Assembly (NCBI RefSeq): GCF_007747445.1
Contig: NZ_CP036425.1
Coordinates: 3,642,175 to 3,706,174, forward strand
Reading direction: 5' to 3'
DNA: 64,000 nt
Source of the DNA: Poriferisphaera corsica
GTDB taxonomy: Bacteria; Planctomycetota; Phycisphaerae; Phycisphaerales; Phycisphaeraceae
Shown: piece by piece, positions 1 to 64,000 of the stretch
How positions within the stretch are numbered: the first letter of the stretch is position 1
Layout: the number at the start of each line of letters is the position of its first letter
Notes under the pieces: model-generated
What the model saw: the letters and a program-made list of their open reading frames with translations, nothing else
What the model was told of the DNA's origin: nothing
Databases searched by the model: none
Translations under genes and position numbers: made by a program

Positions 1-748
1 GCCAATCGATGACCTGATGATAGGGGGCGAAGGGTTTGATACTGATGTTTGGTGATTCGTCTTCTTTGGATCCGCCGACGAGTGTGATCTGGTATTGCGT
101 TGTTTGCGCAATTTCTTGGAAAATATGTCGGCCATAATCATTCGACATGCGGCCGATATAGACCAGGTTGGGCTGGCTAAGTGTTTGCGGGTTGAATGGT
201 GAGACATTGTTGAATGCGTGCAGATTAACGCCTGATGTCGCGACGTGAATACGTGATGGATCGGCGCCTTCATTGATGAGCATTTGACGTGTTGCTTCGG
301 TGATAGAGATCAGCAGGCCGATGGTTTTGTTGGCGTGCATTTTGAGGATGATGTCGAGTTGCTTTTTCTCTTTGAGAGCAAAGAAATCATGAATCTCCAG
401 ATGATGAGAAAGCTTGGCTTTACCGAGAGCGATGCTGATTTCTGCGGATCGCGTGTAGCGTTGCTTGGCTTGCTTGAGTGTTTTGTAGTTCCATTTAATG
501 AATGGCCAAAACTTCCAGCGTGGGTGAAGCAGTTGTGAACGAACGGCATCTATTTTTGTGGGTATGAATAGGTCATTGAGCTTCTTATCAATCGTAATTT
601 TATCAGTCGGCCAAGGAGGAAGATAAAGGCGGATGGATAGCCCCATCTCTGTGAGCGCGGCCACTGTATTGAGGGTTTGGATGAGGTTTGCTCGTGATCG
701 GTGAAGCCTATTGCGGCCAACGTAGATCCAGTCGGGTGTGGTGGTCAT
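1..748 (-). CDS. Glycosyltransferase, GT4-like (partial, C-terminus beyond window)
   Basis: The minus strand is open from an ATG at 748 to the window edge (249 codons, no stop), so the C-terminal part is missing. The visible part begins MTTTPDWIYVGRNRLHRSRA and carries a YIGRMSNDYGRH segment near 170-130, the kind of junction that opens the second Rossmann domain of GT-B glycosyltransferases, followed by a hydrophobic strand ending LVGG. It likely transfers a sugar from an activated donor in cell-surface polysaccharide synthesis; donor and acceptor cannot be told. It starts 26 bases after the asnB stop, so the two probably form one operon. The family call rests on overall pattern, since the donor-binding E-x7-E region is off the window. 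Confidence 0.72.
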   Translation of the reverse strand, partial: MTTTPDWIYVGRNRLHRSRANLIQTLNTVAALTEMGLSIRLYLPPWPTDKITIDKKLNDLFIPTKIDAVRSQLLHPRWKFWPFIKWNYKTLKQAKQRYTRSAEISIALGKAKLSHHLEIHDFFALKEKKQLDIILKMHANKTIGLLISITEATRQMLINEGADPSRIHVATSGVNLHAFNNVSPFNPQTLSQPNLVYIGRMSNDYGRHIFQEIAQTTQYQITLVGGSKEDESPNISIKPFAPYHQVIDW

Positions 749-774
749 AGATAGTTTCGCCTTGTAAAAATAAC

Positions 775-2649
775 TTATGCGTCAACTGGATGTTTGTCGA
801 GCCAGCCAAGAAGTGTGATGACGGCGTAGATCATGCTGCGTGAATCTTTGCGGCCAGACTGTAGCTTTGCATACCGGCGTTTGATTTCTTTACTGTTGAG
901 GAATGGGGCGATCTGCTCGCAACGATCGACCCAATCGGCGGTAACTTCTTTCCACTCCGTGGTCATGAAGTCATAGATTGGAACGGAGAAGCCATGCTTT
1001 GGACGATCCCACACTTCACGAGGAAGATATTTGTCGGCGAGTTTTTTGAGAACAGGCTTGAGGTTATCTTCACTTAAACCCGAAGCGGCAACACGGTGCA
1101 TGAGAACCTCGTCCGTGACGGGGTTGCCCAGCATTGGCACACGTACTTCAAGGCTAAAATCCATTGAAGCACGATCAGTTTTCGTGAGGTAATCGTCGGA
1201 TAGATATTTATGGAGGTCAGCACGCATCAGTGCATCAGTATCGATCGGATCTGCGAAAGATGCGGCGAGATCGACCCAGTGCTTCATGGTATCTTTCAGG
1301 TCGGCATGGCGGATGGAATCATTCGTTAGGAATTGATACATATCCTTGCGTGTGCCTTTGAAAGGCCCGAGCTTTGTGTGATTCCAGATGAGCCGATCTT
1401 TCCCAAACAATGCTCGCCTGCGAAGTGAGCCGGGGACGAGATTTAGATCTGCAAGTGATTTAATCAGCTTATTTGCTGCAGTTGGAGGAAACATGTCTTC
1501 TGTTTCCAGATATCTGGGATAGCCACAGAAAATTTCATCACCGCCATCACCCGCGATCGCGACGGTCACATATTGTTGCATGTGTGAGCAAAGTTTGCGT
1601 AATGGGAGGTATGCTGAATCGGCGAAGGGTTGATCGAGATTTTGGATCGATTCGACAAAGAAATCCTGCGTCATATCCTTCGCATTAATCTCAGTGTGCT
1701 CGGTTTGAAGTAAATCGGCAACTTGTTTCGCGTACTTTGCTTCGTCATACCCTTTACGCGCAAAGGGAAAAGTCATGGTGAATGTTTTGACTTTTTCTGT
1801 GCGTTTGCTTTCTTTGTATGCACGGGTCATGTAATGAACCATGAGCGATGAATCAATGCCGCCGGAAAGGAATACACCAACGGGGACATCGGCAACAAGC
1901 TGACGTTTAACGGATTCATAGAGCGCATGATCGGTTATTTCGACGAGTTCATCGAGCGTTAAATCTTGAGCTGGATCCGCGTGAGGGATTGACCAGAAAG
2001 GTTTGATGGTTAGTTCATTGCTGTCGTGATGCCACTTGAGATGATGGCCGGGCATTAGCGCGTGAACATCACGGAGGATGGTAAGCGGTGCGGGAATAAA
2101 ATGAACAGCGAGGTATTCTCTTAGCGCGTGATAGTTAATATTGCGTGGAAAATCGGGGAGCTTCCAGAACGGTGCAAGAGTCGAAGCTGAGATGAAGCCG
2201 TTGTGGGTTGAATAGTAGAAAGGCTTGATTCCAAAACGATCTCGGGCGGCATGCAGCACGCGTCCCTGTTTATCGTAGACAGAGAATGCAAACATACCAT
2301 CTAGCTTTGGTAAAAGCGTATCCGGGCCCCAATGTTGTAGCCCAAGGAGAAGCACTTCAGTATCGGAGTGGTCTGTTTCGAAGACGACGCCTTGGGAGGC
2401 GAGTTCTTCGCGGAGCTGCTGAAAGTTGTAGATTTCACCGTTGTAGACAAGTACAAAGCGACCATCGGGGGATTGCATGGGTTGATGCCCACCCTCGATA
2501 TCGATGACGGCAAGGCGACGATGCCCGAAGGTAAGATCTTTATATTGAACAACACCACGATCATCGGGGCCGCGTGTTTCAATCGTATCTAATGCGAGAT
2601 CGAAGTTCTCTTTTTCGACGTCACCGATAACGGTTAAGAATCCACACAT
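775..2649 (-). CDS. asnB: Asparagine synthetase B (glutamine-hydrolysing)
   Basis: ATP-dependent conversion of aspartate and glutamine to asparagine and glutamate. The protein has 624 residues. The catalytic nucleophile is Cys2 (MCGF start), which fixes the start, and a GGAG sits a few bases upstream. The N-terminal class II glutaminase domain covers about residues 1-200 (RGPDDRG near 26, HRRLAVID near 43, YNGEIYN near 69). The synthetase domain follows, with the PP-loop SGGIDSS at 262-268 and a downstream GDGGDE signature. In many bacteria AsnB-family proteins of this size sit in exopolysaccharide or O-antigen loci and amidate sugars or peptides; the glycosyltransferase 26 bases downstream suggests such a context here, so its true substrate may not be free aspartate. 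Confidence 0.93.
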   Translation of the reverse strand: MCGFLTVIGDVEKENFDLALDTIETRGPDDRGVVQYKDLTFGHRRLAVIDIEGGHQPMQSPDGRFVLVYNGEIYNFQQLREELASQGVVFETDHSDTEVLLLGLQHWGPDTLLPKLDGMFAFSVYDKQGRVLHAARDRFGIKPFYYSTHNGFISASTLAPFWKLPDFPRNINYHALREYLAVHFIPAPLTILRDVHALMPGHHLKWHHDSNELTIKPFWSIPHADPAQDLTLDELVEITDHALYESVKRQLVADVPVGVFLSGGIDSSLMVHYMTRAYKESKRTEKVKTFTMTFPFARKGYDEAKYAKQVADLLQTEHTEINAKDMTQDFFVESIQNLDQPFADSAYLPLRKLCSHMQQYVTVAIAGDGGDEIFCGYPRYLETEDMFPPTAANKLIKSLADLNLVPGSLRRRALFGKDRLIWNHTKLGPFKGTRKDMYQFLTNDSIRHADLKDTMKHWVDLAASFADPIDTDALMRADLHKYLSDDYLTKTDRASMDFSLEVRVPMLGNPVTDEVLMHRVAASGLSEDNLKPVLKKLADKYLPREVWDRPKHGFSVPIYDFMTTEWKEVTADWVDRCEQIAPFLNSKEIKRRYAKLQSGRKDSRSMIYAVITLLGWLDKHPVDA

Positions 2650-2942
2650 ACAATACTCCGTAGCACGGATACGCCAAACAGTCGCGTGACAGTGGCCATC
2701 TGAAAATGCTAGTCATTTTGATCATGCAATGATACCGAGAAATACCATAGGCACAACAATTGACGGGGATGTGGCAGGTGATATGCCAATTGCGACAACG
2801 TATAAGGTATTACGCAGCGTCATTGGGTCGCAATTGTGATGGTATATGGGTGTGGTGCCACGGTCATCATCTATTGATATGAGATTCGATCGAGTTGTTT
2901 CGAGATATCGATATTTGCAGCTTGATCATGATCCTGAGAAGC
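2650..2942. other. Intergenic region with long inverted repeat
   Basis: No gene is seen between the DUF1501 gene and asnB. CAATTGCGAC at 2787-2796 and GTCGCAATTG at 2827-2836 form a perfect 10-bp inverted repeat with a 30-base loop. It has no T tract, so it may be an operator or a processing hairpin upstream of asnB rather than a terminator. Confidence 0.5.
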
Positions 2943-4250
2943 CTAGGAGTTCATGACTTTACGGCTAAGAAGGCCTGTATGTTTGAATTGCTTACCGAGC
3001 GAAGCGGTGGCGTCGAGCTTCATCCAATTATCGAGCAGATCAGCATACACGCTACGGAAATCTTGATTGAAAATGAGATCGCCTTTATGAAGATCCGTTA
3101 GCGAGGGGTATTGGCCATGAATGCCGATTGAGTTAGAGGCGAGGTGATTTCCGAGCACAAACATGAGCCCTGCGGCACCGTGATCGGTACCACTGGATGC
3201 ATTTTGCTCAACACGCCGACCAAATTCGCTGAAGGCCAACGTCATGACCCGGTTGCTATCACCGGTCGCTTGAAGTTCACTTAGAAAAGCACTTGTTGCG
3301 GCAGAGAATTCCGATAGCAATTTTTGATGCTGATACAGTTGGTTGGCATGGGTGTCGAAGCCACCTAAGGTCACGTAATAGACACGCGTTGGGAGATCGT
3401 CAGCAATCATGGCGGCGACTTGCTGAAGCTGGCGAGCTAACTTGTTATTAGGGAACTTGGTTTTAGGCTTACGCGAAACAGCTTTTCGTACACGATCGGA
3501 GGCGATGTGTGCATCCAAAGAAGTGCGATAGACAAAATCTAGCGCAGGATCACCTGCTGTGTCATTGACGCTTTGCGTTTGAATTTGATCGTAATATTGA
3601 TCGAGTTTGGCGTTACGGCCTTTTGCGCCCCATTTAAAGCTGTTGATGTTGCTAAATGTGATCGGTTTGGCACGTTTCCCTTGGACAGCGGTTGGCGCTG
3701 CGGATCCTAGGCTAATGATCGAGAATGGGTTTTTCGGCTGACGCTTTTGAAAAGATTGATCGATTGCTTTACCGAGCCAACCATGGCCACGGGGATCTAG
3801 CGTGTCGCCTGTATGATAGATATCCATTGAGGCAAAATGGGAGCGATTAGGATTGGGGTAGCCAATACCGGGCAGCACAATACACTGGCCAGCTTGTGCA
3901 AGGCTGTGCAATTCACGCATGCCGGGATGAAGGCCGATACCGTGATTCGTATCGAGAGTTAATATGTCTTTCTGCTTTATCGCGATTTGCCGCCGAGCTT
4001 TATAATAATGGTCATCTCCGTATGGGATGAGGGTATTGAGCCCATCATTGCCGCCAGAGAGTTGTATAACGACGAGTACACGATCTTCCGGGATACCGGG
4101 TAACGATGCTGTACCAGCTTTAGCATGCTCCGCGGCCATAAGATTTGATGAATTCAGAAGAAAACCGGGGACCGTCGCTGCAGTCGAAGCTAAAACAAGC
4201 GATGTATTTAGAAATTCACGACGAGTAAAGTTATTAATCTTATTGGGCAT
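2943..4250 (-). CDS. DUF1501 family Tat-exported protein
   Basis: 435-residue protein with a twin-arginine signal (TRREFL at residues 9-14, followed by a hydrophobic stretch and a cleavage region near LMAAEH), so it is probably folded in the cytoplasm and exported by Tat. The body has the DUF1501 hallmarks VVIQLSGGNDGLNTLIP, HPGM, FASMDIYHTG and an AFSEFGRRV...DHGAAG segment, related to the alkaline phosphatase/sulfatase superfamily. No reaction is firmly established for the family. It lies 55 bases downstream of a DUF1800 gene on the same strand; the two families recur as neighbours in Planctomycetota and other bacteria and probably act together at the cell surface. Confidence 0.9.
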   Translation of the reverse strand: MPNKINNFTRREFLNTSLVLASTAATVPGFLLNSSNLMAAEHAKAGTASLPGIPEDRVLVVIQLSGGNDGLNTLIPYGDDHYYKARRQIAIKQKDILTLDTNHGIGLHPGMRELHSLAQAGQCIVLPGIGYPNPNRSHFASMDIYHTGDTLDPRGHGWLGKAIDQSFQKRQPKNPFSIISLGSAAPTAVQGKRAKPITFSNINSFKWGAKGRNAKLDQYYDQIQTQSVNDTAGDPALDFVYRTSLDAHIASDRVRKAVSRKPKTKFPNNKLARQLQQVAAMIADDLPTRVYYVTLGGFDTHANQLYQHQKLLSEFSAATSAFLSELQATGDSNRVMTLAFSEFGRRVEQNASSGTDHGAAGLMFVLGNHLASNSIGIHGQYPSLTDLHKGDLIFNQDFRSVYADLLDNWMKLDATASLGKQFKHTGLLSRKVMNS

Positions 4251-4305
4251 GGCAACATCTCACATGATGATTGATTGGCTGTCGTTCTATATCAGCAGAA
4301 AACAA

Positions 4306-5793
4306 CTAACAGAGTTGGTACTCCGGCATGGTCGTGGCTAATAGCAAAAGACTGATTAGTGATTGACGTGAGGTTGGTTTTGATTCAGAAGCGAGAAAAT
4401 CATAAAGAGGCCGTCTTCGGGCAGCGGATATGTTGCCAAGCGTGATATCGACGACTCTATCTGCAATCTGCGTAATTGAGGCAGATTGTAAATTCAACCC
4501 ACTTAATAGCGATTTCGGATCATATGAGAAGGTTTTTTGATTCCGCTTACCGCCAGCGGTGATCATCGTGGTGGTAAGATTGTGGCGGGCCAAGAGTGTA
4601 GAGGTATTGATCCATGCTTGACCGGTATCCCAACCTGCGACAGTGGGTGGCTCGAAAAGTTGCTGCCCCATAGTTCGCATGGCGCTACGTAGTTTTGATG
4701 CCTTTAGATCTGGCGTACGCAGTGACCGGGTTGTTGTTGCAAACAAATGCACAGGACTTTTGATCTTGCGGCCAACAATGGCGGGGTCATAAAAATGCTG
4801 CGATTTGAGGAGTAATTTTAGAACTGGCTTGATTTTATATTTGTGCGTCTGAAGTGCTCTAGCGAGTTGGCCGATGATGCTCGTCTGATCTTTCGTCCAG
4901 TCTTGCCCCTGATCGGAGATGTCCGCTACAAAATGTCGGTAAATTTTAAAGGCGATGAAACGTGCACACTGTGGCTTGGCTAGGAGAATACGAACGAAGT
5001 CATCGCCGGTATGAGTACTAGTCTGCCCCAGAATCGTTTTGGCATCATCGTCATGCACCCGTTTATTGAAAACGAATTCATTATCACGATAGGTGTAGCC
5101 TGTCAGCGCACGAGCACCTTCACTGATATCCTGTTCGGTATAGTTCCCCTCGCCAAGCGTGAATAGCTCCATAAGCTCACGAGCAAGGTTTTCATTCGGT
5201 TTTCGCTTGTTATTTTGATTGTTGTTGAGAAACTTGATCATGGCTGGATCGTGAATAATCTCACTCGCGAGCAAGTCGAAGGACGCGGAAGCGTTTTCAC
5301 GCAGTAAGTGATTTTGCTGATACATGAGATATGCATCACGAACATTCTGCTGTTTGGACGCAAAATGCGAATGCCAAAGCAGAGTGAGCCTTTCTTCAAG
5401 TGGACGCGTGGTTTGCTGTATCCGCTCAAGCCACCATTCCTGAAGTTCCTTAAAATCTTCACGATCAGTTCGCTGCCGCTGTTGCCGCTGCTTCTTTAAC
5501 TGTGCGAGCATCTCCTGATCTTTATTTTTGCGGGCTAGAGATTGCTTCTGCCGCTGCTCTTTGGTTAGTGGCTTGATATTGTCTGGATCAATTTCTGGTT
5601 GCTCTACATGCTGCTGATTGATGTTGCTGTAATCCACCAATTGATCTACCGCCAGATCCAGGCCCATATCCTCATATTCTTTAATTTCTTCGTATCTTCC
5701 CCCAAAGCCTGCTCGCCAAAGCAAATGTCTTGCATGGTACCAATCGAAATCTGATGCTTTAAGCGGCTCAAGTAAAGTGTTCATATTCGCCAT
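4306..5793 (-). CDS. DUF1800 family protein
   Basis: About 495 residues from the ATG at 5793 (MANMNTLLEPL). The frame also extends to an ATG at 5853, giving 515 residues, and MNTLL at 5784 is another option; none has a clear Shine-Dalgarno sequence. The region ARHLLWRAGFG, the hydrophilic RQRQK-rich stretch, LTLLWHSHFAS, a LARELMELFTLGEGNYTEQD segment and the C-terminal PPTVAGWDTGQAW match the DUF1800 family. A helical, probably exported or surface-associated protein of unknown function is expected, though no clear signal peptide is visible. It is the first gene of a two-gene operon with the DUF1501 protein downstream. Confidence 0.88.
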   Translation of the reverse strand: MANMNTLLEPLKASDFDWYHARHLLWRAGFGGRYEEIKEYEDMGLDLAVDQLVDYSNINQQHVEQPEIDPDNIKPLTKEQRQKQSLARKNKDQEMLAQLKKQRQQRQRTDREDFKELQEWWLERIQQTTRPLEERLTLLWHSHFASKQQNVRDAYLMYQQNHLLRENASASFDLLASEIIHDPAMIKFLNNNQNNKRKPNENLARELMELFTLGEGNYTEQDISEGARALTGYTYRDNEFVFNKRVHDDDAKTILGQTSTHTGDDFVRILLAKPQCARFIAFKIYRHFVADISDQGQDWTKDQTSIIGQLARALQTHKYKIKPVLKLLLKSQHFYDPAIVGRKIKSPVHLFATTTRSLRTPDLKASKLRSAMRTMGQQLFEPPTVAGWDTGQAWINTSTLLARHNLTTTMITAGGKRNQKTFSYDPKSLLSGLNLQSASITQIADRVVDITLGNISAARRRPLYDFLASESKPTSRQSLISLLLLATTMPEYQLC

Positions 5794-6029
5794 CCAACTC
5801 GAAGATTTCGTCAATAAAACAGAAACCGTACGAATAAATAACGTCTCTGACATGATGATATTGCACTAAATTACGTCGATTTTTTCAATACCTAATTTTG
5901 TCCAAACGATTCTTCGTCATCAAAACTGTGATTTATATTTTGTTATATAAGCAAATCCAAGACTGAATAATGAAACAAATATGCTATATAAAGACATAAA
6001 TTATTAAGAATATATAGTCGAAAAAGGCG

Positions 6030-6063
6030 TCTAATCATGCGATAGCGCTATCGCATGGTTAGA
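6030..6063. repeat. Near-perfect 34-bp palindrome
   Basis: Centred on GCGATAGCGCTATCGC, with 17-base arms and a single T/G mismatch, so the RNA would pair fully with one G-U. A T-rich run (T7, GCCG, T7) follows on the plus strand. It could be an operator, a terminator for a plus-strand RNA, or a mobile-element remnant. Confidence 0.75.
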
Positions 6064-6317
6064 TGATCTTTTTTTGCCGTTTTTTTACAAAAAGCGGTTT
6101 ACTTTTTTAGTGCAGGTAGCCGATACAGGTAAAACACAAAAGGATCTCTTTAAGATAAAACTTAAACCATTCTTTTTGTATGACATCCACCTGACTTTTA
6201 TAGCTTGTAGATTCAAGCGTGTTAGATATGGAAATACCCATTCAAAAATTGATAAAACTAAAGTTTCATGCATTATTGCTGTAATCATATGCAAGCAGCG
6301 ATGATGTTATGCCCCCG

Positions 6318-6358
6318 AAAGAGATGCAAGGTATGCCCACTGTTTGCATCTCTTTTCT
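6318..6358 (+). terminator. Terminator-like hairpin
   Basis: AAAGAGATGCAA (6318-6329) pairs perfectly with TTGCATCTCTTT (6344-6355) across a 14-base loop, followed by TCTTATATAAA. The A-run at the other side could also serve the minus strand. Confidence 0.5.
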
Positions 6359-6655
6359 TATATAAAAATAAACCATATATAGACTAATTTATCCCTAATA
6401 TGGTCGCGCGAATTATCAAACTACATCACGAAGAATAACAACGGCGAAATCAATCCATATATATACAGATTCATACTGTTTCATTGAGGCAAACAAATCG
6501 TGAACGGTGGAAATGGTCATTGATGACAAAAAGGAAATGAATATATACATCTCATGTGTAGAATTTTGGCCGTAGGATGCCCGACTGAGAGACGATTCAA
6601 TCATCGAAGCATTCGAAATCTATCTTACTAACAGTAGTTATAACACGTACGTGAA

Positions 6656-8311
6656 TTAAAATGGGCCTTGCGTATCAGCGGAATGCGGCTGATGGGCGGT
6701 ATTGGTTGGCAAGAGGATAAGGAATGTTGTCCCGCTGTCTTCACCTGTTTCGATTTTAATCTGGCCACCATGTTCTTCAACAACCTTCTTAGTCACAACG
6801 AGGCCGAGCCCGGTACCACGAAGACCTTTTGTTGAGTGGAATGGCTGAAAGAGACGTTTTTGGGTTTCGATGGGGATGCCGATGCCGTTGTCACGCACTT
6901 GAATAAGCACGAGCTCTTTTTCTGGGAGATATTCAGCTTTTACTGTCACCGCACCGGTTTCAGGCTCACAGGCATCAAGTGCATTATTAACGAGATTAAG
7001 AACAGCTTGATGAACACCGCCAGGATCGAGAGGAACTGGAGGCATATCAGTATCGAAATCTGTAATCAAAGCGACATGCTTAGAATCGTACGACTGCTGC
7101 ATGAGCACGACGATCTCTTCAAGAATTTGCGGTAGATTGGTCATGACAATTTCAGGCTTACGCTGCTTGGAGTAAGCGAGCATGTTCATGGCCAGTTCGT
7201 AGATACGCTGCTGATTGCGTGCCACGATATCCCAACCATTTCGAAGCACCTTCACATTGTTCTTACGCATCCCCAGTTCGACAACTTCAGCACCACCACG
7301 CATGCCTTGAAGGATGTTTTTGATTGAGTGAGAGAGCGAGGCAACGGTTTGACCGACAGCTGCGAGGCGTTCCGCTTTCAGACGAGCTTCGTATAGCCGA
7401 GCGTTCGCCAGAGCGAGACCGGTGTGTACACCAATTGTCGTCAGGAGCGCGAGTTGATCTTCGGTATAGGTGTAATTCTTGATCATGGAATCGACTTGAA
7501 TGACGCCATAAATACGATCTTTGAATCTGATGGGCACGCACATTGCGGAACGGATGCCGTAGGACTGAACGGAATCACCGGTTGCAAAACGTTCATCGTT
7601 CATCGCGTTAGCAGAAAGGACGCCGACACCTTTTTGAATCACATATCGAACGATTGTTTTCGAGATAGCGATTGGCTTTGCATCATCACCAGGCTTGCCG
7701 CCGGCAGCTTTGGTACGAATCACCGCGGGGTCATAATGCTCATCTGATTTGTCTGGATTCGTGCGTAATAAGATAAAACCGCGATCCGCATCGAAGTAAT
7801 CAAACACCACATCCATAACTTTTTCGAGAAGCTGTTGCCGATCTGAGACGGTGCCGATGAGAGAGGTGAGTTCGTAGATAACCTTGAGTTGGAACTCTGC
7901 TTCTGAGCCAGGCGAAGGAACCGACATGATCATGGAATCATCGTTGGATTCAACAGTATGCTCGACGGAGATGTCGATTTCATCGCGTCCAGCAAGACGA
8001 ACGGGTGTTGCTTTTTTCTGAGGTTCGTTGCCATAAAGAAGTAGGGTCGTACCAGTACGAATTTGATCACCCGGACGAAGAACAACCTTGTTGGCCACAA
8101 GATTGCCATTGACGTATGTGCCGTTAGAAGACTGGAGATCCCGTATGTACCATGACCCATCGTCAGGCGTGAGTTCTGCATGGCGACGTGAGATAGTCTG
8201 GTCATTAAGCGGCAGCGCTTCAGACGAACGCCCGATCTGCTGCGGCTCGTTAGCTGGGAGTTCGAAGCGACGACCTTTTTCCGGTCCTTGTAAAACGGTG
8301 AGTACGAGCAA
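6656..8311 (-). CDS. FHA-GAF sensor histidine kinase
   Basis: 551-residue soluble kinase. An FHA phosphothreonine-binding domain covers residues 1-95 (GRSS 27-30, SRRH 41-44, SSNGTYVNG 61-69). A GAF domain covers about 142-305 and may bind a small ligand or mediate dimerisation. The HisKA region has the phospho-acceptor His328 (ASLSHSIKN). The ATPase domain follows, with NLVNNALDA (N box), DNGIGI (G1), FQPFHSTK and GTGLGL (G2). The start is TTG at 8311, behind an AGGAG about 6 bases upstream; no ATG fits. There is no transmembrane segment and no adjacent response regulator, so its partner lies elsewhere. FHA input suggests cross-talk with Ser/Thr kinases, which is an inference. Confidence 0.93.
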   Translation of the reverse strand: MLVLTVLQGPEKGRRFELPANEPQQIGRSSEALPLNDQTISRRHAELTPDDGSWYIRDLQSSNGTYVNGNLVANKVVLRPGDQIRTGTTLLLYGNEPQKKATPVRLAGRDEIDISVEHTVESNDDSMIMSVPSPGSEAEFQLKVIYELTSLIGTVSDRQQLLEKVMDVVFDYFDADRGFILLRTNPDKSDEHYDPAVIRTKAAGGKPGDDAKPIAISKTIVRYVIQKGVGVLSANAMNDERFATGDSVQSYGIRSAMCVPIRFKDRIYGVIQVDSMIKNYTYTEDQLALLTTIGVHTGLALANARLYEARLKAERLAAVGQTVASLSHSIKNILQGMRGGAEVVELGMRKNNVKVLRNGWDIVARNQQRIYELAMNMLAYSKQRKPEIVMTNLPQILEEIVVLMQQSYDSKHVALITDFDTDMPPVPLDPGGVHQAVLNLVNNALDACEPETGAVTVKAEYLPEKELVLIQVRDNGIGIPIETQKRLFQPFHSTKGLRGTGLGLVVTKKVVEEHGGQIKIETGEDSGTTFLILLPTNTAHQPHSADTQGPF

Positions 8312-8404
8312 GGCTAACTCCTGCCCCCGAAGAATAAAGACTTAAACGGGGGTATCAGTATTGTGTCATTCTGAATATTTCACACAGCAAAATCTAACCA
8401 CATA

Positions 8405-9853
8405 TTAGTTGTCGTTATTGGCGAGAACATTTTTCCAATGGGCGAGCTGAGCTTTAAATCCTGGCAAGCCTGAGTTACCGGAAGATTGGTAACGTTTCAC
8501 GACGTTTTGTGGCGTAAGCCAATCGTATACGTCTTTATCGAAAGTGACATTAAATTCTTTCGATGCGTTCGCCATCTGTTCAATGGTCAGGTCGGAAAGC
8601 TCGGTAAGATTGTCAGCTTGGCATTTACGAACGAGCGAGCCAACGATCTGATGTGATGTACGGAAAGGGACGCCACGGTTCACGAGGTACTCTGCAAGCG
8701 ATGTTGCATCGAGGAAACCTTCATTAAGCTTGGCTGCGATATGCTCGCCTTTAAAACGTGTGGTTTTGACGATGTTGGTTGCCATATCAAGGCAATCGCA
8801 TACCGCATCATAGGCTGTAAAAATAAAGCGTTTATCTTCCTGAAGATCGCGATTGTAGCCGATGGTGATACCTTTGGTCATGGTAAGTAAGGCGATGAGT
8901 TGGCCGTAAACACCAGATACCTTACCGCGGACGAGTTCAAGCATGTCCGGGTTTTGTTTTTGCGGCATCATCGATGAACCAGTCGTATAAAGATCATCAA
9001 GCTTGATAAATGAAAATTCAGTCGAAGCATAGATGATCCATTGTTCAGCCCAACGAGAGAGCGTCATCGCAGTCATGGAAAGTGCATAAACAAAGTCGAT
9101 ACCAGCATCGCGTGATGCAGTACCATCGATGGAGTTCATCGACGCTGGGCCAACCCCAAGCACTTCAGCGGTCATATCACGATTGAGCGGCAACGATGAG
9201 CCGGCAATCGCACCAGAACCCAGCGGATTTTCTGGGTATGAATGAACGAGAGCAGCAAGACGTTGCTGAGCGCGATCAATTGCAGCCGTCCAAGCCATCA
9301 ATTCTCCACCTGCAACAATCGGCTGAGCGCGTTGAAGATGCGTATAAGAAGGCATCACAACTTCGCCATCTTTTTCAGCCAGCGAGATGAATGCTTCAAT
9401 GAGATTCGTATATTTTTTATCGATGCTGTGGTATGCATCAGCAATCCAAAGCTTAAGATCCAACGCAACCTGATCGTTCCGTGAGCGTCCCGTGTGGAGC
9501 TTGCGGCCAGCGTCACCTGTCTTAGCGACAAGAGCAGCTTCAACACACATATGCACATCTTCAAGCTCGACATTCCAACCTGACCAGTTGTCACCTTGCT
9601 CGTCGATCTCAGATTCGATTTCGGATAGGCCCCGGTTGATCTCGGATAAATCTTCATCAGTGAGTAAATTTTGAGCATGGAGCATCGCGGCATGCGCACG
9701 AGAACCAGCGATATCCTGCTTGTATAGACGGGTATCGTAGTCGAGCGATGCGACAAAACGAGCCGCCAACGGGTCTGCGGCTGAACCCTCGCCAGCTTTT
9801 GCATGTTCCCAAGGCTTGATAACGGGTGACGATTTTGAAGATTCGTTGCTCAT
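8405..9853 (-). CDS. argH: Argininosuccinate lyase
   Basis: Cleaves argininosuccinate to arginine and fumarate, the last step of arginine synthesis, in the cytoplasm. The 482-residue length is typical. Superfamily signatures are all present: TGRSRNDQ at 121-128, THLQRAQP at 171-178 and the mobile catalytic loop GSSMMPQKQNP at 292-302. The PLP-dependent gene upstream ends 36 bases before this start, so they are probably co-transcribed. No other arg gene is in the window. Confidence 0.96.
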   Translation of the reverse strand: MSNESSKSSPVIKPWEHAKAGEGSAADPLAARFVASLDYDTRLYKQDIAGSRAHAAMLHAQNLLTDEDLSEINRGLSEIESEIDEQGDNWSGWNVELEDVHMCVEAALVAKTGDAGRKLHTGRSRNDQVALDLKLWIADAYHSIDKKYTNLIEAFISLAEKDGEVVMPSYTHLQRAQPIVAGGELMAWTAAIDRAQQRLAALVHSYPENPLGSGAIAGSSLPLNRDMTAEVLGVGPASMNSIDGTASRDAGIDFVYALSMTAMTLSRWAEQWIIYASTEFSFIKLDDLYTTGSSMMPQKQNPDMLELVRGKVSGVYGQLIALLTMTKGITIGYNRDLQEDKRFIFTAYDAVCDCLDMATNIVKTTRFKGEHIAAKLNEGFLDATSLAEYLVNRGVPFRTSHQIVGSLVRKCQADNLTELSDLTIEQMANASKEFNVTFDKDVYDWLTPQNVVKRYQSSGNSGLPGFKAQLAHWKNVLANNDN

Positions 9854-9889
9854 AATGCCATTGTAGCTGGAAAAATCGGTTTCAGCAGG

Positions 9890-11014
9890 TCAGGTGGATA
9901 CCGGCTCAAGCTGCCCTGTCTGCTCGAAATTGTTCAATTGATCAAGGTAAGGCTGCAAATCTATACGATGTGATTTGAGCCAATCGGGACTATAGAAGGT
10001 ATCAAGATAGCGTGACCCTGGATCACAAATCACCGTCGCCACGTTGATCGGCTTAGATTCCTGCGAAGCTCGAGCAATATACCTCAAAGCCCCATAAACA
10101 TTCGTCCCCGTGGAGCCACCGACCTTACGATCAAGGATGGATTCAAGCCAATGAATTGTGGCAATCGAAGCAGCATCTGGGATTTTTAGCATCGTATCGA
10201 TCACGGAGGTGATAAACGAGGGTTGTGGCCGAGGCTGACCAATCCCTTCGATCTGCGAACTGTATTTCGAAGACAGGTCTTTCTTGCCTGTCGTAAAGTA
10301 ATCCGCATACACCGAATGCTCGGGGTCCACGACACACAAACGTGTGTGTTTATATAGATTGGGCTGATAGCGGATGTACCGCCCCAGCGTTGCAGACGTC
10401 CCTCCCGTGCCAGCCGACATCACGATCCAATCAAGCCGTGGATTCGGCTCCAGCTGCATCTGTTCAAATAATCGCTCTGCAATGTTATTGCTGCCTCGCC
10501 AATCAGTTGCGCGCTCCGCGTAGGTGAACTGATCCATGTAATGACCCTTCAGATCCTTCGCCAATTTCGCAGCTTCATCATAAATGTTGTGAGGCGGCAC
10601 CTTGTGCGTCTTACCCCCATAAAACTCGATCTTCTTAATCTTCTCCTGTGCTGTCTTCTCAGGAATCACCGCAATGAACGGCAACCCCAACAGTTGTGCA
10701 AAGTATGCCTCCGAGATCGCCGTATTCCCCGACGACGCCTCGATAATGGTCGTATTCTGCTTGATACTCCCGTTCGCAAGTCCAAAAAGAAATAACGACC
10801 TTGCTAAGCGATGCTTCAATGATCCCGACGGATGAATCGACTCATCTTTCAAATATAACGTCGATCCCTGAAAACAAGGCAACTGCAATTTGAGCAGATG
10901 CGTGTCAGCCGATCGCTGATAGTCCGCGTTAATTCGGGCAATCGCATGACAATGCCAATCAAGCTCAGCAGAAGTCAGTGAGCGATTCGGATAAGCTTGC
11001 GTAGTGTGTGGCAC
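9890..11014 (-). CDS. PLP-dependent cysteine synthase-family enzyme (Cds1-like)
   Basis: 374-residue fold-type II PLP enzyme. The Schiff-base lysine is Lys68 in SGSLKHR, the substrate loop is SSGNTA (94-99) and the PLP phosphate loop is AGTGGTSA (201-208). The N-terminal segment INADYQRSADTHLL is typical of the subgroup that includes mycobacterial Cds1, an L-cysteine desulfhydrase, rather than CysK/CysM, so the likely reactions are cysteine breakdown to pyruvate, ammonia and sulfide or a related beta-elimination/replacement. The start is GTG at 11014 behind GGAG with 8-base spacing. It is followed closely by argH. Confidence 0.85.
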   Translation of the reverse strand: MPHTTQAYPNRSLTSAELDWHCHAIARINADYQRSADTHLLKLQLPCFQGSTLYLKDESIHPSGSLKHRLARSLFLFGLANGSIKQNTTIIEASSGNTAISEAYFAQLLGLPFIAVIPEKTAQEKIKKIEFYGGKTHKVPPHNIYDEAAKLAKDLKGHYMDQFTYAERATDWRGSNNIAERLFEQMQLEPNPRLDWIVMSAGTGGTSATLGRYIRYQPNLYKHTRLCVVDPEHSVYADYFTTGKKDLSSKYSSQIEGIGQPRPQPSFITSVIDTMLKIPDAASIATIHWLESILDRKVGGSTGTNVYGALRYIARASQESKPINVATVICDPGSRYLDTFYSPDWLKSHRIDLQPYLDQLNNFEQTGQLEPVST

Positions 11015-11138
11015 AACAAGGCTCCAATTCCTAGTTTCATCATGGCTAACCGATCATCAGTCGCCCTGCCCTGTCCGGATTATATGACGTAAAATCTTAT
11101 TGCTATTTCGGTTAGAATGATCTTGAGTACAGAAATTA

Positions 11139-11681
11139 TCAAATAATTTCTTCTTCGCTGATCGCTGTCGGATCATATCGTTTCATATAAAACATCGAAT
11201 CCGCCGCCCGCGGCCCCACCAAATGCAGCGACAACGGATAACTCGGCGGATTCTGTAAATACAGTGACATCAAATGAGTCGCTGAACGGATTTGATTATC
11301 AATATTCTTCTCCACCCGCGCTGTCTCAGCCGGATTAATGAACAGTTTCGCTGCAAAATCCCAATATGGGTCCAATCGCACCATCAATTGCCCCTCATCC
11401 CACTCAATCGGGTAACCATGAACAAACCCCTCTCCTGTGTTTGGCGGATGAAACCAATAACACACAAACTGATCCTTGGAGATTGTTGATGTATCTTGCG
11501 TGCCACCAACGAGTAAGCGTGCGTGAGACACACGAATCGGGCTCTGCCCCTTCCGCTTCTTGGCGATCCATGCATGACGCTTTTTCACGTCATAAAGCCC
11601 CACATGCGCATAATCTGTCATCAAATGATCAGTGCAGTATTCTGGATTTACATGCTTATTTGGCAATTCCGGCATATCCAT
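11139..11681 (-). CDS. Hypothetical protein (180 aa)
   Basis: I do not recognise this family. The protein has 180 residues, no signal peptide and no membrane segment. It is rich in aromatic and basic residues (KKRHAWIAKKRKGQ near 33-46) and contains YPIEWDEGQLMVRLDPYWDFAAK near 95-117, which looks like a compact alpha/beta domain. It starts at ATG 11681, or MPEL two codons later, without a clear Shine-Dalgarno. It stands alone, divergent from the next gene and 124 bases from the PLP enzyme downstream. Codon choice favours C/T-ended codons less than its plus-strand neighbours, as expected from the local strand skew, and supports real coding. Confidence 0.65.
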   Translation of the reverse strand: MDMPELPNKHVNPEYCTDHLMTDYAHVGLYDVKKRHAWIAKKRKGQSPIRVSHARLLVGGTQDTSTISKDQFVCYWFHPPNTGEGFVHGYPIEWDEGQLMVRLDPYWDFAAKLFINPAETARVEKNIDNQIRSATHLMSLYLQNPPSYPLSLHLVGPRAADSMFYMKRYDPTAISEEEII

Positions 11682-11854
11682 ATTGTAGAGAATTGCCTCA
11701 ACTTCGTGAAAATCATGCTTATAACCCCTTCCGTACCTGCCTCAACTGTCCATCTACCCGCCTTCCCGATATCCTATGCCCTACAAGCACTGCATCGTCA
11801 CGCATAACATGTGACCTGCTCGATTTATGACATTGACACACGGAGCCCATCCAA

Positions 11855-12271
11855 ATGAGCGATGCCCCCATCATCACCGGCCCAGAATCCCTCGGCATAC
11901 TCATCCCGCAAGACGACAACTTCGTCACACTCAAAGTTCCCGGCACGGACTACCAGATCAAACTCGTCCCCACTGGCGACATCCCAGACACCGGCAGCGA
12001 AGTCATCAACGGCATCATCCGCGCAGATGCACTTCGCATCGACGTCATCACCGCTGGCGGTAAATACATCGAACCCGTCAGCGGCCGTCCTCGCCGCATC
12101 CAAGGACGCATTACCGGCGGCGACATCGCATCAAATACACTCATCGTCAATGCTGGCGGTGCAGTCATCCACGCGAAACTCATGGACCTCCAAAAAGCAT
12201 CCGATTTCATGATCGGCCAAAACGTCTCCTTCGACGTCAAAGCTGGCGCGACTTTCGAACTCTCGAAATAA
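11855..12271 (+). CDS. Conserved hypothetical protein (138 aa)
   Basis: 138 residues from an ATG preceded by CGGAG with 9-base spacing. The sequence is almost all predicted beta strand with Gly/Asp turns (KLVPTGDIPD, RITGGDIASN, VNAGGAVIHA), resembling a small beta-barrel or beta-sandwich. No signal, membrane segment or catalytic motif is visible. The uxs gene begins 42 bases after its stop, so the two are probably one transcript, but no functional link can be argued. I do not recognise the family. Confidence 0.75.
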   Translation: MSDAPIITGPESLGILIPQDDNFVTLKVPGTDYQIKLVPTGDIPDTGSEVINGIIRADALRIDVITAGGKYIEPVSGRPRRIQGRITGGDIASNTLIVNAGGAVIHAKLMDLQKASDFMIGQNVSFDVKAGATFELSK

Positions 12272-12313
12272 TCCGCAACTCATTCCGAATCCTACACCTG
12301 AAAGCTCAACACA

Positions 12314-13315
12314 ATGTCAGAAATCATGAAACGAGTCCTCGTAACAGGCGGAGCCGGTTTCCTCGGGTCACACCTTTGTGATCGCCTCGTCAAAGCAGGC
12401 CACGACGTCATCTGCCTCGACAACTTCTTTACCAGCCAGAAATCCAACGTCGCACACCTTCTCACAGCACCCAACTTTGATCTCGTACGCCACGACGTCA
12501 CACATCCCATTTGGCTCGAAGTCGACGAAATTTATAACCTCGCCTGCCCCGCTTCTCCCGTCCACTACCAATACAACCCCATCAAGACCATGAAGGTCTC
12601 CGTCATGGGCGCAATCAACATGCTCGGCCTCGCAAAACGCTGCAACGCCCGCATTTTCCAAGCCTCAACTTCCGAAGTCTACGGCGACCCCGACATCCAT
12701 CCGCAACCCGAATCATACCGTGGCAACGTCAACCCTATCGGCGTTCGCTCTTGTTACGATGAAGGCAAACGCGCCGCCGAAACGCTCTTCTTCGATTACC
12801 ACCGCTCAAACAATGTCGACATCCGTGTCGTCCGTATCTTCAACACCTATGGCCCACGCATGCACCCATACGACGGCCGCGTCGTCTCCAACTTCATCCT
12901 CCAAGCACTCAAGCACGAAGACATCACCATCTACGGCGACGGCTCGCAAACACGCTCATTCTGCTTCGTTGACGACCTCATCGATGGATTCCTCAAGCAT
13001 ATGCACGGCCCCGATAATTTCATCGGCCCAGTCAACCTCGGCAACCCCGGCGAATTCACCATCAAAGAACTCGCCGAAATGGTCATCAAGCAAACCAACT
13101 CTAACTCCAAATTAGTCTACATGCCTCTCCCTGCTGACGACCCCACACAACGCAAACCCGACATCACCCTGGCCAAGAAGCACCTTGATTGGGAACCCAA
13201 AGTCCCGCTCAGTGAAGGGCTCCAAAAAACCATCGACTACTTCGCATCACTCGACCTCCGCAAATACCGCAAACCCACCGACCACACAGCACACAAAAAC
13301 TCTCAAACACAATAA
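12314..13315 (+). CDS. uxs: UDP-glucuronate decarboxylase (UDP-xylose synthase)
   Basis: Converts UDP-glucuronate to UDP-xylose and CO2 for polysaccharide synthesis. This is an extended SDR of 333 residues: the NAD-binding GGAGFLG at 12-18, [17 protein letters not shown] near 77-92 (characteristic of UXS), STSEVYGDP at 118-126 and the catalytic YDEGK (Tyr148, Lys152). The C-terminal half carries [15 protein letters not shown], the nucleotide-sugar binding part. The start may be ATG 12314 or the ATG at 12326 (MKRVLV). A strong terminator lies 23 bases after the stop. No UDP-glucose dehydrogenase is nearby. Confidence 0.93.
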
Positions 13316-13336
13316 TCAACTTCAAACAACCAACAC

Positions 13337-13366
13337 AAACCCGCTATTTTTACAGCGGGTTTTTTC
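13337..13366 (+). terminator. Intrinsic terminator after uxs
   Basis: AACCCGCT (13338-13345) pairs with AGCGGGTT (13354-13361) across an 8-base loop, followed by a T run. Confidence 0.9.
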
Positions 13367-13548
13367 ATGCATACCAGTCCGATCAACACAATCGCCCATC
13401 ATTTTGCATTCTTCGACCATCACCTCAACAATCTCACCACAAGAACTTTCAGCCATTCCCCCTTTGCATAGAATCCGCTATCCTTCCTATAAGGGGGGGG
13501 ATATACGATTCTGAATCATCACGCTTTTTTCACACGCGAGCTAACCCT

Positions 13549-14382
13549 ATGAGCATCACAACCGAACTCTTCGACCTCACCGGCAAAGTCGCACTCGTAA
13601 CAGGCGGCGCCACTGGAATTGGCAAAGCCATCGCAAAAGTGTTCATCGAGCACGGCTGCAAAGTGGTTGTCGGTTCACGCACACTCGCAAATGTTGAACA
13701 AGCGGCCCAAGAACTCAACACTATCCTCGAACATTCAGATGAAATCCCCATGGCCGCAGGTGTCTCACTTGATGTCGCCGACGATGACTCTGTTCAAAAA
13801 GCTGTCGATTTCGCCATCGACACGTTCGGTTCTCTCGACATCTTGGTGAATTCCGCCGGCATTATGTGCAAGAAACCAACCGCCGATCTAAGCGCTGATG
13901 AGATGAACAATCTTTACAACATCCACGTCACCGGCTCACTCCGCGCCTCACAAGCCGCCGCTCACATCTTCCGCGAACAACACGCAGGCTGCATCATCAA
14001 CATCGCTTCTGTCGCTTCTTACTGTTCGCTCACTGAAGTCACCGCATACGCTTCAGCCAAATCCGCAACCATGGGCCTTACCCGAAGCCTCGCGAACGAA
14101 TGGGCCAAGTACGGCATCCGCACAAACGGCATCGCCCCCGGATTCGTTCCCACCGATATCAATCGCAAAATGATCGAGGGTACAGATCGCGGCCGCCGCA
14201 TCATCGAGAACACACCCATGGCCCGTTTCGGCACAAGCGACGAAATCGCTGGCGCAGCCGTCTATCTTGCAAGCCGTGCAGGTCAATTCGTCAACGGCCA
14301 CACCATCGTCGTAGACGGCGGCTACCTCGCCTGCGGCATCGGCGATACATTCGCACCTTGGGCTCAACCCAGCGAAGCCTAA
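13549..14382 (+). CDS. SDR-family dehydrogenase, KduD/gluconate 5-dehydrogenase-like
   Basis: Classical short-chain dehydrogenase of 277 residues: TGGATGIG at 18-25 (NAD(P) loop), NSAG at 101-104, catalytic Ser near 154-157, Tyr167 and Lys171 (YASAK), and the C-terminal GHTIVVDGGY. The stretch LANEWAKYGIRTNGIAPGF resembles KduD (2-deoxy-D-gluconate 3-dehydrogenase) and gluconate 5-dehydrogenases, so a sugar-acid ketone/alcohol interconversion is likely; the exact substrate is not determined. A run of eight G lies about 50 bases upstream of the ATG. The Shine-Dalgarno is weak. The gene stands alone, with a convergent minus-strand gene immediately downstream. Confidence 0.88.
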   Translation: MSITTELFDLTGKVALVTGGATGIGKAIAKVFIEHGCKVVVGSRTLANVEQAAQELNTILEHSDEIPMAAGVSLDVADDDSVQKAVDFAIDTFGSLDILVNSAGIMCKKPTADLSADEMNNLYNIHVTGSLRASQAAAHIFREQHAGCIINIASVASYCSLTEVTAYASAKSATMGLTRSLANEWAKYGIRTNGIAPGFVPTDINRKMIEGTDRGRRIIENTPMARFGTSDEIAGAAVYLASRAGQFVNGHTIVVDGGYLACGIGDTFAPWAQPSEA

Positions 14383-14405
14383 TCAGACAATATTAAACCT
14401 TCATC

Positions 14406-15035
14406 TTAAAACGTCGGGACATGATGGGCCGGTATCTCGCACCCACACTCTGGGCAAGATGGCCCATGCGAACCTCGCAGATCATACCCACACTGCTTGC
14501 ACTTCGTGTATGGCTGCCTCGCGGCTTCAATCCAACCCTTGATCTGTTCAATCTGTCGTGGTGATAAATCCGAATATCTCACGCGTAAAACATGTCCTGA
14601 TAAAAACAGATGCAGCACCAGCCGCCGCCGCTGCCAGCTATACCCAACCTGCCACCACGGATAAAATAGCTGCGCCTCTCCTGTCTGCATAAACCGAACT
14701 CCATGCCGGTTGATCGAGATCTCTTGTGTGTACCCATCTCCAAACCGTGCATGATCCGTCGCAACCTGTACACGATACCGTCGATACCGATAAACATAGA
14801 TCGCGCCTAACGCCATCGCCACACTTACTGCGACGATCCCTCCCACGCTTCCCAGCCACATCGATTCCCACGCCAGCATCTGCCTCACACCCCACATCAC
14901 CGGCATCAATCCTATCAAGCCAATAGACAACAACACAATCAGCGACTGCGATCGTGCCGCTAAAAAACCATGCCGTTGCGATGAGAGCCAACCCGCCTTC
15001 AGGTCTACCCGCCTATGGAAGGTAACACGTTCCAT
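14406..15035 (-). CDS. Two-TM membrane protein with C-terminal CGYDLRG zinc ribbon
   Basis: 209 residues. Two hydrophobic segments lie near residues 30-50 and 58-82, followed by a basic, Arg/Tyr-rich cytoplasmic part (YRYRRYRVQV) and a beta-rich domain. The last 35 residues form a four-cysteine ribbon, CKQCGYDLRG then CPECGCEIP. Proteins with this ribbon are common in Planctomycetota and have no assigned function. The protein is strongly enriched in Val, Gly, Arg and Trp, matching the C-rich plus strand here. It converges on the SDR gene, 23 bases from its stop. I do not know a function. Confidence 0.8.
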   Translation of the reverse strand: MERVTFHRRVDLKAGWLSSQRHGFLAARSQSLIVLLSIGLIGLMPVMWGVRQMLAWESMWLGSVGGIVAVSVAMALGAIYVYRYRRYRVQVATDHARFGDGYTQEISINRHGVRFMQTGEAQLFYPWWQVGYSWQRRRLVLHLFLSGHVLRVRYSDLSPRQIEQIKGWIEAARQPYTKCKQCGYDLRGSHGPSCPECGCEIPAHHVPTF

Positions 15036-15272
15036 ATCCCATCAATCGGCTAGTTACACAAACCAAAAAACCTCCCCACACGTTAGGATTTTCACCCCCC
15101 AATCACCAAAACTCCAAAACCCCGCGCACACACAATCCAAACCTCCTACTCACAAAAACCCTTGATATCCAAACAAAAAAACCTCATCATAAAGCATGAC
15201 AAATCGAGATTTTCAGACAGTTTCGTCCGTACTCATTACTTTTCAGGAATCGCAACCATCGCTGCCAATGAA

Positions 15273-15728
15273 ATGAACATCCAGACCGTTATCTCCGCAC
15301 CGATCGAAACCTGTTTCGAACTCGCATGTAATGTCGATTTTCACAAATCTCTCGACACAAATTCAGAACGCATTATCGGCGGCAAAACATCCGGCATGCT
15401 CCAGATCGACGACCAAATCACTTGGGAATCCACCCATTTCGGCATCAAGCAGAAATTTGTCTCGAAAATCACAGCACTCACATCACCCACTCACCTACAG
15501 GATGTCATGGTCGAAGGTGCTTTTAAATCCTATACCCACGATCATTATTTTGAGAAAATCGACGACATCCACACCCGCATGAACGATATCATCCAGTACG
15601 AAGTCCCCATGTGGGCCATCGGCCGACTCATGGAAATCGGCTTCATGAACAAATACCTGCACAACCTCATCGAATCTCGCTGCAACGCAATCAAAGAAAA
15701 AGCCGAACAAATCGCACGCAAACAATAA
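15273..15728 (+). CDS. SRPBCC (START-like) family protein
   Basis: 151 residues from the ATG at 15273 (MNIQTVISAPIETCFELA), which places the first beta strand of the START/Bet v1 fold where it usually sits. The frame stays open to an ATG at 15162 (188 residues), but that extension looks unstructured. Later segments GAFKSYTHDHYFEK and the long C-terminal helix ending in KAEQIARKQ fit the ligand-binding-fold family that binds lipids or other hydrophobic molecules. No enzymatic residues can be inferred. The pterin dehydratase gene follows 63 bases later. Confidence 0.75.
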   Translation: MNIQTVISAPIETCFELACNVDFHKSLDTNSERIIGGKTSGMLQIDDQITWESTHFGIKQKFVSKITALTSPTHLQDVMVEGAFKSYTHDHYFEKIDDIHTRMNDIIQYEVPMWAIGRLMEIGFMNKYLHNLIESRCNAIKEKAEQIARKQ

Positions 15729-15791
15729 CGTAACAAATTCACAACGATATAAACCTACCGCCTACGCAATAACACTCATGGAGAATTCGAC

Positions 15792-16091
15792 ATGCCCAAC
15801 CCACTAAACGAAAAAGAAATCAGCGAAGCCCTCACCCACCTCCCCGGCTGGTCATATGATGATTCAAAGATCACCAAAAAATATCACTTCAAACACTTTA
15901 AAGAAGCGATGTCCTTCATCATACGTGTTGGTTTCGAAGCAGAAGCCGCTAATCACCACCCCACAATCAAGAACACTTACAACATCGTCAAGATATCACT
16001 CAATACACACGACGCTGACAATAAAGTCACTAACCACGACATAGATCTCGCTAAAACGATTGAGCACTTCTGCTGGACAGATAAAGCCTAA
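15792..16091 (+). CDS. phhB: Pterin-4a-carbinolamine dehydratase
   Basis: 99 residues, the usual size of PCD/DCoH. It dehydrates 4a-hydroxytetrahydropterin, recycling the pterin cofactor of aromatic amino-acid hydroxylases. The active-site motif appears as EAANHHP (residues near 53-59), followed by YNIVKISLNTHD and a final TNHDIDLAKTIE, all matching the family. The start has GGAGA with about 8-base spacing. No phenylalanine hydroxylase is present in the window, so in this organism it may serve another pterin enzyme. Confidence 0.93.
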   Translation: MPNPLNEKEISEALTHLPGWSYDDSKITKKYHFKHFKEAMSFIIRVGFEAEAANHHPTIKNTYNIVKISLNTHDADNKVTNHDIDLAKTIEHFCWTDKA

Positions 16092-16113
16092 CCATCCATT
16101 AGCCTCAACAAAT

Positions 16114-17040
16114 TTAGTACTTCACCACAGCTTCGCGCACAAATGCCTGAGCTGTTTTCTTTTGCTCCCGGTAGGTCTGGCCATCTTGCACACGAATCGC
16201 CAATTCAACATCCCCATTCACAACTCGCACACCCTCAACACTCACCATCCGACCATGTTTAATCTTGATCGCCGGCCGAATTTCCAAATGACTTAATTCA
16301 TCCAACATCGCCTCAACTTCACGCAGCTTATCTTCATATCGACCACCATGCTTTCTCGCCAACTTAGCCGCTTTCTCTGCTGGCACAGGTAATCGCCCCG
16401 CATCCACCGCATCCATCTCCAACACCACAACCCCATCTCGCCGAATCGTATAGCCCATATCCACCGTGAAATTCTGTGTCAGCCGCTCACCCACATAATC
16501 AAACGTCACCTGCACACGTTCACTCCCCACTTCTAACAGCGGATTTGTCACCTCGCGTGGCATCCGATAGCCATGCTTCTTGAGTATCCCATCCAACTCC
16601 TCCTCCACCAGCATATTGACCTGCCGCTGCGTTAACTTGATCCGCTCCACTCGATCAACGCGCTTATCCTTAGCAATATCGTTTTCTGTACCACCGTTCA
16701 ACACCACATCTCGTATCGCCTTCAACTGCCCCGCATCATCTTTCCGAATAGCATCATCGTCATCCTCAGTTACCGCATTACGCACCACCTGTTGATGTTC
16801 ATCTATATCCGACAAACAGATCGCTTCGATTGTCTTCTTTAACTTCTCTGCATGCTCAAGTCGCTGCTCACGAGGCTGATCCGCAAGATACACCTTATAC
16901 GCCGTATACCGCGCAGGCTCACTCCGCAACAACATATACCCCACAGTTAATGCCACACACAACATCAACGCAAAACTCACCACACCACGTGATATCCACC
17001 ACCACAACCCTCTTCGCTTCCCTGGATCATGCCTGTTCAT
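16114..17040 (-). CDS. Hypothetical protein with N-terminal membrane anchor (308 aa)
   Basis: The start is set at ATG 17040 (MNRHDPGKRR) because a perfect GGAGG sits 5 bases upstream at 17046-17050; the frame itself runs on to 17112. A basic N-terminus precedes one membrane helix (about residues 12-36), and the rest is predicted outside the membrane or in the periplasm: a charged helical part (EHAEKLKKTIEAI), then a beta-rich part (VQVTFDYVGERLTQNF) and a helical end. I do not recognise the family. It lies between two plus-strand genes and converges with phhB, 22 bases apart. Confidence 0.72.
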   Translation of the reverse strand: MNRHDPGKRRGLWWWISRGVVSFALMLCVALTVGYMLLRSEPARYTAYKVYLADQPREQRLEHAEKLKKTIEAICLSDIDEHQQVVRNAVTEDDDDAIRKDDAGQLKAIRDVVLNGGTENDIAKDKRVDRVERIKLTQRQVNMLVEEELDGILKKHGYRMPREVTNPLLEVGSERVQVTFDYVGERLTQNFTVDMGYTIRRDGVVVLEMDAVDAGRLPVPAEKAAKLARKHGGRYEDKLREVEAMLDELSHLEIRPAIKIKHGRMVSVEGVRVVNGDVELAIRVQDGQTYREQKKTAQAFVREAVVKY

Positions 17041-17216
17041 ACGAACCTCCATTTCATTACCAAACCAATTAACCGATACACACCCCCCATCACCAAACAA
17101 ACTTCTCAGCAAACCATCCCCACCCCGTCAACCTGTAACGATCACAACGCTTAGCGAATCTCTTCTTGTACACCACACAAAACACTGGCAAACCAGTCGC
17201 GTAGCGATATATTGTT

Positions 17217-18269
17217 GTGATGAATACCCAACTACTTGAACAACTGACCACAACCGCCGGCGTCGCAGGCCGCGAACACCGCATCCGCCAATTCATCCTC
17301 GATCAATCCGCCAATATCTTCGACGAAACCCACGTCGACAACCTCGGCAACCTCCACGGTATCATCAAACCAAAATCCTCCTCATCCACACCTCCTCAGA
17401 AAATCATGATCGCTGCACACATGGACCAAATCGGCTTCTTCGTCCGATTCATCGACTCCAAAGGCCTCATCTATCTCCAACCCGTCGGCGGCTTCGACCC
17501 ACGCAACCTCTTTGCCCGCACCGTCACTATCTGCCCCGACGTCAACGATCCAACCAAAGATGTCATCGGCGTCATGAACCCCGCAGGCAAACCCATCCAC
17601 ATCGCCGACGAAGCCGACAAAAAGAAAATCCCCGATGTCTCCGAGTTCATCGTCGACACCGGCCTCACCCCCGAAGATGTCAACAAACAAATCAAAATCG
17701 GCGACATGGTCGTACTCAACGCACCACTCCTCGAAATCGGCGACCTCATTACCGCACAATGTCTCGACAACCGCGTCTCCGCATACATTGCCATCCAAGC
17801 CCTCAGCCAAATCAAAAACAACGCCTGTGAAATCCACATGGTTTTCACCGTCCAAGAAGAAGTCGGCCTCCGCGGCGCAGGCCCCGCAACCACCATCATC
17901 AAACCCGACATCGGCATCTGCCTCGACACCACTATCTGCTGCGACCTCCCCGGCGTCCCCGAAAAAGACCGCGCCTCCGTCCTCGGACAAGGCATCGGGC
18001 TCAACGTCATGGACGGCGCCGCCATCGTCGACCACGAACTCATGGAACACTTCGCCTCACTCGCCGAAAAACACAGCATCAAAGCCCAACGCACCATGCT
18101 GTACCGCGGCGGCACTGATGCCGGCACCATGCAACGCGCCCACCAAGGCTTCCGCATCATGACACTCCTCACACCCGTCAAACATATCCACACCGTTACC
18201 GAAACCATTCACCGAGACGACGTCGAGTCAGCCATCCAGCTCCTCACCGTCTACCTCGAATCCGCCTAA
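17217..18269 (+). CDS. M42 family metallopeptidase
   Basis: 350-residue di-zinc aminopeptidase of the M42 family (FrvX/PepA-like), which trims oligopeptides in the cytoplasm as large tetrahedral particles. Metal and catalytic elements are in place: AAHMDQIG (His68, Asp70), LDNRVSAYIA (bridging Asp), VQEEVGLRGA (catalytic Glu pair), CLDTTICCD and the final GGTDAG...H region. The frame opens with GTG at 17217 directly followed by ATG at 17220; the ATG is the likelier start. There is no clear Shine-Dalgarno. It is followed 137 bases later by tRNA-Pro. Confidence 0.93.
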   Translation: MMNTQLLEQLTTTAGVAGREHRIRQFILDQSANIFDETHVDNLGNLHGIIKPKSSSSTPPQKIMIAAHMDQIGFFVRFIDSKGLIYLQPVGGFDPRNLFARTVTICPDVNDPTKDVIGVMNPAGKPIHIADEADKKKIPDVSEFIVDTGLTPEDVNKQIKIGDMVVLNAPLLEIGDLITAQCLDNRVSAYIAIQALSQIKNNACEIHMVFTVQEEVGLRGAGPATTIIKPDIGICLDTTICCDLPGVPEKDRASVLGQGIGLNVMDGAAIVDHELMEHFASLAEKHSIKAQRTMLYRGGTDAGTMQRAHQGFRIMTLLTPVKHIHTVTETIHRDDVESAIQLLTVYLESA

Positions 18270-18363
18270 TCCCAGCCAAACCTTATTTTTACCCCACATA
18301 CCCACAATCACCTCACCCCAAACGGGGAAAAATCAGGCGACTTTTCAGCCTCTATTGGCCAAA

Positions 18364-18392
18364 TTGGAGCTTTACTCAGGTTTTGCTATAAT
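18364..18392 (+). promoter_or_regulatory. Promoter of tRNA-Pro
   Basis: TTGGAG at 18364-18369 and TATAAT at 18387-18392 with 17-base spacing, ending 14 bases before the tRNA. Confidence 0.8.
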
Positions 18393-18406
18393 TCTCGCTC
18401 ACCCAA

Positions 18407-18480
18407 CGGGGTGTAGCTCAGCTTGGCAGAGCGCCTGGTTTGGGACCAGGAGGCCGTAGGTTCAAATCCTATCACCCCGA
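18407..18480 (+). tRNA. tRNA-Pro (TGG)
   Basis: A complete cloverleaf of 74 bases: acceptor CGGGGTG pairs with CACCCCG, discriminator A at 18480, D arm GCTC...GAGC, anticodon stem CCTGG/CCAGG with loop TTTGGGA (anticodon TGG), and T arm with GTTCAAAT. CCA is not encoded. Confidence 0.97.
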
Positions 18481-18482
18481 TT

Positions 18483-18520
18483 AACAAAAACAGCCCACCA
18501 AACGGTGGGCTGTTTTTGTT
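18483..18520 (+). terminator. Terminator after tRNA-Pro (bidirectional)
   Basis: AACAAAAACAGCCCACC and GGTGGGCTGTTTTTGTT form a 17-bp stem around an AAAC loop. The A and T runs would let it work on both strands. Confidence 0.93.
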
Positions 18521-18869
18521 AGTTGAAATCGATTGGCTCACGTCGAAAGCATCATCTTATCACTCGCGATTGCAAAAGCTTAAGACTACAAGCAAGTAAA
18601 GACACCTCCCCACTTTCTCCTCACACGCCCTTATATTCTTTCCTTCATCTCCCGTGTTCTTAAATTTAGAACATTTTTCACACCATAAAACTTGCCTAGT
18701 TGTCGCATAAATGGGAATTAACGAATCTCATTTAAATCTTATCTCATTTCGTAAACGTATATAAATAAACGTTTAAAACGATTTCCACCTCTCTAATCTC
18801 TAAACAAAACTTACAGAATACAATCAAACGTTCTTTTCAAATAAGCATTTGAATTGTATATTTGAATTT
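18521..18869. promoter_or_regulatory. AT-rich region before the TetR gene with candidate operator
   Basis: No gene. TAAACGTTTA is a perfect 10-bp palindrome at 18766-18775, with further AAACG copies near 18753, 18777 and 18826. A TetR regulator controlling its own promoter is the natural candidate to bind here; this is an inference. Confidence 0.4.
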
Positions 18870-19610
18870 ATGCGACTCGATCCCTACCAAACCGACCACA
18901 CTGACAACTCTAAAAGCGCCTGTTCCACAGGGCCCATCAAGTTCGATCGCCCCGAACCAGAAATCAATACCGATTCACCAACCAAAGATCGCCTCCTTCT
19001 CGCCGCTTGTCACATCTTCTCTAAAAATGGCTACCACGAAGCCACCATCTCTGAGATCTGCCAACTCGCACAAGCCAATATCGCCGCTGTCAATTACCAC
19101 TTCCGCGACAAACAAACCCTATATGTCCAAACCATCAGGCACGCATTCGATATCACCGCAAAAAAATACCACCCCAACGGCAACCTCCCCGACTCCGCCC
19201 CCCCCGAAGATCGCCTCGCCGCCCGTATCAATGCCATCGTTCGCCCATCATTCGACCCCGGCCCTGCCGGATACATCAAAGAACTTTTCGCATGGGAAAT
19301 GGGATACCCCACCGGACTCTTCGGCCAGTTCATCAAAGAAGGAATCGAACCACTCAAAAAGCAATTCCACAAAATGCTCCGAGAACTACTCGGCCCAAAC
19401 GCCACCGATGACGATGTTCACTTTTGCGCCTTCAGCATCATCAGCCAATGCCACTCCCCCCTACTACGCATGCACGTTCGCAAAACCCTCATCAAATACC
19501 AACCCAGCGTCGCCGAAGTCGAGGCCCTTATCGACCACATCGTCAGCTTCTCACTCGCAGGCATCGCGAGTCGCAGAAAGCTCATCGAAGAAAGACAAAT
19601 CGATAATTAA
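18870..19610 (+). CDS. TetR/AcrR-family regulator with CerR-type C-terminal domain
   Basis: 246 residues from ATG 18870; the open frame begins with TTG at 18849. After a 40-residue polar extension comes the TetR DNA-binding region (RLLLAACHIFSKNGYHEATI, then EICQLAQANIAAVNYHFRDK), with the recognition helix ending in YHFRDK. The C-terminal part (KELFAWEMGYPTG, FIKEGIEPL, FSIISQCHSPLL) resembles the CerR/DUF1956 ligand domain. It lies 83 bases upstream of an RND efflux operon in the same direction, so it is the likely repressor of that pump and of itself. Confidence 0.9.
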   Translation: MRLDPYQTDHTDNSKSACSTGPIKFDRPEPEINTDSPTKDRLLLAACHIFSKNGYHEATISEICQLAQANIAAVNYHFRDKQTLYVQTIRHAFDITAKKYHPNGNLPDSAPPEDRLAARINAIVRPSFDPGPAGYIKELFAWEMGYPTGLFGQFIKEGIEPLKKQFHKMLRELLGPNATDDDVHFCAFSIISQCHSPLLRMHVRKTLIKYQPSVAEVEALIDHIVSFSLAGIASRRKLIEERQIDN

Positions 19611-19625
19611 TTCGCAATAAACCAA

Positions 19626-19640
19626 CTAACCGCACGTTAG
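19626..19640. promoter_or_regulatory. Inverted repeat CTAAC-N5-GTTAG before efflux operon
   Basis: A 15-bp inverted repeat between the TetR gene and the outer-membrane factor gene, adjoining a CATAAT hexamer at 19642-19647. A 13/15 match recurs at 25688-25702, just after the pump gene. It is a candidate TetR operator. Confidence 0.4.
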
Positions 19641-19693
19641 ACATAATCCAACACTCCCTCACCCACACCACACAAAGCATCGGAAGAACAACA

Positions 19694-21199
19694 ATGCAGC
19701 CTACCAAACAAACAACACGCAAACGCACATCATCGGCCGTCCGTATACTCCTGTGCACCCCCCTTCTCTCACTTACCGCATGCAACTTCACACCACCCAT
19801 TGATGACTCTCCCATCCCACTCCCAGACACTTATACGCAACTAGACCCAAACGTGAACTACGCTGAAGCGCCAACACCGCTCCCCGCTCGCTGGTGGCAA
19901 TCCTTCAACGATCCCAATCTTAGCGCCCTCATCGAAGAAGCACTAACACACAACTTCACCATCAAATCCGCATGGGCACGCATCGACCAAGCCCGCGCCG
20001 CCGCCGCGCAAACCGGCGCCGCATCCTATCCCTCTGTAGACTTCACCAACCGCAACAGCCGCACGCGTAACGAAGTCAATTCTCCATCAAACCCAGGCAT
20101 GCCCGCCTCCACAACCTACTCAACATCCCTCTCCCTCGGCCTCGCCGCTTCCTACGAAGTCGATCTCTGGGGCCGTATCAAAACACAACAACAAGCCGCC
20201 ATCGCCGAACTCAACGCCACCGAACTCGACCTCCAGTCCGCAGCCACCACCCTCGCCGCAAACATCGCCAATGCCTGGTATCAACTCATCGACCAGCAAC
20301 AACAACGCCGAATCCTCAACCAGCAAATCGAACTCAACAACAAACACCTCCAAGTACTCGAAGCCCGCTTCGCCGTCGGCCAGGCCGGCGCTCCCGATAT
20401 TCTCCAGCAAAAACAACTCATCGAATCCAACAACGCTTCGCTCTTCCAAGTTGATTCACAAATCACCGTCCTCCAAAATCAACTCGCCATCCTCCTCGGC
20501 AACCCACCCACACTCGAAAACACAACCTTCAAAACCCCCAAAAACCTCCCCGGGCTTCCCGCACTCCCCGACACTGGTGTCCCCGCAAACATCCTCAACA
20601 ATCGCCCCGACGTTCACGCCGCATTCATCCGCCTGCAGGCGTCGAACTACCGCATCGCTACCGCCATCGCCGACAAGCTCCCCAAACTCTCACTCTCACT
20701 CTCCGCAACAACTGAATCCACCAACCTCCAAGACCTCTTCGATAATTGGCTCGCCACCATCGCCGCCAACATCTCCGCACCCATCTTTGATGCCGGCCGA
20801 CGTGAAGCCGAAGTCGATCGCCAAAAAGCACTCACCGATGTCGCCTACAACACCTACTCACAAACCATCCTCACCGCACTCCAAGACATCGAGAACGCCC
20901 TCGCCCAAGAACGCAATCAAACCAAATATCTTGCTTCACTCAAAACACAACTCGATATCGCCTCAAATGTCGAAGAGGAAGTCCGCAACAACTACTACAA
21001 AGGCAACGCCGATTTCCTTCGCGTACTCTCTGCCCAGCAATCCACACAAACCCTCCAACGCCAAGTCTCTACCGCACACCAAAACCTCCTCGCATTCCGT
21101 GTCGCCCTCTGCCGCGCCCTCGCTGGCAATATCGAACTAGAACAACCTCAACCCACGCAAACGCAAACCACTCAAACCACACCCGCAGATAAGTCTTGA
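19694..21199 (+). CDS. Outer-membrane efflux lipoprotein (TolC/NodT family)
   Basis: 501 residues, the outer-membrane channel of a tripartite RND exporter. The signal peptide has a lipobox SLTAC (Cys about residue 34), so the protein is lipid-anchored in the outer membrane. ARWWQSFNDPNL is the conserved NodT-type opening, followed by two copies of the coiled-coil/beta repeat with long helices rich in Ala, Gln and Asn. RPDVHAAFIRLQASNYRIATAIADKLPKL opens the second half, and the C-terminus is a Thr/Gln-rich tail. The RBS is GGAAG. It is the first gene of a three-gene operon (channel, adaptor, pump). Confidence 0.94.
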   Translation: MQPTKQTTRKRTSSAVRILLCTPLLSLTACNFTPPIDDSPIPLPDTYTQLDPNVNYAEAPTPLPARWWQSFNDPNLSALIEEALTHNFTIKSAWARIDQARAAAAQTGAASYPSVDFTNRNSRTRNEVNSPSNPGMPASTTYSTSLSLGLAASYEVDLWGRIKTQQQAAIAELNATELDLQSAATTLAANIANAWYQLIDQQQQRRILNQQIELNNKHLQVLEARFAVGQAGAPDILQQKQLIESNNASLFQVDSQITVLQNQLAILLGNPPTLENTTFKTPKNLPGLPALPDTGVPANILNNRPDVHAAFIRLQASNYRIATAIADKLPKLSLSLSATTESTNLQDLFDNWLATIAANISAPIFDAGRREAEVDRQKALTDVAYNTYSQTILTALQDIENALAQERNQTKYLASLKTQLDIASNVEEEVRNNYYKGNADFLRVLSAQQSTQTLQRQVSTAHQNLLAFRVALCRALAGNIELEQPQPTQTQTTQTTPADKS

Positions 21200-21264
21200 A
21201 CAGCAACAACAAAAATAACATCAATAAGAATAACAACCGACGGATTAAGAACCGGAGCTCTCGG

Positions 21265-22482
21265 ATGACAACTGAAACAACAACACAGCCCACCAAACCA
21301 CTCAAACGCCGCAAGAACGCACTTCAAAAAACCCTCGCGTTCAGCATCAACACCATCATTGCACTCGCCATCATCGCCGCTGGCGCACTCATCACCCAAT
21401 ACCTCTTCCTCACCGCACCACAAGCCGACAAGAAACCGCGTGACCCACAACCCGCCCTTATACGCACCGCTGTACTCAACCCCATCGATTACCAAGTCCG
21501 CATCGAAGCTTTCGGCTCCGCCGAGGCCGCACGCACCATCAATCTTCAACCACAAATTTCAGGCATCATCACCACCATTACCCCAAACCTCACACCCGGT
21601 GGATACCTCGAACACAATCAAACACTCATCACCATCGATCCCGCTGACTACGAAATCACACGCGCCGCACGACAAGCCGATCTCGCGAAAGCCCAAGCCA
21701 GCCTCGACATCGAACTCGGCAAGCAAAACCTCGCCAAACGCGAATATCAACTTCTCGGCAAATCAGCCTCCGAAGAAGACCTCAAACTCATCCTACGTGA
21801 ACCTCAACTCAAAACTGCACAAGCCAACCTCGAAACTGCACAATCTGCGCTCGACTCCGCAGAGCTCGACCTTCAGCGCACCACCCTGACTGCCCCTTTC
21901 AACGCTGTTGTCAAAGAAAAACTCACCGACATCGGTGCCGTTGCCTCACCTAACTCACCGATAGCCTCCCTTATCGGCACAGACGAATTCTATATCCGCC
22001 TCCTCGTCCCGACCCGCGATCTCAGTTGGATCTTCCAAGGCAACAATGCTACCCCCAACGTCACCATCTCTAACAACTTCGCTTGGGGCGAACGCACACG
22101 CACCGCAAAAATCAAGCACCTCACCACTGAACTAGACAGCGGCGCACGCATGGCACAAATCCTCGTTTCCGTCAATGACCCGCTCTCACTCAAACCACAA
22201 AACGAAAACGCTCCAGCCCTCCTTCTCGGCATGTACACCCGCAACATCATCGACGGCCCAATCCTCTCCGACGTCTACACCATCCCAACAGCGGCCCTCC
22301 ATGACAACAACACCATCTGGATTCTCACCCCAGAGAACACACTCGATATCCGCACCATCACACCCATCTGGAAAGATAAACAGCAAACCGTCACACGCAC
22401 CAATATCCAACCTGGTGAGCAACTCATCGTCTCTCAAATCATCACCCCGGTACAAGACATGAAACTCAAACTCACGCAATAA
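21265..22482 (+). CDS. RND efflux periplasmic adaptor (membrane fusion protein)
   Basis: 405 residues from ATG 21265, chosen because GGAG lies 7 bases upstream and a normal N-terminal membrane anchor (LAFSINTIIALAIIAAGALI) follows. The frame extends to a TTG at 21196 that overlaps the previous stop. The adaptor shows the lipoyl-like half-motifs (QPQISGIITTI and LTAPFNAVVKEKL) flanking a long alpha-helical hairpin (about residues 120-200), then beta-barrel and membrane-proximal domains. It bridges the inner-membrane pump and the outer-membrane channel. The anchored rather than lipoprotein form is common in the AcrA/HlyD group. Confidence 0.92.
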   Translation: MTTETTTQPTKPLKRRKNALQKTLAFSINTIIALAIIAAGALITQYLFLTAPQADKKPRDPQPALIRTAVLNPIDYQVRIEAFGSAEAARTINLQPQISGIITTITPNLTPGGYLEHNQTLITIDPADYEITRAARQADLAKAQASLDIELGKQNLAKREYQLLGKSASEEDLKLILREPQLKTAQANLETAQSALDSAELDLQRTTLTAPFNAVVKEKLTDIGAVASPNSPIASLIGTDEFYIRLLVPTRDLSWIFQGNNATPNVTISNNFAWGERTRTAKIKHLTTELDSGARMAQILVSVNDPLSLKPQNENAPALLLGMYTRNIIDGPILSDVYTIPTAALHDNNTIWILTPENTLDIRTITPIWKDKQQTVTRTNIQPGEQLIVSQIITPVQDMKLKLTQ

Positions 22483-22538
22483 GCTTTATCACGCATCACA
22501 CTTAATCTCTAATCAACCACTGCATCGAGATCTCAACC

Positions 22539-25500
22539 ATGAGCAAACCCCAACTCAATGATCAAAATAAACGCGGCCCCATCGCCTGGATGTCACACAA
22601 CCCCGTCGCGGCAAACCTCATCATGTTCGTCCTCCTCCTCGGCGGCATCGTCTTCATCTTCAACTCAAAACAAGAAATCTTCCCAGAATTCGACATCGAC
22701 CTCGTCAGTACCAACATCATGTACCCCGGTGCTTCCCCCGAAGAAGTCGAAAACGGCATCGTCCTCGTTGTTGAAGAAGCCATCCGCGGCGTCGACGGCA
22801 TCGAAGAAGTTACCTCCACCGCAGGCGAAAACTACGCCCACGTCATGGCCGAAGTCCTCATCACCGCCGACGTTCAACAGGTCTACCAGGACATCAAATC
22901 AGCTGTCGATCGTATAACCACACTACCCGAAGATGCCGAGCGTCCCGAGATTTCAATCATCTCTCTCAAAAATCGCGTCCTCGACGTCATCGTCTCCGGC
23001 GATGTTACCGAAAAACAACTCCGTGAAACCACCGAACAAATTCGCTACAAACTCCTCGAATCCCCCGGCATCACACAAGTCGAACTCGGTTGGACTAAAC
23101 CCCTCGAAATCGCCATTGAAATCCCACAAGACACACTCCGTTCTTACAACCTCACACTTGACCAGGTTGCCGCACGCATCAAGCAATCCGCTATCGAACT
23201 ACCCGGTGGCTCTATCAAAACCGCTGCCGGTGAAATCCTTCTTCGCATGGATGAGCGACGCGATTACGGCTCAGAATTCCATGAAATCCCAATCATCACC
23301 ACACCCAACGGCACGATCCTTAAACTCAAGGATATCGCCATCATCAAAGATGAATTCTCTGACATTGATCAAACTTTCATCCTTGATGGCAACCCCGCAC
23401 TCGCCATCACCGTCTACCGCGTAGGCAACGAAACCCCCATCGGTATCTCCGATGCTGTCAAAACACAGATCGTCGAAATCGAAAAAACACTACCCGTCGG
23501 CATGAACCTTTCAATCACCGAAGACATGTCCGTTATCCTCAAACAGCGCATCAACCTACTCCTGCGCAACGCATGCATCGGACTCGCGCTCGTCTTCGGA
23601 CTCCTCGGCCTCTTCCTCGAAGTTCGCCTCGCCTTCTGGGTCATGATGGGCATCCCCATCTCATTCCTCGGCTCATTCCTCTTCCTCCCTGCTGGCGACA
23701 TCTCCATCAACATGATCTCGCTCTTCGCATTCATCATCGCGCTTGGCATCGTCGTCGATGACGCCATCGTCGTTGGCGAATCCGTCTACGAATACCACCA
23801 ACAAGGCCTCCCCTTCCAAGACGCCGCCATCAAAGGTGCACGCGACATCGCCGTCCCCATCACCTTCTCCGTACTCACCAACATCGTCGCCTTCATCCCC
23901 ATGGCCCTCGTTCCCGGCCCTATGGGTAAAATGTTCCGTGTTATCCCATTCGTCGTGATCTCCGTCTTTGCCATCTCACTCTTCGAATCCCTCTACATCC
24001 TACCCGCCCACCTCGCCCACCAAAGAGAAGGCGCTCGCACACGCTTCGGCAAAAAATTCCACGCACTACAACAATCCTTCAGTCACGCTTTCGTACGCAC
24101 CGTCAAAACGGTCTATCACCCATTCATCAAACTCTGCCTCAACACCCGCTACATCATCCTCGCCATCAGCATCGCAACACTCTTCATCCTCTTCGGTGTC
24201 ATCGGCAGTAAACGTGTCGCCATCACATTCATGCCTCGCGTTGAATCCGATGTCGCTCAAGCCGTTGCCGTCCTGCCCTACGGATCACCCATCGAATCTT
24301 CCGAAGTCATACTCGACCAGATCGTCCAAGCCGCAAACGATATCGTCAATGAAAACGGCGCTGAGCAACTCCTCGTCGGCTCCCGCGCTATGATCGCTAA
24401 CGCAAATGAAATCACCGTCATCATCGAACTCACCGACGCCGATACGCGCCCCATCACAACCGAAAAATTCACCGAACTCTGGCGCCAGCGTGTCGGCACC
24501 ATCCCCGGACTTGAATCACTCACTTTCGCATTCGACCTTCGCGGCCCCGGCGCCGGCAAATCACTCTCTGTCCAACTTTCCCACAGTAACCTTGAAATCT
24601 TACGCAAAGCATCCGCTGAACTCGCTCAAGCCATCGAAGAATTCCCCGTTGCCTCAGGCATCAATGACGGCTTCCTCCCCGGTAAATCACAGCTCTCCTT
24701 TACCATGACACCCCAAGGACAAGCCGTCGGCCTAACCTCTTCCAACGTCGCAAGACAAGTCCGCAACGCCTTCTATGGCTCCGAAGTCCTCCGACAACAA
24801 CGTGGTCGCAACGAAATCAAAGTCATGGTTCGCCTCCCCGAATCTGAACGCATATCTATTACGCGATTAGATTCACTCCTGCTCCGCACGCCTCAAGGCA
24901 ACGAGATCCCACTCCAAGAAGCGGTCAATATCTCAACCTCGCGTGCCTACACAACCATCGACCGTAAAGATGGGCACCGCATCATCACCGTGACCTCAAA
25001 TGTCTCACCCGACTCAGAAACATCTAAAATCATTGACTCACTCCTCGAAACCACACTCCCCTCACTCACGCAACACTACCCCGGCCTCACCTACTCCTTC
25101 GACGGCCGCGAACAAGACCGCCAAGAATCCATGCAAGCCCTCGGCTTAGGCTTCATCCTCGCCGTCTTCTGTATCTACGCGCTGCTCGCCATACCCTTTA
25201 AATCATACCTCCAACCACTCATCATCATGGCTGCCATACCCTTCGGCATCGTCGGCGCCGTCATCGGACACATCATCATGTCCTATGACCTCTCTCTCAT
25301 GTCTATGATGGGCATCGTCGCCCTCTCCGGCGTCGTCGTCAACGACTCACTCGTACTCATACACACCGCCAACCAACTCCACAAACAAGGTTATTCCGCA
25401 TACGACGCCGTCTGCTATGCTGGCATTAGACGCTTCCGCCCTATCCTCCTCACCACCCTCACCACCTTCTTCGGCCTCGCCCCTATGATCTTCGAAACCT

Positions 25501-25691
25501 CAATCCAAGCCAAATTCCTCATCCCCATGGCCATCTCCCTCGGCTTTGGTATCCTCTTTGCAACACTCATCTCCCTCATCCTCGTCCCTTGCCTTTTCCT
25601 CATCATCGAAGACCTCAAAGACCTCTTCCTCGGCAAACCGGTCGGCGAACTGCACGACGAAACCAAACTCGAGGAACTCCTTGCCAACTAA
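22539..25691 (+). CDS. RND-family efflux pump (AcrB/HAE1-like)
   Basis: 1050-residue proton-driven exporter with the full RND layout: first membrane helix near 22-40, a large periplasmic domain, helices 2-6 near 335-500, a second periplasmic domain and helices 7-12 near 860-1030. Helix 4 holds the proton-relay pair in LGIVVDDAIVVGE. The periplasmic porter part has MYPGASPEEVE, and helix 10-11 has MGIVALSGVVVNDSLVL. The specificity looks like that of the AcrB-like group for hydrophobic compounds rather than metal CusA (no Met-rich triad seen), but the substrate is unknown. A terminator follows the stop. Confidence 0.95.
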   Translation: MSKPQLNDQNKRGPIAWMSHNPVAANLIMFVLLLGGIVFIFNSKQEIFPEFDIDLVSTNIMYPGASPEEVENGIVLVVEEAIRGVDGIEEVTSTAGENYAHVMAEVLITADVQQVYQDIKSAVDRITTLPEDAERPEISIISLKNRVLDVIVSGDVTEKQLRETTEQIRYKLLESPGITQVELGWTKPLEIAIEIPQDTLRSYNLTLDQVAARIKQSAIELPGGSIKTAAGEILLRMDERRDYGSEFHEIPIITTPNGTILKLKDIAIIKDEFSDIDQTFILDGNPALAITVYRVGNETPIGISDAVKTQIVEIEKTLPVGMNLSITEDMSVILKQRINLLLRNACIGLALVFGLLGLFLEVRLAFWVMMGIPISFLGSFLFLPAGDISINMISLFAFIIALGIVVDDAIVVGESVYEYHQQGLPFQDAAIKGARDIAVPITFSVLTNIVAFIPMALVPGPMGKMFRVIPFVVISVFAISLFESLYILPAHLAHQREGARTRFGKKFHALQQSFSHAFVRTVKTVYHPFIKLCLNTRYIILAISIATLFILFGVIGSKRVAITFMPRVESDVAQAVAVLPYGSPIESSEVILDQIVQAANDIVNENGAEQLLVGSRAMIANANEITVIIELTDADTRPITTEKFTELWRQRVGTIPGLESLTFAFDLRGPGAGKSLSVQLSHSNLEILRKASAELAQAIEEFPVASGINDGFLPGKSQLSFTMTPQGQAVGLTSSNVARQVRNAFYGSEVLRQQRGRNEIKVMVRLPESERISITRLDSLLLRTPQGNEIPLQEAVNISTSRAYTTIDRKDGHRIITVTSNVSPDSETSKIIDSLLETTLPSLTQHYPGLTYSFDGREQDRQESMQALGLGFILAVFCIYALLAIPFKSYLQPLIIMAAIPFGIVGAVIGHIIMSYDLSLMSMMGIVALSGVVVNDSLVLIHTANQLHKQGYSAYDAVCYAGIRRFRPILLTTLTTFFGLAPMIFETSIQAKFLIPMAISLGFGILFATLISLILVPCLFLIIEDLKDLFLGKPVGELHDETKLEELLAN

Positions 25692-25702
25692 CCGTAAGTT
25701 AG
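25688..25702. promoter_or_regulatory. Second CTAAC-N5-GTTAG inverted repeat
   Basis: Overlaps the pump stop codon and matches the 19626-19640 site at 13 of 15 positions. The overlap with AACTAAC of the stop region makes chance likely enough that the confidence is low. Confidence 0.25.
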
Positions 25703-25713
25703 ATACAACCCAT

Positions 25714-25747
25714 AAAAAAAACCGCGACTCACCAGCCGCGGTTTTTT
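25714..25747 (+). terminator. Terminator of the efflux operon
   Basis: AAAAACCGCG and CGCGGTTTTT flank a loop of about 9-10 bases, with A and T runs on the two sides. Confidence 0.9.
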
Positions 25748-26370
25748 CTTATCGATCAATACTCTCATCAAACACTTCAATCTCCGCCAAACTCTCAAAT
25801 TCACCGACCTCAACCAGCAATTCTCTTACCCGTTACCCCAAATCCACATACCTCTTCTTCGCCGCATATATCACCAACATATTGAAATTGAAAATCTATT
25901 AAAGCCAATTGCGTGAATATCTGGAACATCTGAAAGTGAGGTCATTCGGCAGCCGATCTCCGTGATGGCGACTATTTACTGTCACGACCGACGCTCCAAC
26001 ATTCTTGGTGTATTCGAAAATCGCGCTGGAATGCGCACAAACGCGCCTTTGCCTTAATTCTCACTGACGCGGAAAATTCAGTTAGCGCACGGTTATCACT
26101 CAAAACTTGTCGAACTTTGCCGTTTCTCACCATTTCTGATCCATTTTAACTACAGGTAAATACCTAATTTTGAATATTTGTGCGCACAAACCCGCCGCAA
26201 ACCTCCAATATTCACCACTTTTGTGCGCGCAAAAACCGCCATTTAACGCGCTAACAACCCCGCAAATCTGCGCACAATCCATCCCCACCACCCTGCTCTG
26301 TTCCGTCTTTTCTTCCCTTCTCATCACCACCCTCCCCCCCTTTTTTCCCCATTCCCCATCTAACGCGCAC
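25748..26370. other. Non-coding region with clustered GCGCAC motifs
   Basis: No gene is supported; the 118-codon frame here is a shadow. From about 26031 the motif GCGCAC(AAA) recurs, at 26033, 26085, 26183 and 26269 and, within an ACGCGCACAAA context, near 26363-26373. Related GTGCGCGCAAA lies near 26223. A C7-T7 run lies near 26334-26347. Purpose unknown. Confidence 0.45.
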
Positions 26371-26396
26371 AAAAAAACTCACCAAATATCGGTGAG
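26371..26396 (-). terminator. Terminator of tRNA-Val
   Basis: On the minus strand CTCACC, a 7-base loop, GGTGAG and a T7 run follow the tRNA gene within 15 bases. Confidence 0.85.
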
Positions 26397-26408
26397 CTTT
26401 CTAATTAA

Positions 26409-26482
26409 TGGACCATACTGGACTTGAACCAGTGACCTCCTCGATGTCAACGAGGCGCGCTAGCCAACTGCGCCAATGGTCC
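26409..26482 (-). tRNA. tRNA-Val (GAC)
   Basis: Minus-strand cloverleaf: acceptor GGACCAT/ATGGTCC with discriminator A, D arm GCGC...GCGC with TTGGCTA loop, anticodon stem CCTCG/CGAGG with loop TTGACAT (anticodon GAC), T loop GTTCAAGTC region. CCA is not encoded. Confidence 0.96.
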
Positions 26483-26501
26483 GTCTCATTTGAGGCTCAA
26501 G

Positions 26502-26530
26502 AGTATACACCCACTCCGCTTTGTTGCCAA
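26502..26530 (-). promoter_or_regulatory. Promoter of tRNA-Val
   Basis: On the minus strand, TTGGCA (26530-26525), 17-base spacing and TATACT (26507-26502), about 20 bases before the tRNA. Confidence 0.8.
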
Positions 26531-26926
26531 CCTTTGATGCCTTGCCCACATATTCACGAGTTTTACACAGCCCCACATATTCAACTGCAAATATTTGTAT
26601 ATAAATCACTTACAATTCAACACCTGCGACACTTTTCACCGCCTTTCTGCACGACAGTCGCATTGAAATCCCAGCCTTTTGAGCAATTGATCGTTGACAC
26701 CAACACCCTCAAAGTGTTATATAAAACTATATAAGCCGTGTATCTGCTCGGCGTTATAACCTACGGTGTGACAAAAACCTGCGCCGCTTTAATCGCCTTA
26801 TCCTTCGGCCAGGACACTTAACGCTCAACAATCATCCAGGCGAACCTCACGGCTCGCCTCGCTGCATTTATAACTCGCGTTACCAGCGTCACTTAATCAA
26901 CTTCTTGGTTTAAGCATGGATATTCT
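26531..26926. other. Intergenic region before spmA
   Basis: Nothing beyond the tRNA-Val promoter is recognised. No gene, repeat or clear regulatory site is seen in these 396 bases. Confidence 0.4.
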
Positions 26927-28006
26927 ATGAACTACGTTTGGGCAGCCCTAATCATCGTGAGTCTCGGTTTCGCCATATGGGCCGATGCTGGCGACATCGC
27001 CTCCGACAAGTACCGAAACAAAGCTCCCTTCCCCATTAATATCGAAATGGTCGACCGCGATCTCGACAATGGGCCCCAGGACGCCACCGTTTCGATCGAT
27101 GCGGAAGCATACATGGCCTTTTATAAGCTCGATCAGGGTATGGAGAAAACACAAAGGCAAGACGCACTCAAGCAATTGCAAACTGTTTTCAACAAACCAT
27201 TTAAAGGCAAAATTTCCAAAACTGAAAGCGGTGCAATCGAATTACGATTCGCGCTCAACAGCACCAAACTGCCCGAGCCCATGGCCACCGTCTATAAAGA
27301 CAACAAAACGAAAAACGGCGACTTCCTCGCCAAAATCGACAAACTCCCCGAAACCGCTGCTGGCCTAGCAACGCTCAACCTTGCCCCAAGCCGCTTCTTG
27401 AGCATCAAATCGATCACCGATGCTGCTTTCGACTTCGCAGACGTGGCAGTCACCATCTCACTCGGCCTCATCGGCGTGCTAGCACTCTGGCTGGGCTTAA
27501 TGAACATTGCAGATAAAGCGGGCCTGATCAATGCGTTCTGCAAATTGATCTCCCCGGTTTTGCGACCACTTTTCCCTGAAGTTCCCAAAGGGCATCCAGC
27601 ATATGGGATGCTAGCCTTGGCTTGTGCAGCGAATGCATTAGGTACGGGCAATGCAGCAACGCCAATGGGCATCAAGGCGATGGAAGAGCTACAAAAACTG
27701 AGCAAGAAAAAAGACACAGCGACCAACTCAATGGTCATGTTGCTGGCCATGAGTACGGCAAGTTTACAGATCACGCCATCGGCTACGCTGCTTGCGGTGC
27801 TGGGCGTGGCGGCGGCGGACCTGCTGGTTGCGATCTTAATCGTGACTGCGATTTCGGCGGTAATTGCGATTATCACAGCACGGTTGATGAGTAAGCTGCC
27901 GATGTTCGCGAAGACAAACCCGGGCCACATTGACTGGAAGCCGGGCGATGATGATGAGGGAACGCCTCTGGTCAAGGAAAAGAAGAAAGAAAGTGTGTCA
28001 GTCTAA
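26927..28006 (+). CDS. spmA: Spore maturation protein A-like membrane protein (nucleoside-recognition domain)
   Basis: 359 residues. SpmA-type N-terminus (MNYVWAALIIVSLGFAIW) with a membrane helix, then a hydrophilic insertion of about 130 residues (about 25-155), larger than in the Bacillus protein. The core follows: a Gate/nucleoside-recognition domain with LGLMNIADKAG, LFPEVPKGHPAYGMLALACAAN, NAATPMGIKAMEEL and SASLQITPSATLL-like segments, and a hydrophobic end. In Bacillus, SpmA/SpmB act in spore-core dehydration; homologues are widespread in non-sporulating bacteria, where their role, perhaps in transport, is unknown. It is followed by spmB. The strand composition switches from C-rich to G-rich inside the gene. 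Confidence 0.9.
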   Translation: MNYVWAALIIVSLGFAIWADAGDIASDKYRNKAPFPINIEMVDRDLDNGPQDATVSIDAEAYMAFYKLDQGMEKTQRQDALKQLQTVFNKPFKGKISKTESGAIELRFALNSTKLPEPMATVYKDNKTKNGDFLAKIDKLPETAAGLATLNLAPSRFLSIKSITDAAFDFADVAVTISLGLIGVLALWLGLMNIADKAGLINAFCKLISPVLRPLFPEVPKGHPAYGMLALACAANALGTGNAATPMGIKAMEELQKLSKKKDTATNSMVMLLAMSTASLQITPSATLLAVLGVAAADLLVAILIVTAISAVIAIITARLMSKLPMFAKTNPGHIDWKPGDDDEGTPLVKEKKKESVSV

Positions 28007-28146
28007 TTGACGATTAGAAGGCTGGCTTGCTTGAAAATTGAAGCAAGAAGAACGAGATGAGGGATACAGGGGATACAGAGTGAGGCGGGGGGGGGAGGGG
28101 GATTAGATCCGAGTGATGCTGACGAACGTCAGAGGAAAATAAAAAG
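28007..28146. other. G-tract spacer between spmA and spmB
   Basis: Contains nine consecutive G (28087-28095), one A and five G, within a GGGATACAG repeat-rich purine stretch. Such tracts can change length by slippage or fold into G-quadruplexes. Confidence 0.6.
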
Positions 28147-28689
28147 ATGGAAGCAATTAAAGAACTCATGAACATGGCATCCTTGTTTATCATCCCAGCG
28201 ATGCTGCTGTTCATTCCGCTGTATGGTTTGTTCAAGCGCGTGCCGGTGTATGAGGTGTTTGTTGAAGGAGCGAAGGAGGGGTTTGATATCGCAGTGATGA
28301 TCATTCCGTATTTGATTGCGATTTTGTTTGCGATCGGGATGTTTAGGGCAAGTGGCGCGATGGCTTTTTTAATGGACGGCTTGCGGCCGGCACTTTCGTT
28401 TGTGGGGATTCCGCCAGAGATATTGCCGATGGCAATCGCGCGGCCCTTAACGGGTTCTGGCGCGACCGCGATCTTGGTGGATATCGTGAATGAGAACGGG
28501 CCAGAGAGTTTGATCTCACGGATGGCGGCGGTCATTTCCGGTTCAACCGAAACAACGTTTTATGTGATCGCGGTATACTTTGGCGCGATTGGCGTAAAGA
28601 AGATTCGCCATGCTTTGGTGGTTGGCTTGATTGCTGATGTGACCGCAATTCTGCTTGCCATTTATGTTGTGAAATGGCTGTTTGGTTAA
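28147..28689 (+). CDS. spmB: Spore maturation protein B-like membrane protein
   Basis: 180 residues, a second Gate/nucleoside-recognition domain protein and partner of SpmA. Membrane segments occur at about 8-28, 45-70, 110-145 and 155-178. Conserved pieces are EGAKEGFDIAVMIIPYL, RPLTGSGA and ISGSTETTFYVIAVYFG, all typical of SpmB. The ATG has AGAGGA upstream with 9-base spacing. It lies 140 bases downstream of spmA and shares its transcript unless the G tract interferes. A strong terminator follows. Confidence 0.92.
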   Translation: MEAIKELMNMASLFIIPAMLLFIPLYGLFKRVPVYEVFVEGAKEGFDIAVMIIPYLIAILFAIGMFRASGAMAFLMDGLRPALSFVGIPPEILPMAIARPLTGSGATAILVDIVNENGPESLISRMAAVISGSTETTFYVIAVYFGAIGVKKIRHALVVGLIADVTAILLAIYVVKWLFG

Positions 28690-28712
28690 AATTGTTTTGA
28701 TTATGAATATTG

Positions 28713-28740
28713 TTAACCCGCTTCTGGCGGGTTTTTTATT
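28713..28740 (+). terminator. Terminator of spmAB
   Basis: AACCCGC (28715-28721), loop TTCTG, GCGGGTT (28727-28733) and a T run. Confidence 0.9.
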
Positions 28741-29100
28741 TGGATAAGCTTTCAGGTTTTAAATTACATATGGCGGGCAGAGACAGAGTAGAGGATGGTA
28801 GCGGAAGAGAGAGGGAGAGAGAAAAAGAGGGGGGGGGGATTGATGATGGACGGCGAAGTGTAAAAAATACAAAACCCGCATAGCGTGGCGGGTTTGACAG
28901 GCGGAACACTAAATTTGGAAATATCTAGATCGCCTTGCGTTATTATCTACTTGGTGACCTGTGTGTCGTTATATAAAAAGTCTATTTACATAGGCCCGCT
29001 GCTAATTGGGGCGTTGAGTTGGTATCGCAATTAATCACGCAAACTGTTCTAACTTAAATTTTATATATAAGGCGAAGGCACGTTGCCATCACAAATTGCT
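28741..29100. other. Purine-rich intergenic region
   Basis: A GA-rich stretch ends in ten G at about 28829-28838. AAACCCGC/GCGGGTTT at 28872-28895 is a hairpin followed on the minus strand by a T-rich run, so it may terminate a minus-strand transcript. No gene seen. Confidence 0.5.
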
Positions 29101-29733
29101 TTATATGTTGAGTTCACAAGCTTGGATTTGGCTTGCCAGTTGGAGTAGCGATTCCGTGTTACATTTAGAGAGGATGTTTGCACGATGCGAAGCAATGGTT
29201 TTGCTTGATAGTTTTAGTTCTGAGCTAATCTGTTTGTTTGATTTGCAGTCGAGAAGGTTGCGAAGCACTTGTCGTTCACGGATGGTGAGTTTATCGAGCC
29301 CCGAGTCGAGCCTCGCGCGTAGTTTATGAATTGAACGATTTTGCTGGTCAAAAATAAGGGCTTTCTGGATTTGATCGATGAGATCCTGCGGAATAAAAGG
29401 CTTTTCCAGGAAATCGATGATCCCGTTTTTGATTGCAGTGACTGCGGTAGGAACGTCTGCGTAGCCAGAAATCATGATGGTAGGCGGACAATAGGGGTAC
29501 ATGAGGTGCGCTTTTTCGATGACTTGCAGTCCTGAGAGATCGGGCAATCTCAGATCGACAATAAGGCAGCCGAAGCTATCGAGATTTTGCGATTTAAGGA
29601 AATCGTTGCCGTTGTTGAATACTGCGGCTTGGAGTCCGATGGATTTGAGCATGGACTCGATTGCGTCACAGACTTGCAGGTCGTCATCGATGAGGGCGAC
29701 ACTATTTTTGATATTAACTTGTTCGTTTAACAT
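29101..29733 (-). CDS. FixJ/LuxR-family response regulator (orphan)
   Basis: 210 residues from ATG 29733 (MLNEQVNIKN), preferred because the receiver then starts normally; the frame extends to 29802. The receiver has the acidic pair (VALIDDDLQV), the phospho-acceptor Asp in IVDLRLPDLSG, the switch Ser in MISGYADV and Lys in EKPF. A LuxR-type HTH follows near the C-terminus (LTIRERQVLRNLL, SNKQISSELKLSSKTIASHR). It resembles FixJ and activates or represses transcription when phosphorylated. No histidine kinase is adjacent; the FHA-GAF kinase at 6656-8311 is not a proven partner. Confidence 0.93.
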   Translation of the reverse strand: MLNEQVNIKNSVALIDDDLQVCDAIESMLKSIGLQAAVFNNGNDFLKSQNLDSFGCLIVDLRLPDLSGLQVIEKAHLMYPYCPPTIMISGYADVPTAVTAIKNGIIDFLEKPFIPQDLIDQIQKALIFDQQNRSIHKLRARLDSGLDKLTIRERQVLRNLLDCKSNKQISSELKLSSKTIASHRANILSKCNTESLLQLASQIQACELNI

Positions 29734-30427
29734 TTGAAATGACTCTTTTCTTAGACCATGAAATTGCACTGAAGTGGATAAATCAAAATGAATGAATGAC
29801 ATGAAATGTGTTTATAGACGCATAAGATTTGCTATGAACTGAAATGGATGTCATGGCGATAGATTTGAAGTGTAAGAGAAATCGATCGACCATTATGTCT
29901 TATCCTACCTCACTTGAAGAGCTGACTCGTCTAGGTCTAGTTAAACAAATATTGTGGTGCTTAGATCAAATAAACACGGGGTCTCGCACAATCAATCGTG
30001 GATATGCGTGAAACGGTTTAACTAGTCTTCAGATAGAAAAGATGCTGTCGTAAAGAACGGATCGGATCATGGATAGCCATTCAACGAGTAAGCTCGAGAA
30101 TACTAAGCATCAAGTTATCTGCACAACCGGTAAGGTGTAAACACTTTGAAAGGTATTTCTATTTACACCGAGTAAAAAAAATGTTGCGACCATAAACGAA
30201 TCAGTCACGAAAAACAAAAGAAATTAAAGGTCTGAATGACCTATGCAAACGTGCTTTAAACAACAAAAACTAACGTTTACTTTATAATGGTTAAAAATAA
30301 CGCAATCTCAGAAAAAATGCAAAGGTTATTACAATTTGTTCATAATTACTTAATAGTTTTCCATCATCATAAAAAGAGCAAGGCAGGCAAATTCAGGGGA
30401 TTTTATACTAAAAACGCTATGAGATAG
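29734..30427. other. AT-rich intergenic region
   Basis: No gene. GGTGTAAA (30134-30141) and TTTACACC (30162-30169) form an 8-bp inverted repeat with a 20-base loop, followed by an A-rich run; function unknown. Confidence 0.4.
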
Positions 30428-31414
30428 TTATATTTTTAGGTACCAATTGACCGTAAACTCAAGGTCCTTATTGAAAGTGCTTTCATGAGGATGCCAACCG
30501 AGTTGCTGCTTAATTTTCGTTACATCTACAGCATATCTGAGGTCGTGTCCGGGGCGGTCTTCAACATACTCTATTAATGTGTTAGGTTTATTAAGAATAT
30601 AAAGAATCTGTTGAGTAAGATCAATATTAGCTATCTCACAGTTAGATCCGATGTTATAGATTTCGCCGGATGGCGCGTATTGCAAAACAGCGAGCAGAGC
30701 GGTGATATGATTGTCTACATAGATCCAATCGCGGATATTGAGTCCGTCGCCATAGAGAGGAAGTGGTTTGTTTTGAAGTGCATTATGGACAAAGAGGGGG
30801 ATGATTTTTTCGGGGTATTGGTATGGGCCGAAGTTGTTTGAGCAACGCGTGATGAGCGTATTTGCTTTATAGGTGTGGTGATGAGCTTGGACGAGGAGAT
30901 CGGCAGCGGCTTTGGTTGCGGCATAGGGTGAGCGAGGGAGGAGCGGTGAGGATTCAGAAAATTTGAGTTCTGGTTGGTTGAGTGGGAGGTGGCCGTAGAC
31001 TTCGTCAGTGGAGATGTATAAGAAGCGTTTGTTGTTTTTGGGATCGGTTTCACGGAGTGCATCGAGGAGTGTTTGCGTGCCAAGGATGTTGGTTTGAGTG
31101 AAAGGCGATGCGTCGATAATCGAACGATCGACATGTGACTCCGCGGCCATATGAACGATGGCATCAGCAGAAGCTATAAGTTTATTAACAAGGGGGCGAT
31201 CGTTGATGTTGCCGTGAACGAATGTGTAGCGTGGGTTGGATTCAAGGTCGACAAGATTTTGTCTATTGCCTGCATAGGTGAGGGCATCGAGGTTAGTGAT
31301 GTGTGGGATGTCGGTATGGTTGATGAGATGGCGAATGAAGTTGGTACCGATGAAGCCGCAACCGCCGGTGATGAGAAGGTGATTGAAGTGGTGTTGTGTT
31401 GGGGGGTTAGTCAT
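30428..31414 (-). CDS. rmlB: dTDP-glucose 4,6-dehydratase
   Basis: 328 residues from ATG 31414 (MTNPPTQHHF), which overlaps the end of rmlA as ATGACTAA and so implies translational coupling; the frame continues to 31456. It forms dTDP-4-keto-6-deoxyglucose, the precursor of rhamnose and other deoxysugars. Signatures: GGCGFIGTNF (NAD loop), HMAAESHVDRSI, ISTDEVYG with the catalytic Thr/Asp/Glu set, SPYAATKAAAD (Tyr, Lys) and NNFGPYQYPEKIIPL. No rmlC or rmlD is nearby, so a full rhamnose pathway is not shown here. Confidence 0.94.
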   Translation of the reverse strand: MTNPPTQHHFNHLLITGGCGFIGTNFIRHLINHTDIPHITNLDALTYAGNRQNLVDLESNPRYTFVHGNINDRPLVNKLIASADAIVHMAAESHVDRSIIDASPFTQTNILGTQTLLDALRETDPKNNKRFLYISTDEVYGHLPLNQPELKFSESSPLLPRSPYAATKAAADLLVQAHHHTYKANTLITRCSNNFGPYQYPEKIIPLFVHNALQNKPLPLYGDGLNIRDWIYVDNHITALLAVLQYAPSGEIYNIGSNCEIANIDLTQQILYILNKPNTLIEYVEDRPGHDLRYAVDVTKIKQQLGWHPHESTFNKDLEFTVNWYLKI

Positions 31415-32159
31415 TGTTGAAGCCGTGTCGTGCGACCATTTGGCGGGCATAATCAAGGCTGTCGAATGTGCCTACGTCGGCCCACCAGCCTTGGAGTGAG
31501 GTATGGTGTATTTTACCTTGTTTGAGGAGGGTTGCGTTGAGGTCTGAGATTTCAAGTTCGCCGCGGGATGATGGTTTTAGGGTACGGCAGAGTGGGAAAA
31601 TAGTTGGTGGATAGAAGTAGATGCCGGCAATGGCTAGATCTGATTGAGGCTGAGTGGGTTTTTCGGTGATATCGACGAGTTGATGATTGGTGTTGAGCGT
31701 GGCGATGCCGTACCGGGCGGGATCGGAAACTTGTTTGAGGAGGATGAGCGATTGATCGGGGTTGCCGAGGAAAGCTTGATGTGCGGTATGGAGGGTTGAG
31801 CCGAGGAGCTGATCGCCGAGCATGACGCAGGTGGGGGTATTGATGTGGGGTTCGGCTTGCATGAGTGCATCGGCAACGCCGCGAGGCTCGGGCTGGGGAA
31901 TGATGCGGAAGGAATTGAGGTTGAATTGATCGGGGATATGCGCGAGGGCGGATTGAAAGGCGGGGACGTACTCGGAGTTGGTGACGATGATGAGATCACG
32001 GATGCCGAGTGTTGTCAGGGAATGGATGGGGTAGAGGATCATTGGGAGATCGGCGATCGGGATGAGGTGCTTGTTGAGGTTATTGGTGAGGGGTTGAAGG
32101 CGCGTACCACGGCCGCCAGCAAGGATGATGCCAGTGAGATTTGTGGGGTTGGTGGTCAA
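31407..32159 (-). CDS. rmlA: Glucose-1-phosphate thymidylyltransferase-like nucleotidyltransferase
   Basis: 250 residues, shorter than classical RmlA (about 290), so it belongs to the short class of sugar nucleotidyltransferases. The signature GIILAGGRGTRLQPLT is present, followed by NKHLIPIADLPMILYPI, where the usual SKQLLPVYDKPM is varied. LGDQLL and EKPTQPQSDLAIAGIYFY match the substrate-binding core. The last bases overlap the rmlB start, so the pair is one operon producing dTDP-activated sugar. Whether dTTP or UTP is used cannot be decided from the sequence. Confidence 0.88.
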   Translation of the reverse strand: MTTNPTNLTGIILAGGRGTRLQPLTNNLNKHLIPIADLPMILYPIHSLTTLGIRDLIIVTNSEYVPAFQSALAHIPDQFNLNSFRIIPQPEPRGVADALMQAEPHINTPTCVMLGDQLLGSTLHTAHQAFLGNPDQSLILLKQVSDPARYGIATLNTNHQLVDITEKPTQPQSDLAIAGIYFYPPTIFPLCRTLKPSSRGELEISDLNATLLKQGKIHHTSLQGWWADVGTFDSLDYARQMVARHGFNND

Positions 32160-32491
32160 TGTTTGATCCTGGGAATACGGTGATGGCTGTGAATGCGGTC
32201 ATGATACCGCTGAATGGTGAGAGAAGTTATCCACTGCGAGCGTGAGTGTGTCTGGAAAAGAGACAGAGTCATTGAAGATACATCGGGAGAGTTACGGTGA
32301 GAGGTAAATAAAATTACGGTAAATCATTAGTGTGGCTCCTGATAGCGGATAGCGATGATGTTGAAGATGTTTACGGACTGCCGATGGAATGCGTATGATG
32401 ATTGTGAGGTTGTTTATGTAGTTGTTAGGTGGGCGGGTGTGGAATCTGTCGTGCTTTGATGTGGTTGCGCGGCCTCGTGGAACCAGACAAT
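32160..32491. other. Divergent intergenic region
   Basis: Holds the promoters of the minus-strand rmlA-rmlB operon and the plus-strand glycosyltransferase. A DnaA-box-like TTATCCACT occurs near 32227; one copy is not evidence of an origin. Nothing else recognised. Confidence 0.35.
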
Positions 32492-34942
32492 ATGCTGCAA
32501 AAAGCGAAGCAAAAATCTTGGGATGCGTTGGAAACGCTGGCGCTTATTGGTACGTACACGCCACGACGATGCGGTATTGCAACATTTACCAATGACTTGA
32601 CGGAAGCGTTGTCATCGGCTGCGCCGGAGATCAATACGACGGCGGTCGCAATGAACGATCGCGCGGAGGGTTATCGGTATAACAAACGGGTATGGTTTGA
32701 GGTGAATCAGTCACGGCTGGTTGAGTACCGACTGGCGGCTGACTTTTTGAATATGTCGTCGGTTGATGTGGTTTGCCTACAGCATGAGTTTGGGATTTTT
32801 GGTGGGCATGATGGGTCGTATATTTTGGAGATGCTAAGAAGACTGCGGATGCCGGTGGTAACGACATTACACACGGTATTGAAAGAGCCGACGGACGGCC
32901 AGTTGCGTGTGATGCGGCAATTAAATGAGTTGTGTGATCAGTTTGTGGTGATGGCACATCGTGCGGAATCTTTTTTGTGTGATATTTATGAGATCCCACG
33001 CGACAAGATCACGATCATTCCGCATGGGATACCGGAGGTGCCGTTTGTTGATCCGGCTTACTTTAAAGATTTGTTTGGAGTTGAAGGAAAGAAGGTCATT
33101 TTGACGTTCGGGCTTTTGGGGCCATCAAAGGGTTTGGAGAATATGATCGAGGCGATGCCTGCGATCGTTGCGAAGCACCCAGATGCGGTATATATCGTGT
33201 TGGGGGCGACTCACCCAGGTGTGATTGCACATCAAGGCGAAGAGTATCGCTTAGGCTTGCAGAAGCGCGCGAAAGAGTTGGGTGTTGCGGAGAATATTAT
33301 TTGGGTGAACCGGTATGTGGATTTGGATGAATTGCTGGAGTTTTTGGGCTCGGCGGATGTGTATGTGACGCCGTATTTGAATGAGGCGCAGATCACGTCG
33401 GGGACTTTGTGTTATGCGTTAGGCAGTGGGAAGCCGGTAGTGTCGACACCGTATTGGCATGCGGAAGAGTTGCTAGCAGATGGGCGCGGGAAGCTGGTGC
33501 CGTTTGGGGATACGAAGCAATTGGCGAATGGGATCAATGAGCTGTTTGATCACGAGGCGGAGCGGCACGCGATACGAAAGAAGGCGTATCAGCATACACG
33601 GCCGATGGTTTGGGAAAATGTAGCGAGCGAGTATTTGAATTTATTTCAACGTGTGAGGACGCATCGTAATCGAGCGCCAAAGCCAAACTTTACGGCGCGG
33701 CCGTCAATCATGTCGAGCATGAAGACGCCGGAGCTGACGGAAATCAAGCTGGATCAGTTGATTAATCTGACAGACGGGACAGGGATTTTACAGGCTGCGC
33801 AAGCGACGGTGCCGGATCGCCATGCGGGGTACACGACGGATGACAATGCGCGGGCGCTGATCGTTACATTAATTGCGCAGGATCATTTACCGACACTGAC
33901 AGGATCGCCTGGAAGAAGATATGCGACACCGGGGCCGACAGATAGCAAGACACTGCCGACGGGGTATCTGGATGATATGTCTACGCGCTATTTATCATTT
34001 TTGGGGCATGCATTTAATACGGAAACTGCTCGTTTTAGGCATCGGATGAATTATGAGCGGCAGTGGATGGATGACGTGGGATCGGAAGAATCGCATGGAC
34101 GATCTATCTGGGCATTAGGCGAAACGGTTGCACGATCGCCATCTCGTGGGCAGATGACGTTTGCGGCAAATCTTTTCCAGCAGGCATTAGATTCGTGTAC
34201 ACAATTGCAGACGCCGCATGGGATCGCGTTTTCGCTGATTGGGATTCATGCCTATCTGCGACGGTTCTCAGGGGATTCGCATGCTCGGCGTGTGAGAGAA
34301 AATCTGGCGCATAAGCTGTTCCACTCGTTTAACACACATGGCGATCATGATTGGCCATGGCTAAGCGATCAGATGACGTATGCCAATGCGCAGGTGCCGC
34401 ATGCACTACTGCTATCGGGGCGGTGGATGTTTAATAATGAGATGATTCAGAAAGCGCTACATGTCTTGGAGTGGTTATATCATGTGGAGCTTGGCGAGGA
34501 TGAACATTTTGCACCGATTGGTTCGGACGGTTGGCTGAAACGTGGCCAAAATAAGGCGAGGTTCAATCAGTTACCGCTGGAGGCGTCTGGGATGATCGCG
34601 GCAACACTTGAGGCATATCGTGTGACGAACGACAAGAAATGGGTGGAACGATCATACCGATGCTTGAATTGGTTCTTGGGCGAGAATGATCTGCGACAGC
34701 CACTATACGACCCATCGACAGGTGGGTGTGCTGAAGTGTTGTTGCCGCATGGGGTGTCAGAGAACCAATCAGCAGAGGCGACGACGTGTTGGCTGTTTGG
34801 GTTGCTGTCGTTATATGACCATATACAGTCAGAAGATGCGGCGTCACATACAATTACAGCCGCGGAGCCGGGGGGAGCTATGACTGGAGATCGCCATGAG
34901 GCGGCCTTGTCACGTTATAAGACAGAGCAGAAGCAGTCGTGA
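32492..34942 (+). CDS. GT4-type glycosyltransferase fused to a helical C-terminal domain
   Basis: 816 residues from ATG 32492 (MLQKAKQKSW), with GTGGAA about 9 bases upstream; in-frame ATGs at 32459 and 32429 also exist. The first half (to about 400) is a GT-B transferase: IGTYTPRRCGIATFTNDL, LQHEFGIFGG, HGIPEVPFVD, FGLLGPSKGLENMIEA and the donor-site VYVTPYLNEAQITSGTL. The second half (about 430-800) is a helical-barrel-like region with Trp/Asp-rich segments (YTTDDNARALI, SHGRSIWALGE, WPWLSDQMTY, SDGWLKRG), as seen in some glycosidase or phosphorylase folds. It probably polymerises or modifies a glycan; the fusion may couple two reactions. Substrates unknown. Confidence 0.82.
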   Translation: MLQKAKQKSWDALETLALIGTYTPRRCGIATFTNDLTEALSSAAPEINTTAVAMNDRAEGYRYNKRVWFEVNQSRLVEYRLAADFLNMSSVDVVCLQHEFGIFGGHDGSYILEMLRRLRMPVVTTLHTVLKEPTDGQLRVMRQLNELCDQFVVMAHRAESFLCDIYEIPRDKITIIPHGIPEVPFVDPAYFKDLFGVEGKKVILTFGLLGPSKGLENMIEAMPAIVAKHPDAVYIVLGATHPGVIAHQGEEYRLGLQKRAKELGVAENIIWVNRYVDLDELLEFLGSADVYVTPYLNEAQITSGTLCYALGSGKPVVSTPYWHAEELLADGRGKLVPFGDTKQLANGINELFDHEAERHAIRKKAYQHTRPMVWENVASEYLNLFQRVRTHRNRAPKPNFTARPSIMSSMKTPELTEIKLDQLINLTDGTGILQAAQATVPDRHAGYTTDDNARALIVTLIAQDHLPTLTGSPGRRYATPGPTDSKTLPTGYLDDMSTRYLSFLGHAFNTETARFRHRMNYERQWMDDVGSEESHGRSIWALGETVARSPSRGQMTFAANLFQQALDSCTQLQTPHGIAFSLIGIHAYLRRFSGDSHARRVRENLAHKLFHSFNTHGDHDWPWLSDQMTYANAQVPHALLLSGRWMFNNEMIQKALHVLEWLYHVELGEDEHFAPIGSDGWLKRGQNKARFNQLPLEASGMIAATLEAYRVTNDKKWVERSYRCLNWFLGENDLRQPLYDPSTGGCAEVLLPHGVSENQSAEATTCWLFGLLSLYDHIQSEDAASHTITAAEPGGAMTGDRHEAALSRYKTEQKQS

Positions 34943-35073
34943 AGTGAGCTTATCGTGCTGTAAAGGTTTGATGGGGGTGAAATATTTTTCGGATATAGAA
35001 GATTCTAATTGGGCACGGATTGAGTCTATGAATGGGCTTGATTGAGAAATGCCTTCTATGTGGCTGGGTGTAC

Positions 35074-35103
35074 TTGGCCAGTTTAATTCTCCTTTTGTAC
35101 AAT
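35074..35103 (+). promoter_or_regulatory. Candidate promoter giving leaderless trxB mRNA
   Basis: TTGGCC (35074-35079), 18-base spacing and TACAAT (35098-35103). A start 7-8 bases downstream would fall at the trxB ATG at 35111, and no Shine-Dalgarno is present. Confidence 0.5.
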
Positions 35104-35110
35104 CTGCATC

Positions 35111-36148
35111 ATGAGCGAAGAAAATAACGAAATCGTTGAAAAAGTTGTCATTATCGGTTCTGGGCCTGCGGGCTGGACGGCTGCGATTTATGCGGCGCGA
35201 GCGAACCTGAATCCTGTTGTGTTTCCGGGTCGTGCGGCAGGAAAAGACTTGTTGCCGGGCGGTCAGTTGATGCTGACGACGGATGTCGAGAACTTTCCAG
35301 GCTTCCCGAAAGGGGTGATGGGGCCGGAGATGATGCAGCAGTTTTTCGATCAGGCAATGCGTTTCGGCACACGGGTCGTGACGGACAAGGGGATCAAGGA
35401 TGAGTCGGGGATTGAGATGGGTTTGTATACGCCGTTCCAAAATGTTGCGGAGGTTGATCTGTCAAAAAGGCCGTTCGTGGTCAAAGGCGATGGCGGGGTG
35501 ACGATCAAGGCTGAAGCTGTGATTATTGCGACGGGCGCGAAAGCGAACTGGTTGGGCTTGGATAACGAATTGCGGTTAGCACAGACTGGCGGCGGTGTGT
35601 CGGCATGTGCGGTATGCGACGGGGCATTGCCGATGTTTAGAGATAAGGAATTAGCGGTTGTCGGTGGCGGGGATTCGGCAGTCGAAGAAGCCTCATATCT
35701 CACGAAATTTGCATCGAAAGTTTACATGGTTGTGAGGCGTGACGAATTACGCGCCTCAAAAATCATGGCAGACAGAGCAAAGAACAACCCGAAGATCGAG
35801 ATCCTATGGAACACACGGGTCGTGGATGTTCATGGTGACGAAAAGATCACAGGGGTGAAGCTCGAAAGCACAAAAACAGGCGAGCAACGCGAACTTGATC
35901 TGACCGGTCTATTCATGGCTATTGGCCACACGCCGATCACTGATTTCTTAGATGGCCAACTGGAAACGGATGAGACCGGATTCCTTAAGCTGACTGATCC
36001 GTACCGTTCTTACACATCGATTGAAGGTGTATTTGCTGCAGGCGATGTGGCAGATCACGTCTACAAACAGGCGATCACGGCTGCTGGAATGGGGTGCAAG
36101 GCTGCAATTGACGCAGAACGTTGGCTGGCAGAACAAGGGATTGCATAA
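35111..36148 (+). CDS. trxB: Thioredoxin reductase
   Basis: NADPH:thioredoxin oxidoreductase, 345 residues, slightly longer than E. coli TrxB. FAD loop [16 protein letters not shown] (near 17-32), [16 protein letters not shown], the redox pair in CAVCDGA, the NADPH loop [13 protein letters not shown] and the C-terminal GVFAAGDV...[12 protein letters not shown]-binding segment are all present. It starts at ATG 35111 with no Shine-Dalgarno but a promoter right upstream. No thioredoxin gene is next to it. A strong terminator follows the stop. Confidence 0.95.
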
Positions 36149-36173
36149 AATCTCGTTTAAATGAAATTTCATG

Positions 36174-36207
36174 AAGTGCTGCAGCGTAATTTGCAGCACT
36201 TTTTTTA
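36174..36207 (+). terminator. Terminator after trxB
   Basis: AAGTGCTGCA (36174-36183), loop of 8, TGCAGCACTT (36192-36201) and a T run. Confidence 0.92.
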
Positions 36208-36338
36208 TGGTGCTTATGTTGGAAAATCGCAATGAATTATCATTGCTTTTGAAAGACAAAACTGAGAAAATATTAGCTACTACTTATACACACTAACGCC
36301 AGAAGTTTCGGTCAGCGTGGGGACTCCGGAGCTCGATC

Positions 36339-36800
36339 ATGTCGACGACCAGTAATCAAGAATTGTCATTGAAATTAACCCGTTCGATCAATGCATCCGC
36401 GGATGAGTTGTTTGATGCTTGGCTCAATGCGGACACATTGGCGCATTGGTTTAAACCTGAGCCAGGATTGGTATGTGATGATTGCCAAATCAATCCGACG
36501 GAGATGGGGATTTTCAGAATTATTTTGCTGAATGAGGAAACACATGACCACTATATTGTCATGGGTCATTTCATTGAGTTGGACGAGCCTAACACACTGT
36601 CGTTTACATGGTCTTGGGAGCTGCCGCAGAATGGGGTACGGGATACGATCTGTACCGCTATTTTTGATAATCCAACACCGGATGTGAATCACACTGAATT
36701 GACGTTTATCCACTCGGGCTTTCCAGATCAGGAATCACTTGAGGATCATGTCGCAGGCTGGAATGCTTGCCTTGACGAGCTTGTAAAACATTTCGCGTAG
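36339..36800 (+). CDS. SRPBCC/AHSA1-like protein
   Basis: 153 residues with the Bet v1/START fold of the Aha1 C-terminal-like family: LKLTRSINASADELFDAWLNADTLAHWFKP at the front, MGHFIELDEPNTLSFTW in the middle and HSGFPDQESLEDHVAGWNACLDELVKHF at the end. Members bind hydrophobic ligands or act in stress responses. The RBS is GGAG. It stands alone, with an unrelated SnoaL-like gene 365 bases downstream. No catalytic residues can be named. Confidence 0.88.
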   Translation: MSTTSNQELSLKLTRSINASADELFDAWLNADTLAHWFKPEPGLVCDDCQINPTEMGIFRIILLNEETHDHYIVMGHFIELDEPNTLSFTWSWELPQNGVRDTICTAIFDNPTPDVNHTELTFIHSGFPDQESLEDHVAGWNACLDELVKHFA

Positions 36801-37165
36801 CTTTTTACTGAACACTAATACTTGGTTAGGCTTTTGGGAAACCATTTTGATCCAATGGTTCAGGCTATCTTTCAGCCTCATTCAATAAGAATACACGCTC
36901 AAGAACACGCGATATGTAGATGCGGGATTATTCGCCCTGATGCTTATCAAAGTTAATTTTAAAACAATCGCTTGTTAGGTATTGAACTACTGAACAATGC
37001 GGTTTATGATGCTGCACGTACCCCGAACATTAACCTTACATATTGCTGCAATAAAAAGCACGGCTAAGGGATTATGTATTCGGTGAGTACGTCTGTGTTT
37101 CATTAATTGAAATGTTTTTATACATCTACGAGAAGTAGTGAGCTATCACTGCGCTAGGAAAGACT
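36801..37165. other. Intergenic region with small hairpins
   Basis: AACCATT/AATGGTT (36840-36860) and AGGCT/AGCCT just after it are small hairpins with weak T runs, possibly ending the AHSA1 transcript. No gene. Confidence 0.35.
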
Positions 37166-37555
37166 ATGCCAGCAACATCAACATTGGATTTAGGGAATCA
37201 ACTTGCAGATCTTTGCAAAGAGGGACGACATTTAGAAGCGGTCGACACGCTGTATGACGAAAATATCGTTTCAATTGAACCATGCAGCAGCCCCGATATG
37301 CCAGCAAGGATGGAAGGCATCCAGGCGGTACGCGGTAAGAATGAATGGTGGTTGAATGCGTTCGAGATGAAGGATCAACACGTTTACGGGCCGTATCCAC
37401 ATGGCGAACGTTTTGCACTAGCATTTTGCATGGATGTCGTGAATAAAGAAACGAAGGAAGAAATGCATATGGAAGAAGTTGCTTTGTACACCGTCAAAGA
37501 CAACAAGATTGTGCAGGAAGAATTTTTCCATGTCGTGCCTGGCACTGATCAATAA
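37166..37555 (+). CDS. SnoaL-like domain protein
   Basis: 129 residues with the NTF2-like fold of the SnoaL group: an N-terminal helix (LADLCKEGRHLEAVDTLYDENI), SIEP, GIQAVRGKNEWWLNAF, then beta strands ending with EEVALYTVKDNKIVQEEFFHV. The conserved pocket could be enzymatic (isomerase or cyclase) or only bind ligand; substrate not inferable. A hairpin with T run follows the stop. It converges with the chemoreceptor gene. Confidence 0.88.
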   Translation: MPATSTLDLGNQLADLCKEGRHLEAVDTLYDENIVSIEPCSSPDMPARMEGIQAVRGKNEWWLNAFEMKDQHVYGPYPHGERFALAFCMDVVNKETKEEMHMEEVALYTVKDNKIVQEEFFHVVPGTDQ

Positions 37556-37576
37556 AGCCATCATCGCTGCAAACAA

Positions 37577-37614
37577 AGGGCTTGGCGTTGAAAAATGCCA
37601 AGCCCTTCTTCTAT
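37577..37614 (+). terminator. Terminator after SnoaL gene
   Basis: AAGGGCTTGGC and GCCAAGCCCTT form an 11-bp stem, with TTCTATTT after it. Confidence 0.85.
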
Positions 37615-37617
37615 TTG

Positions 37618-37664
37618 ATAAATCAAAAAGTGTGAGACTATCTGGATCAAATAGTCTCACACTT
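37618..37664 (-). terminator. Terminator of chemoreceptor gene
   Basis: AAGTGTGAGACTAT (37628-37641) and its exact complement (37651-37664) form a 14-bp stem with a 9-base loop. On the minus strand it is followed by TTTGATTT. Confidence 0.75.
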
Positions 37665-37704
37665 GCATACAACGAGGCATAAGCAGTTATGTGTCGTTAT
37701 AAGT

Positions 37705-39729
37705 TTATGCAGCGTCTTTGACTTTGAATTGTGCGACGAGCTGCTTGAGTGATTCGGCTTTTTCTGACAAACCGGCGGCGGCGACGCTGGCTTGTTGAGT
37801 GCCTTCACGGGACTGGTGCGTCACGGCGGCGATCGACTGAATGTTGCGTGAGATCTGCTCGGAAGCGGCGGACTGCTGCTCGGCAGCGGCGGCGATGGAC
37901 TGCACCATCTCAGCGACGTTCTCTGCGCCATCCACAATATTGTTTAGCGACTCACCGGCACGACGCGCGGAATCGACACCCTTGCCGACGATCTCGGTGC
38001 CGCTGCTCATTTTTTCGACAGCCTGATGCGTGCCGGCCTGGATACCGGAGATGAGTTCGCTGACACCGTCGGTGGCTTTGGTGGTGCGGTCGGCGAGCTT
38101 ACGGACTTCATCGGCGACAACCGCGAAGCCTCGGCCATGCTCACCGGCACGGGCGGCCTCGATGGCGGCATTGAGGGCAAGGAGGTTGGTCTGATCGGCG
38201 ATGTCATTGATGACTTCGATGATCTCGCCGATGCGTTCACCTTGCTTGCCTAACTCACCAATAGATAGGCTGGAATCGCTGACGACGGTTTCGATCTCAT
38301 TCATGCCGGACATGGTTTGCTGGACGATGTCGCCGCCGTCGAGAGCAACCTGCTTGGCATCCCCTGCACTTGAGTTGGCGTCGTGGCTTTTTTGTGCGAC
38401 TTCATTGATGGAAGCGCTCATTTCCTCGACAGCGGTAGAGATTTCCTGGACCTGGCCGGACTGCTCTTCCATGCCGGCGGCGATCTCCTCGCTGGACGCG
38501 GCGATTTGGGTCGATGCGCTGGCGACGTCGAGCGTGAGACGCATGACGTCGGAGATAGTATCGTGAACTTTTTCGACAAAGACGTTGAAAGCTTGGGCGA
38601 GGTTGCCGAGCTCGTCTTTGGAGTTGATGGTCAATCTAACGGTTAGATCGCCTTCGCCTTGAGAGATATCGTTGAGGCTATCGACAACGTTTTGGATGGG
38701 CTTGCTGATTTTGCCAGCGGCGTACCACATGAGGAAGCCTGCGATGGTGAGGCAGACGATGCCGAGTGCGATGATTTGGTAGAGGGCGGCTTTGGCGGGG
38801 GCCATGATGACCGAGCCGGGGATACGCATGGCGCTGACGAGGTACTGGCCGGTGCTGCCGAGCTCGAACGGGTAGTAGAGAACGAGATCGCCGGAAGAGG
38901 TCCAGATGTACATGGATTCACCGGTAAGCACTCTGTCTCGCAGGTTTTTAAATGCTTCGCTGTATTCGCCAAGATCTTTCCCAACGCGTGCTGCATCACC
39001 GGTATACCCAATGATCATGCCTTCGGGACTGAGAATAACGAGTTTCGCAAGACCATCAAAAGCTTCGCAGTTGTCAGCAACTTTCTGCATTTCGTCCATG
39101 GAAATGTCGAGGCCGCCAACACCGATCACGTTGTCGTCATGAAAAACAGGAAGAGCAATACTTGAAACCAAGCGTTTCACACCGTCACCATAATCCCAAA
39201 AATATGGCTCGGAAAAAGTTGTTTTCTTTTGTTGAAATGGAATATTGTACCAAGCATCCGAATCGCCAACCGTATTGTTACCGCGAACTGTCGATTCGAT
39301 TTGGCCACCGATATTTCGAACAGTGACTGCAAAAAGTTTGTTCGCATCAATTTCTTTGCCATCTTTTGGCTCGAAGCCGCTGATATCCATCGAAGAAGTG
39401 TCGACCCAGAACCATGTACTAAATGCAGACGGATTGACCAATGCAACACGGTTAGTCGTTGAGAGAGCATTCTGATAGAGGATGGGTTGTTTTTTGGATT
39501 GATCAGAAACGGCTGCGATAAAAGTTTCCGCCGATTTCACCATCGCATCCATATCCCCCTTCATATCATTTGCAGCCTCAGCCGCAACCTTCATAGCCTC
39601 CTGAACACCTCGCTCCTCGGTCTCAGTCCAGATCTGATAACCAGAAAAACCAAAGCCGCAAATCATTGCGATCATCATGGTCAGGCCACACCAGACCACA
39701 ACCTTCATACGAACGGATAAATTCCTCAT
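37705..39729 (-). CDS. Methyl-accepting chemotaxis protein
   Basis: 674 residues with the standard receptor order: membrane helix 1 at about 9-31, a periplasmic dCache-type ligand domain to about 315, membrane helix 2 ([20 protein letters not shown]), HAMP near 345-400, then the signalling coiled coil. The hairpin tip that contacts CheA/CheW is [20 protein letters not shown], followed by [18 protein letters not shown]. The C-terminus has no CheR-binding NWETF pentapeptide. The start ATG has GGAGG with 7-base spacing. No che genes are nearby; ligand unknown. Confidence 0.96.
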
Positions 39730-39911
39730 TCCATGCCTCCACGCAGAATGAACCTAAAGACGAATACAACCCACTACAACACTGCAGGGGTTATTCCTTA
39801 TATTCCGGTATTCGTATATCGATGGGTTCCACTTAAAAGACAATGGCAGAAAACATGAATAAATGAGAAAGCAATTCCAATTTTACGGCATCTTATAGCA
39901 TATCTGGCACA

Positions 39912-40613
39912 TTATCGTGCTGTTGCCCGATAATAACTCGCTACAACTTGATCAACTGTATCAATTTCCGACTCGTCTGCGAGCAGCGCATCAATCCGCT
40001 CCATTGCTGATATCCGGTTTTCACCAAGCTCCACCAATACGTCAAGTGCATCTCGTACCAATGTCCCCCGACCGCTTGTTTTCTCTTGTTCAGGATGAGC
40101 ATCTGTACTCACTAATTCCCCGGTATCGACCACCGCCATTTCGTTGGCCGCACTAACCGCACCAATTTCCTCACGGGCGGGTGTGATATAACTCTCAACT
40201 TTATCTTTCAAAGTGACCACAATCGTTTCAGCTGTACGTTTGCCAATTTCTGGAAGACTTTGAAGCGTCGCAAGATCCCGATCCAAGATTGCACCCGCAA
40301 TCTGATGGCTCGCCAATGCCATGGCACGAAGCGCCTTGCGGTTGCCAATCCCCTTAACGGATGTAAACAGCTCATAAAAAGCTTTGTCCTGGCGTGTCAG
40401 GAAGCCTGCCAACCGCGGCACAAAGCTAGTACCTTGCCCCACACCTTCGAGATAATGCATCGTATACAGCTTCACCTCACGTCCGATCATCCCACCCAAT
40501 CGATTCACAACAAACGTTGGCAAGAGAACTTCATAAACAAAACCACCCTGAATCTCCAGCAATGCGGAGCCAGTATCGATACCGATCAATTTACCTTTAA
40601 TTTGCGCTATCAT
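39912..40613 (-). CDS. ruvA: Holliday junction DNA helicase subunit RuvA
   Basis: 233 residues, longer than the usual 200 because of an extended linker near residues 150-190. RuvA binds four-way junctions and loads RuvB for branch migration. Seen: an N-terminal OB domain (MIAQIKGKLIGI...EVLLPTFV, YLEGVGQG), tandem HhH motifs (FYELFTSVKGIGNRKALRAM and LQSLPEIGKRTAETIVV) and the small C-terminal domain ending ALLADESEIDTVDQVVASYY. No ruvB or ruvC is adjacent. Confidence 0.94.
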   Translation of the reverse strand: MIAQIKGKLIGIDTGSALLEIQGGFVYEVLLPTFVVNRLGGMIGREVKLYTMHYLEGVGQGTSFVPRLAGFLTRQDKAFYELFTSVKGIGNRKALRAMALASHQIAGAILDRDLATLQSLPEIGKRTAETIVVTLKDKVESYITPAREEIGAVSAANEMAVVDTGELVSTDAHPEQEKTSGRGTLVRDALDVLVELGENRISAMERIDALLADESEIDTVDQVVASYYRATAR

Positions 40614-40733
40614 CGTTACAAATCATACCTCACGACGACCTCTTCGCACACCCTTCGCTGCTTGTCCCCAGTTGATCGCAAGTTTTAGCCGATGATTTAT
40701 CATGTGGGCCGAGTTTATTGACTTCGAACTCGG

Positions 40734-41873
40734 ATGGGTCCCTTTATCTGCGAAGCGAGCGATATCTTGCGTTTTTTTGCTCTGATCACATCGGTCGCAG
40801 TAATCGTAACAGCCCTGCTAATCTGGGGATTGCTACGGATCGATTACCAAACACAACTCACCACTACTTATGAACCCACACGCGCAACTATTATCGAGAC
40901 GCACGTCCATAAAACATGGTTTGGCTTCTACAGACCCGTCATCACCTATCGATATCAGATCGGCGGCCAGATCTATGCATCAACGAAATACGCGCCACTA
41001 AATCAATTCGGCTCACAGCCCTGGGCGTCAAAAGTCGCCGAACAATACCAACCTCAACAAGTCACAACAGCATACGTTTCCACACAAAATCTAATGATGG
41101 CATTCCTTACCCCTCACACCACTTTCACACCTTACATTGCAACCATTTTTTCAATGCTACTAATTTTCATGACCTGCTTTTTGATCAGAAACGCAGGCAT
41201 TTTTTCTAGTAAGCCTCACACACCACATCATCCAAACCGTTATCATTGGTATCAATTAACTACAGAGCACATCCCATCTTTCTATGCCTTCGGCATGATC
41301 TTTATCTCTCTGCTCTGGTCAATTCTGATACTCCTGCCATTCATTCATTTTCTTCTTTTCGCTTACTACGATCACGAACACACCAGACTCATCATACCAA
41401 CACTCATCACAATCATTGCCGTTATGCTGACACTCATTCCAGCTACGATGGGATTTTCAGCATTACATACCGCCAAGCCAATCAAGACCATACGCGCTCT
41501 AACCACTCAGCCACAAATATTCCTCGACGCACCACTCGCCATCCGTACTGATCTTCTGTTTGCCAAAGCATGTGAAATCCAATCAATCAAAATCAACCTG
41601 ACTTGCAAACAACTCACAGGCATTACATCGCGTACTTGTTTTTCAATGACACACACCATCCAGCAACATCAGCACATCCTGCCGGGCCAGACTATCACCG
41701 GCTCACATCGCTTTAGCGTCCCTCCATCCAAACAAAGGCCATCCTCTCATTTCACACGTTTCGACTATCCACGCATCGCATGGGCTGTTGAAATACACAC
41801 AACATTCATCAACAATCGTACACTCACATGGTGTTTTCCTATTGCTGCTGAACGCACGACCTCCGAAAGATAA
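40734..41873 (+). CDS. DUF3592-domain membrane protein
   Basis: 379 residues. A first membrane helix (LRFFALITSVAVIVTALLIWG) precedes a soluble DUF3592-like beta domain (YQTQLTTTYEPTRATIIETH, PVITYRYQIGGQIYASTKYA). Further membrane helices lie near 125-150, 185-215 and 220-245, and a C-terminal extracytoplasmic beta domain is rich in Thr and His. Function unknown. It stands alone, divergent from ruvA and 68 bases before marR. Confidence 0.75.
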   Translation: MGPFICEASDILRFFALITSVAVIVTALLIWGLLRIDYQTQLTTTYEPTRATIIETHVHKTWFGFYRPVITYRYQIGGQIYASTKYAPLNQFGSQPWASKVAEQYQPQQVTTAYVSTQNLMMAFLTPHTTFTPYIATIFSMLLIFMTCFLIRNAGIFSSKPHTPHHPNRYHWYQLTTEHIPSFYAFGMIFISLLWSILILLPFIHFLLFAYYDHEHTRLIIPTLITIIAVMLTLIPATMGFSALHTAKPIKTIRALTTQPQIFLDAPLAIRTDLLFAKACEIQSIKINLTCKQLTGITSRTCFSMTHTIQQHQHILPGQTITGSHRFSVPPSKQRPSSHFTRFDYPRIAWAVEIHTTFINNRTLTWCFPIAAERTTSER

Positions 41874-41906
41874 ACACGACCTCAAAAGTCGCGACTATTA
41901 TTGAAC

Positions 41907-41932
41907 TTGACAAATTTCATTAGCCCGCTAAT
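41907..41932 (+). promoter_or_regulatory. marR promoter and operator
   Basis: TTGACA at 41907-41912 and AATTAT at 41930-41935 with 17-base spacing. Between them lies the perfect inverted repeat ATTAGC-CC-GCTAAT at 41919-41932. A start at +1 would fall on or next to the ATG at 41942. Confidence 0.7.
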
Positions 41933-41941
41933 TATATAGAT

Positions 41942-42451
41942 ATGTTTCTACTCCAAGATCTTCCAGATGAGCAAGTCATCACACATGCCCAAGCCATCCA
42001 CGGACAATTCAACCGTCAAGGCCTACTTCTCTTCCTGCAAATACTCAAAACAGGCTCAGACCTACTCAACAATCTCGATCAATTCTTATCTAAATACAAC
42101 CTCAAACATGGCCGCTGGATCACGCTCGTCTTATTGCAACGTGAACCCTCGCAAACATCCTCACCTTCTGAACTCGCAAAGAAGCAGGGAATCACACGCG
42201 CAACCATGACCAATCTTCTCAATAGTCTCGAAAATGATCTGTACATCGAACGAATTGAACACCCGACAGATGCACGCGCAACAAACGTTAAACTCACACG
42301 AAAAGGCCGAAACCTTTTAAAAAACATCATGCCACGTTACTACCAAGCAATCAATCAACTCACCGCCGAATGCTCCACCAAACAACTCAAAGATACTCAA
42401 AAAATGCTCAATCTGATTTCCGGTAAAAGCGAAGAGATTTTCAGTCAATAG
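41942..42451 (+). CDS. MarR-family transcriptional regulator
   Basis: 169 residues. The winged helix-turn-helix is at about 60-135: LKHGRWITLVLLQRE, SELAKKQGITRATMTNLLNSLE (recognition helix) and the wing IERIEHPTDARATNVKLTRKG, the MarR signature with DxR. Long N- and C-terminal helices form the dimer. No ligand is known. An ATTAGC-N2-GCTAAT operator overlaps its own promoter and recurs before the aldo-keto reductase downstream, so it most likely represses both and responds to an electrophile or quinone-like signal (inference). No Shine-Dalgarno. Confidence 0.92.
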   Translation: MFLLQDLPDEQVITHAQAIHGQFNRQGLLLFLQILKTGSDLLNNLDQFLSKYNLKHGRWITLVLLQREPSQTSSPSELAKKQGITRATMTNLLNSLENDLYIERIEHPTDARATNVKLTRKGRNLLKNIMPRYYQAINQLTAECSTKQLKDTQKMLNLISGKSEEIFSQ

Positions 42452-42527
42452 CAACATACTATTTACCCAACACATAGCGCAAAACGAAAGCACATTTACA
42501 CTGATATGCATGAAACACAATGCTTTA

Positions 42528-42541
42528 ATTAGCCTGCTAAT
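42528..42541. promoter_or_regulatory. MarR operator before the aldo-keto reductase
   Basis: ATTAGC-CT-GCTAAT, matching the 41919-41932 site at 13 of 14 bases. It overlaps a TTTAAT hexamer at 42524-42529. Confidence 0.72.
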
Positions 42542-42577
42542 CACTTGCAAGCCAAACGCCCCAACAGGATAACCACA

Positions 42578-43567
42578 ATGAGAAAACATATACTCGGCAA
42601 CAGCAACTTAGAAGCTTCCATCCTTGGTTTTGGATGCATGGGCCTCTCCGAATTCTACGGCCCGCCAACCGAAGAAGCCGAATCACTCAACATACTCAAT
42701 CACGCCTACCATAACGGAATCAACTTTTTCGACACCGCAGATATTTATGGCTGCGGACATAATGAACAACTACTATCAAAGTTCATCCGCGATAAACGCA
42801 GCAAGATCATACTCGCCACCAAATGCGCTATCGTTCGCAAACCTGGCGAATACGCAAGAAAAATTGACAACTCACCTCAATACATTCACAACGCTTGCGA
42901 CGCATCACTGAAACGCCTTCAGACTGATTACATCGACCTGTATTACATCCACAGATTCAGCGGCGAAACACCTATCGAAGACGTCATGCACGCACTCGCG
43001 AAACTCAAAACGCAAGGCAAAATCAGACAGATTGGCCTTTCCGAAGTATCCGCAAATACACTACGAAAAGCCTGTAAAATCACACCAGTAGCCGCCTTGC
43101 AAACCGAATACTCTATCTCAACACGTGATGTCGAAGCCGATATCCTTCCTACTTGCCATGATGTTGGCACGGGTTTTGTCAGCTACTCACCACTTGGTCG
43201 CGGCTTGCTCACCGGCCAGATTAAATCCTTAAACGACCTCGCCGATGATGATTTCAGACGCATCTCCCCACGATTTAACGAAGAAAATTTCAACAACAAT
43301 CTCAAACGTTTAAGCCTTCTGAACGATCTCGCTCAATCAAAAAACTGCACGCCAGGTCAAATCGCAATCGCATGGCTACTTCATCGCCCTGTACCCATAT
43401 TTCCCATTCCCGGAACCAAACGAATCAAATACTTAGATCAGAATATCCAAGCCGCAAACATCGAGCTGACTCGCGATGAAATCAGCTTAATCGACAACAG
43501 CTTTCCTCCAGGATTCTTTGGTGGCCAACGCTACCCCGAAGCTGGTATGACTGGTATCAACACATAA
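42578..43567 (+). CDS. Aldo/keto reductase
   Basis: 329 residues from ATG 42578 (MRKHILGNSN), with AGGA about 9 bases upstream; the open frame begins with TTG at 42545. TIM-barrel AKR signatures: FGCMGLSEFYG, NFFDTADIYG (catalytic Asp, Tyr), ATKCAI (Lys), DYIDLYYIHR (His), EYSISTRDVE and the NADPH-binding PIPGTKRIKYLDQNI. It reduces carbonyls to alcohols; the substrate is unknown, though this subgroup often handles aromatic or sugar aldehydes. It is the probable target of the adjacent MarR protein. Confidence 0.93.
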   Translation: MRKHILGNSNLEASILGFGCMGLSEFYGPPTEEAESLNILNHAYHNGINFFDTADIYGCGHNEQLLSKFIRDKRSKIILATKCAIVRKPGEYARKIDNSPQYIHNACDASLKRLQTDYIDLYYIHRFSGETPIEDVMHALAKLKTQGKIRQIGLSEVSANTLRKACKITPVAALQTEYSISTRDVEADILPTCHDVGTGFVSYSPLGRGLLTGQIKSLNDLADDDFRRISPRFNEENFNNNLKRLSLLNDLAQSKNCTPGQIAIAWLLHRPVPIFPIPGTKRIKYLDQNIQAANIELTRDEISLIDNSFPPGFFGGQRYPEAGMTGINT

Positions 43568-43575
43568 AAAACACT

Positions 43576-43608
43576 AAAAAAGCGGCGAATTAAATCGCCG
43601 CTTTTTTT
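43576..43608. terminator. Bidirectional terminator between reductase and dut
   Basis: AAAAAAGCGGCGA and TCGCCGCTTTTTT form a 13-bp stem, with A and T runs on both sides, between convergent genes. Confidence 0.93.
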
Positions 43609-43617
43609 AAGATCATA

Positions 43618-44085
43618 TCAATGCCCTGTATGCCCAAACCCACCAACACCCCTTGCCGTTGTAGGTAATTCATCCACCTCCAGCCACTCAACAATCGGCA
43701 CACGCTTTACAATCATCTGGGCGACACGCATCCCATTCTCGATTATAAAATCTTCTTTCCCATGATTAATCAGCGCTACCTTCACTTCTCCACGATAATC
43801 CGCATCAATCGTTCCTGGCCCGTTCGGCACACCAATCCCATGCTTAACCGCCAATCCACTCCGAGGCCGGATCTGGGCCTCCCAACCAATCGGCAGCGCC
43901 ATCGCAAAACCTGTTGGCACAAGCTCAATCTCACCTGCCTTCACAATCATCGGCTTATCCAAATGGGCATACACATCCATCCCCGCCGCATGCTCACTCT
44001 GATACGTCGGCAACTGCCCGGCCACATTCCCATCTAATCGCTTAATAGCCACCCTCACCGTTTCGATTTCAACTTGCTCCATCAT
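43618..44085 (-). CDS. dut: dUTP diphosphatase
   Basis: 155 residues, trimeric dUTPase. It hydrolyses dUTP to dUMP and PPi, keeping uracil out of DNA and feeding dTMP synthesis. All five motifs are visible: [37 protein letters not shown] and the C-terminal [11 protein letters not shown] (the P-loop-like arm). GAGG precedes the start. No thymidylate synthase is nearby. Confidence 0.97.
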
Positions 44086-44135
44086 CTCTTATCCTCAGAT
44101 TAAATCTATCTTTCAAACTAACAACACGCCAAATC

Positions 44136-44996
44136 TTACCATTCACCATCCAACATTTTGTGGATTGCGTAAGCAACCCCATCCTGCTCATTAGACAATG
44201 TTCTTCTATTGGCCACAATCGCAGCCTTTTCTACTGCATTCCCCATCGCAACACCTAATCCAGCATTACTCAACATCGACACGTCATTAATCTCATCCCC
44301 AATACACGCAATCCGCGACGTTTTAATACCATACTGATCTGCCAACCACCTCACCCCGCGCCACTTATCAATCCCAGCAGCAAACACCTCTAAGATATAC
44401 ACCGTATCCACCGGATCTGGCATCTGCACACCCATGAAATGCTGCACCAAAACTCGATCAGCAAACGCATCCCGAATCTTCTCTTCCATCTCAATCAGCC
44501 GAGGCCCACATGCAACCATACCAACACGCAACACCGCATGCAGATCTTCCACACCAACCCTCGGCATCGTTGCCGACCGAATACTCGATTTTTCAAACCA
44601 CCAAGATGTATTTCCCACTAACTCGCAACTACCCGTCACCAAATAATCATGCCCAACAACATTCGCATCTCGAAAACACAAAACCGCCTCAGGCTCTGCT
44701 CCCAAAAAATCAATCAGCTCTTTCGCCAAATGCGGCTCAATCTCAGCAATCTCTACGCTCTCCCCACTATTAATCTGATTTACCATCGCCCCAGTTACGA
44801 AAATCCCCACTTCTATCACGTCCACTAACCCCTCAAGTGCAAACTTAGCCTCCCGCCAACCTCGCCCCGTGCAAGGCACAACCCTCACACCTGCATCAAC
44901 CGCACGTCTTACCGCATCCTGATTCGCCTTACTCACCTCCCCATCACGCCCAAGCAGCGTTCCATCCATATCCACAGCAATCAAATCATATCTCAT
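44136..44996 (-). CDS. HAD-superfamily Cof-type (IIB) phosphatase
   Basis: 286 residues from ATG 44996 (MRYDLIAVDMDGTLL); the frame runs on to 45080. Motif I is DMDGTLL (Asp9, Asp11); the middle holds a IIB cap (LKFALEGL-type region, then SCELVGNTSWW), and motif III/IV is ACIGDEINDVSML with the metal Asp pair, followed by GLGVAMGNAVEKA. Such enzymes dephosphorylate sugar phosphates, FMN or cofactors; the substrate is open. It lies close to the cardiolipin synthase gene, and the two reading frames would overlap if the longer start were used. Confidence 0.88.
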   Translation of the reverse strand: MRYDLIAVDMDGTLLGRDGEVSKANQDAVRRAVDAGVRVVPCTGRGWREAKFALEGLVDVIEVGIFVTGAMVNQINSGESVEIAEIEPHLAKELIDFLGAEPEAVLCFRDANVVGHDYLVTGSCELVGNTSWWFEKSSIRSATMPRVGVEDLHAVLRVGMVACGPRLIEMEEKIRDAFADRVLVQHFMGVQMPDPVDTVYILEVFAAGIDKWRGVRWLADQYGIKTSRIACIGDEINDVSMLSNAGLGVAMGNAVEKAAIVANRRTLSNEQDGVAYAIHKMLDGEW

Positions 44997-45039
44997 ACAA
45001 ATATCATACCCCTGCCGCCTTGCCCTCACCACCCGAGAT

Positions 45040-46506
45040 CTACAGTAACGGCGAGCACAAAGAACACACCGCCTCACCAAACTGTCGCCAATTGCTACGA
45101 TCCCGCCAATGATCCAAATGTATCAATGTTGAATAAGTCATGTAGGTTTTTTGCTCATCCCTCAATCTTTGCGTCACATCCTTACCATACATCAACACAT
45201 TCACCTCAAAATTGAGATGAAAACTCCGCATATCAATATTCGCACTCCCCATCAGACCAAACGCATCATCCACCGTCACCGTCTTCGAATGAAGCAACCC
45301 ATTCTCAAACTGGTGAATCTTGATCCCGGAATTCAGCAAGTAATCATAATAATACTCACCAGCCAATTTCACCATTGGATGATTATTATCCTTAGGCACC
45401 ACCAATCGAACATCGACATCCCGATCCGCCGCCATACTCAACGCCAGCACCGTCGGCTCATCTGGCACAAAATACGGTGTCGTCATCACAATACGGTGCT
45501 GCGCACTATTCAACGCCGCGATTAATACACGCCTAAATGTTTCTGCTTCATAGTTTGGCCCTGTCGGCACAACCTGTGCACTCACCCCACCCACCTTCTT
45601 CGCATCTGGAAACAGCCCCATCTCATCTAATTGCTTTTGTGTCTGAAAAACCCAATCGTCTAAAAATACCCGTTGCATCTGCCAAACAATCGGCCCCTCA
45701 TATCGCCCACTCAAATCCACCCACTTCATATCATCCTGGCCACCATAGTGTTCCTCAACAACATTATGACTACCAACATACGCAACCTTACCATCAACAA
45801 TAGCTATCTTGCGATGATTACGCATATCAATCCGCGATAACTTATGTCGCAAAATATTAACAGGCAAAACAGCATGTACATCTACACCATGTTTTTTCAA
45901 TTCCCCAAAACCATGCCCCTTCACAAACCCACGACTCCCCGCCGCATCTACTAACATACGACACGCTACCCCCCGCTTCTCCGCTCTAATCAACGCATTG
46001 ACCACTCGCCTACCATAATCATCATCCACAAAAATATAGTACAGCAAATGTACATGATCACGTGCTTCATCAATATCTTTCACTAACAGATCAACATACC
46101 GTTTACTCGATGCGATAAATTGAACATCCGAACCCGTGACGATCGGATTTCCGCTCATACTCTGAGCCTGAAGTACCATTGCTTTTTGCTCTGGCTCAAC
46201 AATATCTCTCACCTTCGCCCCAACATCACCCCCTTTCTCCTTATCCTTCGCCATCATCTCCGTCATCCCAACCTGACTCTGAGTACTTGCTAAATCCAAC
46301 ACATATTTATGCTCACGCTTACGCCGCCACCCCAAATGTGTCACACCCAATATCAAATACAAAAACAGCCCAACCTCTGGCAAAAACATCACAACCACCA
46401 ACCAACTCATCTTCGAACTCGGCATCGTCGGCTTGCGCAGCACAACCAGTACCAACACGATCCTCAACACCCATTCAAAAATAAAATAAATCGTCAGCCA
46501 CGACAT
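45040..46506 (-). CDS. cls: Cardiolipin synthase
   Basis: 488 residues, phospholipase D superfamily. Two N-terminal membrane helices (about 3-23 and 33-55) anchor the enzyme. Two HKD motifs are clear: HRKIAIVDGKVAYVGSHN at 231-248 and HSKTVTVDDAFGLMGSAN at 406-423. It joins two phosphatidylglycerols to make cardiolipin and glycerol. Its tandem RDM-type tail ends with CSLCSP. The HAD phosphatase gene follows on the same strand. Confidence 0.95.
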   Translation of the reverse strand: MSWLTIYFIFEWVLRIVLVLVVLRKPTMPSSKMSWLVVVMFLPEVGLFLYLILGVTHLGWRRKREHKYVLDLASTQSQVGMTEMMAKDKEKGGDVGAKVRDIVEPEQKAMVLQAQSMSGNPIVTGSDVQFIASSKRYVDLLVKDIDEARDHVHLLYYIFVDDDYGRRVVNALIRAEKRGVACRMLVDAAGSRGFVKGHGFGELKKHGVDVHAVLPVNILRHKLSRIDMRNHRKIAIVDGKVAYVGSHNVVEEHYGGQDDMKWVDLSGRYEGPIVWQMQRVFLDDWVFQTQKQLDEMGLFPDAKKVGGVSAQVVPTGPNYEAETFRRVLIAALNSAQHRIVMTTPYFVPDEPTVLALSMAADRDVDVRLVVPKDNNHPMVKLAGEYYYDYLLNSGIKIHQFENGLLHSKTVTVDDAFGLMGSANIDMRSFHLNFEVNVLMYGKDVTQRLRDEQKTYMTYSTLIHLDHWRDRSNWRQFGEAVCSLCSPLL

Positions 46507-47143
46507 CGCTATAACACCCCGTTATTAACACCTCACCTCACCAACCTTCTTCCACACAGCTATACATTCTATCGACTCAAAATCTACCCAACCTGACACC
46601 TCATTCCCGTCTCAATAACAACGCCCCCACCCTACCCCTCAAGTCCATCTCACTCCCTCTACAACAACACATCACGCAAACAACCAAACAAAAATCTAAT
46701 CAATTCCCACAACAAGCACACAATACACTTATTCACATTTATCCAGAGAAGCCAAACCCACACCAATTAAACTCATATAAAAACTCATAAAATTTCTTTA
46801 TACGAACGTACTATATATAACCCATCCATTCCTGACAGTCCAGTAATTTATGCACCGAAACTACAACAACTTACATTTTTGCAACCCCGGAATCACTTCA
46901 AAATTAGACCATTCCAATTCTCGCAATTGATTAACAATTATTTACATCATCACAGCTTGCACGAATCAGTACTTATCATCAAAATAATATCTTAAGATTA
47001 ACCTACGCAGCATTTCTCAGCCTGGCTGTTCCCCCACCTGACATGTTGCGTGATCTTCAACCCACCCAACTCGCACACCCAAACCTCACATAACACAATG
47101 GCCGTTATCTGTCCCCAACCAATTCACAAAGTGCTCCCACACC
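46507..47143. other. Divergent AT-rich intergenic region
   Basis: 637 bases without a recognisable gene, between cls (minus) and a TetR gene (plus). It must hold both promoters. No convincing operator or repeat is visible. Confidence 0.4.
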
Positions 47144-47815
47144 ATGTCTGACCATAACCATCAAATCAACGATACAAAATCTCGCATCCTCAACATCGCC
47201 ATTGAACGATTCGCTGACAAAGGACACGACGCAGTCGGCATCCGTGAAATTGCTGCCCAATCAAGCGTTTCACTCAACACCGTCATGTACCATTTCACCT
47301 CAAAAGAAAATCTCTACCACCAGGCAATCATCCACATCCTCACGCAATCTTTTGATTTCCGTGAAATATTCAAACCCTATCTCGAATCTAACCTCACCAT
47401 ACACAATATTTCTAATGCACTATTAGATATTACCAAGAGCATCACACATTCACTCACAACCTTGCCTCACATCACCCACATTGATCTCATCGGCCGTGCA
47501 ATCTACAGTAAAGACATCGCTGTTCAGAAAATCATTTCCGAGCACGCCACACCCGCCAACGATCATCTGACCGCACTTCTCACACCGCACATCGATATCA
47601 ATGACCACAGCACCATTGAATATTTCATCGGATTATTTTGGTCGCAACTCATTCTCCACATCTCAGCGCGCGGCCTCGCCAACCTGAAATTCAACTTCCC
47701 AATCGATGCGACCCCGCCTGCAGAATACTACGACAACGCCGCCTCACAAATCACGCTCCTCATCACCCGCTACTTCAAACTTCCTGACCCAGACATCACA
47801 CTCCACACCTATTAA
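47144..47815 (+). CDS. TetR/AcrR-family regulator with CerR-type C-terminal domain
   Basis: 223 residues. The DNA-binding region is RILNIAIERFADKGHDAVGI with REIAAQSSVSLNTVMYHFTSKE, where the recognition helix ends in YHFTSK. The C-terminal ligand domain resembles the one in the regulator at 18870-19610 (THSLTTLPHITHIDLIGRAIYS, IEYFIGLFWSQLILH). It has no obvious target in the neighbourhood; the genes on either side are minus-strand. Own-promoter control is likely. Confidence 0.88.
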   Translation: MSDHNHQINDTKSRILNIAIERFADKGHDAVGIREIAAQSSVSLNTVMYHFTSKENLYHQAIIHILTQSFDFREIFKPYLESNLTIHNISNALLDITKSITHSLTTLPHITHIDLIGRAIYSKDIAVQKIISEHATPANDHLTALLTPHIDINDHSTIEYFIGLFWSQLILHISARGLANLKFNFPIDATPPAEYYDNAASQITLLITRYFKLPDPDITLHTY

Positions 47816-47886
47816 TCACACCCATCACACATAACCACCACAAATAAAACCTCCATCTCAGAGGTTAATGCGATCCATTCACACAC

Positions 47887-48480
47887 CTACAATGTTAATT
47901 CCCCAGTCTCACCGCTAAACACAAAATCAAAACCCTTCATATCAACAATATTCTCTGCATACCAATCCTCTGCTGCCGCCCAACGATGTATCCAAATTTC
48001 CTCATTTTCATCACGATTTTTTACACGTTGCGTCGCAACTTCTCGCGGAACATCAATCCAAATCTGAATATCATACGCTGCCAATGTTGGCAGACACGCA
48101 TACACACCCTCGACAATCAAAACCTGATCGATCTCAACTTCACGATTGCAGCCTAATCGACTATTAGTCCATTCGTAAACTTGATAACTCAATTTTCTGT
48201 CGCCGCGAAGCACAGGCTGAATCACCGATGAACGCACATATTCCCAATTAAAATACCGCCAACACCCATCCTTTGCCCCTAGTTTCGCGCGTTCATCCTC
48301 ATCCATCACACGGTAAAATTCATCCATCCCGACCACAGGCGCTTTAACCGCATCCGCCAACTCACGTGCAAATGTACTTTTCCCGCTTCCACCCAATCCG
48401 TCAACACCGATCAATAGTGGCCGCGCTAATCTTACGTTCAAATCTGCGATACGAGCAACAACCAAATCAATCTCAAACAA
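47887..48480 (-). CDS. Uridine kinase-like P-loop kinase
   Basis: About 197 residues from TTG 48480, which has AGGAG 8 bases upstream; a GTG at 48501 would add 7 residues. Walker A is GVDGLGGSGKST, followed by VVGMDEFYRVM (the Asp/Arg pair of uridine kinases), YEWTNSRLG, LIVEGVYACLP and RVKNRDENEE. It likely phosphorylates a nucleoside or another small molecule with ATP; the exact substrate is open. It begins 12-33 bases after holB, so the two are co-transcribed. Confidence 0.8.
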   Translation of the reverse strand: MFEIDLVVARIADLNVRLARPLLIGVDGLGGSGKSTFARELADAVKAPVVGMDEFYRVMDEDERAKLGAKDGCWRYFNWEYVRSSVIQPVLRGDRKLSYQVYEWTNSRLGCNREVEIDQVLIVEGVYACLPTLAAYDIQIWIDVPREVATQRVKNRDENEEIWIHRWAAAEDWYAENIVDMKGFDFVFSGETGELTL

Positions 48481-48513
48481 CGTTGAATCTCCTCTACACA
48501 CAACTGCAAAAAT

Positions 48514-49713
48514 TCAACTCCCAACCGCTTTACACCGATAAATTGCCTGTGTCATCTTCATCACCAAATGGTCACATACCATATCTATCTTAACATTAGA
48601 CCGGTACAGTTCTTCCGCCTCCGTCACATACTCAATCACCCTCGCCCAAGGCTCCATCACATTCTCACCTTGCTCTAAATCACCCACGCCTACTTGCTCC
48701 GCATTCATCATCATCTGCCGCCTCGCATGCTCCGCGACCATCCCCCACATCAATCCAGCGCCCATCTTGTTCGCTGCTTCTTTACTCGCCCCGTCATGCC
48801 CATCACACCACGCTTTCGCAAACGCGTCCACCATCCCCGCCATCATCCCACCTAACTCACCATCCGCTCGCCCCGTCGCGATCCCTTCAATCCGTGGCAA
48901 CACTTCTCTCGCCCACTCAAATAACCCATACTTCACCACCAATTCAGCTCGCCCCAAACTCCCACCGCTAAATCCGATTAACCACTCACGCATCTCATCA
49001 TCCAACCCACGCATCACTTCCGCCTCATGTCGCTCTAACCATCGCCTCACCACATCATCCCCAAGCGGCACAAACCCAATCCGCTGACACCTCGATCGAA
49101 TCGTCGGCAACAACCGATCCTCACTACTCGTAACAAGAATAAAGACACTTCCCGGAGCAGGTTCCTCAAGCGTCTTCAAAATCGCGTTCTGACCAAACGC
49201 GTTCATCAACTCCGCCTCATCAATAATAAAAACCTTCCCCTTACCCATCACCGGCTTCTTATACGCCTTATCCAGCACCGCCTCCTGAATCACCTGCACA
49301 GGAATACTCGTCAGTTTTCTGTTTCGAATATTCGCATCATCGCTATACCGCGCAAGCTCCTTCACCACCACATGCAAATCCGGATGCGCCCCCTTCAACC
49401 CGCCTTCATCATCTCCCTCATTTCCCCGCCTTTCATCATGATCCGCTTGTTCGCGCTGCTCATCAACACCAAACGTTGCTGTCTCGATAGGCTTAAACAA
49501 CTGGCAACTCTTGCACGCCCCGCACGCCGCAACCTTCCCCCGTAAGTCCGTCACCGGATCCAGACACAGCACCACCTTTGCAAATTCCACAGCCGTACTA
49601 TATTTCCCCACACCTACCGGCCCGTGAAACATATAAGCATGATGCAACTTCCCGCTCATCAGTGCCGCATCCAATACCCCCACAACCTTGCTCTGTCCTT
49701 GAATCCTGTCCAT
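48514..49713 (-). CDS. holB: DNA polymerase III delta' subunit
   Basis: 399 residues from ATG 49713 (MDRIQGQSKV); the frame continues to a TTG at 49755. Seen: the AAA+ clamp-loader fold with GPVGVGKYSTA (degenerate Walker A, as expected for delta'), a zinc module CGACKSC near residues 68-75, VFIIDEAELMN, LKTLEEPAPGSVFILVTS and RIRSRCQRI-like segments (LPTIRSRCQRIGF). An Asp/Glu/His-rich insertion (about residues 85-115) sits after the zinc module and is not typical. The subunit helps load the beta clamp. The kinase gene follows immediately. Confidence 0.9.
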   Translation of the reverse strand: MDRIQGQSKVVGVLDAALMSGKLHHAYMFHGPVGVGKYSTAVEFAKVVLCLDPVTDLRGKVAACGACKSCQLFKPIETATFGVDEQREQADHDERRGNEGDDEGGLKGAHPDLHVVVKELARYSDDANIRNRKLTSIPVQVIQEAVLDKAYKKPVMGKGKVFIIDEAELMNAFGQNAILKTLEEPAPGSVFILVTSSEDRLLPTIRSRCQRIGFVPLGDDVVRRWLERHEAEVMRGLDDEMREWLIGFSGGSLGRAELVVKYGLFEWAREVLPRIEGIATGRADGELGGMMAGMVDAFAKAWCDGHDGASKEAANKMGAGLMWGMVAEHARRQMMMNAEQVGVGDLEQGENVMEPWARVIEYVTEAEELYRSNVKIDMVCDHLVMKMTQAIYRCKAVGS

Positions 49714-49850
49714 CACCCCATCATAATCCCCTCCCCTCTCACTGTCATACCTCAAATCTCACATCCCGTGAGCAAGCCCACCACCACCAGCCGTGGGCTA
49801 CCTTCCAACCCGTTTTATGCGACAACAACAATCTCAAACCATCGATAAAT

Positions 49851-51095
49851 CTAAATCGGCCGCCGCATCCCTTTGATAATCAGCTGATGAATCAGCCAGC
49901 TTGGCAGCATCCGCATCTTGATAAATCGCAACCGCATCGCCCAATCACTCGTCTTCACCATCGTTTTCGCAATCCGTCTCGACTGATTCACCACCGCCTT
50001 CACCCGCTTCATCCGCCGCCTCTCATATAGCCGCAGCGCCTGCGTCACATCCGCGGCCCCCACTCTCATCAATTCATCCGCCAACACCGCAGCACTCTCA
50101 AGCGCCATCGACGCCCCCGCCCCAGCCGTTGGCAACACTGTACCTCCCGCATCACCCACCAAGACCACCCGATTCGTGTACCACCGCTTACTCCAGCAAT
50201 CCCCAAGCCGCCAATACACCATCTGCTGCTCATCGCCGGGGAAACTATCCATCACATCCGCATACCGATCACCCAACTCACCCATATACGCCCGCACTTT
50301 TTCTTTTCGCCCCATCCCTGCCACCTCTATCTCTCGATTAGGCCCAAACAGTCCCACACACATCCGCTCACTCGTCGGATAAAAACCCATAAATCGGCCT
50401 CTCCCCCAATGCTCAACAATATCTCCCATTTCTCTCGCCACACCAATCTCCGTCCACCAAACCCATCCCCCCCATCCTCCCCATCCCCCCCCTATTTGGG
50501 TTTCAGATTCACTCACATCACCAGATGCCTTATTTTTCAGTATTTTCCGCTCAATTCCTTTACCAACCCCTGGCTCAAACACATCTCCCTCGCGAAAACA
50601 AAGCGATCTAACCCGTGAATGCACCCCGTCCGCACCCACCACTAAATCAAATTCATCCTCCAGCCCATCACTCATTTTTACTCGCACCTTTTCCGCCTGT
50701 TCGTCAATCGTTTCAACCGTGACCCCCATCCGCACATGGACCTGATCACTCACACCGCCTCGCAAAATATCAATCAATTCATCACGACCAATGATTCTGG
50801 TCATGCCATATTTTTGACCCAACGATTCCCAATCAAACCGCCGAACAAAATGCCCCGCATCATCATGGATCGCATACCCATTCATTTGGCAACTGCGAGC
50901 CACAAAATCCTGATGCACACCTAACCCATGCATCACCCGGCTACCCATCGGATACAACCCAATTGCAAAACCACCCAGATCCTCAAATCGGTTGGCCCGC
51001 TCGATCAACATCACCTCTGTATGAGGCCGCCGTTGCAACAAACCCGCCAACGTGAGTCCCGCGATGCCGCCGCCAACAATCAAAACCTTCATCAT
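49851..51095 (-). CDS. FAD-dependent monooxygenase (PHBH fold)
   Basis: 414 residues of the flavoprotein hydroxylase family: the FAD loop VLIVGGGIAGLTLAGLL at the start, DLVVGADGVHSRVR (the DG motif) and GDAGGTVLPTAGAGASMALESA (the GD motif). The substrate may be a hydrophobic or aromatic molecule; resemblance to TetX, UbiH or zeaxanthin-epoxidase relatives is general only. An unusual Gly/Trp run (GGGWGGWGGWVWW, about 200-213) arises where the plus strand is nearly pure C (50461-50490), so it may be a composition-driven insertion. Start at ATG 51095 or 51092; no clear Shine-Dalgarno. Confidence 0.9.
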   Translation of the reverse strand: MMKVLIVGGGIAGLTLAGLLQRRPHTEVMLIERANRFEDLGGFAIGLYPMGSRVMHGLGVHQDFVARSCQMNGYAIHDDAGHFVRRFDWESLGQKYGMTRIIGRDELIDILRGGVSDQVHVRMGVTVETIDEQAEKVRVKMSDGLEDEFDLVVGADGVHSRVRSLCFREGDVFEPGVGKGIERKILKNKASGDVSESETQIGGGWGGWGGWVWWTEIGVAREMGDIVEHWGRGRFMGFYPTSERMCVGLFGPNREIEVAGMGRKEKVRAYMGELGDRYADVMDSFPGDEQQMVYWRLGDCWSKRWYTNRVVLVGDAGGTVLPTAGAGASMALESAAVLADELMRVGAADVTQALRLYERRRMKRVKAVVNQSRRIAKTMVKTSDWAMRLRFIKMRMLPSWLIHQLIIKGMRRPI

Positions 51096-51275
51096 TTATA
51101 ACCCAATCACCGAAATACAGTTATCACCAATCCCCATGTGATCCACTTCAATATCATCGGCCGTGCAGCCCACAAAACCAGCAATCATCGCACCACAGAA
51201 TTCGCTCTGAATGACAGACCTTTTCTGTTATCATAGCCCCTCGGGATTGAACTCATACCTAAGAGGAGTCCACGG

Positions 51276-52520
51276 ATGATGCCAAACCGTAAGCCCGTCT
51301 CAATCACGCTAAACAACTGTAAATCAATCATTTACATATCTGCCGCACTCATCTGCTGCCTCGCGTTGATCATGACCACGACCGCATCGGCTGCTCCCCT
51401 CATCGTCAAAGCTGGCCGCTCACCCATCCCGCAAGAAGGCGAATCAATCCCTAAACCCTTCGACGCACAGCGGCTCATGCCGCTCGAATCCGAACGCGAC
51501 CCTGCCCCATCCCCCGGCGAGATCGTTCCTTGGTACATGGCACCAAAGCACTTAGGGCGCATCATCACTATTGAAGGTCATGTCGAGCGAGCAAACAATA
51601 TCGGCGGACTCACCTTCCTCAATTTCACCAATGACATGAGCAAAGACTTCATTGTCATTTGCTTCAGCGATATGTATGACACCGCTCCAGGCGGTGATCC
51701 AGCCAACTATGAAGGGCAAACATTACAGATTACCGGCCGCGTTATCCTCTACCGCGGCGCACCGCAAATCGCGTTGTACGATGGAGATATAAAAGTTGTA
51801 GGCAAGCACCCCACACCACTGCCCGCGAACTTCATCTTCCCTAATATCGTGCCGCCCCCAACAATCATGGAGGCCAAAGCACCACTCGCAAAGAATGCGA
51901 TCCCGTGGGAAGCAGCCTACCAGCACGTCGGCCAAAAGATTACAACACAAGGTAAAGTTGTTGCAGCCAAGGATTTAGGTGGGCTCACCATCTTGAATTT
52001 CACCCATGATTGGCGAGGTAAATTCAGTGTCGTTGTGTTCTCCGATGCATACGATCAGGTGCCGGGCGGCAACCCTGAAAATGCTTATCTAGGTCAAACC
52101 ATTCAGGTGACTGGGCTGGTTTCGACTCACAAGAAAGCACCTCAGATCGCGGTAAGGAATGCTGAGCAGATCAAGATTGTGGGTGTGGACGGCCAGATTG
52201 AGGAGCCTCTGAACCCGGTTTTGGGTGAGGGTGTGATCCCCTGGAACGAAGCGAAACATCATGTAGGAAAAGAGGTTACGGTCGCTGGAACGGTTGTTGT
52301 CAGTAAGGATATTGGTAGCCGATGCTTCTTGAATTTCACGAGTGATTTTCGTGGCAAATTTACGATCATGATCCCCAAAAAAGCATATAGCGCGTTTAAA
52401 GGTGGCAAGCCCTGGGTCAGCCTCAAGGGCAAACAGATTGAGGTCACTGGTAAGGTCAGCGCTTTTCGCGGCACGCCTCAAATGGAAGTAACGCGTGCGA
52501 ATCAGATCGTGGTTAAATAA
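51276..52520 (+). CDS. Exported protein with three tandem OB-like repeats
   Basis: 414 residues. A signal peptide (about 1-40, ending in TASAA) indicates export. Three repeats of about 95 residues follow at 84-177, 209-303 and 321-414. Each opens with a [VI]PW-x-x-A-x-x-H-[LV]G motif, then I-T/V-x-G-V/KV, FLNFT or ILNFT, a D/W-x-x-F-V/I-V core and a closing G-x-V...P-Q-I/M-x-V/L-x-V. The pattern resembles the small OB-fold (nucleic-acid-binding-like) domains found singly in other secreted proteins. Ligand unknown; repeats may give multivalent binding. The RBS is GAGGAG. A terminator follows. Confidence 0.85.
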   Translation: MMPNRKPVSITLNNCKSIIYISAALICCLALIMTTTASAAPLIVKAGRSPIPQEGESIPKPFDAQRLMPLESERDPAPSPGEIVPWYMAPKHLGRIITIEGHVERANNIGGLTFLNFTNDMSKDFIVICFSDMYDTAPGGDPANYEGQTLQITGRVILYRGAPQIALYDGDIKVVGKHPTPLPANFIFPNIVPPPTIMEAKAPLAKNAIPWEAAYQHVGQKITTQGKVVAAKDLGGLTILNFTHDWRGKFSVVVFSDAYDQVPGGNPENAYLGQTIQVTGLVSTHKKAPQIAVRNAEQIKIVGVDGQIEEPLNPVLGEGVIPWNEAKHHVGKEVTVAGTVVVSKDIGSRCFLNFTSDFRGKFTIMIPKKAYSAFKGGKPWVSLKGKQIEVTGKVSAFRGTPQMEVTRANQIVVK

Positions 52521-52540
52521 TTAAATCGAATACAGTTAAA

Positions 52541-52570
52541 AACCTCGTGTGTGCGCACGAGGTTTTTTCG
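52541..52570 (+). terminator. Terminator after the triple-repeat gene
   Basis: AAACCTCGTG (52541-52550), loop TGTGCG, CACGAGGTTT (52557-52566) and a T run. Confidence 0.92.
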
Positions 52571-53650
52571 TGCGCATAACGTTCAATTTAAGCGATGCGG
52601 TCTGCTTGTTTATGCTTACTCAGAAATAGACGAGGCGTGAGGAACGCAGATCGCGTTCCAATAGATGGACTCGGGTTTTCCGAATCATCGGCTACGAATT
52701 TCGTCGTGAACAAAACGTGCGATTTTTATGTGTTTTCTGGCCTTTCTTCGTGTTCTTCGATGCAAAGTTGATGATTTCCAGTGGTTTCATCTCTGTTTAA
52801 GACTGTTTTCGATGATTTTTAAAAATGCACAAGAATGGCTAAGAATGGTTTGTTTCGGGCCAACTTTGGTAAGAAACAGGCTGCGTTTAGCCCAAAACAG
52901 CCAAATTCCGCACGCGTTTTTGCGCACGGAATTTCATTTTTATGCGGCTGCGTCACATTTTCATGCGCATGTAAATTTGCGATGGCGAGACAATCACGTG
53001 AGGTCATTGAGGTGCAGCGAAGTCATGGAGGCTATGAATTTAAACGGGTATGTTTTTCGCGGAAGAAAATGACAAGGAGAAAGAGGAATGATGGAAGTGT
53101 GACTAGTGGTTGTGGAGAGGGGGGAGGGTGTGGGGGGAGACGGGGTGGAAAAATGGGTAAACAACATCGATAGCAGAATCATGAATCGATCCGATGAAGT
53201 GAGTATGACATATATAAGGATCAATCTATATCATGGAATTTATTGAATGGTAGAGGGATAGTCACGTGAGATTGGTACGATATAAAACAAATATTGGATG
53301 GGGATGCTGCGTGAGAAAGGGGTCATATGATGCGAGAAGCGGGGTTTGTAGTGGTCATGAGTCAGCGGGTTTTGCAGAAACGCGCTTATACTTGATTGAG
53401 AGGGCTGGGAGAAGGTAAGATGGTCGGGATTCAAAAGAGTTTTTTGTCGGCTGTCGTCTGTGTCATGTCATGAAATACTGGCCTACGATGAATTGTGCCA
53501 AGTGGTGCGATGAGGCTAGTGTTCGTAAGGGGTTTGGGATTGAGATGTCATTGGGCTAACGTGTGGATAGACATGACGTAGGTAGTCGGAGTGTGGCTGC
53601 AAGCAGGTCGGTTTGATGTGTAGGCAGCATAGAGCCAGGAAGCGCTGAGA
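52571..53650. other. Long G-rich intergenic region
   Basis: About 1.08 kb with no believable gene; open frames of 64-114 codons lack starts and resemblance. GGAACGC/GCGTTCC (52641-52659) is a 7-bp inverted repeat. GCGCA-type motifs recur near 52570, 52921 and 52969. The stretch 53101-53160 has 34 G and 2 C by hand count. A leader or small RNA cannot be excluded. Confidence 0.45.
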
Positions 53651-54520
53651 ATGTCAGAAGCAACAGATAACAAAGTCGCGGCTGCAGAGTCGCAAGTGGA
53701 AAGCCCATACAACGCGGTTGTAACGGAGCGGATCGATTTGAACCCTGAATTAGCGTTGTTTCGTGTGACGTTTAAGGATGGGCGTGTGCCGGAGTTTGAA
53801 CCGGGGCAGTTTGCGACGCTGGGTTTGATGCAGAGCGATGAAGAAGCGGCTGCTGATAAGGTGAAGGTTGAAGAAGCGGGTCGCAGATGGCGCGGGCCGA
53901 AGATGATTAAAAGGGCGTACTCGATTGCGTCGCCGTCGATTGAGCGGAACTTCCTTGAGTTTTATATTGTGTTGGTTGAGGAGGGGCAGCTTACGCCGAA
54001 GCTTTGGGAATTGCAGAGCGGGGATGAGATCTTTATGGGTGAGAAGATTGCGGGGCACTTCACGCTGGGCGATGAAGCTGAAGGAAAGAATTTGGTCATG
54101 ATTGGAACGGGTACGGGGCTTGCTCCGTTCCGTTCGATGTATGAGACATATAAGGATGCGGGGAAGTGGAACAAGTTTGTGCTGATTGAATGCTGCAGGT
54201 ATTCGCAGGACTTGGGTTACTTGGAAGCGATGAAGGCGGCGGATGCGGCGGATGAGAAGTTCCAATATATCCCAACGGTAACACGCGAGCCTGAGGAATC
54301 AGATTGGGCGGGGAATCGTGGCCGTGTGCAAACCATTTTGCCAGCGGATAAGTTTAAGGGGTTCACGGGGTTTGATCTTGAGGCTGAAAACTGCATGGTG
54401 TTTATCTGTGGTAATCCGCAGATGATTGATCAGGTGGAAGAAGATCTGGAAGGCAGAGGGTTTGCAACGAAGAATCGCCAGAACCCGGAAGGAAATATCG
54501 TGTTTGAACGGTATTGGTAG
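53651..54520 (+). CDS. fpr: Ferredoxin--NADP reductase
   Basis: 289 residues. FAD-binding RAYSIASPSIERN (with the RxYS motif) and NADP-binding MIGTGTGLAPFRSMYE are present, with CRYSQDLGYLEAM and the closing FICGNPQMIDQVEEDL and NIVFERYW. The aromatic C-terminus is that of the bacterial subclass. It moves electrons between NADPH and ferredoxin or flavodoxin. AGGAAG precedes the start. A bidirectional-looking terminator follows. Confidence 0.95.
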   Translation: MSEATDNKVAAAESQVESPYNAVVTERIDLNPELALFRVTFKDGRVPEFEPGQFATLGLMQSDEEAAADKVKVEEAGRRWRGPKMIKRAYSIASPSIERNFLEFYIVLVEEGQLTPKLWELQSGDEIFMGEKIAGHFTLGDEAEGKNLVMIGTGTGLAPFRSMYETYKDAGKWNKFVLIECCRYSQDLGYLEAMKAADAADEKFQYIPTVTREPEESDWAGNRGRVQTILPADKFKGFTGFDLEAENCMVFICGNPQMIDQVEEDLEGRGFATKNRQNPEGNIVFERYW

Positions 54521-54557
54521 TTTGACAGACAATCTAGTGATAATTGTGATTATGCAA

Positions 54558-54592
54558 TAAAAAAAACGCCGTATATTGCGGCGTTTTTTTTA
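54558..54592 (+). terminator. Terminator after fpr
   Basis: AACGCCG and CGGCGTT form the core of a stem extended by A and T runs. Confidence 0.92.
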
Positions 54593-54701
54593 TTTTCTGC
54601 AAACAGAGCCTTAATAACCATTTCTCACCCAACCTTCGTGAATTTAATAACAGAAAGCTTCTTATCAAATTCAGGACAAAAAGTGTAGGTTATGAATACA
54701 A

Positions 54702-55637
54702 TCATTCCTCTTTTTGCAATGTAATCACAACATTCCCTTTTTTGTGCCCCGTGTCCACATAACGATGCGCTTCAACAATCTGATCAAAGTAGTAATGCTT
54801 ATCTATCACGGCTTTATAATCACCCTTTACGAGTAACTCATTAACCAATTCAAGGTTTTCTACACGTGATTGCGGCACACCATCATCAACAGATATATAT
54901 CGACCGCTTTGAGTCAAAGCTTTTTTGCATGCAACTTTAAGCTTTGAACTTTTATCTTTACCTACGGCATCGAACACAAGATCGAAACATTCCCCTGAAG
55001 GAATTGAATCTTCCTTTGTGTAATCAATAATTGAATTTGCTCCCAAAGTTTTTACTAACTCTAAATTTGTTGTACTGCATACTCCTGTGACATCCGCACC
55101 GAAATGCTTTGCAAGTTGTACTGCCGCGGTTCCGATAGCGCCAGATGCGCCATAGATGAGTACTTTTTTTCTGTCTTGAATCTTACCTTTTTGAAGAAAA
55201 AATCCGGCTAATAATGCACCATATGCAACAGCGGCTGCATCTGTATGGCTAACTTCTTGCGGTTTTTTTGCCGAACAACCTCTCTCGGACAAACATACGT
55301 ACTCAGCATAAGTACCGAAGTTTACACCTGTCATGCCATATATCTGGTCACCTGTTTGAAAGCGTGTAACGCACTCTCCGACTGATTCAATTTCACCTGA
55401 AAAAACTAGTCCTAAGATCGGCCTCCGAGGTTTTCTTATCCCAATCACAATGCGAATCATTAATCCAACGGGATGCCAAAGAGGAAACCTGAATGCGCGG
55501 ATTCTACTATCACTTGTCGTTACTGCTGTAGCCTGTACTTTGACACATATCTGATGTTTTCCGGGAATTGGCTTCGCAACCTGGGCGACACGTAGAACTT
55601 CTGGTGGTCCATATTTCTCACATACAATTGCTCTCAC
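54702..55637 (-). CDS. Quinone oxidoreductase-like MDR protein
   Basis: 311 residues of the zinc-independent medium-chain dehydrogenase group: N-terminal MRAIVCEKYGPPEVL, GVVFSGEIESVG-type loop (LVFSGEIESVG), AEYVCLSERG, and the NADPH loop GASGAIGTAAVQLAKHFGADVTGV. No catalytic zinc ligands are obvious. The start is GTG 55637 with GGAG 7 bases upstream. The gene is noticeably richer in A and T than its neighbours and has its own promoter region, which may indicate recent acquisition. The substrate is unknown. Confidence 0.9.
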   Translation of the reverse strand: MRAIVCEKYGPPEVLRVAQVAKPIPGKHQICVKVQATAVTTSDSRIRAFRFPLWHPVGLMIRIVIGIRKPRRPILGLVFSGEIESVGECVTRFQTGDQIYGMTGVNFGTYAEYVCLSERGCSAKKPQEVSHTDAAAVAYGALLAGFFLQKGKIQDRKKVLIYGASGAIGTAAVQLAKHFGADVTGVCSTTNLELVKTLGANSIIDYTKEDSIPSGECFDLVFDAVGKDKSSKLKVACKKALTQSGRYISVDDGVPQSRVENLELVNELLVKGDYKAVIDKHYYFDQIVEAHRYVDTGHKKGNVVITLQKEE

Positions 55638-55990
55638 ACGCTTGCTCCATGTGGATTTTCGAAATGACGCAACATGTCATACTACACCTTACAATTTTGC
55701 TGAATATTAGCCATCCCAGTCTTTCACTAATCGTTATACAATTTTGTTTTAAAGACAATGCCAAGGCATAGAGATGTTAAAGAAACTATCACATGAAGAG
55801 TAGAGACTGTTTTAATTTTATCTTCTCACGCCAATTCAACATCCGATAGCTCTCATGTCATATTGCTTCACAATGCGTACAACTGAGATATATGAAGGGG
55901 AATTACGTAAACTCAAATAAATGAAGCAGGCTTGCTCACACAAGCCCGCTTCATGGTTTAAATCAAATCTTATATTAAAACACTAATAAA
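55638..55990. other. Intergenic region with purH-like gene terminator
   Basis: ATGAAGC-A-GGCTTG and CAAGCC-C-GCTTCAT at 55921-55953 pair with one mismatch and are followed on the minus strand by a T-rich run, so they terminate the transformylase gene. The rest holds nothing recognisable. Confidence 0.6.
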
Positions 55991-57169
55991 TTAGTGGAGG
56001 AAGAGGCGGATGCCGGTTTGGGACATGGCCATGTTGTGTTCGTTCGCTGCATCGATGACGAATTGATCGCGAGCGGAGCCGCCGGCTTGAATGACGAGTT
56101 TGACGCCTGATGCGGCAGCGCGGTCTAGGTTGTCGCGGAATGGGATGAAAGCGTCAGACGAGAGGACGACGTCGCCGGTCTTTGAAGCGAGGAAGTCGGC
56201 ACGCTCTTCATCAGTGATTGGATCAACGGGGCAACTAAGCGCTGATTCGACGGCTGCTTTTTCATCGTTGTTGAGTTCGTGCCAACGAACGAAGCCTTCG
56301 AGGGCGTTGACCTTTTCGGATTTGGGGATGTCTTTGAAGGTGAGGGTGAGTGCTTTTGGGTGCTGCTTGAGGAGCCAACGGTCGGCTTTGTCGCAGGCGA
56401 TGCGGGTGCAGGCGATGCGTGATTGTTGGCCTGCGCCGACACCGATGGCCTGGCCGTCAACGCCGACAGCGATGGAGTTGGATTGGGTGTGCTTGAGGGT
56501 GATGGTTGCAACGATGGCGGTTTCGATGGCTGCGGGAGTGAGAGTTTTGTTTTCGGTAACGACGTTGTTGGTGATGGTGTCGGCGGTGATGGCAATGTCG
56601 TTGAAGGTTTGCTCGAGGGTGATGCCGAAGTCTGTGCGCGACTCGGTTTGGGGTGGGGTGTAGTCGGGGTTCATTTGAAGCATGACGTAGTTGCCGGACT
56701 TCTTGGCTTTGAGGATTTCGAGTGCTTCGGGGTCGTATGCGGGGGCGATGATGCCGTCGGACACTTCGGGCTTGATGATATTTGCGAGTGTGACGTCGAC
56801 GGGTTCGGAGACAGCGATGAAGTCGCCGAAGGATGCGACGCGGTCGGATGAGCGGGCTTTGGCGTATGCGGTGGCGATGGGTGAGAGGTCAGTGGTGCGG
56901 TAGAAGTGCGCTTTGCAGAAATCTGATGTGAGCGGACCTGCGACAGCGGCGCCGGCTGGGGAAACGTGCTTGTAGGATGCGGCGGCGGGTTTCCCGGTGG
57001 CGATTTTGAGGTCGCGGACGAGTTGCCACGAACGGATGCCATCCATGAGGTTGATGTAGGAAGGAGAGCCGTTGACGACGGAGAGCGGGCAGGCTTGCTG
57101 GGAGTCGTCAAAGAGAACGCGAGCGGTAGGCTGATTGGGGTTGCAGCCATACTTGAGCTTGATTTCCAT
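55991..57169 (-). CDS. Stand-alone AICAR transformylase (PurH C-terminal domain only)
   Basis: 392 residues from ATG 57169 (MEIKLKYGCNPNQP), with GGA about 10 bases upstream. It corresponds to only the AICAR formyltransferase half of PurH; the IMP cyclohydrolase half is absent. Signatures: KYGCNPNQ, ASYKHVSPAGAAVAGP (the catalytic Lys-His pair), RSSDRVASFGDFIAVS, GQQSRIACTR and SDAFIPFRDNLDRAAA, GGSARD and the C-terminal GIRLFLH. It transfers formyl from 10-formyl-THF to AICAR in purine synthesis. The cyclohydrolase must be encoded elsewhere. An open frame upstream to 57550 is a shadow. Confidence 0.9.
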   Translation of the reverse strand: MEIKLKYGCNPNQPTARVLFDDSQQACPLSVVNGSPSYINLMDGIRSWQLVRDLKIATGKPAAASYKHVSPAGAAVAGPLTSDFCKAHFYRTTDLSPIATAYAKARSSDRVASFGDFIAVSEPVDVTLANIIKPEVSDGIIAPAYDPEALEILKAKKSGNYVMLQMNPDYTPPQTESRTDFGITLEQTFNDIAITADTITNNVVTENKTLTPAAIETAIVATITLKHTQSNSIAVGVDGQAIGVGAGQQSRIACTRIACDKADRWLLKQHPKALTLTFKDIPKSEKVNALEGFVRWHELNNDEKAAVESALSCPVDPITDEERADFLASKTGDVVLSSDAFIPFRDNLDRAAASGVKLVIQAGGSARDQFVIDAANEHNMAMSQTGIRLFLH

Positions 57170-57531
57170 CGAGCTGATTCCTGTAAACTGTTGTTTATGT
57201 GAAAGTTGCGAAAATTTCACAGGCGAAAATACCCTGCCCTGTTGATGGGAGGGTTGATTGTTGTAGCTAGATTTTAGCAGGAAAGGGAGGCGGTTGCCGG
57301 GAGGGGAAGTATGCGGGGACGAGATGTGAAGATGGGCAAGATGCTGGAAGGTGATTAGGGTGAGGAGTGAGTATGTTGGTGAGGCAAGTGGCGAGAAAGG
57401 CATGAAAATTAAGGGGGACTGAAGCGGGGTGGATTTTGGGGTTATCGGGGGTGGATGGCCGATAATTGGAACTTGGAGCGCGATCGGTGCGTGCCGATTG
57501 ATCCGAATGTAAATCATTGATTTGTAAGCAG
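57170..57531. other. Divergent intergenic region before ftsK
   Basis: Holds promoters for the transformylase and for ftsK. It is G-rich on the plus strand, as expected for this skew domain. No motif stands out. Confidence 0.35.
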
Positions 57532-60453
57532 ATGGCAAAAAAGAAAGCAAGCAAACGTAAGACGAAGAAACAACTGGAGCAGGAGCGCGAGGACAAGCTG
57601 ACTGCGTACCGGTTTATTGGCTGGGTGGCATTGGGGGCGGTGTGGCTGTTGGTGCTGGCATCGATGCTGTCGCATAACCCGTCTGATTATCCGGCTACAG
57701 GATTTGGCGTGCCAGATGTGGTGACGCAGAACTGGATCGGGAAATTTGGGGCGTTGTTGAGCGACAAGGTGTACCGGATGGCAGGGATTGGGAGTTGGGT
57801 AGTCATCGGCGGTGTTGGCGTGTGGCTGGCGATGATGGCTGTTGGCAAGACGGTCAATCAGTTGATCTTACGCGGAATAGGTTTGGTGGTGATGGCGGTG
57901 GCGGTGAGTTGCGTGGCGGGGGTGATGTTGCCGCTGCTTGGCGGTGGCGGGTATGAAGGAGAAGCTGGGAGCGGAGGCGCACTGGCTCGGATTATTAATG
58001 ATGAATTATTGATTGGGAAGTTTGGTAAGCCGGGCACGTTTGTGATCATGATGACGCTGCTGCTGGTGGGTGCGGTGTTGACCGTTGACCAATTCGTGTT
58101 GGCTGTGCCGATCTGGCTGGGGAGTAAATTGAGAGATATGGCGTTCCCGAAAGTGGAACTTCCGACAGAAGCGATTGGCGAAAAGATTGGTGGGCTGAAA
58201 CCGAAGTTGAGTATGCCGAAGCTGTTTGGATTTTGGCGTAAAAAGGATCAGGCTGGGCCGGGCGAAAAGGGCGGCGGATTGAGACGCAAGAAACGTGTTG
58301 ATCTGGATGAAATCGACGAAGATGCTGGTGGCTATGCTGGCGTGGAATCTTTTGATGCGGACGTGAATCGCTTGCGATCGAAACGTAAGCAAGATGAAGA
58401 AGAGGACGAGTACGAATACGAGTATGAGGAAGAGGAATACGAGGAAGGGGATGATGAGTATGAGTACGAAGAAGAGGAAGACGAAGAGGGAGCTGATGCG
58501 CCAGGCGCGTATGTGAGTGACAACAAGAAACGCAAATTCAATGCAGATACGATCCGTGAAAAAATCAAGCAGATGCCGATTAATCAGGCAGTGAAGCCGC
58601 GGCAAGGGACGGCAGAGCCGCCTCGTAGTCAGGAGATGGATCTGACTGGTTATCAATTCCCAGGGTTGGATTTACTTGAAGACGCAACGGGCAGCTTTAC
58701 GGATGAGCATGAACAGATTGTTCGTGAGCAAGCGATTCAACTCGAATCAGCGCTTAGAGAATATAAGATCAAGGGTGAGGTTGTTGGCATTGATACTGGC
58801 CCTGTGATCACGATGTTTGAAGTGAGACTTGCGCCGGGCACAAAAGTGGCTCGTATCAATGCGGTACAGAGCGACTTGGCTCGTGCGATGAAAGCGCAGA
58901 ACATGCGTATTGTTTCGAACATGGCGGGTAAGGATACAGTTGGATTTGAGGTGCCGAACATTAAGAAGGAAGTTGTTCGGATTAAGGAGTTGATGACGCA
59001 GCCTGATGAGACGGTACAGAAGATGAAGCTGCCGATGTTCTTGGGTAAGGATGCATCGGGTGCGCCGTTGATTGCAGACTTGAATGCGATGCCTCACATG
59101 CTGATTGCCGGTACGACGGGTTCTGGTAAGTCGGTATGTATGAACTCGATTATTACTTCGTTTATCTACACGAAGCGGCCTGACGAATTGAAACTCGTTT
59201 TGGTCGATCCGAAGATGGTTGAGATGAGTATGTTCCGTGATATACCGCACTTGATGTGTCCGGTGGTGACGGAGATGAGTAAAGCGGCTGCGATCCTTGA
59301 ATGGGCAGTGACGAAGATGGATGAACGTTACGAACTGCTTGCTGAGTGCGGTGTTCGTGATATTGCGTCTTACAATAAATTAGAGTGGGATGAGATTAAG
59401 GAACGCATGGAGCCGGCTACGCCTGAGGCAGAAGCGCGGATTCCGAAGAAATTGCCTTACCTCGTGATTGTCGTTGATGAGTTGGCAGACTTGATGATGA
59501 CGAACAAGGAAGTTGAAGGCGCGATTGTTCGTATTGCACAAAAGGCGCGCGCGGTTGGTATTCACTTGATTTTGGCGACGCAGCGGCCACAGGCGAATGT
59601 TGTGACGGGTTTGATCAAGTCGAACATGCCTTGTCGCGTGGCGTTTAAGGTTGCATCGGGTATGGACTCGCGTATCGTGCTTGACCAGAAGGGTGGCGAG
59701 CTATTGCTTGGTCATGGTGACATGCTGTTTTTAAGTCCGAGGACAAGCAAGATCACACGTGCGCAAGGTTGCTTTGTTGATGATATGGAGATTCGCAAGG
59801 CGGTTAAGTTCTTGAAGACGATCAGTCAGCAGTCGTTCGAGCCTGCACTCGTGCAGATTAAGTCGGATGGTTCGATGCCAGATCCGAGCGAGATGGATGA
59901 ACGACCGATTAACAAGCCGGGGTATAAAGAGTCGATGCTCGAGCATCATGATGATTTGTTTGATGATGCGGTGCGCGTTGTACTTGAAAGCAAGCGAGGA
60001 AGCGTCTCGCTGGTACAAAGACGACTGGGGATTGGGTATGGTCGCGCGGCGCGATTGATTGAAATGATGGAAGAGACAGGGATTTTAGGTAAGTTTAAAG
60101 AAGGTAAACCTCGCGAAGTATACATGACGCTTGAAGAATGGATGGCGATCAAGGCTGAAATGAAAAAAGAGCAAGAGGAAGAAGACAATCTTAATCGGCC
60201 AGTAACAAATCAAGAGGCCGCGGAGATGGAGGAAGGACAGGAAGAAAGTATCTACGAGGAAGGTGAAGAACCTTTTGAAGTTGATGACGAAGAGGTGGAA
60301 GAGGAAGATGACAGCGAGGAAGAAGAAATAGAAGAAGGCGACGAAGACGAGGAAGAAGAAGGGGAAGATGATGAGTATGAATATGAAGAAGAGGAGGAGG
60401 AAGGCGAAGAAGAATGGGATGAGGAAGAAGAGGAAGAAGAAAGCACTGCATGA
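57532..60453 (+). CDS. ftsK: DNA translocase FtsK
   Basis: 973 residues from ATG 57532 (MAKKKASKRK); a TTG at 57517 lies upstream. Four membrane helices are near 20-190. A linker with a highly acidic Glu/Asp/Tyr block (about 285-325) follows, then the alpha domain and the motor: GTTGSGKSV (Walker A near 528-535), LVIVVDELADLM (Walker B), ATQRPQANVVTG. The DNA-reading gamma winged helix is FDDAVRVVLESKRGSVSLVQ to GRAARLIEMMEETGIL. A second acidic tail of about 90 residues, unusual for the family, ends the protein. It clears and sorts chromosomes at the septum. A terminator follows. Confidence 0.95.
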   Translation: MAKKKASKRKTKKQLEQEREDKLTAYRFIGWVALGAVWLLVLASMLSHNPSDYPATGFGVPDVVTQNWIGKFGALLSDKVYRMAGIGSWVVIGGVGVWLAMMAVGKTVNQLILRGIGLVVMAVAVSCVAGVMLPLLGGGGYEGEAGSGGALARIINDELLIGKFGKPGTFVIMMTLLLVGAVLTVDQFVLAVPIWLGSKLRDMAFPKVELPTEAIGEKIGGLKPKLSMPKLFGFWRKKDQAGPGEKGGGLRRKKRVDLDEIDEDAGGYAGVESFDADVNRLRSKRKQDEEEDEYEYEYEEEEYEEGDDEYEYEEEEDEEGADAPGAYVSDNKKRKFNADTIREKIKQMPINQAVKPRQGTAEPPRSQEMDLTGYQFPGLDLLEDATGSFTDEHEQIVREQAIQLESALREYKIKGEVVGIDTGPVITMFEVRLAPGTKVARINAVQSDLARAMKAQNMRIVSNMAGKDTVGFEVPNIKKEVVRIKELMTQPDETVQKMKLPMFLGKDASGAPLIADLNAMPHMLIAGTTGSGKSVCMNSIITSFIYTKRPDELKLVLVDPKMVEMSMFRDIPHLMCPVVTEMSKAAAILEWAVTKMDERYELLAECGVRDIASYNKLEWDEIKERMEPATPEAEARIPKKLPYLVIVVDELADLMMTNKEVEGAIVRIAQKARAVGIHLILATQRPQANVVTGLIKSNMPCRVAFKVASGMDSRIVLDQKGGELLLGHGDMLFLSPRTSKITRAQGCFVDDMEIRKAVKFLKTISQQSFEPALVQIKSDGSMPDPSEMDERPINKPGYKESMLEHHDDLFDDAVRVVLESKRGSVSLVQRRLGIGYGRAARLIEMMEETGILGKFKEGKPREVYMTLEEWMAIKAEMKKEQEEEDNLNRPVTNQEAAEMEEGQEESIYEEGEEPFEVDDEEVEEEDDSEEEEIEEGDEDEEEEGEDDEYEYEEEEEEGEEEWDEEEEEEESTA

Positions 60454-60480
60454 AATGTGTGACTCACTTGGAATCAATGA

Positions 60481-60513
60481 AAAACCTCGCGGCATTCCGC
60501 GAGGTTTTTTTAA
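60481..60513. terminator. Terminator between ftsK and the PEP-CTERM gene
   Basis: AAAACCTCGCGG and CCGCGAGGTTTT make a perfect 12-bp stem with a CATT loop and a T7 run; the A run suits the minus strand too. Confidence 0.93.
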
Positions 60514-60536
60514 TGAGTAGAAAGATTGTTTTCTAT

Positions 60537-61292
60537 TTATGCATGACGGCGACGCAGCAGTGCAAGACCGCCGAGGCCGAGGAGTGCGAGTGATGCTGGC
60601 TCTGGAACTTCGGTGACGACGAGATTTTCGTACTCGTAGATGCCAGCATAGTTCGTAGCGGTATCACCCCAAATGATGTTAAAGCCAGTACCGTTCTTTG
60701 GAGCACCAGTACCGATTGGCGCCGGATAGGTACCGGGATCAGCAATGATAAGACCTGCAAGGTCTGCACCTGTGACGTTAACCCAGCCACCCAAACCATC
60801 TGATTTTTGAAGGTACTGACTGCTACGGTTGGCGGCATTACCACCAAGTAGCCAATCCAGATCACCAGCATTATCCATATCGGTTTCAAAAACCTTGAAC
60901 TGGCTCCACGTTGACCAGTCACTGCCACGATAATCGTTCTCAGTTGAGATGACGGCATAGTTTCCTGCACCATCGGTCACCCAAACGTTAACGTATGGGA
61001 TGATGCTTGGGGCAACGGTCTCGCCGGGTTGTGCAACCCAATCGAAGGAAACGGAACCAATTGAACCGAAAGTTTGACCATCGAAGTGGCTGGTGCCGTA
61101 TCCGACTTTTTGGCCACCGAGTGGTGTTTCACATTTTGCGCCATCACCGGTTGCGTTTTCAGTAATCGCAGGAACATCCCCGGTGCCGTTAGCATTACGG
61201 ATAACGAATGCATCGAAATCCATCGCATAGGCGGTGGTTGCTGAGAATGCAGCGGCAGCGACAAACAATGAAGTGAATAATTTAGATTTCAT
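60537..61292 (-). CDS. PEP-CTERM sorting-signal exported protein
   Basis: 251 residues. A signal peptide (MKSKLFTSLFVAAAAFSATT, cleavage near AYA) and a C-terminal sorting tail: VPEPASLALLG, a hydrophobic helix, then a basic RRR end. This is recognised by exosortase, which moves the protein to the surface, often with exopolysaccharide. The body is beta-rich with Asp, Gly and Asn. The RBS is GGAGAAGG. No exosortase gene is in the window, so it is encoded elsewhere. Confidence 0.93.
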   Translation of the reverse strand: MKSKLFTSLFVAAAAFSATTAYAMDFDAFVIRNANGTGDVPAITENATGDGAKCETPLGGQKVGYGTSHFDGQTFGSIGSVSFDWVAQPGETVAPSIIPYVNVWVTDGAGNYAVISTENDYRGSDWSTWSQFKVFETDMDNAGDLDWLLGGNAANRSSQYLQKSDGLGGWVNVTGADLAGLIIADPGTYPAPIGTGAPKNGTGFNIIWGDTATNYAGIYEYENLVVTEVPEPASLALLGLGGLALLRRRHA

Positions 61293-61683
61293 ATCCTTCT
61301 CCTACAAAGTAATGAACATCAAATAAAATGAATCATTATAAAAATTACAAATAACAACAATCACGCTAGCGATTAGATAGCGTAATCATAACTACAACCA
61401 TTCAATATGATCAGTAGCCAACAGGCGATATTATGCAAACTATTGAATCATAACTGAATACGAAAGCTATCGCGGAAATAACAAATCGCAAGCTCACGCA
61501 ACATATACAATCTTGTTTGACTCAACAAATCAGATAGGGTCTTTCTTCTCCTACCCCATCAATTCAAGGTCAAGTTTAAACTAGAATTTTCTTAGATCAA
61601 GAGCGTTTCTGTGTTTTGGGTAATATTTTGTCGTTTTTATGTTATTCGACAGCTAGCATTTGCCCTATCTTACCCAACCTGCT
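61293..61683. other. Intergenic region before PEP-CTERM gene
   Basis: 390 AT-rich bases holding the PEP-CTERM gene promoter. No other element is seen. Confidence 0.35.
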
Positions 61684-62463
61684 TTATTCATATGGCATCA
61701 TGCGGTGAGTGATTCTATAGGTTGGAGCAGCACCCAAAACATCGAAGAATTCTTCTGATGTTTCGTAATGCTGTTCGGATAAAGAACGAGCATTAACATT
61801 GACAGAAAAGAAAGGATCCATGAATGGCCAAGGGTCTAATCTCACGCCCCATTCATCAGGCTTATAACGAAGCGGCACATCATTAATATCATAGCTTACT
61901 GAACCTTCGAACCTATTCCACGGCAGGGCACCGATTAACATCAGGCTTAACCGATCAGCGAAAGTCATAATCCTTTGTGCTAAGCGCAAGTTAGGCCGTG
62001 TAAACCCTTCTTGGTATTCTGAAGGTTCTTCATCTCGCAAACGGGCGATGCTCAAATCTATTTGTTGATCCGTCCATGAAAGATAATGATCCACCAGACA
62101 TTGATCTTTAATATCACTTTTTGTTTCTGAAAAAATATATTTAAAATGCAGCAACACGAGTACTGCTTGATATCGATCTTCTTTGATCAGGCTTTCAATG
62201 CAATATTTGAGATACTTGATATGTGTACGAACAGGGAGCGAGAGAAATGAATAGGGGCAACCATCATCACTAATGAGAGGCTGATATTTATGTCTATGCC
62301 AACCATCGTCATGATGCTTAGTTGCGGTTATCAGTCTTTCCCATAAAGCTTTTGGAAGAATACACGGGCGCTGCCAATGTTGAATCATCTGCGCAGCATG
62401 CCTGGCATGGTCAGGCTGAAACACAATACGGATCATGTTATCGGATTGTGGGATTATGATCAT
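61684..62463 (-). CDS. DUF3891 family protein
   Basis: 259 residues from ATG 62463 (MIIIPQSDNM); a TTG at 62484 would add seven residues. Features match DUF3891: DHARHAAQMIQHWQ near the start, ITATKHHDDGWHRHK (a His/Asp cluster that could bind metal), VLLHFKYIF and the C-terminal DINDVPLRYKPDEW. Activity is not known; the HD-like His/Asp arrangement suggests a hydrolase. No clear Shine-Dalgarno. It follows the M3 peptidase gene at a distance of 157 bases. Confidence 0.82.
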   Translation of the reverse strand: MIIIPQSDNMIRIVFQPDHARHAAQMIQHWQRPCILPKALWERLITATKHHDDGWHRHKYQPLISDDGCPYSFLSLPVRTHIKYLKYCIESLIKEDRYQAVLVLLHFKYIFSETKSDIKDQCLVDHYLSWTDQQIDLSIARLRDEEPSEYQEGFTRPNLRLAQRIMTFADRLSLMLIGALPWNRFEGSVSYDINDVPLRYKPDEWGVRLDPWPFMDPFFSVNVNARSLSEQHYETSEEFFDVLGAAPTYRITHRMMPYE

Positions 62464-62620
62464 CTCAATAGACCATTCATACAATAGGATGAGATCAATA
62501 ATAGTATCGTGAAATTGCGACCTATCGTATAAGGTTTTATCTAGATATCACACATGAAGAATAAATAACGCCCCCCAGGCAAAATGGAAGGCGTTGCTGT
62601 TATTGATGATGTTATCGATA

Positions 62621-64000
62621 CTAGGCGGGCAGCGTTGCGAGTTCCTGTTCAAGTGTATCGATTAAGGGTTGAATGGTTTTCAAAGAGAAATCAAAGCTGA
62701 TTCCTGCAGCTGCAAATAATTCAGGGAGTGGCCGCGTACCACCAAGAGTTAAAGCTTTGCGGTAGAGCGACAGTGCTGTTGCTGGGTCTTGTCTGTAGAT
62801 GTTATAAAGCTGAAGCGCACCAAGTTGAGCAATGCCATATTCAATGTAGTAGAACGGGACATGAAATAAGTGGAGTTGCGCATGCCAACGAGCATCGCGT
62901 GCTTCTTCAAAACCGGTGTAATCGATGAGGCCTGTTGAAAAGCGTGCAAGGATATCACGCCATGCCTGAGTCCGCTGCTCAAGTGAATGGCCTTCGTTCG
63001 TATAAAGCCAATGCTGGAATTGGTCGATTGTGGCGATCCATGGCAGAACAGAAAGAATGCCTTCAAGATGCTTACGACGTGCGCGGTCTGCATCCGCTTG
63101 ATTGGGATAAAATTCACTGAGATACGGAGATGCAAACAATTCCATTGACATTGAAGCGACTTCGCAAAATTCGAGTGGCGCGTGCTGTAAAAAAACAAGC
63201 GGTTCACTTTCAGCCGCCCAAATATAATGGAAAGCATGGCCTGCTTCATGTAGCATTGTTTCGACATCGCGCTGCAAACCCGCTGCATTCATGAAAATAA
63301 ACGGTTGTTTTGATTCAGGCAACGAAGCTTGGAAACCACCTGCTCTTTTTCCAATGCGTGAGTCCAGATCTAGATTACGCCCCATTTTAAGCATGTCATA
63401 ATCAGCGGCCAAAGGGACTTCAATTTTACTAAAGATCGTTTTACAGCCACTAACCAGCCGCTGCACATCTGATTTATCAAAAGGCATAAGAGGTGATCGC
63501 CCTAATGGATCTACAGACGAATCCCATGGACGAAGCACATCAATGTTAAGCTGATTGGCTCGCTCTTGATGTAATTTTTTCATTAAAGGAACAATTGATT
63601 TTTCAACTGCATCCGCAAACTCATGACAATGCTGCGGGGTATAATCAAACCTGCACCATGATTTCCAGAGATATTCACGGTAGTTTTCACAGTCTGCGTT
63701 GGCTGCGATTTTACTACGGTTCTGTAGCATTTTTTCGAAAATATCATCTATCTTACCTCGATCATCTAATCGACGATTAGATGAAAGCGCCCATGTTTCC
63801 TCACGAACGGAACGATCGGTATCCTCAAGAAAACGGCCAATTTGCTGTAACGTGTAAGTTTCCCCGTCGTAATCAACAGTCATAGCACCGATTGTTTGGT
63901 CGTACTCTTTGTTAAGTTTGGCGTCTTCAACTTGCAACGGAATATTTTCATCACGAAAAAGATCAACGCTAGCTTGCCAATCCCGCGTCAGCAGCTCAAA
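62621..64000 (-). CDS. M3-family oligoendopeptidase (partial, N-terminus beyond window)
   Basis: The frame is open to the window edge; the sequence FELLTRDWQASVDLF continues in frame upstream of the first internal start, so the N-terminus is missing. Seen: VREETWALSSNRRL, the zinc-binding HEAGHAFHY (HExxH, near 63222-63250) and the third-ligand region APLEFCEVASMSMELFAS. The end is LFAAAGISFDFS. This is the oligoendopeptidase F-like branch of M3, cytoplasmic, cleaving oligopeptides. At least 459 residues are visible. Confidence 0.93.
   Translation of the reverse strand, partial: FELLTRDWQASVDLFRDENIPLQVEDAKLNKEYDQTIGAMTVDYDGETYTLQQIGRFLEDTDRSVREETWALSSNRRLDDRGKIDDIFEKMLQNRSKIAANADCENYREYLWKSWCRFDYTPQHCHEFADAVEKSIVPLMKKLHQERANQLNIDVLRPWDSSVDPLGRSPLMPFDKSDVQRLVSGCKTIFSKIEVPLAADYDMLKMGRNLDLDSRIGKRAGGFQASLPESKQPFIFMNAAGLQRDVETMLHEAGHAFHYIWAAESEPLVFLQHAPLEFCEVASMSMELFASPYLSEFYPNQADADRARRKHLEGILSVLPWIATIDQFQHWLYTNEGHSLEQRTQAWRDILARFSTGLIDYTGFEEARDARWHAQLHLFHVPFYYIEYGIAQLGALQLYNIYRQDPATALSLYRKALTLGGTRPLPELFAAAGISFDFSLKTIQPLIDTLEQELATLPA

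Follow-up and report, generated by a model that had tools for sequence, protein, structure and literature searches.

Among the systems described so far, the closest ones to the locus reported here are those of the MarR-type regulators SlyA and YetL. An operator consensus for SlyA, TTAGCAAGCTAA, has been proposed on the basis of footprinting and limited SELEX experiments; in E. coli, a site of this type is centred 22 bp upstream of the start of slyA itself, a later version of the consensus is looser (TTAN6TAA), and both negative and positive actions of the protein are reported (PMC5797941, in the part of the article available). In vitro, SlyA acts as a repressor both of slyA and of the divergent ydhIJK operon, an effect that salicylate partly relieves (PMC6401476, available in part). 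In Bacillus subtilis, YetL is a MarR repressor encoded beside a single oxidative enzyme (review PMC10458429, in its accessible portion). The pair of genes analysed here was not described among the matches listed by literature searches on MarR regulators with a reductase and an operator and on Poriferisphaera regulators, in the accessible portions of those sources, which does not prove its absence from the literature.

The locus lies in a stretch of 64,000 nucleotides of the genome of Poriferisphaera corsica (the whole stretch is hereafter referred to as the window, and the genome as G000). Two palindromes are located at positions 41919-41932 (ATTAGCCCGCTAAT) and 42528-42541 (ATTAGCCTGCTAAT); each of them is a perfect 6+2+6 inverted repeat and 13 of the 14 bases are common to both, with a single differing base, in agreement with what had been claimed in a previous reading of the sequence alone (the sequence-only reading). 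The first palindrome (putative operator 1, ATTAGC-CC-GCTAAT, plus strand) is embedded in the marR promoter, for which a consensus scan identified a -35 hexamer TTGACA (41907-41912, plus strand) and a -10 hexamer AATTAT (41930-41935, plus strand) separated by a 17-bp spacer. The site had been placed between the two hexamers; it does lie in the promoter, but, since the scan sets the -10 at 41930-41935, its last three bases are also the first three of the latter. The ATG of marR (41942) is located just seven bases past the -10, and no ribosome-binding site is visible; transcription is predicted from the sequence to start near the A of the ATG, and thus the transcript is possibly leaderless.

The second palindrome (putative operator 2, ATTAGC-CT-GCTAAT, plus strand) starts 50 nt upstream of the ATG of the reductase gene (42578), and an AGGA motif can be seen by eye eight bases before this codon. 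The only candidate promoter for the reductase is a weak one (TTTACA-18-AATGCT, 42495-42524, plus strand), which was recognised by eye and falls below the threshold of the consensus scan; operator 2 is located downstream of its -10, a geometry unlike that of operator 1. The scan of the 126-nt gap existing between marR and the reductase gene revealed no terminator-like site, and a near-symmetric hairpin resembling an intrinsic terminator follows the reductase at 43576-43607, being reported by the scan on the minus strand only.

The regulator gene (41942-42451, plus strand) encodes a protein of 169 aa, whose assignment to the MarR family is clear from the sequence: the Pfam MarR_2 domain was retrieved with an E value of 7.3e-10, and the two winged helix-turn-helix models of the family (PF01047 and PF12802) were matched above their curated cut-offs (35.6 bits vs 24.6 and 39.3 bits vs 27, respectively). 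The protein falls outside the narrower groups: the SlyA equivalog model NF002926 gave 39.3-39.7 bits against a cut-off of 120, the best NCBIfam match, i.e., MprA/EmrR (NF008122, residues 8-153), gave 59.6 bits against 157, and HpaR, with 43.6 bits, was far below its cut-off of 121.2. The closest relative of solved structure is YetL (7wze), aligned over nearly the full length with an E value of 9.4e-16, or 1.2e-26 when a three-row profile was used. Thiol-switch MarR regulators (OhrR, MhqR, and YodB type) possess a conserved sensor cysteine. Among the three MarR orthologues described below no cysteine column is invariant, and the single cysteine of the window protein is not shared by the other two; this sets the protein apart from the thiol-switch regulators and argues against a conserved thiol sensor of the OhrR type, while being compatible with ligand binding. 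The induction by quinones or aldehydes suggested in the sequence-only reading accordingly finds no support in these data.

The gene at 42578-43567 (plus strand) encodes an aldo-keto reductase of 329 aa (Pfam Aldo_ket_red, E 2.1e-78; PF00248, 263.8 bits vs a cut-off of 24), and hence both gene identities proposed by the sequence-only reading were confirmed. Aldo-keto reductases share a D-Y-K-H catalytic tetrad. The closeness to the perakine reductase/IolS-type enzymes concerns both the overall similarity, these being the best solved relatives (E 2.6e-78 and 5.6e-56, respectively), and the putative tetrad D52-Y57-K82-H125 (numbered from motif positions), which aligns with the corresponding residues of perakine reductase. 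None of the seven NCBIfam models listed is matched by the protein above its cut-off (for YdjG, as an example, 158.3 bits vs 550). The surroundings of marR in the window comprise, besides the reductase, a dUTPase-like gene (recognised by eye) and, upstream, a gene for a DUF3592 protein (40734-41873), which occupies the same place beside marR in the congener ZRK32.

The distribution of the regulator was evaluated through homologue searches in which the genome of the window is counted each time: homologues were retrieved from 12 of 61 relatives, 3 of 51 genomes of the family (1e-12), at least 13 of 400 genomes of the order, and at least 5 of 392 genomes of the phylum at E 1e-25, with up to nine candidates scored per genome in the order and phylum searches. 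A contig scan with the single MarR protein gave zero matches, and the same scan with a three-row MarR alignment recovered the congener Planctomycetota bacterium ZRK32 (CP066225.1, referred to as G001), a Phycisphaeraceae MAG belonging to the same family as the genome of the window (JANQFR010000097.1, G026), and one weak match in Hwanghaeella.

In ZRK32 the gene order (DUF3592-marR-reductase) is the same as in the window and both palindromes are kept, with an identity of 65% for MarR and 70% for the reductase. The TTGACA hexamer is present in its marR promoter with an 18-bp spacer, and the region upstream of marR maintains this hexamer, the palindrome arms, and the -10, while the palindrome centre is changed and, according to the alignments inspected by eye, much of the remaining upstream DNA has diverged. 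The ZRK32 marR palindrome is a perfect 11+2+11 repeat (ATATAATTAGCCTGCTAATTATAT), and the one preceding its reductase gene (ATTAGCAAGCTAAT) corresponds letter for letter to the published SlyA consensus. The MAG regulator shares 38-40% identity with that of the window, and its locus harbors the palindromes GTTAGTTGGCTAAT and GTTAGCCTGCTAAT. The counterpart of operator 1 upstream of marR shows two changes in one arm; the second palindrome precedes a gene of the CMD family (carboxymuconolactone decarboxylase; PF02627, 62.9 bits vs a cut-off of 23), and no reductase homologue was found in this genome at E 1e-60. The CMD-family gene (L021:3755-4354) appears by eye to have a twin-arginine-like start. 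In all three genomes, GCTAATTATAT is identical upstream of marR, the distance from the beginning of TTAG to the marR start being 22, 22, and 27 nt in G000, G001, and G026, respectively, whereas the two bases at the palindrome centre vary among sites (CC, CT, AA, TG). The idea of a self-contained switch formed by MarR and the reductase thus finds support in ZRK32, where both putative operators are conserved along with the gene pair, but the position of the second palindrome in the MAG indicates that a reductase is not an obligatory partner of the switch.

The interpretation that we consider the best, with a probability of roughly 0.8, is that of a local switch through which MarR would control its own gene and a single neighbouring target, acting as a ligand-released repressor of both genes. 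A dimer of the product of 41942-42451 would bind the palindrome of its own promoter and block RNA polymerase, leading to autorepression; a second dimer would bind the palindrome upstream of the reductase gene, near its likely transcription start, and repress it. A small ligand would release the protein, so that marR and the reductase would rise together, and the reductase would probably reduce a carbonyl compound representing the ligand or a relative of it. By analogy with SlyA, repression of marR from site 1 and of the reductase gene from site 2, relieved by a ligand, is the most likely arrangement, and the functional part of the sequence-only reading is probably right. Weighing against this explanation are the weakness of the reductase promoter by consensus, the lack of such a site before four more distant reductase homologues, the narrow occurrence of the strict site among MarR loci, and the recurrence of an equivalent pair in 4 of 100 shuffles of the window (see below).

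The location of operator 2, on the downstream side of the one candidate -10 recognised by eye and different from that of operator 1, would also suit a regulator that binds both sites and either activates the reductase gene or represses only itself, and SlyA is itself reported to act in both directions (PMC5797941, in the part available). Repression is, however, what typically results when an operator overlaps a promoter, as at marR, and the operon neighbouring slyA is repressed in vitro (PMC6401476, available in part); this alternative is considered unlikely.

As for the occurrence of the motif at other loci, a whole-locus scan with the looser pattern TTAGN4CTAA was positive in 3 of the 15 MarR loci of a first set (those of G000, G001, and G026) and negative in the other 12, including two paralogues in G000 and G001. 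The pattern was found in none of the four MarR loci of a second set and in 2 of 12 loci of weaker homologues (L011 in G017 and L016 in G022), the remaining 10 being without it; these sets overlap, since L018/L041, L019/L042, and L009/L038 are the same genes. At L011, TTAGTTAGTGTGCTAACTAA (base 1406 on the MarR strand) is a perfect 8+4+8 repeat just upstream of the MarR frame, and at L016 two copies are located at bases 349 and 372 of the turned locus, where the MarR match starts at base 501. These two loci indicate that, in this family of genomes, TTAG half-sites are shared by MarR genes beyond the three orthologues. The presence of the looser pattern before distant MarR genes is as expected of ordinary MarR operators, and among the loci scanned the strict GC-centred form is confined to G000, G001, and G026. 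No such site was detected upstream of four more distant reductase homologues of the order (L025, L026, L027, and L028). Palindromes of a different operator type, of the form TCTTGA...TCAAGA, occur in several copies upstream of two distant MarR homologues (L039 in G061 and L040 in G239).

Since the looser pattern precedes distant MarR genes in two related genomes, related regulators may share the half-site, and a different MarR paralogue encoded in the same genome might be what binds the palindromes of the window, alone or in competition; two further MarR proteins were retrieved from this genome by one search and three by another. That such a paralogue is what actually binds these sites appears improbable, more so than the previous alternative: the regulator encoded in the window is the best match of its genome to the SlyA model (39.3 bits vs at most 26 for the other MarR proteins), in none of the three genomes is a strict site found away from this marR, and the start of one paralogue (locus L041, and L042 in the congener) is preceded by a palindrome of another kind. 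The latter paralogue is found in both congeners (G000:C1 ~3269600-3270064 and G001:C1 ~1363785-1364243) and is followed, as judged by eye, by a gene resembling those of DoxX-type membrane proteins. In ZRK32 its palindrome (TTAGTTAGGCACC...GGTGCCTAACTAA) has 16-base arms and a TATAAT-like centre; that of G000 is less perfect.

Judged on the window alone, the pair of palindromes is mildly unusual. It is the sole pair of perfect repeats with identical arms within 1 kb (arm of 6, spacer of 0-8), an equivalent pair is present in 4 of 100 dinucleotide shuffles of the window (2 of 100 if the spacer is set to 2), and, with two mismatches allowed, the window holds no more copies of the motif than expected (2 found vs 2.00 expected). 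In the whole genome (4,291,168 bases) the 14-mer has two exact places, both at the marR locus, and with up to two mismatches it has 143 places vs 188 for the reversed control pattern. Each of the three genomes searched (G000, G001, and G026) contains just two exact matches to the pattern RTTAGYNNGCTAAT, and all six adjoin orthologous marR genes; having been composed after these sites were seen, the pattern was bound to find them, and the informative part is that it has no other place. The random scattering of the motif over the genome, which according to the sequence-only reading would have contradicted its proposal, was therefore not observed. The reversed control of RTTAGYNNGCTAAT gave 3+2 (forward+reverse) matches in G000, 2+8 in G001, and 0+0 in G026, so that a handful of chance places per genome would not be surprising, and it is the placement and conservation at one locus, rather than the match count, that are taken to exclude chance.

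The possible existence of a larger regulon was rejected, the mismatch searches with both the 12-mer and the 14-mer being below their reversed controls. With one mismatch, the 12-mer has 77 places vs 228 for the control in G000, 69 vs 259 in G001, and 14 vs 95 in G026; near-matches are thus rarer than in the control and give no sign of further targets, although weak sites could be missed by such searches. The 12-mer core has one additional exact place per genome, not common to the genomes. In G000 (L051) it is outside the long ORFs; in G001 (L052) it appears, by eye, to fall inside the coding sequence of a signal peptide, and in G026 (L050) its neighbour, again by eye, is a LacI-like gene. The one-mismatch places of G000 include L003-L005. 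In spite of the shuffles mentioned above, palindromes arisen by chance, or RNA hairpins acting as attenuators, are extremely improbable, given the conservation and placement of the sites in three genomes, the location of site 1 upstream of the predicted transcription start, and so outside the RNA, and the 2-nt spacer, too short for an RNA loop, which could form only at the expense of the stem.

The local switch proposed here would be of the standard type in which a MarR protein regulates itself and a neighbouring target, in a planctomycete genus. It leaves the general picture of MarR regulation unchanged; its value resides in that, for a planctomycete that has received little study, a regulator is assigned together with its two putative operators and a probable target, the whole forming a neat local switch whose operator sequence lends itself to testing. 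The data as a whole point to the use of a SlyA-type site by a MarR protein outside the SlyA group, and to an apparent exchange of the target between genera. A more tentative proposal, which we regard as possible without favouring it, is that regulator and operators represent a cassette outliving its target: a branch of planctomycete MarR proteins lying outside the SlyA equivalogs would use the operator sequence of enterobacterial SlyA and would have kept both operators, while the target was exchanged between genera (reductase or CMD-family gene).

Compared with the known systems, the regulator has its best NCBIfam match in MprA/EmrR, but below the cut-off, and its neighbours are not efflux genes. 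YetL, which responds to flavonoids, provides the closest solved structure and adjoins one oxidative enzyme, in a manner comparable to the regulator of the window and its reductase; its target, however, is the divergent monooxygenase gene yetM, whereas the neighbours in the window are the DUF3592 gene and a co-directional reductase gene. The differences from SlyA concern the neighbour, which is a co-directional reductase gene instead of a divergent efflux operon, the score of the regulator, far under the equivalog cut-off, and the lack of signs of a wider regulon. The operator 1 centre, moreover, is 16-17 bp before the marR start (vs 22 bp in E. coli slyA). What the locus shares with SlyA/RovA (in the available parts of the sources) is the site just upstream of the start of the regulator, the putative control of both the regulator itself and the adjacent transcription unit, and the operator core TTAGC-NN-GCTAA of the SlyA consensus, present at the marR promoter as TTAGCCCGCTAA, which starts 22 nt before the marR start.
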